From assembly GCA_963971535.1 (NCBI GenBank), contig OZ020594.1:117959127-118023126 (forward strand): 64,000 nt of DNA. Direction: 5' to 3'. This document shows, one piece after another, positions 1 to 64,000 of this stretch; positions within the stretch are counted from its first letter, which is position 1, and each line of letters opens with the position of its first letter. The position numbers and the translations under genes were made by a program. The notes under the pieces are model-generated. The model was not told the origin of the DNA, made no database searches, and saw only the letters and a list, made by a program, of their open reading frames with translations. This stretch comes from Notolepis coatsorum. Its lineage: Eukaryota; Chordata; Actinopteri; Aulopiformes; Paralepididae.

Positions 1-260
1 TACAGCGTCTTTGATCTGTTTACATCTTTTTTCGATTTTTTCCGTCTGAACTTCACCGCCGAGCTTTTGGAAGAAAATTTGAACCGGAAACTGCATTTCC
101 TCTCAAATTTCACTAGGTGGCAGTGTCCCCCTATTTTCTAACACTATCACAATAGGGGGAATATTGTACCCCACAATGAATCTGGCATTTGATTGGCCAG
201 CATACCTGGCCAATGTAACCACAGGTATAAAACGTTAGCGCGATCCCAGAATCGACAAGG
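1..260 (+). promoter_or_regulatory. Putative promoter/5' region of the piggyBac gene
   Basis: This stretch precedes the first exon. It has a TATA box (TATAAAA, 226-232), CCAAT motifs on both strands (about 191-195 and 209-213), a short inverted repeat (CCCCCTATT at 127-135, AATAGGGGG at 151-159) and a CTCF-like core (TCACTAGGTGGCAG, 110-123). Transcription would start near 255. The element's left terminus appears to lie just outside the window, because the first bases (CGTCTTTGAT) resemble sequence about 60 bp inside one end of the piggyBac MITE at 59462-61921. Promoter function is inferred. Confidence 0.5.
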
Positions 261-261
261 T

Positions 262-327
262 TTTGGAGGAGAGAGAGAGAGAGAGATAGATAGAGCGATA
301 GAGAGAGAGAGAGAGATTGAGAGAGAT
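262..327. repeat. GA-rich microsatellite
   Basis: Imperfect (GA)n with GATA interruptions, lying in the probable 5' untranslated region of the piggyBac gene. Confidence 0.9.
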
Positions 328-547
328 ATTTGAATTGAGATCAGCCTATAGTCTATATTTATAGTGTTATACAGTATAGTGGTAGTATCAGACTAATTGT
401 AAGGTTTCAGCTGTGCTTTAGAAAGTACTTAGTCGTGCTAAGTAGTAGTACTATTCGAGGGATTAGTGTGTAGTCTAGGTAGTATATTTCAGTAGTAGTA
501 ATAGTAGTTTGATCAGTTAGTAGTTTCATTTAGATTATTAGATCAGT

Positions 548-799
548 ATGAAGAGACGTAGTGTAGGTAAGCGAGGGGACAATCCGGCGGCGGGTCGCTT
601 TGTTCAGACGAAGCTGGCGTTTGGACCCGCGGTTGTTCGAGTAGCAGCAGCACCAACGACTTTGGTAGCTCCGATCGGAGAGAGCCGTGTTCGAGGAAGA
701 GGAAGGCTGCCGCTGTGGTCATAGCTTCTTCATGCGAGTCAGGGGACAGCGATTCGACCGCCCACGAATCTGATGGGAGCGCCGATTGGGAACCACCAG
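548..799 (+). CDS. piggyBac gene, first coding region (exon 1, or exons 1a and 1b)
   Basis: The ATG at 548 opens a basic start (MKRRSVGKRG). The region ends at a good donor (CCAG/GTAATT) after an acidic segment read in a different frame (CESGDSDSTAHESDGSADWEPP read in part). Read straight through, the ATG frame stops at 722-724. Two explanations fit. One is a one-base frameshift in a single exon. The other is a small 158-bp intron using the strong donor GTAAGC at 567 and the acceptor ending at 724, giving exon 1a 548-566 (6 codons plus 1 base) and exon 1b 725-799 (75 bases). The second restores the frame exactly and is again phase 1, but its acceptor has a weak pyrimidine tract. Confidence 0.55.
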
Positions 800-813
800 G
801 TAATTACACGGTC

Positions 814-814
814 T

Positions 815-846
<32 letters not shown>
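814..846. repeat. (TA)n(TG)n microsatellite
   Basis: Alternating TA followed by TG dinucleotides just inside the intron after the exon ending at 799. Confidence 0.9.
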
Positions 847-1030
847 AAACGTGTATTTGATGATTTACATACTGTGACTATGTAACGTTAGTTCGACAAA
901 CCAACGCCGATATGCATGTGATTGTGTGTGTGTGTGAAACGTGTATTTGATGATTTACCTAACGCTTATTCTGTGACTATGTAACGTTAGTTCGCCAAAC
1001 CAACGCTGATATGCATTTATTATATTCTAG

Positions 1031-1135
1031 CTCCGGAATCATCTGACGATGATCTCGGCTTGGGTCGGAGGTGTTATGAGTCTGATTCATCGCACGATTC
1101 AGACGTGGGACGCGGTGGTGGTCGACGGGGCAACG
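1031..1135 (+). CDS. piggyBac gene, acidic exon 2
   Basis: This 105-base exon has acceptor TTCTAG/CT and donor AACG/GTACGT. Read in the frame set by the neighbouring exons it gives an acidic, serine-rich stretch (APESSDDDLGLG, then YESDSSHDSD) and a basic RGGGRRGN end. Both edges are phase 1, so the exon could be skipped or duplicated without breaking the frame. Part of it is in fact duplicated near 1362-1391. The acidic N-terminal tail before the catalytic core is usual for piggyBac transposases. Confidence 0.75.
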
Positions 1136-1139
1136 GTAC

Positions 1140-2385
1140 GTCATGTTTACTAATGCAATGTGAATATTGTTTTACGTGCATGTTCAAATCGATAGTTGAA
1201 TGATATAGGATATAGTAGGCATGTACAGGCCACCATGTGCTACACGTTAGGTTGTAATGGTCTTGTGTGTGTGTGTGTGTGTGTGTGCATGTGCACGCCC
1301 TTTGAAGTGGCTCTTTGAAGTGTGTAGCTATCAATGTAAGTGATAATAGTTGCATGCTGGGCATGAGACGACGTGGTGGTGGTCGACGTGGTAATTGGTA
1401 TCATGTTGCAATGTGAATATTGTTTTATGTTCAAATCGATATAGTTGATGGCCATGTGCTGCACGGGTTGCATGGATGTGTGTGTGTGTGTGTGTGTGTG
1501 TAGATGCCAGCCCTTTGAAGTTTGTCTACATTTAGTTACATGGATGTGTGTGTGTGTGTAGATGCCTCACCCCATGCCATTTGATGTGTGTGTGTATGTG
1601 TGTGTGTGTGTGTGTGTGTGCATGTGCACGCCATTTGAAGTGTGTAGCTATCAATGTGTTATCATGTTGCAATGTGAATATTGTTTTATGTTCAAATCGA
1701 TATAGTTGATGGCCATGTGCTGCACGGGTTGCATGGATGTGTGTGTGTGTGTGTGTAGATGCCAGCCCTTTGAAGTTTGTCTACATTTAGTTACATGGAT
1801 GTGTGTGTGTGTGTAGATGCCTCACCCCATGCCATTTGATGTGTGTGTGTATGTGTGTGTGTGTGTGCATGTGCACGCCATTTGAAGTGTGTAGCTATCA
1901 ATGTGTTATCATGTTGCAATGTGAATATTGTTTTATGTTCAAATCGATATAGTTGATGGCCATGTGCTGCACGGGTTGCATGGATGTGTGTGTGTGTGTG
2001 TGTAGATGCCAGCCCTTTGAAGTTGTCTACATTTAGGTTACATGGATGTGTGTGTGTGTGTAGATGCAGGCCTCACCATGTGTCCATGCCCTTTGATGTG
2101 TGTGTATGTGAGTGTGTGTGCAGTACACACACACACACACACACAAGATCAAAAGGCATGAATCCTCTCCAACACCTTTGAACTTCGCAGTACATGGTGA
2201 GGCCTCTATATGCAAATTCCATTGATTACAGCACACACATACACACACACAATGGCATGGGCACATGGTGAGGCCTATATTTAAATGCATGGTTGTGTAT
2301 CATATGTAAAATTCCATTGATTACAACACACACACATGTACATGCTTTGATGTACAATGGCCGCTGATTTATTTTGTGTTCACAC
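1140..2385. repeat. TG-rich tandem duplications within an intron
   Basis: An intron full of (TG)n tracts and larger units of about 240-260 bp carrying the phrases GTGAATATTGTTTTATGTTC and GATGGCCATGTGCTGCACGG, repeated three to four times between about 1390 and 2040. Near 1362-1391 there is a degraded copy of the 3' end of exon 2 with its own GT donor, so the array seems to have begun as a duplication of exon 2 plus intron. Short CA tracts on the same strand (about 2122-2148 and 2230-2252) add inverted TG/CA segments. Confidence 0.8.
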
Positions 2386-2387
2386 AG

Positions 2388-2429
2388 GCTCCGAAACCGA
2401 ATCCGGGGCCAATACACCAACATGCTTGG
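2388..2429 (+). CDS. piggyBac gene, exon 3
   Basis: A 42-base exon with acceptor CACACAG/GC and donor TTGG/GTATGT. It reads GSETESGANTPTCL once the G from the previous exon is added. Both sides are phase 1. It is supported only by splice sites, length divisible by three and acidic composition matching its neighbours. Confidence 0.65.
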
Positions 2430-2518
2430 GTATGTACTAACTACATTTATGTATGTGTAAATGTATTACTATTGTGTTTTGTGAGACTTACTTACTGAAT
2501 GAATTTAATCCAATTCAG

Positions 2519-2590
2519 ATTCTGGCGCAGACCCTGCCGATAGTGACGCTGAGACTGGCAACGACATGGGATCACATTCTACTCCTGCAG
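2519..2590 (+). CDS. piggyBac gene, exon 4
   Basis: A 72-base exon with acceptor AATTCAG/AT and donor GCAG/GTAATT. It reads as an acidic segment beginning DSGADPADSDAETGND. Both sides are phase 1, continuing the pattern of the other exons. The following intron carries the 33-bp minisatellite. Confidence 0.7.
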
Positions 2591-2601
2591 GTAATTGTAC
2601 A

Positions 2602-2803
2602 TGGTGGTGACTGGCTGCTGCTAGAGCCTGGGCCTGGTGGTAGCTGGCTGCTGCTAGAGCCTGGGCCTGGTGGTGACTGGCTGCTGCTAGAGCCTGGGCC
2701 TGGTGGTGACTGGCTGCTGCAGGGCCTGGGCCTGGTGGTGACTGGCTGCTGCAGGGCCTGGGCCTGGTGGTGACTGGCTGCTGCAGGGCCTGGTCTGGTG
2801 GTG
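2602..2803. repeat. 33-bp GC-rich minisatellite
   Basis: About six tandem copies of a 33-bp unit (TGGTGGTGACTGGCTGCTGC plus a short tail). The unit length is divisible by three, so frames on both strands stay open across it. Those open frames are by-products of the repeat. It lies inside the intron between 2590 and 2864. Confidence 0.9.
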
Positions 2804-2863
2804 ATGGTAAATACAATGACAATACGTTGCCCTAGTGTAATGTATTACATCATGTGATTCTAG

Positions 2864-2926
2864 AACTGGATGCTAGTCTGGACATGCCGGAACCTGTTGC
2901 AGGGCGGAAACGCACATCTAAGAGCG
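2864..2926 (+). CDS. piggyBac gene, exon 5
   Basis: A 63-base exon with acceptor GATTCTAG/AA and donor AGCG/GTAAGT, the strongest donor of the set. It reads ELDASLDMPEPVAGRKRTSK followed by a serine. The GRKRTSK end is basic and could serve as part of a nuclear localisation signal. Both sides are phase 1. Confidence 0.75.
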
Positions 2927-3102
2927 GTAAGTTGGCCTCACTCTGCACACCACTTCCAGCTCTGACCTCTGACCCCCACACCACGTCCAGCTCTGACATC
3001 TGAACCCCACACACACTCACTCATTCACTCACACAGTTTGTAACTACGTGGCATATGAATGTCTACAGTAGGGGTGTTATAGTATATTTGTATAATTGAC
3101 AG

Positions 3103-4784
3103 GTCGTGGCGTGCGACGTGGAGGAGCGAAGAGCAGGGCTGCGATCCGCCAGGAAGAGGAGAATGCCTGGTCTCGTGAGGGCTGGGTGCCTCAAAGGATC
3201 CCCTTCACAGCCCAACCGGGGTTGCTCCAGGACGCCATGGCACTCAGATCTTACCGGCCTGCGAAATGGATGGATCTGTTCCTGACAGATGCTTTTCTGA
3301 ACTCTATTGTTGCCCAGTCCAACCTCTACGCTGAGCAGTCCATTGCCCGGCTGGACCCCACGCTAACCAGTAGCAGGGCACTGCTTTGGAAGCCCCTCAC
3401 ATTGAAGGAGCTGAAGAAGTTCCTCGGACTCAATTTCCTTAGCAGTGTCCTGCGGAAGCCTCGCGTGGACCAGATGTGGACCACTGACGACATGATGTAC
3501 ACACCGTACTACTCTGAGACCATGCCACGCAACAGGTTTCAATTGATCTGGCGATTCCTCCACTTTGCGGACAATACTTCCCTGGAGGTTAGAGACAAAT
3601 TGTGCAAAGTACGCCCTGTAGTCGACCATGTAAACACGAGGTGCAAGGAGCTGTACCAGCCTGAACGCGAGCTCGCCATTGACGAGGGGGTGATGGCATG
3701 GCGAGGCCGCCTGACCTTCCGGGTCTACAACCCAAACAAGCCCACCCGCTATGGTATCAAGTCTTACTTCCTGTGCGAATCTCGCACAGGATATTGCTTT
3801 TCATTTAAGCCATATTGTCGGGAAGGCTCGCTCCTGGGGGACACGGTCGTCGGTCTGCTTGGACGTCTGTCTGGGGCCGGCTATACGCTCTTTATGGACA
3901 ACTTCTACAACTCCGTACGTATGTCCGCCAGGCTCCGACAGTTGAGGACCGACGTCTGTGGTACCCTCAGGAAGCACCGGGGCGAGCCAGCCATCATCAA
4001 GAACATGACCAAACGTGACATCGGTGTGGGGGAGCGCATTGCGGTCAACAACAAGGAGGTCATGATCGTGGCATGGCGCGATAAAATAATCGTGAAGACC
4101 ATCAGCAGCTTCCACGAGGACACCATGGAAAAGGCGATGGTGTGGCAGAAGCAGAAGAAGGGCAAAGCGCTGAGGGTGGAGATGCTCAAGCCATCATCAA
4201 TCATGGAGTACAATAAATTCATGAACGGCGTCGATCAGCTGGATCACAATATATCGTACTATCCGGTTACACGTAAGACTGGAAAGTGGACCAAAAAGTT
4301 TGTGATGTATCTGATCCAAATATGTATGTTCAACGCTTTTGTCTTGTACAAAAAAAAGCACCCACAAGGGCATTACTCCAACCTCTTCCGGTTCACCAGG
4401 GCTGTGGCGCGGACCTACACAGACGGTAAGGAGAAGAAGATTCCTGGGGTGACAGCGGAGATGGAGGCGGAGGCAGGGGAGGAGGCAGGGGAGGAGGCAG
4501 GGGGTGGGGATGAGGAGGAGGCAGGGGCTGAGCAGGTGGGGCGTGTCGACCCTAGGGCCCCACTGGGGGACCCGCAGAGCAGATTAGTGGGTGGCTTTGT
4601 GAAGCATGTAATGGTTGCATACAAAGCCACCCCGAAGAAAAAGCTACCGTGTAGGAAATGTCGTGTCTGCAGTAGGCGTGGCATCAGGAGTGAGACCAGA
4701 TATTTTTGCACATCGTGCAAAGTCCCCCTGCATCGTGACAAATGCTTCACTCTGTACCACACAAAGAGGGATTTCTCTAAATAG
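3103..4784 (+). CDS. piggyBac transposase (PGBD4-like), catalytic final exon
   Basis: This exon carries the whole catalytic part of a piggyBac transposase, the cut-and-paste enzyme that excises DNA precisely and reinserts it at TTAA. It begins after the acceptor TTGACAG, in phase 1 with the upstream exons; there is no in-frame ATG at its start, so splicing is needed. Counting from the first open codon at 3096, the three expected aspartates are present: D196 in ELAIDEGV, D268 in LFMDNFYN and D380 in MNGVDQLD. A Glu/Gly-rich acidic linker (about 455-485) leads to a Cys/His zinc-binding C-terminal domain (about 519-555, CRKCRVC...CTSCKVPLHRDKC). No stop or frameshift interrupts it. With the two-exon reading of the first coding region, the spliced protein is about 685 residues, somewhat longer than the classic insect enzyme (594). 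It could be an active element or a domesticated copy. Matching terminal repeats around it were not found, so mobility is unproven. Confidence 0.93.
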
Positions 4785-4902
4785 TTTCTTTATTAGTTGT
4801 CATACAGAAGTACAGACTACTTCTAAATAATCCGGCACACAGAAGTACAGATTACTTCTAAATAATCCATCATTGTGTGATACAGACAGAACCATGTGTA
4901 CC

Positions 4903-4982
4903 GGTACATAGTATAGCTAGCTGAGTGTAGTATAGTATAGTGTAGTATAGTATAGTATATTGTAGTATAGTATAGTGTATGG
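4903..4982. repeat. TATAG-type simple repeat
   Basis: Imperfect tandem TAGTATAG/TGTAG units downstream of the transposase stop. The intervening 4785-4860 has a duplicated segment (ACAGAAGTACAGA, twice). Confidence 0.85.
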
Positions 4983-5332
4983 GTAGTTGCACTGTTTTCT
5001 GTACAAGACAAATGCGTTGAACACATGTATTTGGGCCACGGTTGTCGATATTGCATAGGCATGTTTGGACCACTTGCAGATGAGACGTTATGTTAGCGAT
5101 CTAGCTGTATCGACTCCATTCATAATTTGCATTGTGTGTGTATATAGTTTTTTTTTTTTTTATCTTTTTCCCCCCTCATTTTTACCGTTTGCACAGAACC
5201 AATGGTTGCTGACAGTCACCCAGTTTATAAAAGTATATACTGTAGGTAACATACCACACTTTTCTAATGCAGTCCATTGGCCTATTATTTATATACTTTG
5301 GAAGCATGTATTGGATATTTTTTGGTCCACAG

Positions 5333-5416
5333 ATCATCTGGCGCTTCATCCATTTATCAATGGACAATGCAGTCATCGATGCGAGAGACCAAGTAAGATA
5401 TGCCCTGTAGTTCATG
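5333..5416 (+). pseudogene. Degenerate fragment of a second piggyBac transposase
   Basis: Read from 5330 the sequence gives QIIWRFIHLSMDN, then ARDQVRYAL and a stop. It lines up with QLIWRFLHFADN...VRDKLCKVRP of the intact transposase (nucleotides 3540-3610), sharing the Trp-Arg-Phe-x-His core and the RD pair. The surroundings give no further coding match. It is probably a relic of an older, diverged piggyBac copy, or a captured exon. Confidence 0.5.
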
Positions 5417-5420
5417 TGAC

Positions 5421-6460
5421 GTGAATGTTACCAGCAAACTTCTAAATGCACTGAAACAATGGTTGGTTATCCTCCAGTGTTCACTTTTTATAAGGTATTG
5501 TCTTGGTAAATTACCATAATCCTATACTGTGAATGTTACCAACAAACTCCTAAATGCACTGAAACAATGGTTGGTTATCCTCCAGTGTTCACTTTTTATA
5601 AGGTATTGTCTTGGTAAATTACCATAATCCTATACTGTGAATGTTACCAACAAACTCCTAAATGCACTGACACAATGGTTGGTTATCATCAGCCAGTGTT
5701 CACTTTTTATAAGGTATTGTCTTGGTAAATTACCATAATCCTATACTGTGAATGTTACCAACAAACTCCTAAATGCACTGAAACAATGGTTGATTATCCT
5801 CCAGTGTTCGCTTTTTATAAGGTATTGTATTGGTAAATTACCATAATCCTATACTGTGAATGTTACCAACAAACTCCTAAATGCACTGAAACAATGGTTG
5901 ATTATCCTCCAGTGTTCACTTTTTATAAGGTATTGTCTTGGTAAATTACCATAATCCTATACTGTGAATGTTACCAACAAACTCCTAAATGCACTGAAAC
6001 AATGGTTGATTATCCTCCAGTGTTCACTTTTTATAAGGTATTGTCTTGGTAAATTACCATAATCCTATACTGTGAATGTTACCAACAAACTCCTAAATGC
6101 ACTGAAACAATGGTTGGTTATCATCACAGTGTTCACTTTTTATAAGGTATTGTCTTGGTAAATTACCATAATCCTATACTGTGAATGTTACCAACAAACT
6201 CCTAAATGCACTGAAACAATGGTTGGTTATCATCACAGTGTTCACTTTTTATAAGGTATTGTCTTGGTAAATTACCATAATCCTATACTGTGAATGTTAC
6301 CAACAAACTCCTAAATGCACTGAAACAATGGTTGGTTATCATCACAGTGTTCACTTTTTATAAGGTATTGTCTTGGTAAATTACCATAATCCTATACTGT
6401 GAATGTTACCAGCATATAATGCACAGCAACAATGGTTGGTACTGATGACTTGTCACCCAG
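5421..6460. repeat. 108-bp minisatellite, about nine copies
   Basis: Tandem copies starting GTGAATGTTACC(A/G)(A/G)CA. The first units begin at 5421, 5529, 5637 and 5748, giving a 108-bp period with one 111-bp variant (an extra AGC in the TTATCATCAGCC version). Later copies carry TTATCATCACAG in place of TTATCCTCCAG. The last copy decays after 6413. Confidence 0.95.
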
Positions 6461-6828
6461 TTTATTGAACATATTTTACAATAAAAATGTTCATGGCATC
6501 AAAGTTTCAAGTTTTCTGCATTGTAAAGTATTCTGTATTTTTGTATTTCTGTAATTGATATATTATCAATACAAGATATTATTACTTTATGAATGTGTTT
6601 ATCATGTATGGACGAATAAATTGAAAAACGGGTAGGTACAGAGCAACACAGTGTCTACAACACAGGAGCAGATTATGCACAGTACATGAATGAGAAACAG
6701 TCAAAATGTTTTTTTGTTTAGTTTATTGCATGCACATGATCTATAATACCTGATGGGTACAATATCTACTAACCTGATCGATATAATAGTATTACTGCAT
6801 TTCAAGTTTGTCAGTCAGTCGGACTGTC
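6461..6828. other. AT-rich spacer between minisatellites
   Basis: No gene seen. A possible polyadenylation signal AATAAA lies at about 6615. This could belong to the 3' noncoding part of the piggyBac element, but nothing confirms it. Confidence 0.4.
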
Positions 6829-7885
6829 AATCAATCAATCAATCAATCAAACAATCTATGAATCAAACAATCTATGAATCAAACAATCAAACATTCTATC
6901 AATCAAACGACCAACAAAGTAATCAATCAATCAAACAAATCAATCTATGAATCAAACTATCAACAAAACAATCAAACATTCTATCAATCAAATGACCAAC
7001 AAAGTAATCAATCAATCAAACAAATCAATCTATGAATCAAACGATCAACAAAACAATAAAACATTCTATCAATCAAACGACCAACAAAGTAATCAATCAA
7101 TCAAACAAATCAATCTATGAATCAAACTATCAACAAAACAATCAAACATTATATCAATCAAATGACCAACAAAGTAATCAATCAATCAAACAAATCAATC
7201 TATGAATCAAACTATCAACAAAACAATCAAACATTCTATCAATCAAATGACCAACAAAGTAATCAATCAATCAAACAAATCAATCTATGAATCAAACTAT
7301 CAACAAAACAATCAAACATTCTATCAATCAAATGACCAACAAAGTAATCAATCAATCAAACAAATCAATCTATGAATCAAACTATCAACAAAACAATCAA
7401 ACATTCGATCAATCAAATGACCAACAAAGTAATCAATCAATCAAACAAATCAATCTATGAATCAAACTATCAACAAAACAATCAAACATTCTATCAATCA
7501 AATGACCAACAAAGTAATCAATCAAACAAATCAATCTATGAATCAAACTATCAACAAAACAATCAAACATTCTATCAAGCAAATTACCAACAAAACAATC
7601 AAACATTCTATCAATCAAATGACCAACAAAGTAATCAATCAATCAAACAAATCAATCTATGAATCAAACTATCAACAAAACAATCAAACATTCTATCAAT
7701 CAAATGACCAACAAAGTAATCAATCAATCAAACAAATCAATCTATGAATCAAACTATCAACAAAACAATCAAACATTCTATCAATCAAATGACCAACAAA
7801 GTAATCAATCAATCAAACAAATCAATCTATGAATCAAACTATCAACAAAACAATAAAACATTCAACCAATAAAACAATCAATCAA
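6829..7885. repeat. 85-bp minisatellite built on AATC/CAAT words
   Basis: About eleven tandem copies of an 85-bp unit (for example ATGAATCAAACTATCAACAA at 7372 and 7457), flanked by (AATC)n and ending in (CATC)n. Since 85 is not a multiple of three and the unit lacks stops in some frames, it yields Asn/Gln-rich open frames in different phases (such as 7372-7662 and 7457-7747). These are not genes. One copy near 7515-7600 shows an internal deletion/duplication. Confidence 0.95.
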
Positions 7886-7923
7886 TCAAACCATCCATCC
7901 ATCCATCCCAGTCTAAATTGCTT

Positions 7924-8256
7924 TATAACACGTTCAGTACCTATTATCACCCCGCCGGCACACCTTTCATAAAAGTGCCTGTAACTTCTGTTCTAAAGAA
8001 TCCACCTGGATTTTTACCTTGTGTTGACCTTTTTTAACTTGTAATTGTGAACGAACGAAGACATGCAGAAACAAACGGTTTTTTGCATTGTGTACATCAA
8101 CTTGTCGTCTTCAAATGAGCCCAACCATTTCCCCATAGTTATAATATAAAATATAGAAATAGCTCCGCTAAGATCATGAGATATGCTAGAATCGTCCAGG
8201 AATCCTGGCAACCCACAGTCATTTTCCGGATTTTTGGCCGGCACCCAAAGTGTTAA
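7924..8256. mobile_element. piggyBac-like MITE or right end of a piggyBac element
   Basis: The right end GGCACCCAAAGTGTTAA (TTAA at 8253-8256) has the typical piggyBac terminal layout and matches the MITE end at 44298-44314 (GGCACCCAATGTGTTAA). A partly matching inverted start, ATAACACGTTCAGTACC, occurs at 7925, though its TTAA is mutated. Either this is a 330-bp miniature element, or 8256 is the right end of the larger element carrying the transposase gene. Confidence 0.5.
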
Positions 8257-8438
8257 CAAGGCTAAGTTGTTAAAGGGGCAGTAGGCAATTAATTTACCTA
8301 GTGGATGCCTGAACACATAATGCCACCAGTATCACTGACTACCACGGCAAGCCTATAGAAAATTATTCTATTTAATAATAATTATTATAATTATCATAAA
8401 TATATAATAATAATTATAAAAATATTTTTTCTGTTGTA

Positions 8439-8515
8439 CCGAACTCGTACCGAACCTTGACCACAATACCGAGGTACGTACCGAACCGTGGCTTCTGTGT
8501 ACCGTTACACCCCTA
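8439..8515. mobile_element. Terminal remnant of a hAT-like element
   Basis: Repeated TACCGAAC(C/T) words and the end ACCGTTACACCCCTA (complement TAGGGGTGTAACGGT) look like the outer end of a hAT MITE. A related end lies at about 55120-55201 (ACCGTCCCACCCCTA). No matching left end was found. Confidence 0.5.
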
Positions 8516-9404
8516 CCATACATACATTTATTCATTCATACTCATTCATCTAAACACCAATAGCACCAAAAGTCTTCATCCTCCTCCCACTGTACACAGT
8601 TGTCACACACTGGACCCACGACACTAATAGTCCATGGGCCAGAGCCCAAAATGTCACTTGTCGGTACCACTCTAGGTGACGAAACTTACATATAATTTTT
8701 TTAAAGATCTATGTCTGTAGTTGATATTTTGGTATGATAGACCTTCCTGAGTGTTAGCTGTATCATAATTATCAAGTCATGAAGTATACCCACCCCCTCA
8801 GGAAATTACATTTCAGATGCTGGTGCATATCCTGCTTTAGACTCACGTAGAGGACATCTGTCAATGTTTCACAATATTGTCTTTGGTATCATTTTAAAGG
8901 GGACTGTCTTTCATTCCAGCTAATATGTGAATCTTTCTGACCAATATAGAGGTCACTGGAGCTCAATTCAATCCAATTAAATTATCTTTAATGACCACCC
9001 AGCCAGGCTGGTGGAATTTGATTTTAGTGCAGCATTGTTACAGCTTTTGTTCCAACATAGAACATATAACATCACTTACAATACGTACATACTACATGCA
9101 GTTAAATACATAAATACATAATTACAAGACCACAATATCAGAGTTCAAGTTTATGTCCATGTCCATAGCAACAGAGGTAGGGGGTTGCAGGGGGGGGGGG
9201 GGGGGGGTTGCTACAGGGAGTTCAGTGTCCATATGGCAGTGGGGAAGCTCTTTCAACAACACACATTTTACACGATTTTCGCCTAAATGATATACTATAT
9301 TTTTGCCTTGTGTCATCTAGGAGCAACAGGGACACAATACAAAATCTACACTCAGGACCATAAGGATTCAGGAAATGTATAATATGCCTATACTATTTCT
9401 TGTC
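8516..9404. other. Unassigned repeat-like sequence
   Basis: No coding region seen. A run of about 18 G sits at 9190-9207. The segment around 8965-9130 (ATCTTTAATGACCACCCAGC, followed by an AT-rich stretch) looks like the 3' end of a retroelement on the minus strand, but the family is not recognised. Confidence 0.4.
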
Positions 9405-9912
9405 GGGGGTGATTGAGTACTTTCTGATGATGTATCATAGTTAAAGACAGTAGAGGTTGAGTCCTTTCTGGTGATGTATCATAGTTAAATACAGTAGAGG
9501 TTTGAGTACTTTCTGATGATGTATCATAGTTAAAGACAGTATAGGTTGAGTCCTTTCTGGTCATGTATCAGTTAAAGACAGTAGAGGTTGAGTCCTTTCT
9601 GGTCATGTATCATAGTTAAATACAGTAGAGGTTGAGTACTTTCTGGTCATGTATCATAGTTAAATACAGTAGAGATTGAGTACTTTCTGATGATGTATCA
9701 TAGTTAAAGACAGTAGAGGTTGAGTCCTTTCTGGTCATGTATCAGTTAAAGACAGTAGAGGTTGAGTACTTTCTGGTCATGTATCATAGTTAAAGACAGT
9801 AGAATTGAATCCTTTCTGGTGATGAAAGTACTCAACCTCTACTGTCTTTAATTATGATACATGACCAGAAAGTACTCAACCTCTACTGTTTGTAACTATG
9901 ATACATCACCAG
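9405..9912. repeat. 44-bp minisatellite with an inverted arm
   Basis: About nine direct copies of a 44-bp unit (GTTGAGTACTTTCTGGTCAT plus GTATCATAGTTAAATACAGT, then AGAG) fill 9405-9815. From about 9824 to 9912 two copies occur in the opposite orientation (AAAGTACTCAACCTCTACTG). The array is therefore palindromic overall and could form a large hairpin. Confidence 0.9.
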
Positions 9913-9913
9913 A

Positions 9914-10225
9914 AATAATCAGAATCAGAAAGGTCTTTATTGCCAAGTATACTTTACACATACAAGGAATTTGCTTTGGACGTTACTGGTGTGACATTAG
10001 CGGACAGACATTAACAGACAAAGATAATACAATAAAGTGGTGGAGTAAAGTAAAATGAAATATGAGCTAAGTTAAGCACAATAGAATAATATATTTATGA
10101 AATAAAATATAGGCCAGGGCTGTACGACTGTATAAGAGGTTGAATAAAATGATGTGGGATATAAACTAAGTTAAATATAGCTCAATAGATAGTAAAATTT
10201 TAAGTAAAAATAAAGTAGGAATAGG
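9914..10225 (-). mobile_element. LINE 3' end (left part, interrupted)
   Basis: Begins AATCAGAATCAGAAAGGTCT and continues TTATTGCCAAGTATAC, the mirror of a LINE 3' tail of the (TGAATC)n type, as also seen at the end of the Rex1-like LINE near 28340. It continues after the hAT insertion at 10766 (ATAGGCCAGGGCTGTGCAAC, matching GCCAGGGCTGTACGACT at 10113). No coding part is present. Confidence 0.7.
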
Positions 10226-10757
10226 TAGTGGTGGGGGAAAATACCGATACATAGTAGTATCGCGATACTTAGCATGGCGATACTGTATAGATACAGGGAC
10301 GCCAAGTATCGATATTTAATTATTTATTTATAAAAAATAAAATAAAATAAAAAAATGTATAAGGAAGTTGCATTGTTCATTTCAATACCTGTAATAGTAC
10401 AGTAGTCCACACACACACACATGTGTATTCAGTTAAGTTGGAATATGACTAACAGTTCAGTTTGTCAGGTACATGCAACACAGATTACAGTGTTTACATC
10501 TGTCTGCTTGAGAAAATACCATGTTCTGCAATACAAATGATTGAAGTGAGATGAATAGACTGAACTTTATTTTGTTAGATAAAACATGTTGACAAAGTTT
10601 TACTTTGCAGTTGAAAAAAGGTAAAAAATCGCAAGATATCGCAATATTAATATCGCAATACTCAGCATATCGCAATATATTTAGTATTGCAATACTATCG
10701 TATCGTGACTCAAGTATCGTGATAGTATCGTGAGGCCTCTGGTGATTCCCACCCCTA
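10226..10757. mobile_element. hAT MITE (532 bp) with 8-bp TSD
   Basis: Flanked by exact GGAATAGG copies (10218-10225 and 10758-10765). Ends TAGTGGTGGG and CCCACCCCTA are approximate inverted repeats. The subterminal regions are rich in TATCG/CGATA words. No open frame of interest. Confidence 0.88.
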
Positions 10758-10839
10758 GGAATAGGCCAGGGCTGTGCAACTGGGCAGATGTGGTCAATTA
10801 TACAATTATATACACTAATTAGAATGAGTAACGTTAAGA

Positions 10840-12387
10840 CAACTATTTAGTTCAATCGGACATTTCGTTTTGAACGGTGAACTAACGTCAGCTAACGGAG
10901 ATATCAACATGGACCACTAGACTTCTGGGGCATTTGTTGATATCCGGAGCTATCAGTAGCTAGCCGGCTAAATACCGTTAGACAATGCCTACTAAAAGTG
11001 AATAGTTGACTGGGTAATTTTGTTTAAACAGTAACGATAGCTAGGTAGCTAACGTTAGCTCAGGTCGAATGCACTATCTAGACTCAGCAGAGGAGTGTGT
11101 TTACAAACTCTACACGGGTACGGGCGGGGCTAGGGAGGAGGAGCAGTTTGCAGGTCCTGTGCGTCTGAGACAAGCGAGTGAGATATCCACTTGATCAGTT
11201 TCCGCGATCGGCGAATATGACTAATTATCGGAATTCCCCGATCGCATATTTATACTAATTATCGGCCGATAACGATCGGTGGCCGATCGATCGGGGCATC
11301 CCTAGTTTTGTGGCATTAACGTTATATAGTTACACGTTCAATAACATTAGCGTATTTACCCAAACATAGCAACGTCCGATGACGACATAGATAGCAAGCG
11401 TTACTGTTCATATCTCAGCCCGTGCTGAGTTGTGCATGCCCATTCTGCGGTCTGTTAATAAAGTTTTCAATCAGACAGATGTATGGAAAGGCTTTTATTA
11501 TAACATTCGTTGCAATAAAATCATTATGGCTCGTTTAGTCATGCTGCGGTGCGCTGGTAATCACTCGTCGGCCGCGGGGAGCTCAGCTGTTGTTGTCGTT
11601 GAGCTGAGCTCAGCTCTCGTCAAAATCAATGGCGGAAGTAAAAAACGCATAGCGCTTGCCGATTGGTGCTAAGAACAGCAGGGCGGGTGTAAGCGGTGTG
11701 ACGTAATTGGCAGACTCGACTGTCAATCAAAATTATTCTGTTGCCGGCTGAATGATCGAATGAATGAAAACGTTATTAACGATTGCAGAATGGGTACAAT
11801 ACAGTACAGCAGTACAGCTCAATACAACAACAGTGGACTGGGGGATGAAGACCAGAAAAAGACTTTCGGCTTTTTTACATAAGGGTCCTCCATTTTCAAT
11901 TCATCAAAACATTTAGAGACATACAAATATACAGTAGTTTCATAAAAATGCTAAAATGCTATTGATTGATTGATTGATTTAAAACTTTATTAACATATTG
12001 CAGAATGGGTACAGTACAGCTCAATACATACAATTGTTAAGGGGATGCAGACCAGAGAAAGTCTTTCGTCTTGTTTACATCAGGGTCCCCCATTTTCAAT
12101 TAATCATATTTCATATCTAAATCATATAATATCTCATTGCTAAATATATGCAATATATAATCTAATAATCCAATAATCTAAATCTAATATATAATATAAA
12201 AATGCTAAATGCATGGGTATTTTATTTAGTATTTAATGTTAGCTTGCAAACTCAAATACTGTCTTGGTAAGCCTCATAATGAATTGTTTGGGGGAAAAAA
12301 GAAAAACATCGTGATGTGTATCGTGTATTGCCGAAAGGTCAGAAAATATCGTGATATCATATTTAGGCCATATCGCCCAGCCCTACC
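10840..12387. mobile_element. Mosaic of hAT-like remnants and captured LINE tails
   Basis: Several hAT-type right ends occur without matching left ends: CGATCGGGGCATCCCTA (ends 11304) and GGCCATATCGCCCAGCCCTA (ends 12387). Between them lie the shared hAT core (GTTTTGTGGCATTAACGTTA near 11306, CTGTTAATAAAGTTTTCAAT near 11452, the GATTGGTGCTAAGAACAGCA block near 11661) and two LINE 3' tails (about 11755-11905 and 11963-12110). The part 10850-11040 is related in reverse complement to 22640-22800. The interior is probably a decayed composite. Confidence 0.65.
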
Positions 12388-12654
12388 CCTAGTAGAAATC
12401 TGTTATCCAACTGTTGAATTATCTGTGGTGACGATCCATGGCTGTTCTTTTTATATTATTATTATTAGCTGCCGCAGCCTCAGATATTATTAGCCCTTCA
12501 TTAGCAAAATCCAGAACAAACGTTAGCTTAGCAGTGTTTCTCATCTGTTTATCCGACATACATTATCCTAGTTTAGCTTGGCTTAGGAGTCCATGGTAAA
12601 GTTATATTATTTGCAGTTTACCAAACAATTCTTTTTCAATCTTCTGTAGATGTC

Positions 12655-14460
12655 CATGATATTACATTTAGAGTTGTTGCGATACCAGTATCGGAAATGC
12701 CTCCGATACTGCCTAAAATGCTGTTATCCGTATCGGTGAGTACGCCGAAAGGCTAGCCTCCGATACCATGACGTAATTTATCAACAACACGTGCGGTATC
12801 CTCCTACTGAGAGTGAGCATTATAAAACAAACGTGTTTTTAATCGGCCATGAATTAAAGTGTCAATGCTGTTTGTCATTTTAACAGCAGATACTTTCTTA
12901 AATGCCATCGTCCCGAGAGAGGGGTGTTGACAGGGATTTTTTTGACCCAGTGTCATGTACAGAGGTCTAACGACCACACAGAAATGTAACTGGAGCAGGC
13001 TGTACATGAGCAGAAACAGCCCCTCTCAGTAAAAATGCTTTTCAAAACAGTCCCGGGTAGGCAGATAGTAAACAAAGACGTTTTCAAATGGTAAATTAAG
13101 TTTATTGCATGTGGGGCTTCCAACCCACGGCCTTTTCCCAAAGGGAAAAGGGATGTTGTCAGTGGGGATTTCAACCCACAACACACACAAAGGGAAAGGG
13201 TAAGGGGAGAACAAACAAGGTGAGAATAATAATAAACAAGGCAAACACTAACCACACAACCACATGCCACGTGGTTGGCAATCTGGGAACAAAGGAACAC
13301 CACTCTAACCATGTAGCTCACAGTGTAGGATGAATCTAAAATGGCCAACAATATACCTACCCCACACAGGGTTTGGTCCACGCAGGCAGCACATAATCAA
13401 TAGTCCATACACAGTGGCAATTGGCATAAGCAAGCACAATAATAATAACTACACAATAGTGGCAAACAGAGGCAACCTCACTCCACTTGGTCACTGGCAA
13501 AATGACACAGTGAGGCGCCTCGACGTGTGTGTCCTGTCAGCTACTTGTCCACCCGTCCCTCTCGAAGTGATTGCCCTCAGCTGTCACTCATTAGGCAATC
13601 AGCACTCTTCAGTGTAGGGACGGGCAGCACCTGACAGGAAGAGAAGAAGAGACGGCATCAGCTCTCATGTTCACACACACACACACACACACACATACAA
13701 AACATAACATAACACTAATTATACTAACCTGATGTTCACATGGTCTTCCAAATACAGTAATAATGACCAACCCACGTACGTCACACCCCGATATCGATAA
13801 CTTACTGCTCCTCAAGGTCAATACCGATACCGATAATATATATTTATTGTATTATTTAAAAAATGTGTATTCCTGTAGTTTTGACTAACCAGATTTATGA
13901 GCGTTACTACTATGAACAAAACAAAGCCAAGACAACAGTTTTGACCATATTTATTTTTCCAAATAAATATAATTTGAATCACAAAATTCACAATCCGTCA
14001 ATAACTTGTAAACATAACACTGCAAAATGTAAACATTTGCCAATTGCCATAGTGAGGTTCATCACTCAGTGATGTAAAAATAAAATAAAGGCCTCTAGAA
14101 CTGTTGCAGATCTTTGCATAAGCCTGGGATTCAAATTCAATACTGGCAGGTAAAATCGGACAGTCAGATATGTCTCTATGTAAACAAAGTATACAAACTG
14201 AAAAAGTGCATTCCTCACAGTATCAAAAACAAATAAATAAGCTACTGAAACAAGTTCCACACAGTAACAAACAGTCATTTTACAGAACAAAGGATTAATT
14301 ATATTACTTATAATAATCCATATAAATGACAGTGAGTGAACCCTTTTTTCCACTAAACTACTAAAGCATTGAGGTTTCAAACTTTCAATTGTTTTAGTTT
14401 TTTTCTCAAAGAGAGAGATATTGTCTGCTCTGAGAGTGGAGACCACTAGTCACCACCACT
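12655..14460. mobile_element. Probable decayed hAT-related repeat, with (CA)n tract
   Basis: The left part has subterminal TATCGG words like those of nearby hAT elements. The segment 12866-12925 is the reverse complement of 24350-24405, inside a well-delimited hAT, so it belongs to the same core family. A CA tract lies at about 13673-13694. No TSD was found and outer limits are uncertain. The open frames here show no recognisable domain. Confidence 0.4.
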
Positions 14461-15060
14461 AACTTGTGTTTCAGAAACCTTGTTTAAATATGCTGATACT
14501 AACGCATATACATGTGAAAAAGTAGAGCCATGTACTAATATCTAATTGTGTGCCCAGGTAAACGAGAAGCCATTCTTCCTGTTTTCAATTATCAATATTA
14601 AGCCCAATGCCAGTGATGTATATCCAGGAGAGGTCATATTCCACGTGGAGTGAACTCCTATTGAGCGGAGCATGTAATGCCTTACTTTTATACATAATAA
14701 AGTACCTTGGACCTAATGAGGAACTAAATGTTAACAAAGTATAGAACAAATATTATTCACTTGATAGTTTTTGAATTCGAGGTAAACAGATGGATAGGTG
14801 TTTACTGAATGTGTCATTAGGAAGTGAAGTAGAAGCCATTCTGGAAGGATTTCAGGTCATCCGGTCAGACTTGAGTGATGATAATCAATAGTTTAACATC
14901 AAATTCCTCAATGGGTGCTTAATCATGATTATTATGCCCTCTAAAGTAAATGTTACTGTATTTATAAAGGACCTTTCAATACAGTTAAGTAACAAAAGAG
15001 CTTCCCAAATCAAAATAAAAACAGGACTTTACACATTAAGAAAATGCCTGCAGGTTGTTT
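14461..15060. other. Unassigned AT-rich sequence
   Basis: Nothing recognised as coding or as a repeat family. Composition is ordinary for an AT-rich intergenic stretch. Confidence 0.35.
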
Positions 15061-15489
15061 TAAAAATGAAATCAAACTTTATTTATATAGAGCCTTTTGT
15101 GCAAGATTAAAATACAAAAGTGCTTAACGAAGAAGTCATCAAATAAATGCAACACAATAATTGAAATGGGAATAAAACGACAACAAATAACTAGTGGTAA
15201 TGAAGTAATGAATTAGATAAGAGCTAATAAAATAGCATGGTAAGACAGAGACTCTGTGACCGCTATGAGGGCCGTCTCTGTGGAGTGACCAGTCCTGAAG
15301 CCTGACTGATTAGGGTCTAGGAGGTCATTCTGTAAGAGATAATCAGAAGGTTGGTTGGATACAGCACGTTCAAGTGATTTAGAAAGGAAGGAGAGAAGAG
15401 AGACCGGATGATAGTTGTCTATGACAGTGGGGTTCAGGGTTGTTTTTATGAGCGGTGTGACTCTGGCTTGTTTCAGGGAGGTGGAAACC
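15061..15489 (-). pseudogene. LINE reverse-transcriptase fragment (minus strand)
   Basis: On the minus strand from 15487 to 15245 an uninterrupted frame reads the palm entry of a non-LTR reverse transcriptase: LKQARVTPLIKTTLNPTVID, NYHPVSLLSFLSKSLERAVS, then NDLLDPNQSGFRTGHSTETA. This matches the conserved N-Y-R-P-V-S-L-L-S and Q-S-G-F-R-x-G-H-S-T motifs, with an H in place of the usual R. The 5' part, the catalytic YADD and the C-terminus are absent. The adjoining 15061-15240 (AACTTTATTTATATAGAGCC) resembles a retroelement 3' tail, so the copy looks internally deleted. Confidence 0.8.
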
Positions 15490-16170
15490 AGACCGTACCA
15501 AAGTAGTGCCAGACCGAATCACCCACGTCATTAGTTTAACCATTTATTATAATGCAGAATAAATGTCAATGGTAATAGTTATTCTTGGTGAGGTGGTTCT
15601 ACTCTTAGGGGTGCTCCCTGCTGCAAGAGAGATTAAAGCATAACGTTTAATGTTGCTCCATGTGAGTAGACCTTTAGGCCGTGGTGGGACATCTTAAATC
15701 CAAATGAACCTATAGCGAGCTGAAAGGTCCCACTCTATCCTTCCTCATAATAACTATATGGCTGAACACAGCTCTTCTGCTCAACGTTGACACTCTGAGC
15801 CTCCAGATGTGTTCTGCACAATTTCCACTAGAGGGCAGAATGTCCCCATTTATCACCTGAACGTCACTCATTACAGTGATACAGGTATAAAGACACTATT
15901 GTAATAGTAGCTGCTCTAGGGACGTGTTGGCACAGGGTGAAAGTGATGGTGAGCAGAGAAGAGTCACGGGCAGATGACTGGTCAGGTTTGAAGACAGGAG
16001 AGAGTTCCACTTTAAACTCTCTGTGGGTTTTATTCATCGCGGAAATGTGTGTGTGTGTGTGTGCTGCAACAGACAGAAAGATTTATCAATTAATGGATAC
16101 AACTCATATAATCTCACTCTTAAATGCAAATAATAGTTATAGGCAAATTAGATACTTTAAATATAAGTCT
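15490..16170. other. Unassigned sequence with a CTCF-like motif and TATA box
   Basis: No gene seen. CCACTAGAGGGCAG (15825-15838) fits the CTCF core consensus. It is followed by ATGTCCCC and, about 60 bp later, GGTATAAAG. The same order (CACTAGGTGGCAG, TGTCCCC, GGTATAAAA) occurs in the piggyBac promoter at 110-232, so 15820-15900 may be a relic of that promoter. A (GT)n tract lies at 16045-16062. Confidence 0.45.
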
Positions 16171-16174
16171 TTAT

Positions 16175-16590
16175 TTGTCATCAGATTAACACAAACACAC
16201 GCATGCGATGGGCGACCCACAGGAACACGCATGCACTGAGTCGCTGACAAAATGTTCTCTGCACCTCCCATCCCGTCGTCCTTCCCCCCCCCCCCCAAGG
16301 GCAGCCGGAAGCAGACAAGGGCTGCAGCGTGTGCCGCGGGGACCAATCCATGTGCTCCTGTCCGTCTTCGTCAGGGATGCGACAGCATTCGCGATCTGTT
16401 GTGCATGTTTTTCCATTGGGGTTTATCTTATTGGGTAAGCCTTGCAAGCACGGGGAGAACATGCAAACTCCACACAGAAAGGCCCGGGAGATACCCCACC
16501 TGGGTACCTGGCAACCTGGTCCCCAAGCGGGATTCGAACCCACGACCTTCTAGCTCTGAGTTAACCACTATACCACCGTTTGTTTTATGT
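16175..16590 (-). mobile_element. tRNA-derived SINE or SINE-like repeat (minus strand)
   Basis: On the minus strand the segment near 16580-16535 contains a B-box-like GGGTTCGAATCC and, before it, TATAGTGGTTAACTCAGAGC, an A-box-like stretch. This is the layout of a tRNA-derived RNA polymerase III promoter. The body includes a run of C (about 16277-16288) and CGGGGAGAACATGCAAACTC. A related piece of the far end lies inverted at about 25975-26100. Overlapping open frames are not genes. Confidence 0.65.
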
Positions 16591-16599
16591 ATGATATTG

Positions 16600-17302
16600 T
16601 AAGGAAGGGGCAGGACTAGATAAGTAATTGCTTCCTTCTCGAACTAATTTGTTTATGATTTAATGAATGGAAGATTTCATTTAAAAAAAAATTATTTTGT
16701 TGTTTTGATTGTTTGAGATAAAATAAACTCAACTAAATTCTCTGGGGCTCATACAGAACCAAGCATTTCACTGTAATGTACATATGTACTTTATACGTGA
16801 CAAATAAAAGCAAACTTGAAACTGTAATAGTGCTAATCAGTAAGTCATACTGGCCAGCTGTGTAACTAGCGAGAGTAGGTAAGGGATATGTACAGATATA
16901 TATATATCTACTGTGGCGTTCGGGCAACACAACACAGACACTGTATTTAAGGGGTTTATTGTCCATATGGGAGAGAGAAGAATTGAGGGAAAATTAGACA
17001 AATTATAAATATAATGAAGGGGAATATATCTACTGCTTTCTACAACTAGCCTACACTGTAATCATAACTATTATTAATTCAGAAATAATGTTAGAGAAAG
17101 AAGTAGCCCTGGCACTCTTAATTAGATTGTTAAATTCAGATATCAACTCTTTGAGATAGAGAAGATGTACATGGAGGTTGGGAGATTTCCATTGCCTCTC
17201 TGTTTTGCGACACAGATGTCGTAATTCAACCAAGGGGAGCGGTTTACGGCTTGCACGGAGCAAGTTACGGCATCTAAGATGGCCGCACGTCGCTGTTAAA
17301 AC
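16600..17302. other. Unassigned, with a retroelement-like tail
   Basis: CAAGCATTTCACTGTAATGT (16756) resembles a segment at 31827 inside a hAT element, and both are followed by AATAAAA. This is probably a shared retroelement 3' end. Nothing coding is seen. Confidence 0.4.
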
Positions 17303-17589
17303 TAGCAGCTGATTGATTGATTGATTGAAAACTTTATTAACAGATTGCAGAATGGGTACAGTACAGCTCAATACATACAATTGTTAAGGGGATGCAGACC
17401 AGAGAAAGACTTTCGTCTTGTTTACATCAGGGTCCCCCATTTTCAATTCATCATAACATATGACACACGACATACAGATAGACAGTACTGCTACATCTAT
17501 ACATTTATGACATACCAGATTTGCAAATTCAGTACTGTTTGTGATACAAAAAGAGTCCAGAAAAGAGAGTATACATTTGACGTAGAAAC

Positions 17590-17790
17590 TGTACATTGGA
17601 GGAGGTTGGGTAGGTGGGGTGGCATTGGGTGGGTTGGGGGGGGGGGACTGTACATTGGAGGTGGTTGGGTGGGTGGGGGGGTTGGTTGGGTAGGTTGGGT
17701 AGGGGGTGGGTGGGGGACACTGTACACTGTACATTGGAATATTGACAAAGCCATACTTGGTAATTTACTGTACATTGGAGGGGGATGGGT
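17590..17790. repeat. G-rich imperfect minisatellite in LINE 3' region
   Basis: Repeats of GTACATTGGAGGTGGTTGGG with runs of GGTGGG/GGTTGGG. Related tracts sit at the same position in the LINE copies at 42610-42720 and 63655-63770. Proline-rich open frames on the opposite strand result from it. Confidence 0.85.
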
Positions 17791-18383
17791 TAGGACATTA
17801 GCAGGGGCCAGTTTCGAATTGCAGTCTCTCGTAGGTGTTCTTTGAGAGTGTTTTTGAAAGTGGGTAGTGATTCACATTCCTTTACAGCTTTGGGTAGGGC
17901 GTTTCACATTGATGTGGCATAATTGCGAAACGTGTTTAGTCCCTTGTTTGAGCCGAATCTGGGTTTAACATGATTTGTGGAGCTCCCTCTGGTGTTGTGA
18001 TCGTGGTATTCACTGACCTTTGGGAAGTATTTTGACATGTACATGGGTACCTTGGTCGTGTAGTGCATCTTGTAGACCAGGCCCATTGCAAGTTGCTGTA
18101 CTCTGTCGTCTACTCTAAGCCATCCTAGGTTGTCAAAGTGGGCAGGGGTGAGGTGGGTTCTAGGAGTCAGGTCAAGCAGTAGTCTGACCAGTTTGTTTTG
18201 AGATGTTTGTCATTTAGTTTTTAGTGCCTTTGAGGTGCTTTGGTACCATGAGGTGCAAGCATAGTCTTAGTACCCTTGAATGAGTGCTCCTGCCAGAGTC
18301 TTCAGGGTATTCTTGTTTACCAGAGAGGAGATCCGGTACAAGAATCGAGTTCGTTGGTTGACTTTTTTTTATTATATTGGATG

Positions 18384-19117
18384 CAGGCCATGTGAGCGGA
18401 TCGGAGCGTGAGCGGCGCGGGGAGCGGAGCGGGCGGTTTTGACGTGAGCGAGGAGTGGGTTTTAAAATGGGTCGGCGCGACGTCCGGAGCGAGAGTTCTC
18501 CTCCGCTCCAATCCACTCCGGATCGCTCACACAGTGGTTTAACACTGATGTAATAATATACATGTAGTACAATGCCAAAGCAACAGATGGCGATATACAA
18601 ACATGAAGGCCGTTTTCAACCAATGAGAATTGAGAAGGGTGAACCTGTGATATCCTGTTCAGGCTTCACTCCTCCTCCTTCACTCACAGGATGTTAGAAA
18701 AGTATCGACGCCATTGTTGTTGTCGTTAGCTTACATGCTAACGTTAATGGCAGCGACCATAGCATTGTGGCTCGGCTAACTATCATCGCTTAATAGAGCT
18801 AGTGAATGGATAAACAACGTTATTTAACATTGCAGAATGGGTACAATTACAATGCGGCTCAATACAAACAATTGTTAAGGGGCCCAGGGGGTGTAGACTG
18901 TTGTAGTTTGAGCTAATTTACACCATGCTCAAAAAAAAAAAAAAGAAAAAAAAAAAGCTGAGCGATCTGGAGCGGGGAGCGCTCGATTCAAGGTGAGCGG
19001 TGAGGGAGCGGAGAGCAACTTGGGGGCGGGGTCAACATGAGCGATTAGCGGAGCGGACCAAGCTTTAAAGAGCGAAGAGCGGATTTCTCGGCCGCGCCGA
19101 TCCGCTCACGTGGCCTG
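18384..19117. mobile_element. hAT MITE (734 bp) with 8-bp TSD
   Basis: Exact TSD ATTGGATG (18376-18383 and 19118-19125). Inverted ends CAGGCCATGTGAGCGGATCG and, reversed, CAGGCCACGTGAGCGGATCG differ by one base in 20. Inside is a truncated LINE 3' tail (about 18822-18895) and a poly-A-like run at 18932-18957. GAGCGG words are repeated throughout its subterminal parts. Confidence 0.93.
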
Positions 19118-19499
19118 ATTGGATGCCATTTTGTCACAGGAAAGATTAGCCTCTAGGATGGAACCCAGGTAGGTAACGTTTCTACAGCCAGACTGTTTAC
19201 ATTAACACTATCAGTGCCTACCTTGTTTACCTTTTTACCCCGTTGAATGCCATCATCCACTTCAATGTTGGCGCTAAAAATGCCTAATCTATGTTTTAAA
19301 TTATGGCTGTGTCTAATCTGCCCGTCGCTTATCAATGACTTGTTTGCAGTCAACATTGTCGAAACGGATTATTTATTCGGGTTTATTTTCGTTTTATAGC
19401 ATTTTGAAAAGCCCTATGTAATTGGTGGGTCATGAGTAATTGTGGAACAAAATATAAATCGCGGGAAGTCTGTTGTTAGATGCCATTCGTCAAAAGGAC

Positions 19500-19760
19500 A
19501 TGCATTTCACTGTTAATACAATTTTCAAGCAATCAATCAATCAAACCAATAACACACGCTCACGCGGAGGTGCACTGTTGTAAGTGAGCGTGGGTTATTG
19601 AATTGATTGATTGAAAATGTAATTAATGTCCGCCTTGTTTCAAACTGGTTAGGCTTAGGCCCTCTTTCGAAGTCGGTTATGCTTAGAGTTTATCTTTAGA
19701 GCAGGGCGATAGACCACCAGCCCTATTCCCCGTACCTGGTTCAACTAAGTCGATCAAAAG
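19500..19760. repeat. Left arm of a large inverted repeat
   Basis: From about 19608 the sequence (AAAATGTAATTAATGTCCGC, then TTGTTTCAAACTGGTTAGGC, then CCCTCTTTCGAAG) reappears in reverse complement at about 21590-21740. The outer ends run into (AATC)n tails, so the arms are probably two opposite copies of one retroelement family. A third tail (+ strand) lies at 19515-19545. Confidence 0.75.
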
Positions 19761-20990
19761 TCCCATTATCCAGATTCAATTAACCCGATGTTTGAATCGG
19801 GGCTTTCCCTGTTCCTCGAACGCTGATTCAGTCTCGTTCATTCAAACCAGACTTGATACTCAGGATAAGTGCGCGTGGCCGCCTCACATGAAAAGACAGC
19901 AGGTGTCGATCGCAGAAATCCTGATTTTCTAACGGCATTGATTGATTGATTGATTTAAAACTTTATTAACAAGATTGCAGAATGGGTACAATGCAGTACG
20001 GCTCAATAGCCTCGCCGACAAGTTAAATGCATAATCTATAGGCACATTTTAAGTCCCTCATTACCCCAATCAATCAGATTATATTTATTTAAATGTGGCT
20101 ATAGATTATGCATTTAATTTAATAATCGAATGAGATCTTGCTAGCGAAAATAATTATTTCAACTCTTTCAGAATAAGTATACAAAAACAAGCCCAAAGAT
20201 AAAGAGAATATCTAATTGATACGAATTAATAGATACTTATGAGGATATCTGTACTGTATGCGCTTAGGTATCATGTAATATAATAAATACATCGTTCCTA
20301 AAGTTTTCAGGCCGCGACCCCCGAAATAACGGTGTCAGAGAGCCGCGACCCCCACTATTATATAGAGGTGGTTGAAACATGCAAACGTTCACACGCACAC
20401 ATATGCATTGGAGGCTTTTAACATGCACAATAACTACACAAAATAACACAATAATCAAACAACCATAAAATGAATACATATAGCGTGTTTCATTTAGAAG
20501 GCTATAATGTTCAACTCACCGAATGAGATGGATGGGCATAGTCTGGGTTTAATTTTGGAGACAGCGACTCGGAGATCATCCTCCACATTCATTCAGACGT
20601 GATCTGTACTTATTTTTTATATCAGTCAGTGCAGATAATGTTTTTTTCGAATAGGTAGGTATAGCTGTGCGTATTCCCCCTCAATTGATATCTAGTCGGC
20701 ATCGGAGGTGGGCAGCGATCTGGGACGCATTCTCAATCAGACACAAGCGCGCCTCATCCCGCAGCTCAAACAGGTGTCGTGCAGTATAGGAAATCCATAG
20801 GCTGAATATGATTTATTATCAGAATTTTAGGTCTATTATTTTACATTTCAAAAGCATTTATTTTACCAGTTTAATGTATTTTAATTGTTTTTAATTATAG
20901 GCCTATTTCACACATTCTATGAAATCAATACATTCTGGAAATCATCTCACGAAAACATTATTCAGAATGGTATAATTATAATGGGATCAA
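19761..20990. other. Loop of the inverted repeat: LINE tail and unassigned sequence
   Basis: Holds a short minus-strand LINE 3' tail (TGATTGATTGATTTAAAACT, then TTGCAGAATGGGTACAATGC, about 19937-20010). It also holds a hAT-end-like stretch with two GCCGCGACCCCC motifs (20310-20350). No gene seen. Confidence 0.5.
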
Positions 20991-21420
20991 AGAGCACCTA
21001 CGGGAGGCTGCAATTCGAAACAGTTTCCTCCCCCTCGTATATATATTTTCTGTTAGGATCTCTGTTTAACAGTACTGTATATTTGCATATCTTGTATCAC
21101 AAATGTAACAGTACTGTATGTATGTCATAAATGTCATGATATATATCTGTATATCTGTATGTCATGTATGTCATAAATGTCATGATATATATCTGTATAT
21201 CTGTATGTCATGCATGTCATAAATGTCATGATATATATATCTGTATATCTGTATGTCATGTATGTCATAAATGTCATTATGAATTGAAAATGGGGGACCC
21301 TGATGTAAACAAGACGAAAGTCTTTCTCTGGGTCTGCATCCCCTTAACAATTGTGTGTATTGTACTGTACTGTACCCATTCTGCAATCTGTTAATAAAGT
21401 TTCCAATCAATCAACCAATC
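20990..21420 (+). pseudogene. LINE 3' end, plus strand
   Basis: ATCAAAGAGCACCTACGGGA matches the C-terminal KEHLRE...IR coding block of the LINE at 17303-19470, but here on the plus strand. It is followed by AT-rich tandem units with ATATCTGTATGTCATG (about 21115-21275), the 3' UTR phrase GAAAATGGGGGACCCTGATG, AATAAAGTTTCCAATC and the (AATC)n tail. Only the last few codons of the ORF remain. Confidence 0.8.
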
Positions 21421-21589
21421 TCTGAGGAAGGGAGCTGCCATTTTGTTCCAAGGGAGTGGCCAGCTTATATCCAGCTAACTCAACTAAACCTGCTCTGGAG
21501 CAGGTTCAAACTTTTCGATCTGTTGCCATAGCGACTTAGAAAATCCGACGTCGGGGAACGGAAATGTCTGGCTTAAGTCAAGCTATGCT

Positions 21590-21755
21590 GAAAATTATCC
21601 GGCTAACTCAGTTAGCCAGGTACGGGGAATAGTGATTCCAAACTCTAAGCATAACCAACTTCGAAAGAGGGCGACTTCGAAAGAGGGCCTAAGCCTAACC
21701 AGTTTGAAACAAGGTGGACATTAATACAATTTTCAATCAATCAATCAATCAATCC
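21590..21755. repeat. Right arm of the large inverted repeat
   Basis: Reverse complement partner of about 19608-19745, ending TACAATTTTCAATCAATC and an (AATC)n tail. The phrase TTCGAAAGAGGGC is duplicated in tandem here (21660-21688). Confidence 0.8.
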
Positions 21756-22268
21756 TGTCATCCTGTATCTCTCAATGTCTCTGAAAATAGTTATTTTTTG
21801 TTGTTTTTTTTGTTTCTGTTTTCCTGATGCGTTTGTCTACATATGTACCACTTGATCCTACACATTAACCGTAGGTGTATATAGGCACCCACATATAGTT
21901 GCTGTTATTACCGTCCTGTAATTGTCTCTGTATTGTCATTTGTGTATGTTTTGAATAATGGAAAATCTAAATAAAATATTCAAAACAAAAAAAAACTGCC
22001 AAGGCTGTGTCAGGATGTTGAATAACTCAGAGTCTTTGACTGATGTACTATTAGCTGAAGGCATGCCACATCTAACAGATGTGTGGTATGGTATGACCAC
22101 TACGATACTGTCTTTACACCTGTATCACTGTACATGTACTACAACTCTGTACATGCATGTGATTAGCACTACACTCAGTAGTACTAATTTGTATAATCTC
22201 ATTAGACATAGTAGTTTTGCTATTTGTATTGTTTTGTTGTACGCACTTTGTATAGATAGCGATCTGGC
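21756..22268. other. Unassigned sequence
   Basis: No recognisable gene. An AAATAAAATATTC stretch at about 21969 followed by A-rich sequence may be a retroelement or mRNA 3' end. Confidence 0.35.
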
Positions 22269-22276
22269 CAAGCAAG

Positions 22277-23315
22277 CAGGGACCGAAACTAGAGAGCGCC
22301 ACCCGCCATTTGCGCTCAGTTTTTACGTTTGGCGCCTCCCACTGAGACGTCTGAGCGCCGTGTGACGGGCAATCAAATAGTCATGTGAAAACCGAAAATC
22401 ATGATCCAATTCTTTAGCGGAGTTCTCACTCGCTGTCTCAGCACAGACATGAAGCGTGCACCGCGCACTGCTGCTGCTACCCCCTCCCCACCTGTTTCTG
22501 TATGCCTGCATGTAAACAGAGGCTATTGCCTCCGAGTCACTGTGACGTTAGTTAGCACTGCTGCTGCTGCTCCTACCCCTGTATGCCTGCATGTAAACAG
22601 AGGCTATTGCCTCACCGTGACGTTAGTCTAGTCAGTGTGGGACCTTCGTAAGATAACGTTAGCTACCGTTACAAAATGACCCAGTCAACTATTCACTTAG
22701 TTTAATACATGAGGCATTGTGTAACGTTATCCAGCCGGCTAGCTACAGATAGCTCCCGACATCAACAAATCCTCCAGCAATAGTCCAGTGCATAATACCT
22801 CCGTTGGCTAGGTAACTAGTCACTACGAAATGTCGCAGTAAACTAAATAGTTCACTGAGGCGTTGTCCCAACGCCATCCAGCAGTAGCTACAGATAGCTC
22901 CTGGCATCAATGTCCTACAACAACAACATGCGTATTCGAGTCCCTGGTTTACATCGCATGAGTGAGGGCTGCTGACTAGGGTCCAGGTGCAGCGCCGGAG
23001 AATTCTTTTGCATGCTGAATGTAGCGTTTAGGGTCCAGCTGCACCCCCGGAGAATCCTTGCTGGAGCTGGAGGCCACTCGAGTATACACACAGACAGTGG
23101 AGCTGTTTGCAGACAGCGAGGTGGCGATGTCTCGCAGATAACACAATCACAAGTATGATTATATAATATATATATTTTATTAAAAAAAAATTATATAAAA
23201 TAATAATAAAAAAAAATAAAAAAAAGGTTGGCAGGTAAGAAATATGCTTGGCGGGTAGATTCTTCCCATCTACCCGCCACTGGCCGGTGAGTCAAAAAGT
23301 AAATTTCGCTCCCTG
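22277..23315. mobile_element. hAT element (1,039 bp) with 8-bp TSD
   Basis: Exact TSD CAAGCAAG (22269-22276 and 23316-23323). Ends CAGGGACCGAAACTAG and, reversed, CAGGGAGCGAAATTTAC. Two tandem copies of a block with TATGCCTGCATGTAAACAGA lie at 22500-22545 and 22580-22625. The region 22640-22800 is related to 10850-11040 inverted. The subterminal part carries the hairpin-like GGCGGGTAG/CTACCCGCC. Confidence 0.93.
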
Positions 23316-23323
23316 CAAGCAAG

Positions 23324-23767
23324 GCAGCAGAAAGTTTCAACATAAAAAAGAACATCACAATAAAATACATATAAAACATTCTCAGCCAGATCCAATTTCA
23401 GACAAGTTATCAAACAGGCAAGTTATCAAACACAGTTGCACTGTCCGAGGGAACTGAATTCGTAGGTTTTTAAGATGGCTTTGAATTCTCCGAGGGTGAC
23501 CAGTCCTGACAAATTTAGGTCCTCCTGTATCTTGTTCCAGGATGAAGGAGAAGCATATTTAAAAGCCTTTTTTCCCAATTCAGTTCTCATATAGGGAACA
23601 TCCAGTTTCAGAGCATCTTGGGAACGAAGGGCATACTTGTATTGCTTAGTGCACAGAAGCACGCTTAGGTACGAGGGAACCAGCTTAAGCAGAGCGTTGT
23701 ACACAAGAGAGAGCCATCAAGAAAATTGCCTTACTAATAGAGATGGGTAACTTGCAATGGCATATAG
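23324..23767 (-). pseudogene. LINE C-terminal fragment
   Basis: On the minus strand, 23704-23426 reads LRSQDALKLDVPYMRTELGK, then KAFKYASPSSWNKIQEDLNL, then LVTLGEFKAILKTYEF. This is the end of a non-LTR retrotransposon ORF2, similar in layout to the fragment at 54040-53822 (ELGRTAFSSFAPWAWNGLQD). The reverse-transcriptase core is missing. A hAT insertion follows at 23776. Confidence 0.75.
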
Positions 23768-23775
23768 GGTGCAAT

Positions 23776-25269
23776 TAGGGGTGCACCGATATATCGGTCG
23801 GGTATCGGTATCGGCCGATAAGTGCCTTGTTGACTGCTATCGGCCTATCGGCCGATAAGCTCAAATGTGCCGATAGCAGTCGCCGATAAATACCCATCAA
23901 TTTGTGTAGCGTCAAAAGGCAAAAAAAAAAAAGTTCACTCGCGACCTACCTGCACAACGCCCGCCGTCCCCCACACACAAGCTACTGCATCAAAGTTACT
24001 ATTTATGATTAACAAGGCATTCGTTTTGTGGCATTAACGTTATATAGTTAGTGTTACACGGACAATAACATCAGCATATTATTATTAGCCATAGCAGCAA
24101 GGCATTACTCCGAGTCCGTTCATTAGCTACCGGGAGATGCAAGACTAACGTTACTGGTGAAAATGTGATTTGGGTTGGAATACTCCTTTGCCAACTTGCT
24201 GTACTTTGCTTGCAGGTCTGCAGCCATTATTGCTGCATTATGAATAGCCCCAACTTTAGCCAAGGTAACGTTATGGCTAAACCTTTAACAATAGTTAACG
24301 CTAGCTTTCGGTTAGCTGTTCAATGCTATTAATAACACAACTCCCCGTCAACACCCTCTCTCGGGAAGATGGCATTTAAGAAAGTATCTGCTGTTAAAAT
24401 GACATACATTCGTTTTGTGGCATTAACGTTATATAGTTAGTGTTACACGTTCAATAACAAGCATATTATTTACCCGAAGATAGCAGTAAACAAGGCGTTA
24501 GTCCGTTCATAGCTCGGTTCCATTCCGTTGCTCATTCCGTACCCAACTACACATTCTGCAATCTGTTAATAAAGTTTTCAACCAGACAAATGTATAGAAA
24601 GGCTTTGTTTTATTATAACATTTGTTGCAGTAAAATCATTATGTCTCATTTGGTCCGGCGCTCCATGCTGTGGAGCGCCGGTCGGCGGGCCGGGCAGCTA
24701 ACGTAGCTACGTTAAGTGTGTTCTGCTCTCGCAAACAGAACAATGGCGGCATGCCCGAAAGTAGAAAAATGAATAAACGCTTGCCGATTGGTGGTAAGGA
24801 CAGCAGGAGGTGGGTGCTAGCGGTGTGGCGTAATTGGCCGAATCGACTGTCAATCAAAATGGTTCCATTGCATTGGTTGAAAGCTCTGGTTGAGAGAATA
24901 GTATCCCGCTGCAGGCCGCAAGAATGGTTCCATTGCATTGGTTGAAAGCTCTGGTTGAGAAAATAGTATCCCTCTGCAGGCCGCAAGACGATACTGGGAG
25001 AGAGATAGTGATACCATAAACATATTTCTTGATGTTTCCTTTTTTTAAGTAAGTAAAGAGGCCTACAAATACAAACATACACATACAAATATACAGTAGT
25101 TTCATTAAAAAAAATTAAATTAAAAAAATAAAAAAATAAATAAAAATGTTTTACAAATACTTATATACAAATATACAAATATCGGTATCGGTATCGGTAT
25201 CGGCCGATAGTGTTAGTTGAACAATCGGTATCGGTATCGGCGGCCAATTTTCATATCGGTGCATCCCTA
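23776..25269. mobile_element. hAT element (1,494 bp) of the GTGCACCGAT-end family
   Basis: Exact TSD GGTGCAAT (23768-23775 and 25270-25277). Ends TAGGGGTGCACCGATATATC and, reversed, TAGGGATGCACCGATATGAA. Iterated GGTATCGGCCGATA words fill both subterminal parts. Its core contains the block GTTTTGTGGCATTAACGTTA twice (about 24033 and 24413), an internal duplication. It also has CTGTTAATAAAGTTTTCAAC, a captured LINE tail, and a tandem ATTGCATTGGTTGAAAGCTC (24866 and 24931). No transposase. Confidence 0.93.
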
Positions 25270-25277
25270 GGTGCAAT

Positions 25278-25920
25278 GGTGCACTCGATTGCCACATCTC
25301 GTGACAAAGCATAAGGCAGAATGGTACACAGTATCCAGCTTTCTTTTCCAGCATTGAATTTTTTATTTGCACCTCAAACAAGTAATTTATAGGCCTTTTG
25401 GGCATGGAGATACACACAGAGATGCTCTAACACCTGGGTCAGGTGCTCAGCTGCCATGCTAGCTGTTTTAGCAACATAGATGGTATCGTCATTGTATGTC
25501 TCTCTTTTGTAATTAGTGTTGTTTTGTCGGTCACTGTTTTTTGCCTAGGTTACGTCTCTAAACTTTTACTGACAAAGAAATATTTTAAAGTTCACATCAC
25601 TTCCTGTTCCTTATATTACGGGGAGAGGGGCTAATAGGTTAAACCCACAACATTAAGAGATTTCTCACAAATTAATAATGTGTAAATATTTCAATTCAAT
25701 AATGTAAATGGGAATAAATGAATATAAAAACTTCATGAACACAAAATCACTATTCTGGCTGCTACATTTCCAATCCCTAATTGTTACCGTGGAACAATTA
25801 TCAATGAATGATAATATTGCAGCCACATTCTACAACATTGATACATAAAACATAATATATAATATATACAGTAATAACATTATGGAAGTGCATTTCTGTT
25901 TTTAAATTAAAGTCCAGGTC
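25278..25920. other. Unassigned sequence
   Basis: May include the remainder of the LINE cut by the hAT element, but no clear coding match is visible. No gene is supported. Confidence 0.35.
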
Positions 25921-25959
25921 CAATGTGATGTGTCCGTCTTTCAACATTGAACACTGAAG

Positions 25960-26110
25960 TCTTCCTAGGGATCAGCCACAGACCATGTCTGCCCTTGGGG
26001 GGGGAAGGACGACGGGATGGGAAAAGTGCAGAGACACATTTCAGTGCATGTGTGTGAGTGTTCCTGTGTGTCGCACATCCCGCATGTGTCTGTGTTCTTC
26101 TTCTAAAAGA
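25960..26110. repeat. SINE-like fragment
   Basis: GCCCTTGGGGGGGGAAGGAC and GTGCATGTGTGTGAGTGTTC mirror 16210-16300, the distal part of the SINE-like repeat at 16175-16590, in the opposite orientation. Confidence 0.6.
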
Positions 26111-26159
26111 GTACATGGGGTTTCTATTTAATATACTGCAAACTGTGTTTGGGGACCTG

Positions 26160-26300
<141 letters not shown>

Positions 26301-26303
<3 letters not shown>

Positions 26304-28340
26304 CCCAACTCAGGCGGCTGAGGTCGGAGAAGGAGGTGGCCAGGCTCAGTGGTGATGCTCATCGGTTCAGGCAGGCCAAGTACAAGTTCGCCAAAGAGGT
26401 GAGGGAAGCGAAACTTCGCTTCTCAGAGAAACTGCGGCAGCAGCTCTCTGAGGGGAATTCCTCCTCCGTATGGAAAGGCCTCAAGACCATTACCAACTAT
26501 AAACCGAAGTCACCACAGGCGCCCGAGAGCCTCCCCCTGGCGAACGAGCTTAATGAATTTTACTGTAGGTTTGAGAAAGAGGTTCCCCCCCGCCCTCTTC
26601 CTTAACCCACTCAGCCACAACCTCCATCCCCCCACCCCAGTGGGCCCCCCCCACACCCCCCCCCCCCTCTCTCTGTCAGTGTGAGAGAGGTGAAACGGCT
26701 GTTTTCTAGTCAGAATCCCCGGAAGGCGGCCGGCCCGGACTCTGTCTCCCCCTCTGCCCTGAAGCACTGTGCTGACCAGCTCGCACCGGTGTTTACCACC
26801 ATTTTTAATGCATCGCTGGACTTGTGTCATGTCCCAGCATGCTTCAAGGCCTCAACAATCATCCCCGTCCCCAAGAAGGCCAAGGTCACGGGCCTTAATG
26901 ACTACAGACCTGTTGCCCTGACCTCTGTGGTCATGAAGGTCCTGGAGCGCTTTGTCCTGGCCCACCTGAAGCTCATCACAGATCCTGTGCTGGACCCGCT
27001 GCAGTTCGCGTACAGAGCCAACAGATCCACTGAGGATGCTGTGAACATGGCCCTGCACTACACGCTGGAACATCTGGACTGCGCGGGCAACTATGTCAGG
27101 ATCCTGTATGTGGACTTCAGCTCGGCCTTCAACACCATCCTTCCACCCATCCTGGAGCACCAGCTATCCCTGCTGCAGGTGCCGGCCTCCACTCGCAGGT
27201 GGATTACCGACTTCCTGTCCAACAGGTCTCAGCGGGTGAGGCTGGGGAAGAGCATTTCCAGCTCTAGGTCCACCAGCACCGGTTCCCCGCAGGGCTGCGT
27301 CCTGTCCCCACTACTGTTCTCCCTGTACACCAACAGCTGTGCCTCTCTCCACCCCTCGGTCAAACTCCTGAAATTCGCTGACGACACCACCCTGGTGGGT
27401 CTCATCTCCAGGGGGGACGAGTCGGTCTATAGGAGGGAGATCGAGAGGCTGCAGAGCTGGTGCAGCTGCAACAACCTGGAGCTCAATGCTCAAAAGACAG
27501 TGGAGATGGTAGTGGACTTCAGGAGGAAAGCAGCCCTGCCTCCTCCCATCATACTGGGAGGGGGAGGCACTCAGGTGGCCTCCGTGGAGTCATGCCGATT
27601 CCTTGGCATGACCATCTCCCGGGATTTGAAATGGGAACTCAACATCACAGGCCTGCTCAAAAAGGCCCAGGGGAGGATGTTCTTCCTCCGGCAGTTGAAG
27701 AAATACAAACTGCCGAGGACCATGATGGCCCAATTCTACACGGCCATCATTGAGTCCATCCTCACCCACTCCATCATCTCCTGGTTCCCCGCTGCAGCGG
27801 CAAAAGATCTCGCCAAGCTGCAGCGGGTGATTCGCTCCGCGGAAAGGGTGATCGGCTGTCCCCTGCCCTCCCGGCTCCCTCAGGTCCCTGCACGACTCCA
27901 GGGCGCTGAAGAGGGCGAGGAAGATCATGGCCGACCCCTCCCACCCCGGTCACAGCCTCTTCACCCTGCTCCCCTCTGGGAGAAGGCTGAGGATCCCAAA
28001 GGCTGTGAAAGCTCGTCACAGACTGAGCTTCTTCCCCTCAGCCGCCAGGCTGATCAATGCCTCAGGCCCCCCCCCCCCCTCCCCCCTCTGCCCCCAAGTG
28101 ACACTGGCACAATGACACTGACAGCACTAGTCCTTACTGGAACTCTGCACTCTACACTTTATATATATAATATATATATGTATTTAATTGATTAATCCCC
28201 CACTGCACTGTTTTTTGTCCTGCGTCTGTGTTGGCGTTTACTGTGAAAAAAGAAAGGAAACGCATACACTGTAACGCTGCAAAAATTACCAATGTGTTTT
28301 TACACAAATGGCTTAATAAAGGAATCTGAATCTGAATCTG
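26301..28340 (+). mobile_element. 5'-truncated Rex1-like (CR1/L2 group) LINE
   Basis: A non-LTR retrotransposon inserted into the zinc-finger gene. The TSD is AACTAAATGGTTT (26287-26299) against AACTAAAAGGTTT (28341-28353), 12 of 13 bases identical. The 5' end is truncated: the endonuclease is missing and the copy begins in the linker before the reverse transcriptase. The 3' end has AATAAAGGAATCTGAATCTG, a (TGAATC)n tail. An RNA made here would run antisense to the zinc-finger gene. Confidence 0.93.
26336..28116 (+). pseudogene. Rex1-like reverse transcriptase ORF, frameshifted
   Basis: The pre-palm linker (26336-26605; RFRQAKYKFAKEVREAKLRF) is separated from the reverse transcriptase frame (26681-28195) by a stop and a C-rich tract. 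In the second frame, counted from 26681, motif A is [11 protein letters not shown] with the Asp at 145. Motif B is [20 protein letters not shown]. The catalytic KFADDT has its Asp pair at 234-235. Near 27875 a small indel shifts the frame. The C-terminal block ([20 protein letters not shown], then [12 protein letters not shown]) continues in another frame from 27927 to about 28115. The catalytic residues are present, but the frameshift and missing endonuclease make it non-autonomous. Family: Rex1 by motif recall, CR1/L2 group with more certainty. Confidence 0.9.
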
Positions 28341-28353
28341 AACTAAAAGGTTT

Positions 28354-30877
28354 CTATCCAGTATATGTTCTCATGTGTGTCTTCAGATTTGTTATGGTTT
28401 CTCTCCAGTATGAGTTATCATGTGTGTTTTCAGTCGTCCCTTCCTACTGAACCCTTTCCCACAAACTGAACAAACACAAACTGAACAAACAAAAGCTCTC
28501 TCTCCAGTATGGGTTCTCATGTGTGTCTTCAGATGTCCGTTCCCATTGAACCCTTTCCCACAAACTGAACAGTTAAATGGCTTCTCTCCAGTATGAGTTC
28601 TCATGTGGCACTTCAGATTTGCCTTCATACTGAACCCTTTCTCACAAACTGAACAGCTAAATGGTTTCTCTCCAGTATGAGTTATCATGTGTTTCTTCAG
28701 ATTTCCTTGGTTATTGAACCCTTTCCCACAAACTGAACAAACAAATGGTTTCTCTCCAGTATGAGTTATCATGTGTGTCTTCAGATTTCCTTGGTCATTG
28801 AACCCTTTCCCACAAACTGAACAAACTGGTTTCTCTCCAGTATGAGTTATCATGTGTGTCTTCAGATTTGTTTGCTGACTGAACCCTTTCCCACAAACTG
28901 AACAACTAAATGGTTTCTCTCCAGTATGAGTTCTCATGTGGCTCTTCAGATGTCCCTTCCTACTGAACCCTTTCCCACAAACTGAACAACTAAATAGTTT
29001 CTCTCCAGTATGAGTTATCATGTGTCTCTTCAGATCTCCCGTCCTACTGAACCCTTTCCCACAAACTGAACAAAGAAATGGGTTCCCTCCAGTATGAGTT
29101 ATCATGTGGCTCTTCAGTGATGCCTTCACACTGAACCCTTTCTCACAAACTGAACAGCTAAATGGTTTCTCTACAGTATGAGTTCTCATGTGTATCTTCA
29201 GTTGTGCCTTTACACTGAACCCTTTCTCACAAACTGAACAACTAAATGGTTTCTCTCCAGTATGAGTTCTCATGTGTATCTTCAGATCTCCCTTCGTACT
29301 GAACCCTTTCCCACAAACTGAACAACTAAATGGTTTCTCTCGTTTCTCTCCAGTATGAGTTCTCATGTGTATCTTCAGATCTCTCTTCCTACCGAACCCT
29401 TTCCCACAAACTGAACAACTAGATAGTTTCTCTCCAGTATGAGTTATCATGTGGCTCTTCAGATGTGCCTTCATACTGAACCCTTTCTCACAAACGGAAC
29501 AGCTAAATGGTTTCTCTCCAGTATGAGTTCTCATGTGTCTCTTCAGATGTCTTTGCTGATTGAACCCTTTCCCACAAACTGAACAGCTAAATGGTTTCTC
29601 TCCAGTATGAGTTCTCATGTGTTTCTTCAGATTTCCTTGGTCATTGAACCCTTTCTCACAAACTGAACAGCTAAATGGTTTCTCTCCAGTATGAGTTATA
29701 ATGTGTCTCTTAAGATCTTCCTTCATACTGAACCCTTTCTCACAAACTGAACAGCTAAATGGTTTCTCTCCAGTATGAATTCTCATGTGTCTCTTCAGAC
29801 GTGATTGCAGACTGAACCCTTTCTCACAAACTGAACAGCTAAATGGTTTCTCTCCAGTATGAATTCTCATGTGTGTTTTCAGATCGCCCTTGCTACTGAA
29901 CCCTTTCCCACAAACTGAACAGCTAAATGGTTTCTCTCCAGTATGAGTTATCATGTGTCTCTTCAGATTTCCTTGGTGATTGAACCCTTTCCCACAAACT
30001 GAACACCCAATTGGTTTCACTCCGGTATGATTTTTTATGTGTATCTTCATATCTCTCTTCTTGCTGAACCCAGGCATGTTAGACAACGTTTGTATTTTCT
30101 GTGTCTTCTTTTGTTTTACTGCCATCAAACCTGGACCTCCACTCTCCTTCCATTCATCACCGTCATCAGTCTCAGCTCCAGAACTGTCATCATCACTGTC
30201 ACCAGTAGTTAGAAAACAGTCTGAAGAGAGAGGCTGGCTATCTCTAGTTGGTTCTAAATCACCAGCTGGATCTAAGTTACTGGCTAGTTCTGCTACTCCA
30301 CAGTCCTCTCCTTCAGGTTCTTTTTTCATGTGTTCAGTTGAGGTGCTGGGTAAAGAGTATGCTTCTCTGTTTTTCTCCCTTTGGGTTTGAAGAGGCTGGA
30401 AGGACAGAGCGTTCTCTTGACCATCTTCACATTTCACTGGGTCTACTGTGATCTTGGAGAGATCAGCTTCTTCCAGCCCTTGATCTAGTTCATGTTTAAT
30501 CTGCTCTGGGTCCCGGTTTTGGCTGAGTTGTGAGGACAGAGTGTTCTCACCTTCATTTTCACATTTCATAGGTTGTAAGGTCATCTTGGAGCCATCAGCC
30601 TCCTCTAGATCTTGACATAGTTCCTCATGTTCCTCTTTAATCTGGAGGGGCTCTGTGTCCTGGGTTTGGCTGAGCTGTGAGGACTGAGGTTTCTCTTCAT
30701 CATGTTCACTCTTCACAGAGACAGGAAGCTCCTCTCCCTCCTGACTGATCCAGAGTTCCTCCTGTTCCTCTTTCATCTGTAGGGGCTCTGGCTCCTCCTG
30801 GACCAGACTGAGGCTCCTCTCCTGCTGCTCAGGGGGAACCTCTTCTTCACAGATAAACAGCTGTAAGGCCATGGAGT
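28354..30877 (-). CDS. FiNZ-type C2H2 zinc-finger protein, main exon
   Basis: The frame runs from 30893 to 28392. A good acceptor (TTCTTTCTAG) ends at 30878, so the exon probably starts at 30877 with the ATG at 30872 ([17 protein letters not shown]). Upstream exons were not found. The N-terminus matches the fish-specific acidic FiNZ-type domain ([40 protein letters not shown]), followed by two related acidic repeats ([15 protein letters not shown] and [12 protein letters not shown]). From residue 297 come 19 tandem C2H2 fingers (CSVCxKGFxxxxxLKxHMxTH) joined by TGEKP linkers. A degenerate finger precedes them ([17 protein letters not shown]). Helix residues vary (for example HQGN, SKGD, LQSR, QQRH), as in sequence-specific DNA binders. 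Oddities: TGEKREKPF in one linker, and a duplicated CSVCVCSVC in the last finger. The frame ends at TGEKP-stop because most of the next finger is deleted. FiNZ proteins are thought to act as nuclear repressors of transposons; that role here is inferred. Confidence 0.9.
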
Positions 30878-30975
30878 CTAGAAAGAAGGGCATACAATCA
30901 TTTAAATGTAATTTGTTGTAACCATTGCTTTTGAAAGTAACAAAGGGTCAGGTCACTATTTCACACTACTCTCTT

Positions 30976-32692
30976 TTTTTCTTCTTTTTTTCTGTTTCTC
31001 TCTTTTATCTGATTTTCTCCCCGTCCCAATTAGTGCCAATTCCCCCTCTCCCCTACCTGGCTGCTGTATGCATGTTCTCCTACGAGTCGGTACAAGGGCG
31101 TCCCGAGTCGATCGCACGCTTCCTCCGAGACGTGCGGCGACAGCCAGTGACGTCTTTTCACTTGGCAGCGAGGGCTCTCATTGGTAGGGCAGGGCACGCT
31201 ATCTCCACCAAGTCCTGCCACGCTGAGTAAGCGCCGAGACCTGACCGGTAGGCGTCGCTGTCCACAACGCCAGATTCCCACCCACCAGCTTCCCACCCCC
31301 TAATACTGCCAATTGTATTAGTATGAACGACCAGCCAAGCTGGTGGCAACGCAGAGAGCTGGGCTCGAACCCAGCATCTCCTGCATTGGTGACAAACGCA
31401 ATCTCCGCTACGCCACCTGCAGGGGAGGAAACTAACTTTTTGGCTTACCAGCCAACTGGCGAGTATCTGATTTTTTTTACCAGACAAACTGATTTTTTAC
31501 CAGCCAAAAATTGTGATAATTACTTCTTTGTATGTCTTTGTCTAAATTGATTTTCAATCATAGTAAAAATCACACCGTGTCTCTACTCTTTAAAATATTT
31601 ATTAGCATAAAACATTAATAACAGTCTCTACTCTTCACAATATTAGCATACAACATGTATTAATCACACTGTCTCTACTCTTCAAAATATTAGGATATCA
31701 CATATTAACATGAAAGAGGGAACTATTCTGGACTGGGTTGGGCTGAACTAGGCAGTGAAAGATGCTGGGCTGGACTGGACTAGGTTGGACTGGTCTAGGT
31801 TGGACTGAGTTGGGCAGTGAAAGAACCAAGCATTTCACTGTAATGTAATAGCTAAATAAAACAACTTGACTTGTTACATTTGCACTCTGGTTGTATGCCA
31901 AATGTATTCTGGTTGTACTGTACTTGTGCTGTAAGATGACAATACATTGGAACCGAATCGACAACGCTAGGGGTTCAGCAGGTGTATTCTGAATGCCAAG
32001 TATGACAACATCACCGTTGTGAAGGGCATATGGGCGAGTGGTGATATGGGGGGAAACCCGGTAATAATAAAATGTCACTCGGCTGCATTTAAGCAAAGCC
32101 GCTCAGTATAGTCCACTATGTTGAACGCGCGTTATGGTAGCTTGTTACATGCTAGGTAGCTAGCCGGCTAATGCTGGTTGACTTGTCATTCTCATCCGAC
32201 TCGAAGGAGACGCGTCGCATGCTATTGTTCGCCCCCATGTCAGACCGCACTGATATCCGAAAGAGACGACTCTACATGCAATTATTTTCATCCACTGATG
32301 TGTTTTTGTCTAAGTTTGTCTACGTTGTCAAGCCGGTGGCAGGAGTCTGTAGGTCCGCGCGCAGTGATCTGTCCACTTCCCCTAGATGGGCGGCATCTTC
32401 TAGAAAATGAGTGTTCATTGGAGGAGCTTAGAGCGCATCTGTACAACGATGATGTTCATTGGTTATGGTTGGATTGAGGCGCAAATGGGAGGAATCAAGG
32501 GGGGAGTCAGAGTTCGGCTTGTGCCAGTGAGCGAATCAGCAGATTGCAGAATGATTTTTTTGTTTTGTTTTGTAATTACTAGTACTCGCCAGACTGGCGA
32601 GTGCTCTTCATGAATTACTCGCCAAACGTAAAAAATACTCGCATTTGGCGAGTAAAGTGGCCTAATTTCATCCCCTGGCCACCTGACCGCCC
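30976..32692 (-). mobile_element. tRNA-derived SINE split by a hAT element
   Basis: Bounded by an exact 15-bp TSD, TCACACTACTCTCTT (30961-30975 and 32693-32707). On the minus strand the head has A-box-like GTGGCGTAGCGGAGATTG and B-box-like GGGTTCGAGCCC (near 31375). Without the hAT the SINE is about 450 bp and resembles the one at 44415-44878. It lies about 100 bp upstream of the zinc-finger exon. Confidence 0.88.
31420..32677. mobile_element. hAT element (1,258 bp) of the CAGGGGAGGAAA family
   Basis: Exact TSD GCCACCTG (31412-31419 and 32678-32685) inside the SINE head. Ends CAGGGGAGGAAACTAACTTT and, reversed, CAGGGGATGAAATTAGGCCA. Subterminal hairpin words GGCGAGT/ACTCGCC and TGGCTGG/CCAGCCA. 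It also carries a tandem run of GGGCTGGACTGGACTAGGTT type (31735-31825). Same family as 45587-47135, in opposite orientation. Confidence 0.93.
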
Positions 32693-33225
32693 TCACACTA
32701 CTCTCTTAACAGGAAAGTAACAACACACTGAACTAGGGCGGGGCGATATGACGATATTATATAAATATCGGGTACAGTTCATTAACGATACACTTTTTAA
32801 ACGTATCGTGGATATCGTGATGTTTTGCCCAAGAGGATTGTGTCGCGTCAATCTGGTCCACGCGTTCAAACTTTTGAACAACGCCGTCCCCACACACACT
32901 ACTGCATCAAAGTTACTACTTATGATTAACAAAAGCATTCGTTTTGTGGCATTAACGTTATATAGTTACACGTTCAATAACATCAGCGTATGACATAGCA
33001 ACGTCCGAGGACGACATAGATATATAGCAAGCATTACGCGTTCATATCTCAGCCCGTGAGGTTCTGCGGTCTGTTAATAAAGTTTTCAATCAGACAGATG
33101 TATGGAAAGGCTTTTATTATAACATTCGTTGCAGTAAAATCATTATGCCTCGTTTAATAATCCTGCGGAGCGCTGGTAGCCTACTCCGTGGGCCGCGGGG
33201 AGCTAATGTTATTAGCCACGGTAGG

Positions 33226-34548
33226 TGTTGTGAAGGGCCAGATTAAACTGAGAGTCTACCTTTATTGTTTGATATACTTTGTATATTATTTATATATATA
33301 CACGGAATATCCCTTTACCTGCGTTCAGACCAGAGTAATATTCGCTCTCCTATTGGACAGCGCCCCCAGGCGCCAGCGCGCAAGCCCCCAACGGCAAGTT
33401 CAAAGACAACTGCAGGCATGTCGGAACATGCCCGGAGTCAGCGTAGTGATACCAGACAAGGACTGAGGTTGGGACTAGATATTCACTTAAGTATAAATAC
33501 AGCGCAAGGTGCGCACACCGTGCTTAGTTCAATTCAGTTACGTTCAGTACCTTACCCACCTTCACCACGAGTCAACGTGCAGTGAAGTGAGCAACCTTGC
33601 GTCTAACAGAGCATTGAGAACCGCGTGCGAATAGAATGGTAAACGTGTCAGAGTTTAATGAAGTAACGTTGAGTTTGACTTAATCTAATGTGAAGTAAAT
33701 AGTTGTTCATTTATTGTATATCGTGCGGCCACAGTTCTTTCGTGTGTAGCATTACCCAGCGGTTCGTCGTGTCTTTAGCTAGTGTACTTAACCAGGCTGT
33801 GTGGCCTAAATACGTCGCCCACACCCGAGGAGTCCTAGGCGGAGAACCGTTGGACATGTACACAGGAGAATCGGCGTCGGCGATTGCAGAACCATTCCTG
33901 GTTGGATTATATTGATTTGGAACGTGGTACCCGGAGAAGAGCATCGTTGATTTCCACTATCGTTTGGGATTCAACCTCGTGAGGATTACAACTCGGGCCT
34001 GCCTCGTGGACGGGGCTGGCTAGCTGTCATCAATGCTGTCGAGCATCTGGATTACAATTATTACTTTGCTGCTGATCAAGGGAGTTTACAAGGACCGACT
34101 CCTGTACCTGGAGTCTCTTTATTCCTCATTGAATCAGACGGAGTACCCGAACATTCCTCTACCCTCCAGGCCTTACACCCCCGGAGGGAACCCATTGTCT
34201 CCAGTCGGTACCAGTGTTGCCCTATATAGTTGCTACTATACGACAGGTGGTGTCAACTTAGACCCATCGTAGGATTCCTGCTATTCTTAGTGACTCATGC
34301 TCTTGACTGACTTTACGTATATTCTTCGCCATACAAGCGCGACCCTAATTCTCATTCTGTAACCTAACGTTGCCTAATAATAATAAATTACCCTCAAATA
34401 CTATTTCTGTGTCAATGCCGTGTTCTTGTGGGTGTTCACCATCGATATTTGATGTACTGTCTGGCCAGTGATTAAAGTACATAACTAGCAGTGGTTTAAT
34501 CTATCACAATCTTTAATACAGTCAGGGTTTTGTAACCCCTCAGTTACA
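33226..34548 (+). mobile_element. Solo LTR (1,323 bp) of an LTR retrotransposon
   Basis: Begins TGTTGTGAAGGGCCAGATTA and ends CCCCTCAGTTACA, with an exact 5-bp TSD GTAGG (33221-33225 and 34549-34553). TATAAATA at 33492-33499 and AATAAA at 34382-34387 suggest promoter and polyadenylation signals. No internal coding region is present, so it arose by LTR-LTR recombination. The superfamily (Gypsy, BEL or other) cannot be told from the LTR alone. The copy at 40291-41674 is the same family. Confidence 0.9.
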
Positions 34549-35034
34549 GTAGGTTTGTTGTGGTTTTCTGTGTGTGTAGATCAATGGCGGATTTACCGGA
34601 AGTTAAAAACTAATAAGCGCTTGCCGATTGGTGCTAAGAACAGCAGGGCGGGTGCAAGCGGTGTGACGTAATTGGCAGACTCGACTGTCAATCAAAATTA
34701 TTCTGTTTGCCGTCAGAATGAATGAATGAATGAAAACTTTATTAACAGATTACAGAATGGGTACAATATAGTACAGCTGAATACAACAACAGTGGACTGG
34801 AGGATGAAGACCAGAAAAAGACTTTAGGCTTTTTTACATAAGGGTCCTCCATTTTCAATTCATCAAAATATTTAGAGACATACAAATATACATAAAAATG
34901 CTATTTATTGATTGATTGATTGATTGATTTAAAACTGTATTAACATATTGCAGAATGGGTACAGTACAGCTCAATACATACAATTGTTAAGGGGATGCAG
35001 ACCAGAGAAAGACTTTCATCTTGTTTACATCAGG

Positions 35035-36694
35035 CAGGGCTGTACGCTGCGATGATCTCATCGCAAATTGCCCCTTTAATTGGCCGTTGCGATTGGTAAA
35101 TAATATTTGGGGGCGGGCTTGCGAGTAGGGATTTCAAGCCGTGCATTCGCATTTCACTCCTAAATGATCCAAGGCGTGTGATGACGCTGAGCACTCAGGT
35201 ATGATCAGCGGGGAAAATCAACTGAGCACTCACTCTGATAGACTGGCTGACTGTCTGATTTAGCTATGAAGAAAAGTAAAGTTAGTAGTAGGGATGGGAA
35301 TCGATGGTTCCTAACTGGGTTTTGGCCATATGCTCCCGAAATTCTCCCGCTGTTTGGCTGCTTCTATGTGCAGTGAAAACTACTCGAAATGCAGAACCTA
35401 GTCATTGATTTAGTTCAGGGTTAGCTAACGCTAGCTAACGTGAGCTAATCAAGCTCACAGAGAGAGATAAACAGCTGACAGCAGGTAGTACAGGTACAAA
35501 TACAATAAAACAAGGGGTGGGGGCTGTTGTGTAAACCTTGTGTTGCGTCAATCTGGTCCACACGTTACTCGTTCATATCTCAGCCCGTGCTGAGATATGC
35601 CCATTCCGCGGTCTGTTAATAAAGTTTTCAATCAGACAGATGTATGGAAAGGCTTTTATTATAACATTCGTTGAGGTAAAATCATTATGCCTCATTTAGT
35701 CATCCTGCAGAGCACTGGTCTCCTACTCGTGGGCCGTGGGCAGCTAACGTTAGTAGCTTTGTTGACGTTGTTCAGCACACAGGGCATTCAGGAAGTCAAA
35801 AACGAATGCGATTGGTGCTAAGAACAGCAGGGCGGGTGCAAGCGTTGTGACGTAATTGGCAGACTCTACTGTCAATCAAAATTATTCTGTTTTCCGTCAG
35901 AATGAATGAATGAGAACTTTATTAACAGATTGCATAATGGGTACAATACAGTACAGGAGGATGAAGACCAGAGAAAGACTTTCGGCTTTTTTACATAAGG
36001 GTCCTCCATTTTCAATTCATCAAAACATTTAGAGACATACAAATATACAGTAGTTTCATAAAAATGCTAAAATGCTATTGATTGATTTAAAACTGTATTA
36101 ACATATTGCAGAATGGGTACAGTACAGCTCAATACATACAATTGTTAAGGGGATGCAGACCAGAGAAAGACTTTTGTCTTGTTTACATCAGGGTGCCCCA
36201 TTTTCAATTCATCATATTTCATATCTAAATCATATAATATCTCATTGCTAAATATATGCAATATATAATCTAATAATCCAATAATCTAAATCTAATATAT
36301 AATATAAAAATGCTAAATGCATGGGTATTTTATTTTGTCTTTAATGTTAGCTTGCAAACTCATACTGTCTTGGTAAGCCTCATAATGAATTGTTTGGGGT
36401 AAAAAAAGAAAAACATTGTGATCGCCGAAAGGTCAGAAAATATCGTGATATCATATTTAGGCCATATCGCCCAGCCCTAGTTGGTTCATTATAAAAGATA
36501 CAAACCTGACAACAAAAGCACTTAAATGTTAAATAAAAGGACCACAGTAATGAGGCAGGAGGAACATATTTTTTTGCACTATAATGGTAAAATTGTTATT
36601 AAAAAATTTGCCCCTAAAACATATTTTTTTGCCCCTAAATTTCTAATTTAGGGGCAAGTGTGCCCCTAGTGAAAAAGCTTAGCGTACAGCCCTG
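35035..36694. mobile_element. hAT element (1,660 bp) with CAGGGCTGTACGCT ends
   Basis: Left end CAGGGCTGTACGCTGCGATG and, reversed, right end CAGGGCTGTACGCTAAGCTT share 14 bases. The left flank is ACATCAGG (35027-35034). The right flank keeps only TCAGG, a 3-base loss where the next element inserted. It holds a chimeric insertion (35289-36480) of another hAT family. Confidence 0.8.
35289..36480. mobile_element. Chimeric hAT: GGGATGGGAATCG left end, GGGCGATAT right end
   Basis: Starts TAGGGATGGGAATCGATGGT and ends GGCCATATCGCCCAGCCCTA. The two ends are not inverted copies of each other, and the flanks (GTTAGTAG, GTTGGTTC) do not match. 35300-35490 is the reverse complement relative of 52600-52860. 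From about 35545 the sequence follows the core of 32734-37829. A recombinant or a deletion joining two elements is likely. Confidence 0.6.
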
Positions 36695-36700
36695 TCAGGG

Positions 36701-37521
36701 TAGGGCTGGGCGATAAAACGATAACGATAACTATCGCGATAAATTATTTCCTCGAAATAAACATGAAACGTGGTCGCAAAGTTTCGATATATCGATTTTC
36801 CAAGCTTGGATATGAGCACACGCACTAACAACCAATCAGTGAAGGAGATGGCCGATAGCGGAAGGAGACCCGGAAGGAGACGCGGAGGTAGGACTCAGTA
36901 AACAAGGCTGGCTAGGGCTAATTAGCTTGCACGGCGCTATTTTACAGTTTACCTGCCGAGTTGGTGTGTGTTTTGAATTCTGAGGGTAACTGTTATAGTA
37001 GTGTGGGGTATACGGTGGACGTCGTTGCAATGAATTGGGCGGAACAGAGTATTTTAGGGTCATTTTTAGTACATTGTCATGAGATACTCCGCTCGGAAAC
37101 GAGGCTGGCTAGGGCTAATTAGCTTGCACGGCGCTATTTTACAGGTTACCTGCCGAGTTGGTGTGTGTTTTGAATTCTGAGGGTAACTGTTATAGTAGTG
37201 TGGGGTATACGGTGGACGTCGTTGCAATGAATTGGGCGAAACAGAGTATTTTATGGTCATTTTTAGTACATTGTCATGAGATACTCCGCTTGCTTTGGCT
37301 AACTGCTAACGTGCGCGGACTGATGACGACATCAACTCGACTCTCGAGACATTCACAGCAGCAAAACAAGTCTATTAATAGCCCGTCCATCGGCGCCGGG
37401 CATAATAAGTTAATTAAACTTGACAGACATTATATCGACGATAATTATCGATATCGAGTTATATGAAAATAATTTTATAATTTTATCACGATAACGTTTT
37501 TGGCCATATCGCCCAGCCCCA
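36701..37521. mobile_element. hAT MITE (821 bp) with a 197-bp internal duplication
   Basis: Ends TAGGGCTGGGCGATAAAACG and, reversed, TGGGGCTGGGCGATATGGCC. The right TSD CATCAGGG (37522-37529) has a left partner reading TCAGGG after a 3-base loss. Inside, a block starting AGGCTGGCTAGGGCTAATTA occurs at 36905 and 37102, a near-identical direct duplication with 197-bp period. Confidence 0.82.
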
Positions 37522-38078
37522 CATCAGGGTCCCCCATTTTCAATTCATCATATTTCATATCTAAATCATATAATATCTCATTGCTAAATATATGCAATAT
37601 ATAATCTAATAATCCAATAATCTAAATCTAATATATAATATAAAAATGCTAAATGCATGGGTATTTTATTTTGTCTTTAATGTTAGCTTGCAAACTCAAA
37701 TACTGTCTTGGTAAGCCTCATAATGAATTGTTTTGGGAAAAAAAGAAAAACATCGTGATGTGTATCGTGTATCGCCGAAAGGTCAGAAAATATCGTGATA
37801 TCATATTTAGGCCATATCGCCCAGCCCTACACTGAACCAATATGTTGGAGCAAGATTCAGTCCTTATTATTTATTTATTTAGTTAATAATATATATATAT
37901 ATGTTTGGAAAACGATTGGAAATGAACTTGATTGATAACATCTTTTATTTGGTATGATTTGGATGCGTGTTGCTTTGACAACGTCCAGGCGTGTCCAGTC
38001 CAGCCCATTTTGAACCGAGTGTGTCATCAATGGGACTGGTGCCCTAGCACGCAGCCCAGACGGATTTTGAAATAACAA

Positions 38079-38235
38079 GTGTACATGTACACCTCAAATA
38101 CTGCACATGTACACACAACTACATGTACACCTCCAATACTGTACATGTACACCTCCAATACTGTACATGTACACACAACTACATGTACACCTCCAATACT
38201 GCACATGTACACACAACTACATGTACACCTCCAAT
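38079..38235. repeat. 38-bp ACATGTACAC minisatellite, left part
   Basis: Copies of a unit with ACATGTACACACAACTACAT followed by GTACACCTCCAATACTGT, the same array as 39100-39765, cut by the hAT at 38236-39099. The words ACATGT and TGTACA are self-complementary. Confidence 0.9.
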
Positions 38236-39099
38236 CAGGGAACAAAATTTACTTTTTGACTTACCAGCCATTTGGCTGGTAGATTTTAAAAACTACCAGC
38301 CAGGCAGATTTTTTACCAGCCAAAAATTAAAAATAGCTTTTTAGTATATCGCCATGTGTTATTATTACTATATAATACTCTCATATGCTATTTTCAATTA
38401 ATATCATAAACAACATAAGGAATATTAGCATAATTTTTAGTGGACTGAAGGAATGAGTCAGCGTTAATAGTTTTAAATGCAAATAATTTATTGAAACATA
38501 GAAGTGGGGTCGGGGACACACACTGTTTCAACTCACCACCCCCGCATCATATTGTAGTCTAGTCTGTCTTCAAACTTCCACTCCTCTCGAAACCTTTTTA
38601 TATTTGAATATCAACATTATCTGTGCATCCTCAGTAATCCTCAGTTTACTACAATATACTCCTCTCCTGAGTCCTGACTAGTGACTTCATCGTCTTTCCA
38701 AACGCACGCGCACACACAGAGAAAGGGAGAGTGCCCCCCCCCCCCCCCCATTTCCCTTTCCCCAGTCCACACTGTCTGCTGTTCTCTATGGCTCTGCCGC
38801 TGATCAGGATTAGCTTGTTAGCTTACGCTAACATAACGTTCATTTCGGGCGATGTGGGCATAAAGGAATGGCGACGATGCAATGCATGTTAGATGCATTT
38901 GACCCGTTGTGAGAAGAAGAAAAAACCACAGACTTATTTCGGCTCGCAAAATAGGCGCACTGCTGTGTAGCTCTGCTCTCAGGGAACAAACTTAACTTTT
39001 TGACTTACCAGCCATTTGGCTGGTAGATTTTAAAAACTACCAGCCAGGCAGATTTTTTACCAGCCATTGGTGGTTGGCTGGTACTTATTTTGTTCCCTG
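38236..39099. mobile_element. hAT MITE (864 bp) inside the minisatellite
   Basis: Exact TSD CCTCCAAT (38228-38235 and 39100-39107). Ends CAGGGAACAAAATTTACTTT and, reversed, CAGGGAACAAAATAAGTACC. Its left end (TTGACTTACCAGCCATTTGG and the following TGGTAGATTTTAAAAACTAC) is repeated almost exactly at about 38981-39066, near the right end. It also has a C run of about 17 at 38735-38751. Confidence 0.93.
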
Positions 39100-39765
39100 C
39101 CTCCAATACATATACATGTACACACAACTACATGTACACCTCCAATACTGCACATGTACACACAACTACATGTACACCTCCAATACTGTACATGTACACA
39201 CAACTACATGTACACATCCAATACTGTACATGTACACACAACTACATGTACACCTCCAATACTGCACATGTACACACAACTACATGTACACCTCAAACAC
39301 ATATACATGTACACACAACTACATGTACACCTCCAATACTGTACATGTACACACAACTACATGTACACCTGCAATACTGTACATACATACAACTACATGT
39401 ACACCTCCAATATATACATGTACACACAACTACATGTACACGTCCAATACTGCACATGTACACAACTACATGTACACCTCCAATACTGTACATGTACACA
39501 CAACTACATGTACACGTCCAATACTGCACATGTACACAACTACATGTACACCTCCAATACTGCACATGTACACACAACTACATGTACACCTCCAACACAT
39601 ATACATGTACACACAACTACATGTACACGTCCAATACGGTACATGTACACACAACTACATGTACTGCATACCTCCAATACTGTACATGTACACACAACTA
39701 CATGTACACCTCCAATACTGTACATGTACACACAACTACATGTACACCTCCAATACTGTACTAAG
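39100..39765. repeat. 38-bp ACATGTACAC minisatellite, main part
   Basis: About seventeen imperfect copies of the 38-bp unit with 34- and 40-bp variants. Because the unit lacks stops and its length is not a multiple of three, all three plus-strand frames stay open for over 220 codons. This is a composition effect, not coding. Confidence 0.95.
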
Positions 39766-40087
39766 GGCGCTTTCACATATAGTTTTGGTGGACTCTGTGC
39801 GGTTCGGGGGGTGAAGTTGCAACATTGTTGCATTCTTCATTTGGTTTGTCTGCATTCACATTGCAATTTGTCAAGCGCACTAAACTTTCTGAACAATGTC
39901 ACGCGGTCGAAAAGGGCGCTCGTCTATTGGACACAATAGAGTAGAAATGTGTGTGTGACTGTTTGATTGATTGATTGAAAACTTTATTAACAGATTGCAG
40001 AATGGGTACAATACAGTACAGCTCAGTACACACAATTGTTAAGGGGATGCAGACCAGAGAAAGACTTTCGTCTCGTTTACATCAGGG

Positions 40088-42444
40088 TAGAGCTGCCGCG
40101 GTATTGATGTTTTCCTTACCGCACAAATTTGCGAAATATTTCCTACCGCTGCGGTTATTACCGCCCACACACACACACAAAAAAAAAAAAGTTTGAATGC
40201 ATTTTTTTTTTGTAGTCTACTCTTTATAGCATATAGCCTGCCTCTAGTCTAAATGTCTATCTTTAGAGGATGACTTTGCAGCATGAATATTGTTGTGAAG
40301 GATCAGATTAAACCGAATATATATATTTATTTATATATATATATTTAATTGTATTTGTATATCGTTTGATATCCCCTGTATATTCCTTGTACAATATGCA
40401 CTGAATATCCCTTTAGTCTACTAAACAGCCCATAATAGTTTCATTCTACCATTGGACGAGAACCTGGCGCCAGGTTGCCATACCCCTAGGTTCAAGTTCA
40501 ATCGTGCCGCCCAACATGTCGTGGCAAGCCCCGGTTCCGCGCAGGAATATGTCGGGCGAAATACGAATGGTACTATTTGTTCATAGCGCATATATATATG
40601 GCGCAAGTAAAGTAGAACTTTTTTTTAGTCCAGTTCTTTACCCTCCAACAGAGTGACAGACGCGAAGCCTCCCCACGACGCACGTGTGGTGTAGTAAGGC
40701 CTACTTGGCCCCAGAATAGGCATTGAGATATCGTGTAGATTAATAGTTGAATAGTCATAGTTTGGCACTATACCGTCGAGTTGGACGTATTCTATTAAGC
40801 TAATAATAGTCTATTTATGTATGGTGCATCGTTCGGTTAGAGTTCTAAAGTTATCAGTACCCCCATCGTTCCTGACGTTATCTGGACGCTTAACCAGGCT
40901 GGGCAGACCCCTAGTGGTGCTTGCATCCGAGGAGCTCCGGGCCAGGGCGACTGGACCTGTATATTGGATTACTCTACCCAGACGACGGCGAGCCTTCCAC
41001 GGCTTGGATTATGCTTTGGGTGCTTTGATTATTCCATGGATAAAGGCCAACACTGCGGAGTGTTGGAACTACCCCCCGGAGAGGACTCCAGGTGAGACGG
41101 CGCTCTACACCAGTGAGGTCGCCTCACGTCTCTCCGTTGTGGACCGGCAGCTACCGTCCACAGAGGGTCCAGCTGTATTCGTCTGCGGACCGAGGTTCTG
41201 TGGGCACCGTGTTCAAGACTTTGAATTCTCCCAAGACACCGTCGGCCAGATGGGATACCGCCAGCGGCTTCTCTAACCCCCCCCTCCTACTGTCTTACAA
41301 CCAGCGGGACCCCCCCCCCCCCCTTTAGTGTATCCAGCTATAATCATTTAAGTACCATCGCTATCGTTTCCTAAATATTCCAGGTTGTATACTTACTCCC
41401 TGCGTAACCAGAAATTGGACATTCAATGTTGATTTACCTACGAATACTCATTTGCCATAAAAGTGCATATTTCAAATCATAAGTGTAAACAAGTGAACGT
41501 TGTATATACCTTTTGCTATATTAAACCTTCGATTTGGTACATTTGTGTGGATTCGTTTCATCAGGTGGGAAAGTGTTCATCATACTTATATCATGTACTG
41601 GATGGCCAGAAGTTAAAGTACAAGAGGTAGTGGTATTAAATATCATATCTAACAATACAGTCAGGGAATTGACAAATATTGTTTGGGATTCGGCAAGCAC
41701 GCATTCGTTATTAAAAGTGAAACACGGATTCGAAGTCTCCCCTCTGTGTCGCGGGCAGGGGTGGTAGCGGCGCGCCCGCCGGTTACCCCCCCGACCCTTT
41801 CTTCTTCTTATTATTATAACGTTACTACTTATGATTACAAAGGCATTCGTTTTGTGGCATTAACGTTATATAGTTACACGTTCAATAACATCAGCGTATT
41901 TACCGGACCATAGCAAGGCAAGCGTTACTCAATTCATATCTCAGTTCCTTTCTTTGCTCAGAGCGTGCCGAGTTGTACCCATTCTGCGGTCTGTTAATAA
42001 AGTTTTCAATCAGACAAGTGTATAGAACGAAGGGCTTTTATTATAACATTTCGTTGCAGTAAAATCATTATGCCTCGTTCCCTGAGGAGCGACGGTAATC
42101 CACTCCGGTCTCCGGTGGGAGCTAACGTATTAGCCGTGTTGTGACTGTGAGCTCTGATCAATGGCTGACATTCAGGAAGTAAAAGCACGCTCCAACGTGT
42201 GACGCGTATCTCTTCTGACCAATCAGTGGTCTGCAGTGTTTCATGTGACTTTTCTGGTACCCAATAGGGTCGCTTGGAACCTCAACAGAGAAGTAGGGTA
42301 TATCTGCAGAGCCGCAAGCCCAACGAGAGCAGGGTACTTTATTATTATTATAAAAAACAGCGGTGATGCGGTATTCAGCCCAACTCTACGGTGGGCATGA
42401 TGTAACAGCGATACCGCGGTAATACCGATACCGTGGCAGCTCTA
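40088..42444. mobile_element. hAT element (2.36 kb with a solo LTR), GAGCTGCCGCGGT ends
   Basis: Exact TSD CATCAGGG (40080-40087 and 42445-42452). Ends TAGAGCTGCCGCGGTATTGA and, reversed, TAGAGCTGCCACGGTATCGG. Contains the solo LTR 40291-41674. The remaining core (41815-42340) carries GTTTTGTGGCATTAACGTTA and CTGTTAATAAAGTTTTCAAT, as in hAT elements with other ends. Confidence 0.93.
40291..41674 (+). mobile_element. Solo LTR (1,384 bp), second copy of the family
   Basis: Begins TGTTGTGAAGGATCAGATTA and ends GTCAGGGAATTGACA, with an exact 5-bp TSD AATAT (40286-40290 and 41675-41679). It aligns end to end with 33226-34548 in outline, but the middle has diverged strongly. AT-rich ATATATATATGGCGC near 40590 occupies the TATA position. 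C-rich runs occur at 41275-41330. Confidence 0.9.
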
Positions 42445-42773
42445 CATCAGGGTCCCCCATTTTCAATTCATCAGGACATATATGACATACATGACATACA
42501 GATAGACAGTACTGCCACATCTATACATTTATGACATACCAGATTTGCAAATATAGTACTGTTTGTGATACAAAAAGAGTCTAGAAAAGAGTATATACAT
42601 TTGACGTCAAAACTGTACATTGGGGGAGGTTGGGTGGGTGGGGGGGGCTGTACATTGGAGGTGGTTCGGTGGGTGGGGTGGGGGTTGGGTAGGAGGGGTG
42701 GGTGGGTGGGGAACACTGTAGAACTGTACAAGCAAAACTGTACATTTGAATATTGACAAAACCATACATGGTA

Positions 42774-43021
42774 ATTCTAATTTTTTTTTTAAACTTTTGG
42801 CCATTTCCCTGGCTCTTTTATACGTTTATCGCATTTATACTTGGTCAAGTTCGACCGACAGAAGCAGGCTGAAAGGGTTCAGATGGGGGGGAAGACACTC
42901 TGGGAAAGGCACGGCTGCAGTCCGGGATTCGAACTCGCTCAGCCCCAGATCCGTGACGAGCACGGTTGTCCACGGCGCTGAAATAGCACTCGCGGTACGT
43001 GGTGAGCTACTGGAGCTCCCC
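42774..43021 (-). mobile_element. tRNA-derived SINE (about 250 bp)
   Basis: Flanked by ACCATACATGGT (42761-42772 and 43022-43033). On the minus strand the head has A-box-like TAGCTCACCACG and B-box-like GAGTTCGAATCCC. A T run at 42781-42791 marks its poly-A end, on the minus strand. Confidence 0.85.
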
Positions 43022-43245
43022 ACCATACATGGTCATTAACTGTACATTGGAGGGGGTTGGGTTGGACATTTACATGGGCCAGTTTTGAATTGCAGTCTCC
43101 CGTAGGTGTTCTTTGAGAGTGTTTTTGAAAGTGGGTAGTGATTCAGATTATTTTATGGCTGTGGGTAGCGGGCGTTCCACATTGTTGGCATAATTGCAAA
43201 AAGTGTTTAGTCTAGCTAACTAATCGATGTGATTGGCTTAGACCG

Positions 43246-43357
43246 TATTGTGTACGGTTGGCTGGCTGGCTGACTTGTGTTGTGGATTGGGGGTGGCCAG
43301 CTGGCTATCTGGCAGTTCGTAGTGCAGTAGCTGGCTGGATAGCTGTTGTATTGTGGG
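43246..43357. repeat. CTGG-rich low-complexity sequence, left of the MITE
   Basis: Imperfect GGCTGGCTGG/CAGCTGGC words; GGCAGTTCGTAGTGCAGTAG occurs both here (43312) and after the MITE (44334), so the MITE sits inside a tandem repeat. Confidence 0.75.
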
Positions 43358-44314
43358 TTAACACATTAATTGCCAATGACAAGTATACTTGTTATTGGCC
43401 ACCATGCGTTGAGTGCCAACAACGAGTAAACTCGTTTTTATGATCGTTATTTCTTTTATTCGCTATTGGCATTCATAATTCATCCAGGAAGCCTCCTGGA
43501 GCCAGCTGGACCCTGTCTGATATTGCAACGCCTCAATACCGCCGCTTGGTGGATTTCGGGCGAGTTACACTCCACTGTGACTCTAAACCGAAAGTGGCGC
43601 TCTGTGCATCGGGGAAAAAGCTCTGCCTTGTAATATCTTGAAACGTGGATCAATATACACACCTCGAGTGCATGGTAGCTCTTTCGAGATGCAAGAATCA
43701 ATATGCTTTCGGCGTTTATTGTGTCATACAAACGGAAAATGGATCTAGCAGATCAACGTCAAATAATTGGATTTTTTTTTCTCCAGACGCATCGGCCACA
43801 GGTAAGAGGAATCTAGCGTTATGTCCAGCTCGATTGTCCATTTCTTTCATTGCAATCTGTCAGATCAACGTATGGTGTATTACTAAAGAAAGCCGTTAGT
43901 GACAATCAAAGAATCATAAACCCTAACCCCCCCCCCCCTTTCCTTCACACATGATGGAGCATAATGTATCATATGCATTTGACATTTTTTAAATAGCGTG
44001 TATAGGGACGAAACGCCAATCGATAATGTATAATACGCGCCGGGGCCTATAGCGTGCATTCTAGGAATTACTGCTATACAGTCTAAAAACACTTATATTC
44101 TCGACGGTACGAACACGACAATGTATGAATGGAAAAATATAACGTTCCCACATCCGGAACGATGGATACCCGATGTTGAATGGGACATAGTAATGTCGAT
44201 ATAGCTATAATATTTAAAAAGTTATAGCCCTGCAAAGAAGGTGAGCCACATAGGGTTACAGCACTGGCAGAGGGTGGTAAAGATGGGCATACTGCGTGGC
44301 ACCCAATGTGTTAA
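43358..44314. mobile_element. piggyBac MITE (957 bp), TTAA-flanked
   Basis: TTAA at both ends (43358-43361 and 44311-44314). Ends TTAACACATTAATTGCCA and, reversed, TTAACACATTGGGTGCCA. The interior GTTATAGCCCTGCAAAGAAG (about 44221) is the reverse complement of CTTCTTTGCAGGGCTATAAC in the MITE at 59462-61921, and the net lengths agree (957 and 958). It has no transposase. The piggyBac gene at 548-4784 is a possible source of enzyme. Confidence 0.88.
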
Positions 44315-44414
44315 GGGTAGCCAGCTAGCTGGCTGGCAGTTCGTAGTGCAGTAGCTGGCTGGCTAACGTTGGCCAATATAGCTGTAACTGAACGCCAATA
44401 GCCTTATGTGATCT

Positions 44415-44878
44415 TATTTTCTTTTTTTTGTATCTACTTTTTCTCCCCGCTTTTTTCTGTATTTTTCTCCCATCCCAATTTAGTCATTATGCCAATCCCC
44501 CCCCCCAAAGCCACCCACTTGCCGGTCTAGGGAGGGTTGAAGACTATCACATGTCTCCTCCGATACATGCAGAGTCAGCCAGCCGCTTCTTTTTACCTGA
44601 CAGCGAGGACTCTCATTGGGGGAGCCTAACGTGTGGGACGATCACACTACTTCCCGCAGATCCCTTCCTCGCTGAGCAGGCGCCCCGACCGACCTGTAGG
44701 AGTCGCTGTTTACAACGACCAGGATACCCACCGCACCGGCTTCCCACCCTCTGACACTGCCAATCGTGTTAGTATGGCCGACCGACCAAGCAGGAGGTAC
44801 CGCTGACAGCTGGATTCGATACCAGTGTCTCTGCAGTGGTAGGCAGACGCTTAGTCCGCTGCGCTACCCAGCCGCTCC
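44415..44878 (-). mobile_element. tRNA-derived SINE (about 460 bp)
   Basis: On the minus strand the head reads GCGGCTGGGTAGCGCAGCGG, then ACTAAGCGTCTGCC, an A box, and GGTATCGAATCC, a B box. The body (CTCTCATTGGGGGAGCC, then CTTCCCACCCTCTGACACTG) matches the SINE at 30976-32692. The T-rich plus-strand start (44417-44470) is its A-rich tail. Confidence 0.82.
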
Positions 44879-45586
44879 TTATGAGTTTCATTTCATAGGA
44901 AAATACTTCAACTATAATGGTCAGAAGTAAATTAACTTAGATGCTGTTGTGCTTAACACCCAGTAAGTACACTTTACTTAATTTCTAAGATTAGATTAGA
45001 TCATTTAGTCCGGAGTCCAGACTTTGAGAATGCCTGTGTTAGACCTACAGTATAATACTGCCAGCTGCTATAACAAAACCAAAAACGATCGGTATCTGCA
45101 GTAGGGGTGCACCGATGTATCGGTCGGGTATCGGTATCGGCCGATAAGTGCCTTGTTGACTGCAATCGGCCTTACGGCCGATATGCTCGAATGTGCCGAT
45201 GGCACTAGCCGATAAATATCCATCAATTTGTGTAGCGTCAAAAGACAAAAGAAAGTTCACTCGCGACCTGCACAACGCCGTCCCCAGTCCCCCACACACA
45301 CACACACACACACACACACAAGCTACTGCATCAAAGTTACTACTTATGATTAACAAGGCATTCGTTTTGTGGCATTAACGTTATATAGTTAGTGTTACAC
45401 GTTCAATAACATCAGCATATTATTTACTCGAATGTAGCAAGCATTATGCGTTCATACTAGCTCAGTTCCTTCCGTTGCTCATAGAGCCCTGAGTTTTACC
45501 CATTCTGCAATCTGTTAATAAAGTTTTCAATCAGACACATGTATAGAAAGGCTTTGTTTTATTATAACATTCGTTGCAGTAAAATC

Positions 45587-47135
45587 CAGGGGAGGAAATT
45601 AGGCCACTTTACTCGCCAAATGCGAGTATTTTTTACGTTTGGCGAGTGATTCATGAAGACCACTCGCCAGTCTGGCGAGTTGACAGTGCCACGAGAGCAC
45701 TGCACAAGACCCGCGGACATATATAATGTTTAATAAAAGTTCCCGCAGTACTGGCCAACCCGCGGACATATACAGTATAATGTTTAATAAAAGTTCCCGC
45801 AGTACTGGCCAACCCGCGGACATATATAATGTTTAATAAATGTTCCCGCAGTACTGGCCAACCCGCGGACATATATAATGTTTAATAAAAGTTCCTGCAG
45901 TACTGGCCAACCCGCGGACATATATAATGTTTAATAAAAGTTCCCGCAGTACTGGCCAACCCGCGGACATATACAGTATAATGTTTAATAAAAGTTCCCG
46001 CAGTACTGGCCAACCCGCGGACATATATAATGTTGAATAAAAGTTCCCGCAGTACTGGCCAACCCGCGGACATATATAATGTTTAATAAAAGTTCCTGCA
46101 GTACTGGCCAACCCGCGGAAATATAGAATGTTGAATAAAAGTCCCGTGGTACTGGCCATCAGTCAAGGAAGCACTCGCAAACAGATAACGTTAAACACAG
46201 AAGATGGAAAACAGACAGACTGAGCAACGGGGAACTGCATCCAACCCTAGTACAACTCTCGAGTCCAAGGCAAGGACACATTTAAATTACAGAGGTGTAT
46301 GTTAGTCTATTGCGCACCGGACTACGACGTAAGGTTAGACATTTTATTTCATGCTCAAAAGCCCCTGGCTTGCACATCGCAGTCACGAAAGGGGCTAGCT
46401 CAACCAGTGCACAACAGCAGACCAACCCAACTGACGTTACCACAACACTTGACGGTACTTCACAGCACTGTCGTAAGGCCACCGTGCCGTCTTAAAGGCA
46501 CAGTGAACACTCGGATGCATACACAACATTGACGTGGCTTGACAACCGAGGTTCAAAGTTAACTTGATTGACTGATTGAAAACTTTATTAACAGATTGCA
46601 GAATGGGTACAATACAGTACGGCTCAATACACACAATTGTTAAGGGGATGCAGACCAGAGAAAGACTTTCGTCTTGTTTACATCAGGGTCCCCCATTTTC
46701 AATTCATCATAACATATGACATACACGACATACAGATAGACAGTACTGCTACATCTATACATTTCACATCTATCTATCTATCTATCTATACACTTCACAA
46801 CATACTTCAGTTTTTTTTCTTTCACTGCCCAACCCAGTCCAACCCAGCATCTTTCACTGCCCAGTTCAGCCCAACCCAGTCCAGAATAGATCCCTCTTTC
46901 ATGTTAATATGTGTTATGCTAATATTGTGAAGAGTAGAGACTGTTATTAATGTTTTATGCTAATAAATATTTTAAAGAGTAGAGACACGGTGTGATTATT
47001 ACTATGATTGAAAATCAATTTAGACGAAGACATACAAAGAAGTAATTATCACAATTAGCGATTTTTTTTGGCTGGTAAAAAAAATCAGATACTCGCCAGT
47101 TGGCTGGTAAGCCAAAAAGTTAGTTTCCTCCCCTG
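45587..47135. mobile_element. hAT element (1,549 bp) of the CAGGGGAGGAAA family
   Basis: Exact TSD GTAAAATC (45579-45586 and 47136-47143). Ends CAGGGGAGGAAATTAGGCCA and, reversed, CAGGGGAGGAAACTAACTTT. Same family as 31420-32677 but inverted. Inside are a 49-bp minisatellite (45710-46145), a minus-strand LINE tail (46563-46790) and a TCTA tract (46770-46790). Confidence 0.93.
45710..46145. repeat. 49-bp minisatellite inside a hAT element
   Basis: About nine copies of CCCGCGGACATATATAATGT followed by TTAATAAAAGTTCCCGCAGT and ACTGGCCAA. Units alternate between about 49 and 53 bp because of a TACAGTATA variant. Each unit contains an SstII-type CCGCGG palindrome and an AATAAAA word. Confidence 0.93.
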
Positions 47136-47759
47136 GTAAAATCATTATGCCTCGTTTAAGTCATCCTGCGGAGCTAAAAGCTAAATGTCGGCCGCGCCGC
47201 CCTTGTTGTTGTTGTAGAATACCTCTCGTCAAAATCAATGGCGGACAAAAGCGGAAGTAAAAAATGTATACGCGCTTGCCGATTGGTGGTAACAGCAGAG
47301 GCAGGTGCAAGCGGTGTGTGACGTAATTGGCAGAATCGACTGTCAATCAAAATTTCATTGGTTGAGACAATAGTATCCAGCTGCAGCCCAGCCGGTAGAC
47401 CATACTGGGAGAACTAGTATCTAGCTGCAGCCCTGCAGAACATACTGGGAGAGAGATAGTGCTATTTCTTGATGTTTCCTTTTTTTAAGTAAGTAAAGAG
47501 GCCTATGTTCATATCGGTGAGCACAATTTGTAACACAAATATACAGTAGTTTCATAAAAAAAATATATATATATAAAAAAAATATATATATCTTTGCCAC
47601 AAATATCGATATCGGTATCGGCCGATTGTGTTAGTTGAACAATCGGTATCGGTGGCAAATTTTCATATCGGTGCATCCCTAATCTGCAGTGTATCGGCCA
47701 ATATGGCTCATAGACGATCAGTGACTGGTGGCCAAAAACGTGATCGGGGCATCCCTAAC

Positions 47760-48830
47760 GCCTACTATTTATATGAATGATATTGTCTCCGATATTGTCA
47801 GGATAATCTCTATGCGGATGACACTATCGTCTATTGTTGACTGTACAACTACCCATTAAAAATGTACAACTCTCATTTAATACTTTGCAGGATACGCTTG
47901 TTAATCTTAAACTGGTACTCAAACCAAACAAAGTTCATGCTCTTCTCTAACATCTGTGAACATTTGCATATACTGCATCTACTGTGAATGAGTCTATTAT
48001 TGAGAGTTAAAGAATATAAATACCTTGGCATCTGGCTTGATCAGAAATCTACATGTAAATACCATGTAGATAACCTTGCAAGTAATCTGCGACAGAAGGT
48101 TGGCTTTTTGTACAGAAACAAATCCTATTTTCCTATGCTTAGCAGAAGGAGGGTTGTTGAAGCTATTTCTGTTTTGGATTATGGACACATAGTTTATAGT
48201 AAGGCTGACCCCTATTAGTCGATTAGTCGACTAATCGGTCGAAAGGAGCCGTAGTCGACTGCCAACCTCTTAGTAAAAAGACATTTATAATTTTATTTAT
48301 ATATATATTTTTTTATCATTCTTTCCAAAAGAAAAGAAGCCTAGAAACGTGGCTAACGCTAATGGCATGCATACCAGAGGCTAACTGCCTAAGAAAACAG
48401 GCACAGAGGCACTGAAAGAGGATTTCACCCATCTAATGAACACACTAGACTAGACAAATATCAAGATGTATCCATCAGTGGACCAATTGCATGCTTTTGC
48501 AGAGGACAAGAAGCCTTCAGTCGACTCCTTCAGACATTAAGTACCCCCCACAGCCCAAATGGAATGATACAAAAAAAGATATCGACTAACGGCAAATTTT
48601 GGCCTATCATAGTCGACTATCCAAATCGTTAATCGGGGACAGCCCTAGTTTATAGACATGCTGCTGCTTCTACTATAAAGCCACTTAAGGAGTTTGCACT
48701 GAATTGGGAAAATCTGCTTTTAGCTTCTGTGCCCCCGACACATGGAATCTTTTGCAAAGCACTTTAAACTCAACACTTGTTTGCGGACCCATCGTATATT
48801 CTATAATATAGCTATGGAGACAATAGTATG
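47760..48830 (+). pseudogene. LINE reverse-transcriptase C-terminal fragment, plus strand
   Basis: CTCTATGCGGATGACACTAT (about 47810) encodes the LYADDTI catalytic motif in a broken frame. 47988-48218 reads VKEYKYLGIWLDQKSTCKYH, VDNLASNLRQKVGFLYRNKS, then RRVVEAISVLDYGHIVY. This is the thumb/C-terminal part of an L2-like ORF2, close in pattern to 55528-55995 on the other strand. A hAT interrupts it after the DYGHIVY codons, and it resumes at 48656 (CATGCTGCTGCTTCTACTAT). Frameshifts make it inactive. Confidence 0.8.
48200..48647. mobile_element. hAT MITE (448 bp) with TAGTCGA-rich ends
   Basis: Exact TSD GTTTATAG (48192-48199 and 48648-48655). Ends TAAGGCTGACCCCTATTAGT and, reversed, TAGGGCTGTCCCCGATTAAC. 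Subterminal TAGTCGACTA palindromes. No coding. Confidence 0.92.
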
Positions 48831-49183
48831 TCTAATTTGACAGGCACTATTTATACTCCAACAGGGCCAAAACTGTTTATTTCTACATACCTTCGTTTGT
48901 GCGCTATACCACGCAAAAAAATCGCCTTGTTGCAGAATAATCCAGGCTGGTTTTCTAGATTGTGAGATATAGAGTGTTTTGTGCGCATATGCGCATTATT
49001 TTTTTTGCATTTCATGTAAGGTTTAAAATAAAGTTAGATTTATTGGAATATGGAGATTTTCTTCAGATTCATCACAGTATTATGTCATCTTGAAAATGAT
49101 GGTAATGAGAATCATGGAAAAACATGCATAAAAACAATTGGGGATATAGTTTGAACGATCGCCTCGTCTTTGCATGATTTATT
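48831..49183. other. Unassigned sequence
   Basis: AT-rich, no coding evidence. AAAATAAAG at about 49024 could be a polyadenylation signal. Confidence 0.35.
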
Positions 49184-49378
49184 TCAAGCATCTGTATGAA
49201 CACTGAAGATGGATTTACCCTTTAGAGCCTTACCTCCTCCTTCATTCACAGTTCCTTTAAGTCCTGGTGTTTTAATGCAGTCCACCAAGCAGACAGATAG
49301 TTCCTTTAGTCCCAACAGAGAGGGGTGACTGCAAGACGCCATCTCCTCCACTGTACTGGATATCAATGGGGCTGTGGC
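49184..49378 (-). CDS. Hypothetical minus-strand exon of a possible divergent gene
   Basis: The frame reads MISSTVEEMASCSHPSLLGL, then KELSVCLVDCIKTPGLKGTV, then GKALKGKSIF. A donor (AAAG/GGTAAAT) lies near its 3' end, so it could be a first coding exon. I do not recognise a domain. It is divergent to the Harbinger-like exon at 49656, with 250 bp between them containing CCAAT-like and GC-like motifs. ISL2EU-type elements are known to carry a second, oppositely oriented gene, so this might be part of one; that is speculative. Confidence 0.3.
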   Translation of the reverse strand, partial: ATAPLISSTVEEMASCSHPSLLGLKELSVCLVDCIKTPGLKGTVNEGGGKALKGKSIFSVHTDA

Positions 49379-50166
49379 CTAAAAAATACCGGATAAAAAA
49401 CAGTAACAATAAGAGTCTTGCAAAGTACAACTTTCACTCTCCCCAGAGTAATGGACCTGTTGCTAAACCACGCCCCAAATAGAATTTGTCCAATCATATC
49501 ACAGCGAAAATCCTCGCTTGCAGAAAACTCTGACATCACCTGAAACGCTGTTTGTAGGGCGCATCAAACCAATACCAGATGTCTGTGATCGAAACCACTG
49601 TGAAGAGTTCAGTTTCTATGTTTATTATCTAGCTAATATCTGATGGTGAAACTCTGTGTGTGGGGTACCTGTAATTCGGACACCAGGTACCCTGAAAGAC
49701 TGGATGGAGGAGTATATTTTCCGAAGCCCAAAAGAAAATCAACAAATGCAAGCGATGGATTCTGCTGTGTCGTCGACCACATACACAACTGAATGTGAAG
49801 ACAATTTCCAAGGACACTTATGTTTGCTCAAAGGTAAGGTCAATTCAGAAAGACATCATATTTGACGCCATGTATTAGAAACGTAGACCAAACTATTAGT
49901 TAGTTAACGTTAGCTGCCAACTAGCTAGCCAGCTAGCTAGCTGGTGTTATCCTATCTAGCTAGCTACAGTGTTATCAACATCAACTTTGCTGTCATTAAT
50001 TTGCTGTCTGACTTTTCTTCCTCGCTAGTTAGCTGGTGTTTTAGCTAACTTAACGTTTGCTAACTGTCTTTTGTCCAGATGGGGAGTGCCGGCCTGTGGA
50101 GCAGCCTCCCCCAAGCCCAATGGAAGAAGTGGACAAGAGGAGCAAGATGAACGATTGAGAAATCAT

Positions 50167-51316
50167 TATAGGGCTGTCTTAAATACTTCGAAGCTTCGTT
50201 CGATGGCACAAGCTTCGAACATTAAAAAAAAATCGAAGTAAAAAAAAAAGAAGAATAAAAAAAAAACGTTCAAATTTTTTTATTTTATTTTTATTTTTAC
50301 TTCGTGTGTGTGTGTGTGTGTGTGCATGGGGCCATTGGGTGGGGCAGGGGGACAAATACACTGGAGGAAAGTAACCCAGCTTAGCACTGCCCAAATTATA
50401 TCATCACTATTGCCTGTTTGAAGGATATCATCCTCAAACACATATACACCACCTACACGCCTATTCTCAGTCCTTGCCCCACAATGGTGGAATGAACTAC
50501 CCACCCCAGTTAGGACAGCCGAATCCCGTCCAATCTTTCGCCGTCGACTAAAGATATCGCTTTGGATAAAAGCATCAGCTAAATGACTAAATGTAAATGG
50601 AAAATGCCTTGTAGAATTCCACACATAAGAAAGAAAGATACTGGGATGAATAAACAAAATAGGAAATAAAATGTAGAAATGCATGCAATACATAAATAAA
50701 TATGAATCTCCATATATGAAATAGAACATTTAGATAAGGTGCTACTGAGATGTTTTGGTGAGTTCTTTGTTTTTTTGTGGAAGTAGCCCTTCTTAAAAAT
50801 GCATGAACATTCACTGATAATTGGTCTGTAGTGGAGTCTACAAGGTCTACATTGCCGGACCATGTAGAATCCGGACCTTGTAGACTGACATAATTCTGTG
50901 CATAGTTTAGTCTACACAGGCCATATTTCAAATAATCAAAATCTTACTTCATTCATCTTAAACATTCTTGATTTGGGGGATTGGTAGTTCCCATGAAATC
51001 TGAAGTTGTTCAAACGACAACAGCGATCCACCTTGAATTAAATCACACAGCCGTGTTGGCTGCGTCACAGTCACGAAAGGGCCTACTTAATTCATTAATC
51101 CAATCCACTTTATTTATAGAGCACATTTAAAAACAACAACGTTTACCTAAGTGCTGTACAAGTCCCACAACATAAGATAAAAAAAGAAAAAATTAAAGAA
51201 AAGCAAAAAAAAAAAGAAAAAAAAATTATAATTTTTTTTTATTCGAAGCTTCGAATTAAAATCGAAGCTCGGCCCCGAAGCTTCGATTGCCAAAAAAAAT
51301 TCGAAGGTCAGCCCTA
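50167..51316. mobile_element. hAT element (1,150 bp) with TTCGAAGC-rich ends
   Basis: Left flank GAAATCAT (50159-50166), right flank GAAATCAA (51317-51324), seven of eight bases equal. Ends TATAGGGCTGTCTTAAATAC and, reversed, TAGGGCTGACCTTCGAATTT; the left end has an extra TA. AAGCTTCGAA palindromes fill the subterminal parts. A TG tract lies at 50304-50322. Confidence 0.82.
50390..50605 (+). mobile_element. LINE/SINE 3' tail nested in the hAT
   Basis: Contains GCTTTGGATAAAAGCATCAG then CTAAATGACTAAATGTAAAT, a tail typical of teleost retroelements. It is preceded by a short coding-like end (ACAATGGTGGAATGAACTAC). A second tail-like stretch (CCACTTTATTTATAGAGCAC) occurs at about 51107. Confidence 0.65.
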
Positions 51317-51524
51317 GAAATCAACAAGCACAAATCGAATCACTGACGAGTATAAATACTGTTCTGAGACTTAATCAAATACCAAATAGATTAACACCAG
51401 AGGTCTTGCAGCACAGCCGTGTACCAGCCTATTTCAAATATGCCACTGGATTCACTTATGATCAATTCAACAATCTATGTACTGTGTTTAGTATACCTAG
51501 CAGTGAAACAGCACAGCAAACTAC

Positions 51525-51612
51525 TGTAGCTGGTACTGTAGATGGTACTGTAGCTGGTACTGTAGCTACTACTGTAGATGGTACTGTAGCTGGTACTGTA
51601 GCTACTACTTAA
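51525..51612. repeat. GTAGCTGGTACT minisatellite
   Basis: About seven 12-bp units (ACTGTAGATGGT/ACTGTAGCTGGT/ACTGTAGCTACT). The period is divisible by three, so it extends the preceding open frame with Thr-Val-Ala-Gly repeats. Confidence 0.9.
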
Positions 51613-52162
51613 GTAAAAGTAGAGAACTATTTGATATTGAATGTACTGTATTAAGTTTCAAAAGTAAAAGTACAGTACATATTCTATAGGATGTTCTTGT
51701 ATTTCAGTGCATTCAACCCTCGATATATTGACCTGAAGGTTGTTAAAGTGGTCCAGTTATACTGCTCTGTGTACCTCAGATTGCTGGTTTAAAATGTTAA
51801 AGTATTTAATCTTCATCAATTTATGCCATGTCTTGCTAAATCTTTTTTGGGGGAGGCTCAGATAAATGTAGTTGAGTAAAATGTACAATATTTACTTTGA
51901 AATGTAGTGGAGTGAAAGTACAAAGTTCCCTATAATGAAAATGTACAAGATACAAGAACATTTATTTAAGTGTAGCCCTGACAGGAGGCTGAAGTCCTTG
52001 CTATCATGGCCGACTTGTGAGGCTAATAGTGTTTGAAGAGTTTCATTCCAAAATAAGGCTTTAGTAATGCAGTCAGTAGAGTGCAGACTGCATCCAAGGC
52101 CTAACAATCTCTCCACTTTGCTGTTACTTTCACATTTTACTGGGTAGATGACGGAAACAACA
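51613..52162. other. Unassigned sequence
   Basis: Includes an open frame on the minus strand (52116-51892, RLLGLGCSLHSTDCITKALF) with no recognised domain. It could belong to the minus-strand gene of the Harbinger-like element, but this is not supported beyond position. Confidence 0.3.
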
Positions 52163-52170
52163 GTTGCTGA

Positions 52171-53031
52171 TAGGCTTGGGCGGTATGACGGTATTAAGGT
52201 ATACCGGGGTATTTAGAAATACAGAAGGTATTGATTTTCAATACCGTCCGTCACCGTCAAAATCACAGATGCGCTTCAGTTTCTATAACAGTGAAACGGA
52301 GTTTTGAGTGTAGTGCACACACTGAGTGTAGTGCACACACGCGCCAGCAGAGGGCGAGAGCGCTCTAGTGGAGCGAGTGGGTCACAACGTTGTTCACATT
52401 TTACGGTAATGTTGCGACAGTGCTGTGAAAATACCGTAAAGCGTTGTGACGAGAGCAGTGTTGTTGTGGAGCAAGCAAATAATCCGTCTCTTATTATATG
52501 TGAACTAAAGAGTACAAGGTTTACACAACAGCCCCCACCCGCCTTTTTATTGTATTTGTACCGTCCTGTACTATCCGCTGTCAGCTGTTTATCTCTCTCT
52601 GTGAGCTACCGAGCTTGAATAACTAGCGTTAGCTCACGTTAAGTAGCGTTAGCTCTGCGGCTAATCTTAGATTACCCTGAACTAAATCAATGACTAGGTT
52701 ATAAAGCATTCGAGTAGTTTTCACTGCACATAGAAGTAGCCAAACAACGGGAGCATTTCGGGAGCATATCACCAAAACCCAGGCAATTTCTAGCCCTTAA
52801 GGAATCAAATAGTCTGCCATGGCTATAGGCTAGATGCTAACGCTAAAACGGTGCGGGCTTCTACCGGTGCGGGACTACCATTCTGAGAGCTGACGATGAT
52901 TTGTTTACTTGGTAACACGTAAACCCCCCCCCTGCTGATGAAAATGAAAGTCATACCGTCAAATACCGTGCACCGGGGTATTATAACATAAAGGTTTGCC
53001 GGTGTGAAAAAAAGGATACCGCCCAAGCCTA
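52171..53031. mobile_element. hAT MITE (861 bp), GGCTTGGGCGGTAT ends
   Basis: Exact TSD GTTGCTGA (52163-52170 and 53032-53039). Ends TAGGCTTGGGCGGTATGACG and, reversed, TAGGCTTGGGCGGTATCCTT: 16 identical bases. ATACCG words repeat inside. A CTCF-like CCAGCAGAGGGCGA lies at 52344-52357. 52600-52860 is related to 35300-35490 inverted. Confidence 0.94.
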
Positions 53032-53039
53032 GTTGCTGA

Positions 53040-53524
53040 TATTGCAAATGTCAACAGACCAGGCTATTAATCCATAATGGAGGTACTAGAAGAAAGGTTA
53101 CAGGGTAACCAAAATCAACATGTTTCTCCTTCCAAGGGTCATCAATAATCACAGCAAATGTTGTGACTGTATGACTAACGGGTCAGGAGATTGACAAGGG
53201 GATGTGCATCCAGCAATAACATTTTAATTCGATTTGTGAACTATGGGTCTGCGGTTGGGACAAAATCAATTTAAGCCTTGTCACAGCATTCATTTGGCTA
53301 CAAGAATATAATGTTAAATTACCATAGATGTATCACAAGAACACATGATATTGTTCGCTATTCCAGCACTGTTTGTATTTTATATCGTACATCCATTTGT
53401 GTAACTGTAAATCCATGTATATTTATATTAAAAGGTGGCTATTTATGTACACTTTAGTTGTGGGTTTTCTTTTCTAATCAGAGTGATCTATCTTGAGAAT
53501 GTGTTGTATATGCATTTATTTATA
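53040..53524. other. Unassigned sequence
   Basis: Continues the host sequence cut by the hAT at 52171-53031. No coding region supported. Confidence 0.35.
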
Positions 53525-56480
53525 TTTTTTTATTTTTTATTTTTTTTATTTAACCTTTATTTAACCAGGAAGTCCCATTGAGATACAAGATCTCTTTTGC
53601 AAGGGAGACCTGGCCAAGATGACAGCAATAACACCCGCAAACATCAGACAGCAATAAAATGTGCGGTACATCACACAAGAACATAATAAAAGTGCATGTA
53701 CACAATACATCACACGTAAACACAAAAACACAAAACAGAACAGTCTACATAACAGTAAAAGTGTACGACAGTAAAATACAGGGCAATACAGTAACTCTGC
53801 AGTTTTGCAGCTGGGACCCGACTAGAGAAAGCAGCGACACTCTTCCTGTAGGAAGTTATGTAATACAGACCTAAACTCGCAGAGGGAGACCAGGGTATCT
53901 AAGTGGATATGGTCCTGTAGCCCATTCCATGCCCAAGGTGCGAAGCTTGAAAAAGCTGTTCTTCCTAGTTCAGTGTTTATTCTCGTTTTTTTTTTAAAGT
54001 AGCCATCTTGTGGACCTGGTATGGTAGCTGCTAGAGGCAAAGCTAATTAGGTTGGAAACAGGGTTCGAAATTAACGGGGGCTTGGGGCATAATGCCCTTG
54101 AAAATGGACAAAATGCCCTCGAAAATCAGTTAAGGGGGACAGAAAATGCCCCCGACAGTTTACTAATTATATATATATATTTATCCGGTAATGGAGCGTC
54201 TGTGTATCGTACGGTTCAGATGACGCACAAATAAAAAAATTCATTTGGCGGAGCCGGGAGAGGTGAGCACTGGCTGCAGGCAGCAGCAGCAGCAGCAGCA
54301 GCACTGCAGCCAGGTGCTAGTCAGTTTGTGTAAAAATGGCAAGCACAATATAAATCAATCTTCATTACGACTTTAAAAACATAGCCATTAACATTACATA
54401 GGCCTACACACATCTTGCCATAGCGTTAGCAGTTTGTACAACACAACGCACATTTTAACTATGGTAGCTAATACTGTACAGTCAATGAAATGTCACTGTA
54501 GCTACTAGCTACTGTAGCAGAGGAGGAAATGGGAGTCTGAGAGGCGGGGTGTTTAAAGACAATGATAGGCGTTTATTCAACATCCAAGAAGGCTAACATA
54601 CAACTGTGTTTTACTAACTCCAACCAGGACTATTGCCGCTTTCGTGCTGCTTGTTGATGTTATGATCTCCCCCTAACGTTACCGGAGCTGAAGGTGCCAC
54701 ACGCTAAAATGTCCGTGGGGACCCGGCGCCAACCCATAGATAGTTCCAACTCACCGAATTACGTAATCCACCACAGTTGCACTCAATATTTAAATAATGT
54801 TAGTCTAAATAAATGTAGACAGATACATAATAATTTCAAGCAGAAAACGAATCGTTCCATTAAGAACTGACAATCAGGGAATTTAAACATGGTTGACAGT
54901 TTTATTTTGTGTTTATATTAAAGAAAGGAAAGTCTAGTGCTGGCTGAGAATATTGTTTGTTTGCACTAAGTTAATACTTTGACAAATGTAGCCTATATTT
55001 TTCAGTCAGTTCGGTCTTTGTGTGCCAAACATTATTTAAGGCTGTAAACACTGTAACACTGTAAACCTTTTTATTTATTTTTTTATAAATGAGAAGCATG
55101 TTTAGATTTTAATAAAAATTAACGTATATCGAACCGAAAACCGTGACCCCAAAACCGTGATACGAACCGTACCGTCCATTTTGTGAACCGTCCCACCCCT
55201 ACCGTTTATCAAAAAAATTCAGTGCCCCCGAAATACAAAAAAAAAAACAGAAAATCAATTAAGGGGGGCAAAAAAAGCCCTTGACATTTTTTTTTAAATT
55301 TCTAACCCTGGTTGGAAAGATATAGGGGAAGCTTCCCTATGATGGCCTTATATATAAAAACAAACATGTGGGATTTCCTCCGTACGTACAGAGAGGTCCA
55401 TCCTACCATTTGGTAAAGCACACAATGGTGAGTAAGCCCTTTGGCACTAGTGATGAAGCGCAGAGAAGCATGATACACACTGTCTAGCTTTTTTAGCATT
55501 GAAGAGGCAGCATGCATATATATTATGTCACCATACTCCATAGTCAATTACAGACAGGAATGTGGCTTGAACAAGTTTCTTTCTGGCCTCAAAAAAAAAG
55601 CATCGTTTGTTGCGAAAGAAAAAAACAAGTTTTAGTTTAAGTTTCTTTGTGAGGTTTCCAATATGCACTTTAAAAGATAGCTTTTCATCCAGCCATAGCC
55701 CAAGATACTTGTAGGATGAAACATTTTCTATGGTTGCTCCCTTTAGCGTAACGATATGAACATGATTCACTGGCTGTGAGCAAGCCCTTGTGAACATCAT
55801 GGATTTAGTTTTCTTTGCATTTAAAACTAGTTTAAGATCAAAAAGGGAGGTTTGAAAACAATTAAACGCAGCTTGGAGGTTCTCAATCTGGAGTATAGTA
55901 TACAGGATTGTATCGTCCGCATAAAGATGCATCTTGGCTGTCTGGATTTTATTTCCCATGTCATTTATAAAAATAGAGAATAAAACCGGAGCCAAAATAG
56001 ACCCTTGGGGAACACCTTTGTTGATTTCTAAAAAACTTGATTTGTAGTTCTCTGCAAATATACATTGTGTTCTGTCTGAGAGGTAATTTCTGAACCAATT
56101 TACCGCTTCCTGTCAAATGCCAATGTTGTCCAGTCTATCCAGTAATAGCTTGTGGTCTACGGAGTCAAATGCTTTTGATAAATCAACAAACAATGCTGCA
56201 CAATGTTGTTTATTGTCAAGTGTGTTGATTATGTCATTAGCCACTAGCATGGCTGCAGTTATGGTACCATGTCCAGACTTGAAGCCTGACTGAACCTCAC
56301 TTAGGATGTTATTTTCTAATAGGAATTGCTTTAGTTGAATGTTCACAAAGGATTCAAAAACTTTGGCCAGGACAGGGAGCTTAGAAATGGGGCGATAATT
56401 ATTAACATCTGAGGGGTCCCCACTTTTTAATAATGGAAGGACAAAAGCAGACTTCCACACTTTGGGGATGGTACTAGTCA
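53525..56480 (-). pseudogene. L2-like LINE reverse transcriptase, frameshifted, minus strand
   Basis: Runs on the minus strand from about 56480 to the 3' end near 53525 (complement TTAAATAAAGGTTAAATAAA). The first frame (56481-56113) has WKSAFVLPLLKSGDPSDVNN, YRPISKLPVLAKVFESF, ILSEVQSGFKSGHGTI and motif A LFVDLSKAFDSVDH. The second (55995-55528) has the catalytic LYADDTILY and KYLGLWLDEKLSFKVHIGNL. The third (55547-55302) begins at MEYGDIIYMH. After the hAT at 54059-55310 the C-terminus continues (54040-53822, ELGRTAFSSFAPWAWNGLQD). Several frame breaks and stops make it inactive. The endonuclease region is absent. Confidence 0.88.
54059..55310. mobile_element. hAT element (1,252 bp) with CAGGGTTCGAAATT ends
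   Basis: Exact TSD GTTGGAAA (54051-54058 and 55311-55318) inside the LINE. Ends CAGGGTTCGAAATTAACGGG and, reversed, CAGGGTTAGAAATTTAAAAA. It has a (CAG)n tract at 54280-54302. A second hAT-type right end (ACCGTCCCACCCCTA, ends 55201) lies inside it, so another insertion is probable. Confidence 0.93.
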
Positions 56481-56716
56481 CATGGCTGTATTTATATAGA
56501 GCTTTTATCCAAAGCGCTTTACAATTTGTTTCTCACATCTTACCCATTCACTCACACATTCACACACCGATGGTGGAGGCAACCATGCAAGGTGCCAACC
56601 TGCTCATCAGTGTCTTGCTCAAGGCCACTTCGACACGCTGCCCGGGAGGAGCGAGAATCGAACCGGGAACCTCCGGATTACCAGACGACTGCTCTACCAA
56701 CCCACTGTCGCCCCCT
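56481..56716 (-). mobile_element. tRNA-derived SINE (about 235 bp)
   Basis: On the minus strand the head has A-box-like TTGGTAGAGCAGTCGTC and B-box-like CGGTTCGATTCTCG. The tail reads AAAGCGCTTTGGATAAAAGC then TCTATATAAATA, typical of teleost SINEs. It abuts the 5' end of the LINE fragment at 56480. Confidence 0.85.
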
Positions 56717-56887
56717 ATTACTAGGTCTATTTTATTATTAGGTATTTCTACTTTGGTCTCTATCACTATACATTTATAGTTAGTGTAATCAATCATTTGA
56801 CCTGATGTACACTAGAATGTGCAGCATACCGTTCTCTGACGTCTCACCCCTTTATGGAGGAGGATTGTTGGTATATTTACCTGGGTC

Positions 56888-58224
56888 TAGGCCTGTCACG
56901 ATAACACATTTTGCTGGCCGATTAATTGTCCCAGAAATTATTGCGATAAGTGATATTATTGCGGTTTTTACTAATATAATGATAATAGCATAATAATGCA
57001 AGGAAACCGTTTCAAAGTGCAATAAACCTTTATTTAACATTGGAAGACATTTTAAATATCCTAAATTACTACCTAACCAATCAGATATGAGGTAGCGTCA
57101 GAAGCAGAGTAACCTCATTCCCAGTTTTATCTCCGTGAGAGCAATGATAAAACGAGCAGAGCAATGTGTGTGGACAAGAGGCAGGTTGCTACGTTTACTG
57201 TAGGAAGGGGCTTTTAGACCCATGTTTTTATTTTTTGCTTCGAAAAGAGGGACGTGGGACATTAGGTAAAATGGCTGTGCAGTATACAACCAAAAGCGGG
57301 ACACCTGGTCACCCTAATTGTGGCTCGCGTTTGTTTACTGTGGCTCGCGGATTATGTGATGGGCAAGCTACTTGGAAAATGTAGTAAGCTACACTACCAG
57401 TTACTCTCGATTAAAATATAGCTCAACAATAATCAAATAAACACAAATATATACTATCTCTATTGGAATGGAGACTTTTCAGCACAGGATAAACTAGGGA
57501 TGGGCAAAAAAAAACAGATCGATTGATCACATGATGTACTTGAGTACTCGTGGAGGAAAACGCTGTACAAAATAAACGTCTTTTCCGGTGTTTTAGACTT
57601 TGCTCTTTTATTTTGAAACCCACCGACCGGAAGTATTGTTGTTATTATCCTAGCAGAACCTATGAGCGGACAACTTGTGTCGTCCGGTTCTGTGTTTTTG
57701 AGCTAATGATAAAACAAATGTTGAGATTGTTGGTGAACAACTAACTTTAGGTTAGTTTTAACGTTAGCTACTAACGTTAGATGCAGCTACTACAGGCAAT
57801 CAACGATGAGGAGGAAGCGTCATAGCATCAACGCTAGATCTTTAATCTTTATTTAGCAGTCCAGTTTCTCCGGGCAGTAGCGTATAGCGTTTGTTCACGC
57901 TACATCACTACTTGGGTCTAAAAATAGCTACACTACAAAGAACGCTACTTGGTTCAAAAGGAGCGACGCTACCATCACGCTACTGAGAAATGTAGTTAAG
58001 CTATGTAGCGTTGCTACTGCCCAACATACGCATGGTGCTCACAGGAGCTCCCGTGCTGTACTCTGTAGTAATGTCAGCGGCCCGCCTCCCCACACGGAGA
58101 GGTACTGGTTCCCGCCTCATTAAAACAAACACGCAAATAGCAATTAATTGCGCCCGTCAAAATCATTGCATTCATTTTCATTATTGCGCGATAAATTGAT
58201 TTATTGCTTATTGCAACAGGCCTA
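56888..58224. mobile_element. hAT element (1,337 bp), GGCCTGTCACGATAA ends
   Basis: Exact TSD CCTGGGTC (56880-56887 and 58225-58232). Ends TAGGCCTGTCACGATAACAC and, reversed, TAGGCCTGTTGCAATAAGCA. The subterminal part has GCGATAA/TTATCGC-like words. Short open frames inside are not recognisable. Same family as 58353-59224. Confidence 0.92.
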
Positions 58225-58352
58225 CCTGGGTCACAAAAGAACCAACATAGCATGTTTACAAAAGAGGTGGATTATTCTGGTTGCAGAATGACAGCTCTCA
58301 CTTTTTTCCTCATTCCCTCCCCTATCTAGTGACACAACTGTCGGGTCTACAT

Positions 58353-59224
58353 TTTGCTGGGCGATTAATTGCCCCCAAAAATATCGCGATAAGCGATATT
58401 ATTGCGACCGGTTAGAGAATTTTTTTTTTGGGAAATTTATTTCCCAAAACTTTTATTTTGAAGCCCACCGCTCCGTCTTTTCCGGTGTTTTAGACTTTTA
58501 TTTTGAAGCCCACCGACCGGACCGGAAGTATTGTTGTGATTATCAGGTACTTTTTGGGTACTTTTTTAGTCCCTGCTCTGTCGTGGTTCCAAGCGAGTAG
58601 AAGTGGTACCAGAAAAGTCACGTGAAACACTGCAGACCACTGATTGGTCAGAATAGAAACGCGTCACTCGGAGAGTCTGAACGAAAACAGAAAGCCGCCA
58701 TCTTTAATGTCTCGCATAGGATTTCATAATCATTATGTTTGCAGCAGGCACAAGTGCAATAAACAAAGGATACAGTCACTGTGTATTCTGCCTCATTTAT
58801 TGATTAAACAAAACCGACATCAACACAATTTGCCACCGAGCGGAGAGTTTAGTCTCGCAAAAAGATTGCTGACTTGTTAAGGCTTGTTGTTAGGTTAGGT
58901 GCTAATGTTGTGCTAGCGTTTTAGCATGGCTATCGTACATAGCGTGATCAATATAACTCGCTATTGATTGTTTGTATGAGTAACGTTAATGCTAGTAGAA
59001 TAGACACAATGAGGGGTAACGTTAGCCCCACGGAGCTCCTGTGCTGTGCTCTGTAGTAAAGCCAGCGGCCCGCCTCCCAACACGGACAGTGACTGACAAG
59101 GGGCACTGGTTCCGCCTCATTAAAACAAACGCGCAAATAGCAATTAATCGCGCCCGTCAAAATCATTGCATTCATTTTAATTATCGCGGCAATTAATCGA
59201 TTTATTGCTTATCGCGGCAGGCCT
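58353..59224. mobile_element. hAT element, left end lost, GGCCTG family
   Basis: Starts abruptly at CATTTTGCTGGGCGATTAAT, matching position 19 of the element at 56888, and ends TTATCGCGGCAGGCCTA. The right flank is GGTCTAGC and the left flank keeps GGTCTA, so a deletion removed the first bases of the element and the end of the TSD. Confidence 0.8.
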
Positions 59225-59824
59225 AGGTCTAGCTCATATACTGCGTTGGACCACTAGCCTAAACTAAATGTATCAGCAATAGTAGTAATCATGGATTATC
59301 GTCATAGTTCTTGTAATCTTCAATCAAGTCAACTGTAAGTAATGCTTGAGATGTTATCTATAGCTAATGCTTGCATCACCATGGAGGTCTAAGGCAGGGC
59401 TATTCAACTGGCGGCCCGCGGGCGGATGATTCTGACCGGCCCGCAAAAGATTACATGATAATTAACACTTTAATCGACATCATTAAAATTCATGATATAC
59501 CATCCCTTGCCAGCTATATTTAACATGGAGAAGTTCCCCTTCTTTGCAGGGCTATAACTTTTTAAATTCTATTACTAGATTGCCATTATTAGGGCCCATT
59601 CAATGTCCTATATGTATTGTTCATGGTGTAGCAACGTTAAACTTTTTCATTCACATATTCATACTAAAATATGGTCTAAAGCAGGGCTATTCAACTGGCG
59701 GCCCGCAGGGCCAGATCCGGCCCGCGGGATGATTCTGACCGGCCCGCCAAAGATTACATGATAATAAAAAAAAATAAAAAAAATATATTTTTTTTAATAT
59801 TTTTTTTTTTACTTTTTTCTTTTC

Positions 59825-60355
59825 ATGTCAACGTTAACACGCACAATTGAGCCAAAAGTCACTCAATTAATGACAGATTTCATTGATAAATTGAGGGAAA
59901 ACTTTGCAAATCGATTTGATGAATTTGACATGTCCAGAGAATTGATGCATTTTGTGAGCAACCCATTTGCCAATGTAGCTGCTATTTCCACAAAAGGACA
60001 AGAGTTCCTTGCATCACTTCACATTGATGAAGGTCTCCTGCAACTTGAAATAATTGACATGCAAGCATCATCTGCTCTGCAGCAGGCACTTGAGAATGAA
60101 TCCACCACAACATTTTGGATAAAGTGTATTCATGTCAAGACATTCCCCAACATAAAAACGCTGGCAATATCTGTGCTAACAATGTTTGGCTCAACATACA
60201 CCTGTGAATCCAGTTTCTCTCACATGAATGCCATTAAAACAAGCAACCATGCCTCCTTGACAAATGAGCATTTGCATCACTGTTTGCGGGTAGCCCTCAC
60301 TTCCTATGAACCCTCTTTCTCTGCCATTGCCACCCCCCTGATGTTTGAGAGTTAA
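59825..60355 (+). CDS. hAT transposase C-terminal fragment (GTF2IRD2/ZBED-like)
   Basis: A 176-residue frame matching the C-terminal part of hAT transposases of the ZBED5/GTF2IRD2-like group. The early part (PKVTQLMTDFIDKLRENFAN, FDMSRELMHFVSNPFANVAA) belongs to the helical insertion region. FWIKCIHVKTFPNIKTLAIS followed by MFGSTYTCESSFSHMNAIKT, then LTNEHLHHCLRVA, is the hAT dimerisation block, including the conserved E-S-x-F-S. The BED zinc finger and the first two catalytic acidic residues are absent, so it cannot transpose DNA alone. It is intact within its element, which suggests the deletion that created the short element kept this piece. A stable dimerising peptide is possible but unproven. 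Confidence 0.85.
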   Translation: MSTLTRTIEPKVTQLMTDFIDKLRENFANRFDEFDMSRELMHFVSNPFANVAAISTKGQEFLASLHIDEGLLQLEIIDMQASSALQQALENESTTTFWIKCIHVKTFPNIKTLAISVLTMFGSTYTCESSFSHMNAIKTSNHASLTNEHLHHCLRVALTSYEPSFSAIATPLMFES

Positions 60356-60646
60356 GAGTCGACAATAAGTGCTAATAAGATGCTGTGATTTGCTGTTGTT
60401 GCACAGACATGAAGCACTTTTTCATAAGCTCAGCTGCACTATAAATGTGTTTTTTTGTTCAAGTGTTGATGTTAGAATGTTCAGATGCACATCATGCACT
60501 TGTTTTTTTTTTATATTGAAATGTTGAAGAGGAGATGTTGCAGTTGTTGCACAGTCATAAATGAAGCACTTTTTGCAGGAGATGTTGCAGATGTGGCACC
60601 TAAATGAAGCACTTTTTTTGAAAAGTATACTACTTTTGCAATGTAG

Positions 60647-61033
60647 TTAAAGGGGAACTATCTTATAAATGGCCTTTTTCAGTGTTTAGCATTGTTTCCT
60701 AGCTATGTGGACTTATATTAATATGATCTATGTCTCTAATTCTCATATTGGCGCATTCTTCCAATTCTCCTCTCACAATATGATTTGTGATGTCAGAGAG
60801 ACACCGCTGCATGATAATCAGCTGAGTTTCCACACAGTTCCCACTGTGGTTGGAGCCCAGGCTCAAAACGCGTAAGATCTTGAGGTAGAAAAATGCTGTT
60901 TTTGAGTACTTGATTAGAAATACAAAACAATGAATTAAAAAAAAAGAAAATTACAGAGGTGTTCCATAAACCCACAGGAATTGTGTAAAAGTGCCCAAAT
61001 AGTGAAAGAAATAGTAAAATAGTTCCCCTTTAA
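60647..61033. mobile_element. TTAA-flanked MITE (about 380 bp) inside hAT A
   Basis: TTAA at 60647-60650 and 61030-61033. Ends AGGGGAACTATCTTATAAAT and, reversed, AGGGGAACTATTTTACTATT. Element B at about 62691-62705 has the uninterrupted GTAGTTAAATAAAAG, so it serves as an empty site that proves the insertion and its TTAA duplication. Confidence 0.92.
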
Positions 61034-61970
61034 ATAAAAGTTGTGAAAATGTGGTTGCGTGTTGTGTCAAGTGTACATATATTCATAGCACGGGGAGGCG
61101 CCGTGGCAGTCCGGCCCCTGGCCCCTTGGGTTTCTGACAATGTGGCCCCCTGAACAATTTAGTTGAATAGCCCTGGTCTAAAGTATAAGTATGTTTTCAT
61201 CTCTTTCTGCAGCTTTCTCCAGAACGTGATTTATAGCCCCAAATGCATTATATTGATGATGAAATACAGTTTGATAGCGATCTGTGCCAGATAATAAATT
61301 TCAACTGGACGTGGTTCTGGAAGTTACTACACGTCATCTGATGTTGACCGGATGGGCGAGGGGGCATTTATAATTCCGTGGGCAACGTTATACCATTCAT
61401 CTAATGTGAGTCATATGTTCATCATAGCAGTTAGTATAGAAGACGTTAGAAAATAACGCTGAATCTTACCGTGGCTTCCTCGCGCCGCTGGCAGATGAGC
61501 GTGGAACAGAATTTTTACCATTATGGGATGTCGAAATACCTGATCCATTTCCAGGTTGTATAATAGTATATACGTCCAAATAATGTTGTTTTTTCGAGTT
61601 ATTTGCACCGATCGATGTTCACTGTGTAAAGACGGAGTCTCTCTAACATTAGCGAGTGCCCGGACCCCATATGGAGTGAGTCCTGCCGGGTCAAAGGTTG
61701 ATATCCGGTTTCGATCTGCCGATCGGCCGCGAGATGGCGCTCTTGAACCGCTAGAGAGTTGAGAGGAGCTTTTCAGTGTGTGTCAGGGCTCCGGAGGGGA
61801 AATATGATTCCGATCACAGATTTTTGAAATATTGATATCAAAGACGAGTTACGGCGTCTTCGGCGGAATGAGCATGGCTAGGAAAGACGTCCTAAGGCGT
61901 TTTCGGCGACCATAGTGTTAAAAAAAAAATTTTATTAAAAAAAAATTTAAATAAAAAAATAAATCTTTTC

Positions 61971-62335
61971 ATGTCAACGTTCACACGCACAATTGAGCCA
62001 AAAGTCACTCAATTAATGACAGATTTCATTGATAAATTGAGGGAAAACTTTGCAAGTCGATTTGATGAATTTGACATGCCCAGAGAATTGATGCATTTTG
62101 TGAGCAACCCATTTGCCAATGTAGCTGCTATTTCCACAAAAGGACAAGAGTTCCAATGTTTGGCTCAACATACACCTGTGAATCCAGTTTCTCTCACATG
62201 AATGCCATTAAAACAAGCAACTGTGCCTCCTTGACAAATGAGCATTTGCATCACTGTTTGCGGGTAGCCCTCACTTCCTATGAACCCTCTTTCTCTGCCA
62301 TTGCCCAGTCAAAGAAGTGCAATCTCTCTCATTAG
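61971..62335 (+). pseudogene. hAT transposase C-terminal fragment with 172-bp deletion
   Basis: Same coding piece as 59825-60355 but in element B. It follows the same reading up to KGQEF, then lacks the bases matching 60009-60180. The 172-base deletion shifts the frame, so the dimerisation block (ACCTGTGAATCCAGTTTCTC) is out of frame. It also has a different 3' joint (CAGTCAAAGAAGTGCAATCT) absent from element A. Confidence 0.88.
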
Positions 62336-62848
62336 ATGTGTGTAAGTAGGCTAGGCCTGTCTGCCCCCCACCCCCCTGATGTTTGAGAGTTAAGAGTGGA
62401 CAATAAGTGCTAATAAGATGCTGTGATTTGCTGTTGTTGCACAGACATGAAGCACTTTTTCATAAGCTCAGCTGCACTATAAATGTGTTTTTGTTCAAGT
62501 GTTGATGTTAGAATGTTCAGATGCACATCATGCACTTGTTTGTTTTTTATTTTATTTTTATATTGAAATGTTGAAGAGGAGATGTTGCAGTTATTGCACA
62601 GTCATAAATGAAGCACTTTTTGCAGGAGATGTTGCAGATGTGGCACATAAATGAAGCACTTTTTTTTTTAAAGTATACTACTTTTGCAATGTAGTTAAAT
62701 AAAAGTTGTGAAAATGTGGTTGCGTGTTGTGTCAAGTGTACATATATTCATAGCACGGGGAGGCGCCGTGGCAGTCCGGCCCCTGGCCCCTTGGGTTTCT
62801 GACAATGTGGCCCCCTGAACAATTTAGTTGAATAGCCCTGGTCTAAGG

Positions 62849-63350
62849 TAATAATGTGTTAGAAATGACTACCCCCGCGGCCATCGTCAACAGTCATTCA
62901 CGGCTTGAGGTCCCCCCGCGGCGATCGTCATTCACGGTCGGCTTTGTTTGTCCGAGTTTTCAAAGGGGGCGCGGCTTAGCGATAGGTCTATTGTAGATTG
63001 ACAGGTTTGGCTGAGTGTTTTTTTTTTATGTTATACATGTCTTGTCACTGGAACTTGATGATGAGTGTCACCTTAAAGGGATAGTTCAAGAGTTTTGGAC
63101 ATCAGGTGGTATGAAATACTATAGTAATATAGTTGATGCAGTGCCCTCAGTTTACACACAGAGTCTCGTGGTCGGAGTTCTGACCAGGCAGAAGTTTTAA
63201 TCACCCACCGCAGAAAACAGTGTGCCTCATTTTCTATGCTTCAAGACCCAGCATTTAGTGACTACCTCACACTGAGAATAGTTCAACACATCATGTCACT
63301 CTGAAGCATTTAGTGACGTCACACTGAGACTAGGTCAACACATCATGTGA
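62849..63350. other. Unassigned sequence
   Basis: No gene seen. A short tandem segment (CATTTAGTGAC...CACACTGAGA...TCAACACATCATGT) occurs twice at about 63253 and 63307. Confidence 0.4.
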
Positions 63351-64000
63351 ATGAATGAATGAATGAATGAATGAATGAATGAAAACTTTATTTAACAGAT
63401 TGCAGAATGGGTACAATACAGTACGGCTCAATACATACAATTGTTAAGGGGATGCAGACCTGAGAAAGACGTTTGTCTTGTTTCCATCAGGGTCCCCCAT
63501 TTTCAATTCATATAGACATTTATGACATACACAACATACATGACATTTATGGCATAGGGACATATAGGTATTTAGTACTGATACATTTGTGACATAAACG
63601 GTATTCAAATATACAGTACTGTTACCCCTAGATCCTGACAGAGTATATACATATGATGGGGAGGGGACTGTACATTAGGAGGGGGTGGGTGGGTGGGAGA
63701 GAAATATACATACGGCGGGGAGGGAATATATACATGCGGTGGGGAGGAGACTGTCTATTAGGAGGTGGTGGGGGTTTTGGGCATTTACGGTGGCCAGTTT
63801 CGAATTGCAGCCTCCCGTAGGTGCTCTTTAAGAGCGGTTTTGAATGTGGGCAGGGATTCACATTCCTTTACAGCTTTGGGTAGGGCGTTCCACATTGTTG
63901 TGGCATAATTGCGAAACGTGTTTAGTCCCTTGTTTGAGCCGAATCTGGGTTTAACATGATTTGTTGAGCTTCCTCTGGTGTAGTGGTTGTGGTATTCACT
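63351..64000 (-). pseudogene. L2-like LINE 3' end, cut by the window edge
   Basis: Same family as 17303-19470 and 39962-43245. The tail here is (GAATG/AATGAATG)n at 63351-63382 rather than (AATC)n. It is followed by the 3' UTR, a G-rich tract (63655-63770) and the ORF C-terminus (ACGTGTTTAGTCCCTTGTTT, then GAGCCGAATCTGGGTTTAAC). The frame is closer to intact than in the other copies, and the element continues past 64000. Confidence 0.85.

Follow-up and report, generated by a model that had tools for sequence, protein, structure and literature searches.

The closest described relatives of the transposase gene analysed here are piggyBat of Myotis lucifugus (PDB 9c0f) and, more distantly, piggyBac (6x67, which we take to be the element of Trichoplusia ni). 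A typical piggyBac element is given as 2472 bp in the accessible text of PMC10813416, with types of up to 9.51 kb. N-terminal CK2-type motifs are reported for piggyBat, and the activity of both piggyBac and piggyBat is said to rise when N-terminal CK2 sites are removed (PMC11707139, accessible part), while suicidal autointegration of piggyBac is described as demonstrated in cells (PMC3952818, accessible part). PGBD5, a domesticated gene of chordates, is likewise piggyBac-derived and intron-containing, and is reported to be single-copy, to lack three of the four conserved aspartates and to have its introns inside the transposase domain (PMC3902484, accessible part). Teratorn, which includes a fish piggyBac transposase with TTAA preference, is described as a fusion of about 180 kb with a herpesvirus, with terminal inverted repeats starting CCYT (PMC10175614, accessible part). 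Titles and abstract openings, in which subscription journals are thinly covered, yielded neither a mobile piggyBac with a multi-exon tail nor TTAA depletion in a natural element. The family was set against this literature rather than transposon repeat libraries, where it may already be catalogued.

The window, a stretch of 64,000 nucleotides from Notolepis coatsorum (contig OZ020594.1), contains at its left edge a piggyBac-type element (Table 1) that is most probably (about 90%) a copy, inserted recently and since rendered defective, of a young autonomous family with a high copy number. Intact relatives would make the transposase, which would bind the inverted repeats, and copies would move to TTAA targets by a cut-and-paste mechanism. 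The acidic tail encoded by exons 1-4, with its CK2-type motifs, may serve as an inhibitory tail as in piggyBac and piggyBat; in the window copy, the transposase frame is broken in exon 1 by the 64-bp deletion. The multi-exon anatomy of this tail is unusual, and the window copy is not intact.

Table 1. Positions in the window of the piggyBac element, its transposase exons and associated features.
Feature	Position	Strand	Basis
piggyBac element	1..8256, left 71 bases outside window	+	L032/L033/L034 homology from left TTAA
TATAAA, possible core promoter	226..231	+	sequence only
Exon 1, ATG to phase-1 donor, shortened by 64-bp deletion	548..799	+	copy comparison
Private 64-bp frameshifting deletion (point)	688..689	+	
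Exon 2, 105 nt, symmetric phase 1, acidic	1031..1135	+	GT-AG chain, 18 copies
Decayed duplicate: exon 2 tail, donor and intron 2 start	1370..1448	+	alignment
Exon 3, 42 nt, symmetric phase 1	2388..2429	+	GT-AG chain, 18 copies
Exon 4, 72 nt, symmetric phase 1	2519..2590	+	GT-AG chain, 18 copies
Exon 5, 63 nt, symmetric phase 1, terminal basic patch GRKRTSKS	2864..2926	+	18 copies
Exon 6, catalytic and cysteine-rich zinc domains, stop 4782-4784	3103..4784	+	frame, Pfam, structure alignments
Private change, NGVDQLDH for NGVDQLDQ	4247	+	comparison of loci
Another piggyBac transposase, three decayed pieces, 3' region	4864-4908 and 4992-5135 inverted; 5336-5411 direct		blastn against exon 6, E 2e-5, 1e-9 and 8e-6, respectively
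108-bp tandem array within element	5421..6411	+	
85-bp tandem array within element	6833..7874	+	
Right terminal inverted repeat with TTAA	8240..8256	+	sequence comparison of ends

The whole DDE domain lies in a single exon (Pfam DDE_Tnp_1_7, 6e-80). The predicted protein aligns with piggyBat at E 3.9e-100 (query residues 20-420 and 483-556), including the catalytic domain, the aspartates, the GVDxxDQ motif (with H for Q in the window copy) and the cysteine-rich domain; piggyBac shares the TTAA target and the catalytic domain (7.5e-34). The three aspartates in IDEG, MDNF and GVDQLD, which align with both piggyBat and piggyBac, are presumably the catalytic residues. A reading of the window made earlier from sequence only had described the aspartates and the zinc domain as preserved, and this agrees with the structure alignments, the C-terminal cysteine-rich zinc domain lying just above its Pfam cut-off (zf-Tnp_2, 24.5 bits versus 24). 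The final residue of NGVDQLDQ, near a catalytic aspartate, is Q in 31/31 other loci with the motif matched and H in the window copy. By its domain, aspartates, TTAA ends, inverted repeats and zinc domain the element belongs to the piggyBac superfamily. Unlike piggyBat, it has a tail split by five phase-1 introns, tandem arrays within 8.3 kb and inverted repeats starting CACT; in contrast to PGBD5, its transposase domain is one exon, its aspartates are kept and its copies are many.

The 3.42-Gb host genome contains at least 78 close copies of the element, 97-100% identical over the query, and the matched catalytic exon is free of stops in 73 of the 78 scored. Copies were picked by protein similarity to the window copy, and thus close and intact ones are over-represented; labels of the L001 type denote family loci in the host genome, L001 being the window copy itself. 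The element is 8.3 kb long and is bounded on each side by TTAA and a short inverted repeat; the 71 bases to the left of the window hold the left TTAA and inverted repeat, and the right limit is where homology with L032 stops. The terminal repeats that the earlier reading had suggested seeking, also left of the window, are therefore present. L033 and L034 carry the repeat TTAACACTTTGGGTGCC at their left ends and, in inverted form, at their right ends; the left repeat of the window copy has 3 mismatches to it in 17 positions. These repeats start CACT and do not follow the CCYT rule quoted in PMC10175614.

Both TTAA ends, with differing flanks, are found in the window copy and in L004, L007, L016, L032, L033 and L034. 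L011, L013, L020 and L024 have a left end at TTAA; the right end was not found in L013 and lay outside the retrieved stretch in L011, L020 and L024. L009 has a disrupted left end and a right-end match that is 3 bases short, L008 lacks the first 23 bases of the left end, and no left end was found within the retrieved stretch of L003, L005 or L006.

The transposase gene appears to have six exons, defined by comparison of 18 copies, and five introns, all in phase 1 and ahead of the catalytic domain, with GT-AG sites along the chain 1031-4784. Wherever measured, internal exons are multiples of three and every internal boundary has AG/GT. Exon 2 is 102, 105 or 108 nt in 15 of the 18 copies (two not found, one partial), exon 3 is 42 or 48 nt in 17 (one not found), and exons 4 (72 nt) and 5 (63 nt) are constant in all 18, as is the presence of a catalytic exon of 1676-1700 nt. 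Beyond those 18, exon 4 has a 1-base insertion in L021 and only a partial match in L017. Introns differ greatly in length (722-2307 for the largest), whereas exon lengths hold the frame. In 11/18 copies, which share the intron positions, splicing would give a continuous frame of 757-771 aa; the frame is broken in exon 1 in four (window copy, L007, L012 and L024) and could not be completed for three (L003, L005 and L011). Conservation of frame and splice sites across copies fits splicing of the six exons. The earlier reading had named many near-identical intronless copies as a finding that would refute it; among 40 scored of 626 candidates, no contiguous spliced match, and hence no processed copy, was found. 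The symmetric phase-1 series it had proposed stands for exons 2 to 5, and its separate 75-base exon does not.

That 75-base exon belonged to a reading of the window copy as an intact transposase starting MKRRSV, spliced at 566/725 and retained by selection or domestication. The chain from 548 through this junction is open for 685 aa and has GT-AG sites. However, exon 1 runs continuously from ATG to the 799 donor in 15 of the 17 other copies compared (it is absent from the retrieved stretch in L003 and L005), so that the intron is missing from all 15 readable ones; the proposed GT donor at 567 is GA in L033, L034 and L010; and the exact pattern spanning the deletion point of the window copy occurs once in the host genome. 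The intron was therefore dropped as an artefact of the private 64-bp deletion, which leaves exon 1 frameshifted. Eleven other copies keep the frame, with an exon 1 of 316, 325 or 346 nt; L012, L024 and L007 lose it, with lengths of 314, 315 or 317 nt; and in L011, whose exon 2 is truncated, the length is 316 nt. With a private Q>H change in the catalytic exon as well, and as one of many copies, the window copy is very improbable as an intact, retained gene. Domestication was rejected on the many copies and the TTAA ends, a domesticated gene being expected as single-copy and devoid of transposon ends. It is even harder to credit that the transposase is part of a Teratorn-like piggyBac-herpesvirus fusion, common as these are in teleosts according to the accessible parts of PMC5822658 and PMC10175614: the mapped ends lie 8.3 kb apart rather than about 180 kb, and all stop-to-stop frames on both strands of 1-8256, the catalytic exon excepted, stay within 145 aa, as judged by length. 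A herpesvirus fusion was thus rejected for the window copy.

A recently inserted, defective copy of a young family also fits the divergence data, for which 30 copies were aligned with L001, the duplicate of the window copy, dropped. The window copy is 0.43% from its nearest relative, and private changes average 3.2 per copy in 1860 sites. Variants found in one of the 30 copies have an N:S of 59:27 against 2.25:1 expected and are thus neutral, so that the selection on the window copy suggested earlier is not supported. Variants in at least three copies have an N:S of 16:16 (p = 0.033), indicating mild purifying selection; the direct contrast between singleton and commoner variants is not significant (Fisher p = 0.085). 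Since the frame of exon 1 is broken by the deletion, the readable catalytic exon would reflect recent insertion, with no need for host selection; it is apparently a sign of youth and gives no support for such selection. Recent activity, also proposed earlier, is supported for the family by its close copies with matching TTAA ends, and near-identical copies suggest that it transposes. The statement that nearly everything else in the region is decayed was too strong, as the window has other open frames of 529 and 851 aa. The intronic sites next to exons 5 and 6 vary less than the exons in an alignment that counted the window copy twice (WIN and L001); this lower variability would not be predicted by simple purifying selection.

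The symmetric phase-1 exons shared across the 18 copies would make frame-neutral skipping possible in principle. Host splicing might then include or skip exons 2-4, altering CK2 sites in an inhibitory tail and, thereby, transposase activity. The N-terminal part contains, as raw counts, 11 CK2-type motifs in 10 of the 11 unbroken copies and 10 in the other; in L032, exon 1 has two and exons 2-4 have nine, exon 5 being free of them. Such use of the exons would accord with the five phase-1 introns, the multiples of three and the reported effect of CK2 site removal (PMC11707139, accessible part). However, constitutive exons must hold the frame too, and thus lengths divisible by three throughout the copies are no proof of skipping; a Ser/Asp-rich tail readily acquires CK2-type motifs by chance; and exon 3 occurs exactly once beside exon 4 in the DNA of 40/40 scored copies, with neither loss nor doubling. 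As these 40 were located via the 72 bases of exon 4, loss of that exon would not be visible among them. Regulation through these exons is unlikely.

TTAA is the most depleted tetramer of the element, which suggests avoidance of self-insertion. A fuller scheme, in which an active family carries a CK2-phosphorylatable inhibitory tail in cassette exons, sets its activity by splicing and has purged its own TTAA sites against self-insertion, is quite unlikely. The exon layout permits a direct test of whether splicing can set the N-terminal brake of piggyBac transposases, and the TTAA scarcity permits one of whether a natural element has been shaped by suicidal autointegration, as demonstrated in cells for piggyBac (PMC3952818, accessible part). 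Many near-identical copies and an unbroken frame in 11 of the 18 examined make the family a promising candidate for a further active system.

No Rfam family was found in the window at gathering thresholds. The possibility that the exons are ancient duplicates of each other was considered for 10 pairs and rejected, the best score being matched or exceeded in 73 of 500 shuffles. The decayed duplicate of the exon 2 tail heads the 247-bp intronic repeats, a unit present in several copies in L033 and L034.

Judged from its sequence, the locus belongs to a genuine piggyBac family that is young, is present in many copies and has a transposase gene predicted to be spliced from several exons; the copy in the window is broken. 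The open catalytic exon (exon 6) matches Pfam DDE_Tnp_1_7 (6e-80), with a zf-Tnp_2 match barely over its cut-off. This exon of the window copy aligns with the transposase of piggyBat, whose structure is solved (E 3.9e-100), and with that of piggyBac (7.5e-34), and the three catalytic aspartates are in register with both. The ends of the element depart from the quoted superfamily rule of inverted repeats starting CCYT. The family is placed in the piggyBac superfamily as a new member with an unusual gene structure.

Exons of the window copy and other features of the window
Feature	Position	Strand	Remarks
Exon 1	548-799		
Exon 2	1031-1135		
Exon 3	2388-2429		
Exon 4	2519-2590		
Exon 5	2864-2926		
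Exon 6 (catalytic)	3103-4784		
Open frame, 529 aa	26606-28195	+	
Open frame, 851 aa	28392-30947	-	
Probable non-autonomous element, ~957 bp	43358-44314		TTAA ends, inverted repeats TTAACACATT...TGCC

TTAA is absent from positions 1-547 and 4785-8033 of the window. The right end of the element reads GGCACCCAAAGTGTTAA, with its last base at 8256, and the left end, TTAACACTTTAACTGCC, lies in the adjoining DNA on the left (L031), its first base 71 bases ahead of window base 1; the TTAA-flanked terminal repeats that the sequence-only reading had suggested looking for, also left of the window, are present on both sides of an element of ~8.3 kb. The left TTAA coincides to within a base with the point where L032, L033 and L034, three other copies, start to be homologous, and homology with L032 stops exactly at 8256. 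Matching ends at TTAA amid differing flanks recur in further copies: both ends are readable in the window copy and in L004, L007, L016, L032, L033 and L034. For L011, L013, L020 and L024 only the left end was read; of these four, the right-end stretch was examined for L013, and the end was not found there. L009 has a disrupted left end, and its match to the right end falls three bases short. The left 120 bases are complete in L012, partial in L008 and L010, and not found in the stretches examined for L003, L005 and L006. Because TAGGGGTGTAACGGTAC-type sequence occurs in both flanks in opposite orientation (8445-8517, and the left flank in L031), an older repeat seems to have been the insertion site; related sequence is also present at 55129-55203.

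Out of 2305 first-look candidates in the species' own 3.42-Gb genome, 78 copies were scored. At least 78 copies are 97-100% identical over the query, a lower bound because the list favours close copies, and the matched catalytic exon is stop-free in 73 of the 78. Across 30 copies and 1860 sites, any two copies differ by 0.16% to 1.78%, the window copy differs from its nearest relative by 0.43%, and each copy carries a mean of 3.2 private changes.

The exon chain proposed from the window alone could be joined upstream of the catalytic exon through GT-AG sites, all phase 1, into a 685 aa frame. Five of its seven exons and the phase stand, while its first junction (566/725), its separate 75-base exon and the claim of intactness do not. 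Exon 1, looked for in 17 other copies (14 + 3) and readable in 15, runs uninterrupted from the ATG to the 799-equivalent donor in all 15. The window copy is missing 64 bases of this exon between 688 and 689, which puts it out of frame, and an exact pattern spanning the breakpoint has a single genomic match, the window itself. Since exon 1 is continuous in the 15 other copies and the deletion is private to the window, the supposed intron 567-724 is coding sequence and is ruled out as an intron; its supposed donor is absent in L033, L034 and L010.

Exons 2-6 are predicted to be real from a comparison of 18 copies (L032-L034, 14 others and that of the window), the main evidence being that introns change while exons keep frame. 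In 15 of the 18, exon 2 measures 102, 105 or 108 nt; exon 3 measures 42 or 48 nt in 17, while exons 4 (72 nt), 5 (63 nt) and 6 (1676-1700 nt) were recovered in all 18. AG and GT are present at every measured internal boundary, and later exons are in frame wherever measured. In the copies measured, introns 1, 2 and 5 span 225-408, 722-2307 and 174-178 bases, intron 3 is always 89, and intron 4 is 243-325, except for 4132 in L005. The frame is unbroken (757-771 aa) in 11 of the 18. Exon 1 is broken in four (the window, by its deletion; L007, +1 base; L024, -1 base; L012, -2 bases), and the remaining three could be read only in part: the stretches examined for L003 and L005 showed no exon 1 or 2, that of L005 no exon 3 either, and exon 2 is truncated in L011. 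Outside the 18, exon 4 has a 1-base insertion in L021 and is matched only partly in L017. Neither exon 3 nor exon 4 was matched inside the short loci L014, L018 and L028; a genome search placed both further upstream for L014 (C7:95107186), L028 (C30:17178245) and L005 (C1:58078575), so intron 4 is longer in these copies, and showed none further upstream for L018.

Tandem repeats occupy intron 2 (1399-2067, 247-bp units) and intron 4 (2602-2804, 33-bp units), and both introns vary in length among copies. The tail of exon 2 and its donor are duplicated within intron 2 (1370-1448), several times in L033 and L034. The intron repeats thus extend into exon 2; multiplication of whole exons was not seen, and the exons are no more alike than chance in 10 pairs compared.

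Symmetric exons permit skipping in any combination, but lengths in multiples of three are no evidence for it, because constitutive exons too must keep frame. A spliced-probe search, in which 40 of 626 candidates were scored, gave no contiguous spliced match, and the many intronless copies that would speak against a spliced gene were likewise not encountered among these 40. Exon 3 is single next to exon 4 in all 40, with no natural loss or doubling; exon 5 lies within 1 kb in 29 and probably beyond longer introns in the other 11. Loss of exon 4 is invisible to this search because all 40 were found through it. The N-terminal part of L032 contains 11 CK2-type motifs (S/T-x-x-D/E pattern matches), with 2, 3, 2, 4 and 0 in exons 1 to 5; the total is again 11 in 10 of the 11 unbroken copies and is 10 in L016. 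PMC11707139 reports that the activity of piggyBac and piggyBat rises on loss of N-terminal CK2-type sites. By analogy, the tail may be a brake on the transposase, releasable by splicing.

Selection on the window copy, suggested earlier from its preserved domains, finds no support in the nonsynonymous to synonymous counts of the catalytic exon (30 copies, codons starting 4437-4560 excluded). With 2.25:1 expected under neutrality, single-copy variants stand at 59:27 (ratio 0.97), two-copy variants at 6:5 and variants in at least three copies at 16:16 (ratio 0.45, p = 0.033); compared directly, single and shared variants do not differ significantly (Fisher p = 0.085). The pattern fits a lineage mildly constrained while jumping, with single copies drifting after insertion. 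The window copy also carries NGVDQLDH, versus NGVDQLDQ in 31 of 31 other motif-matched loci (one copy counted twice, as L002 and L032; L024, without a match to the motif, is outside the 31). Over 2805-4784 in L002-L030 and the window, exons 5 and 6 have pi values of 0.013 and 0.011, versus 0.001 and 0.002 in the adjoining 59 and 176 intron bases. This higher variability of the exons counts against simple constraint; it may come from recombination between subfamilies, from selection or from chance. Mid-frequency variants occur in exon 6 and are missing from the introns beside exons 5 and 6.

With its tandem arrays removed, the element contains 5 TTAAs versus 21.6 expected from dinucleotides, a count that every one of 2000 simulated sequences exceeded. 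TTAA is the most depleted of 255 tetramers tested in the element, whereas in the 55.7 kb to its right its rank is 81 of 256; a trinucleotide-based expectation of 12.1 makes the depletion weaker. In L032, 8 of 12 TTAAs fall in a ~1 kb stretch (about 2952-4002) absent from the window copy. Purging of TTAA is plausible as a self-avoidance adaptation because piggyBac autointegrates at its own TTAAs in cells (demonstrated in PMC3952818), though this is a single family. The probable non-autonomous element has inverted repeats resembling those of the large element and contains 3 TTAAs versus 4.4-6.1 expected, which is no clear depletion. About 51 bp of its left flank are repeated just past its right end.

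The 3' region of the large element (4864-5411) holds decayed remnants of another piggyBac transposase, two in inverted and one in direct orientation, of which at least the inverted piece at 4992-5034 is also present in L032, L033 and L034. Elsewhere in the window, the 851 aa frame is presumably a C2H2 zinc-finger array and the 529 aa frame reverse-transcriptase-like, both by recognition.
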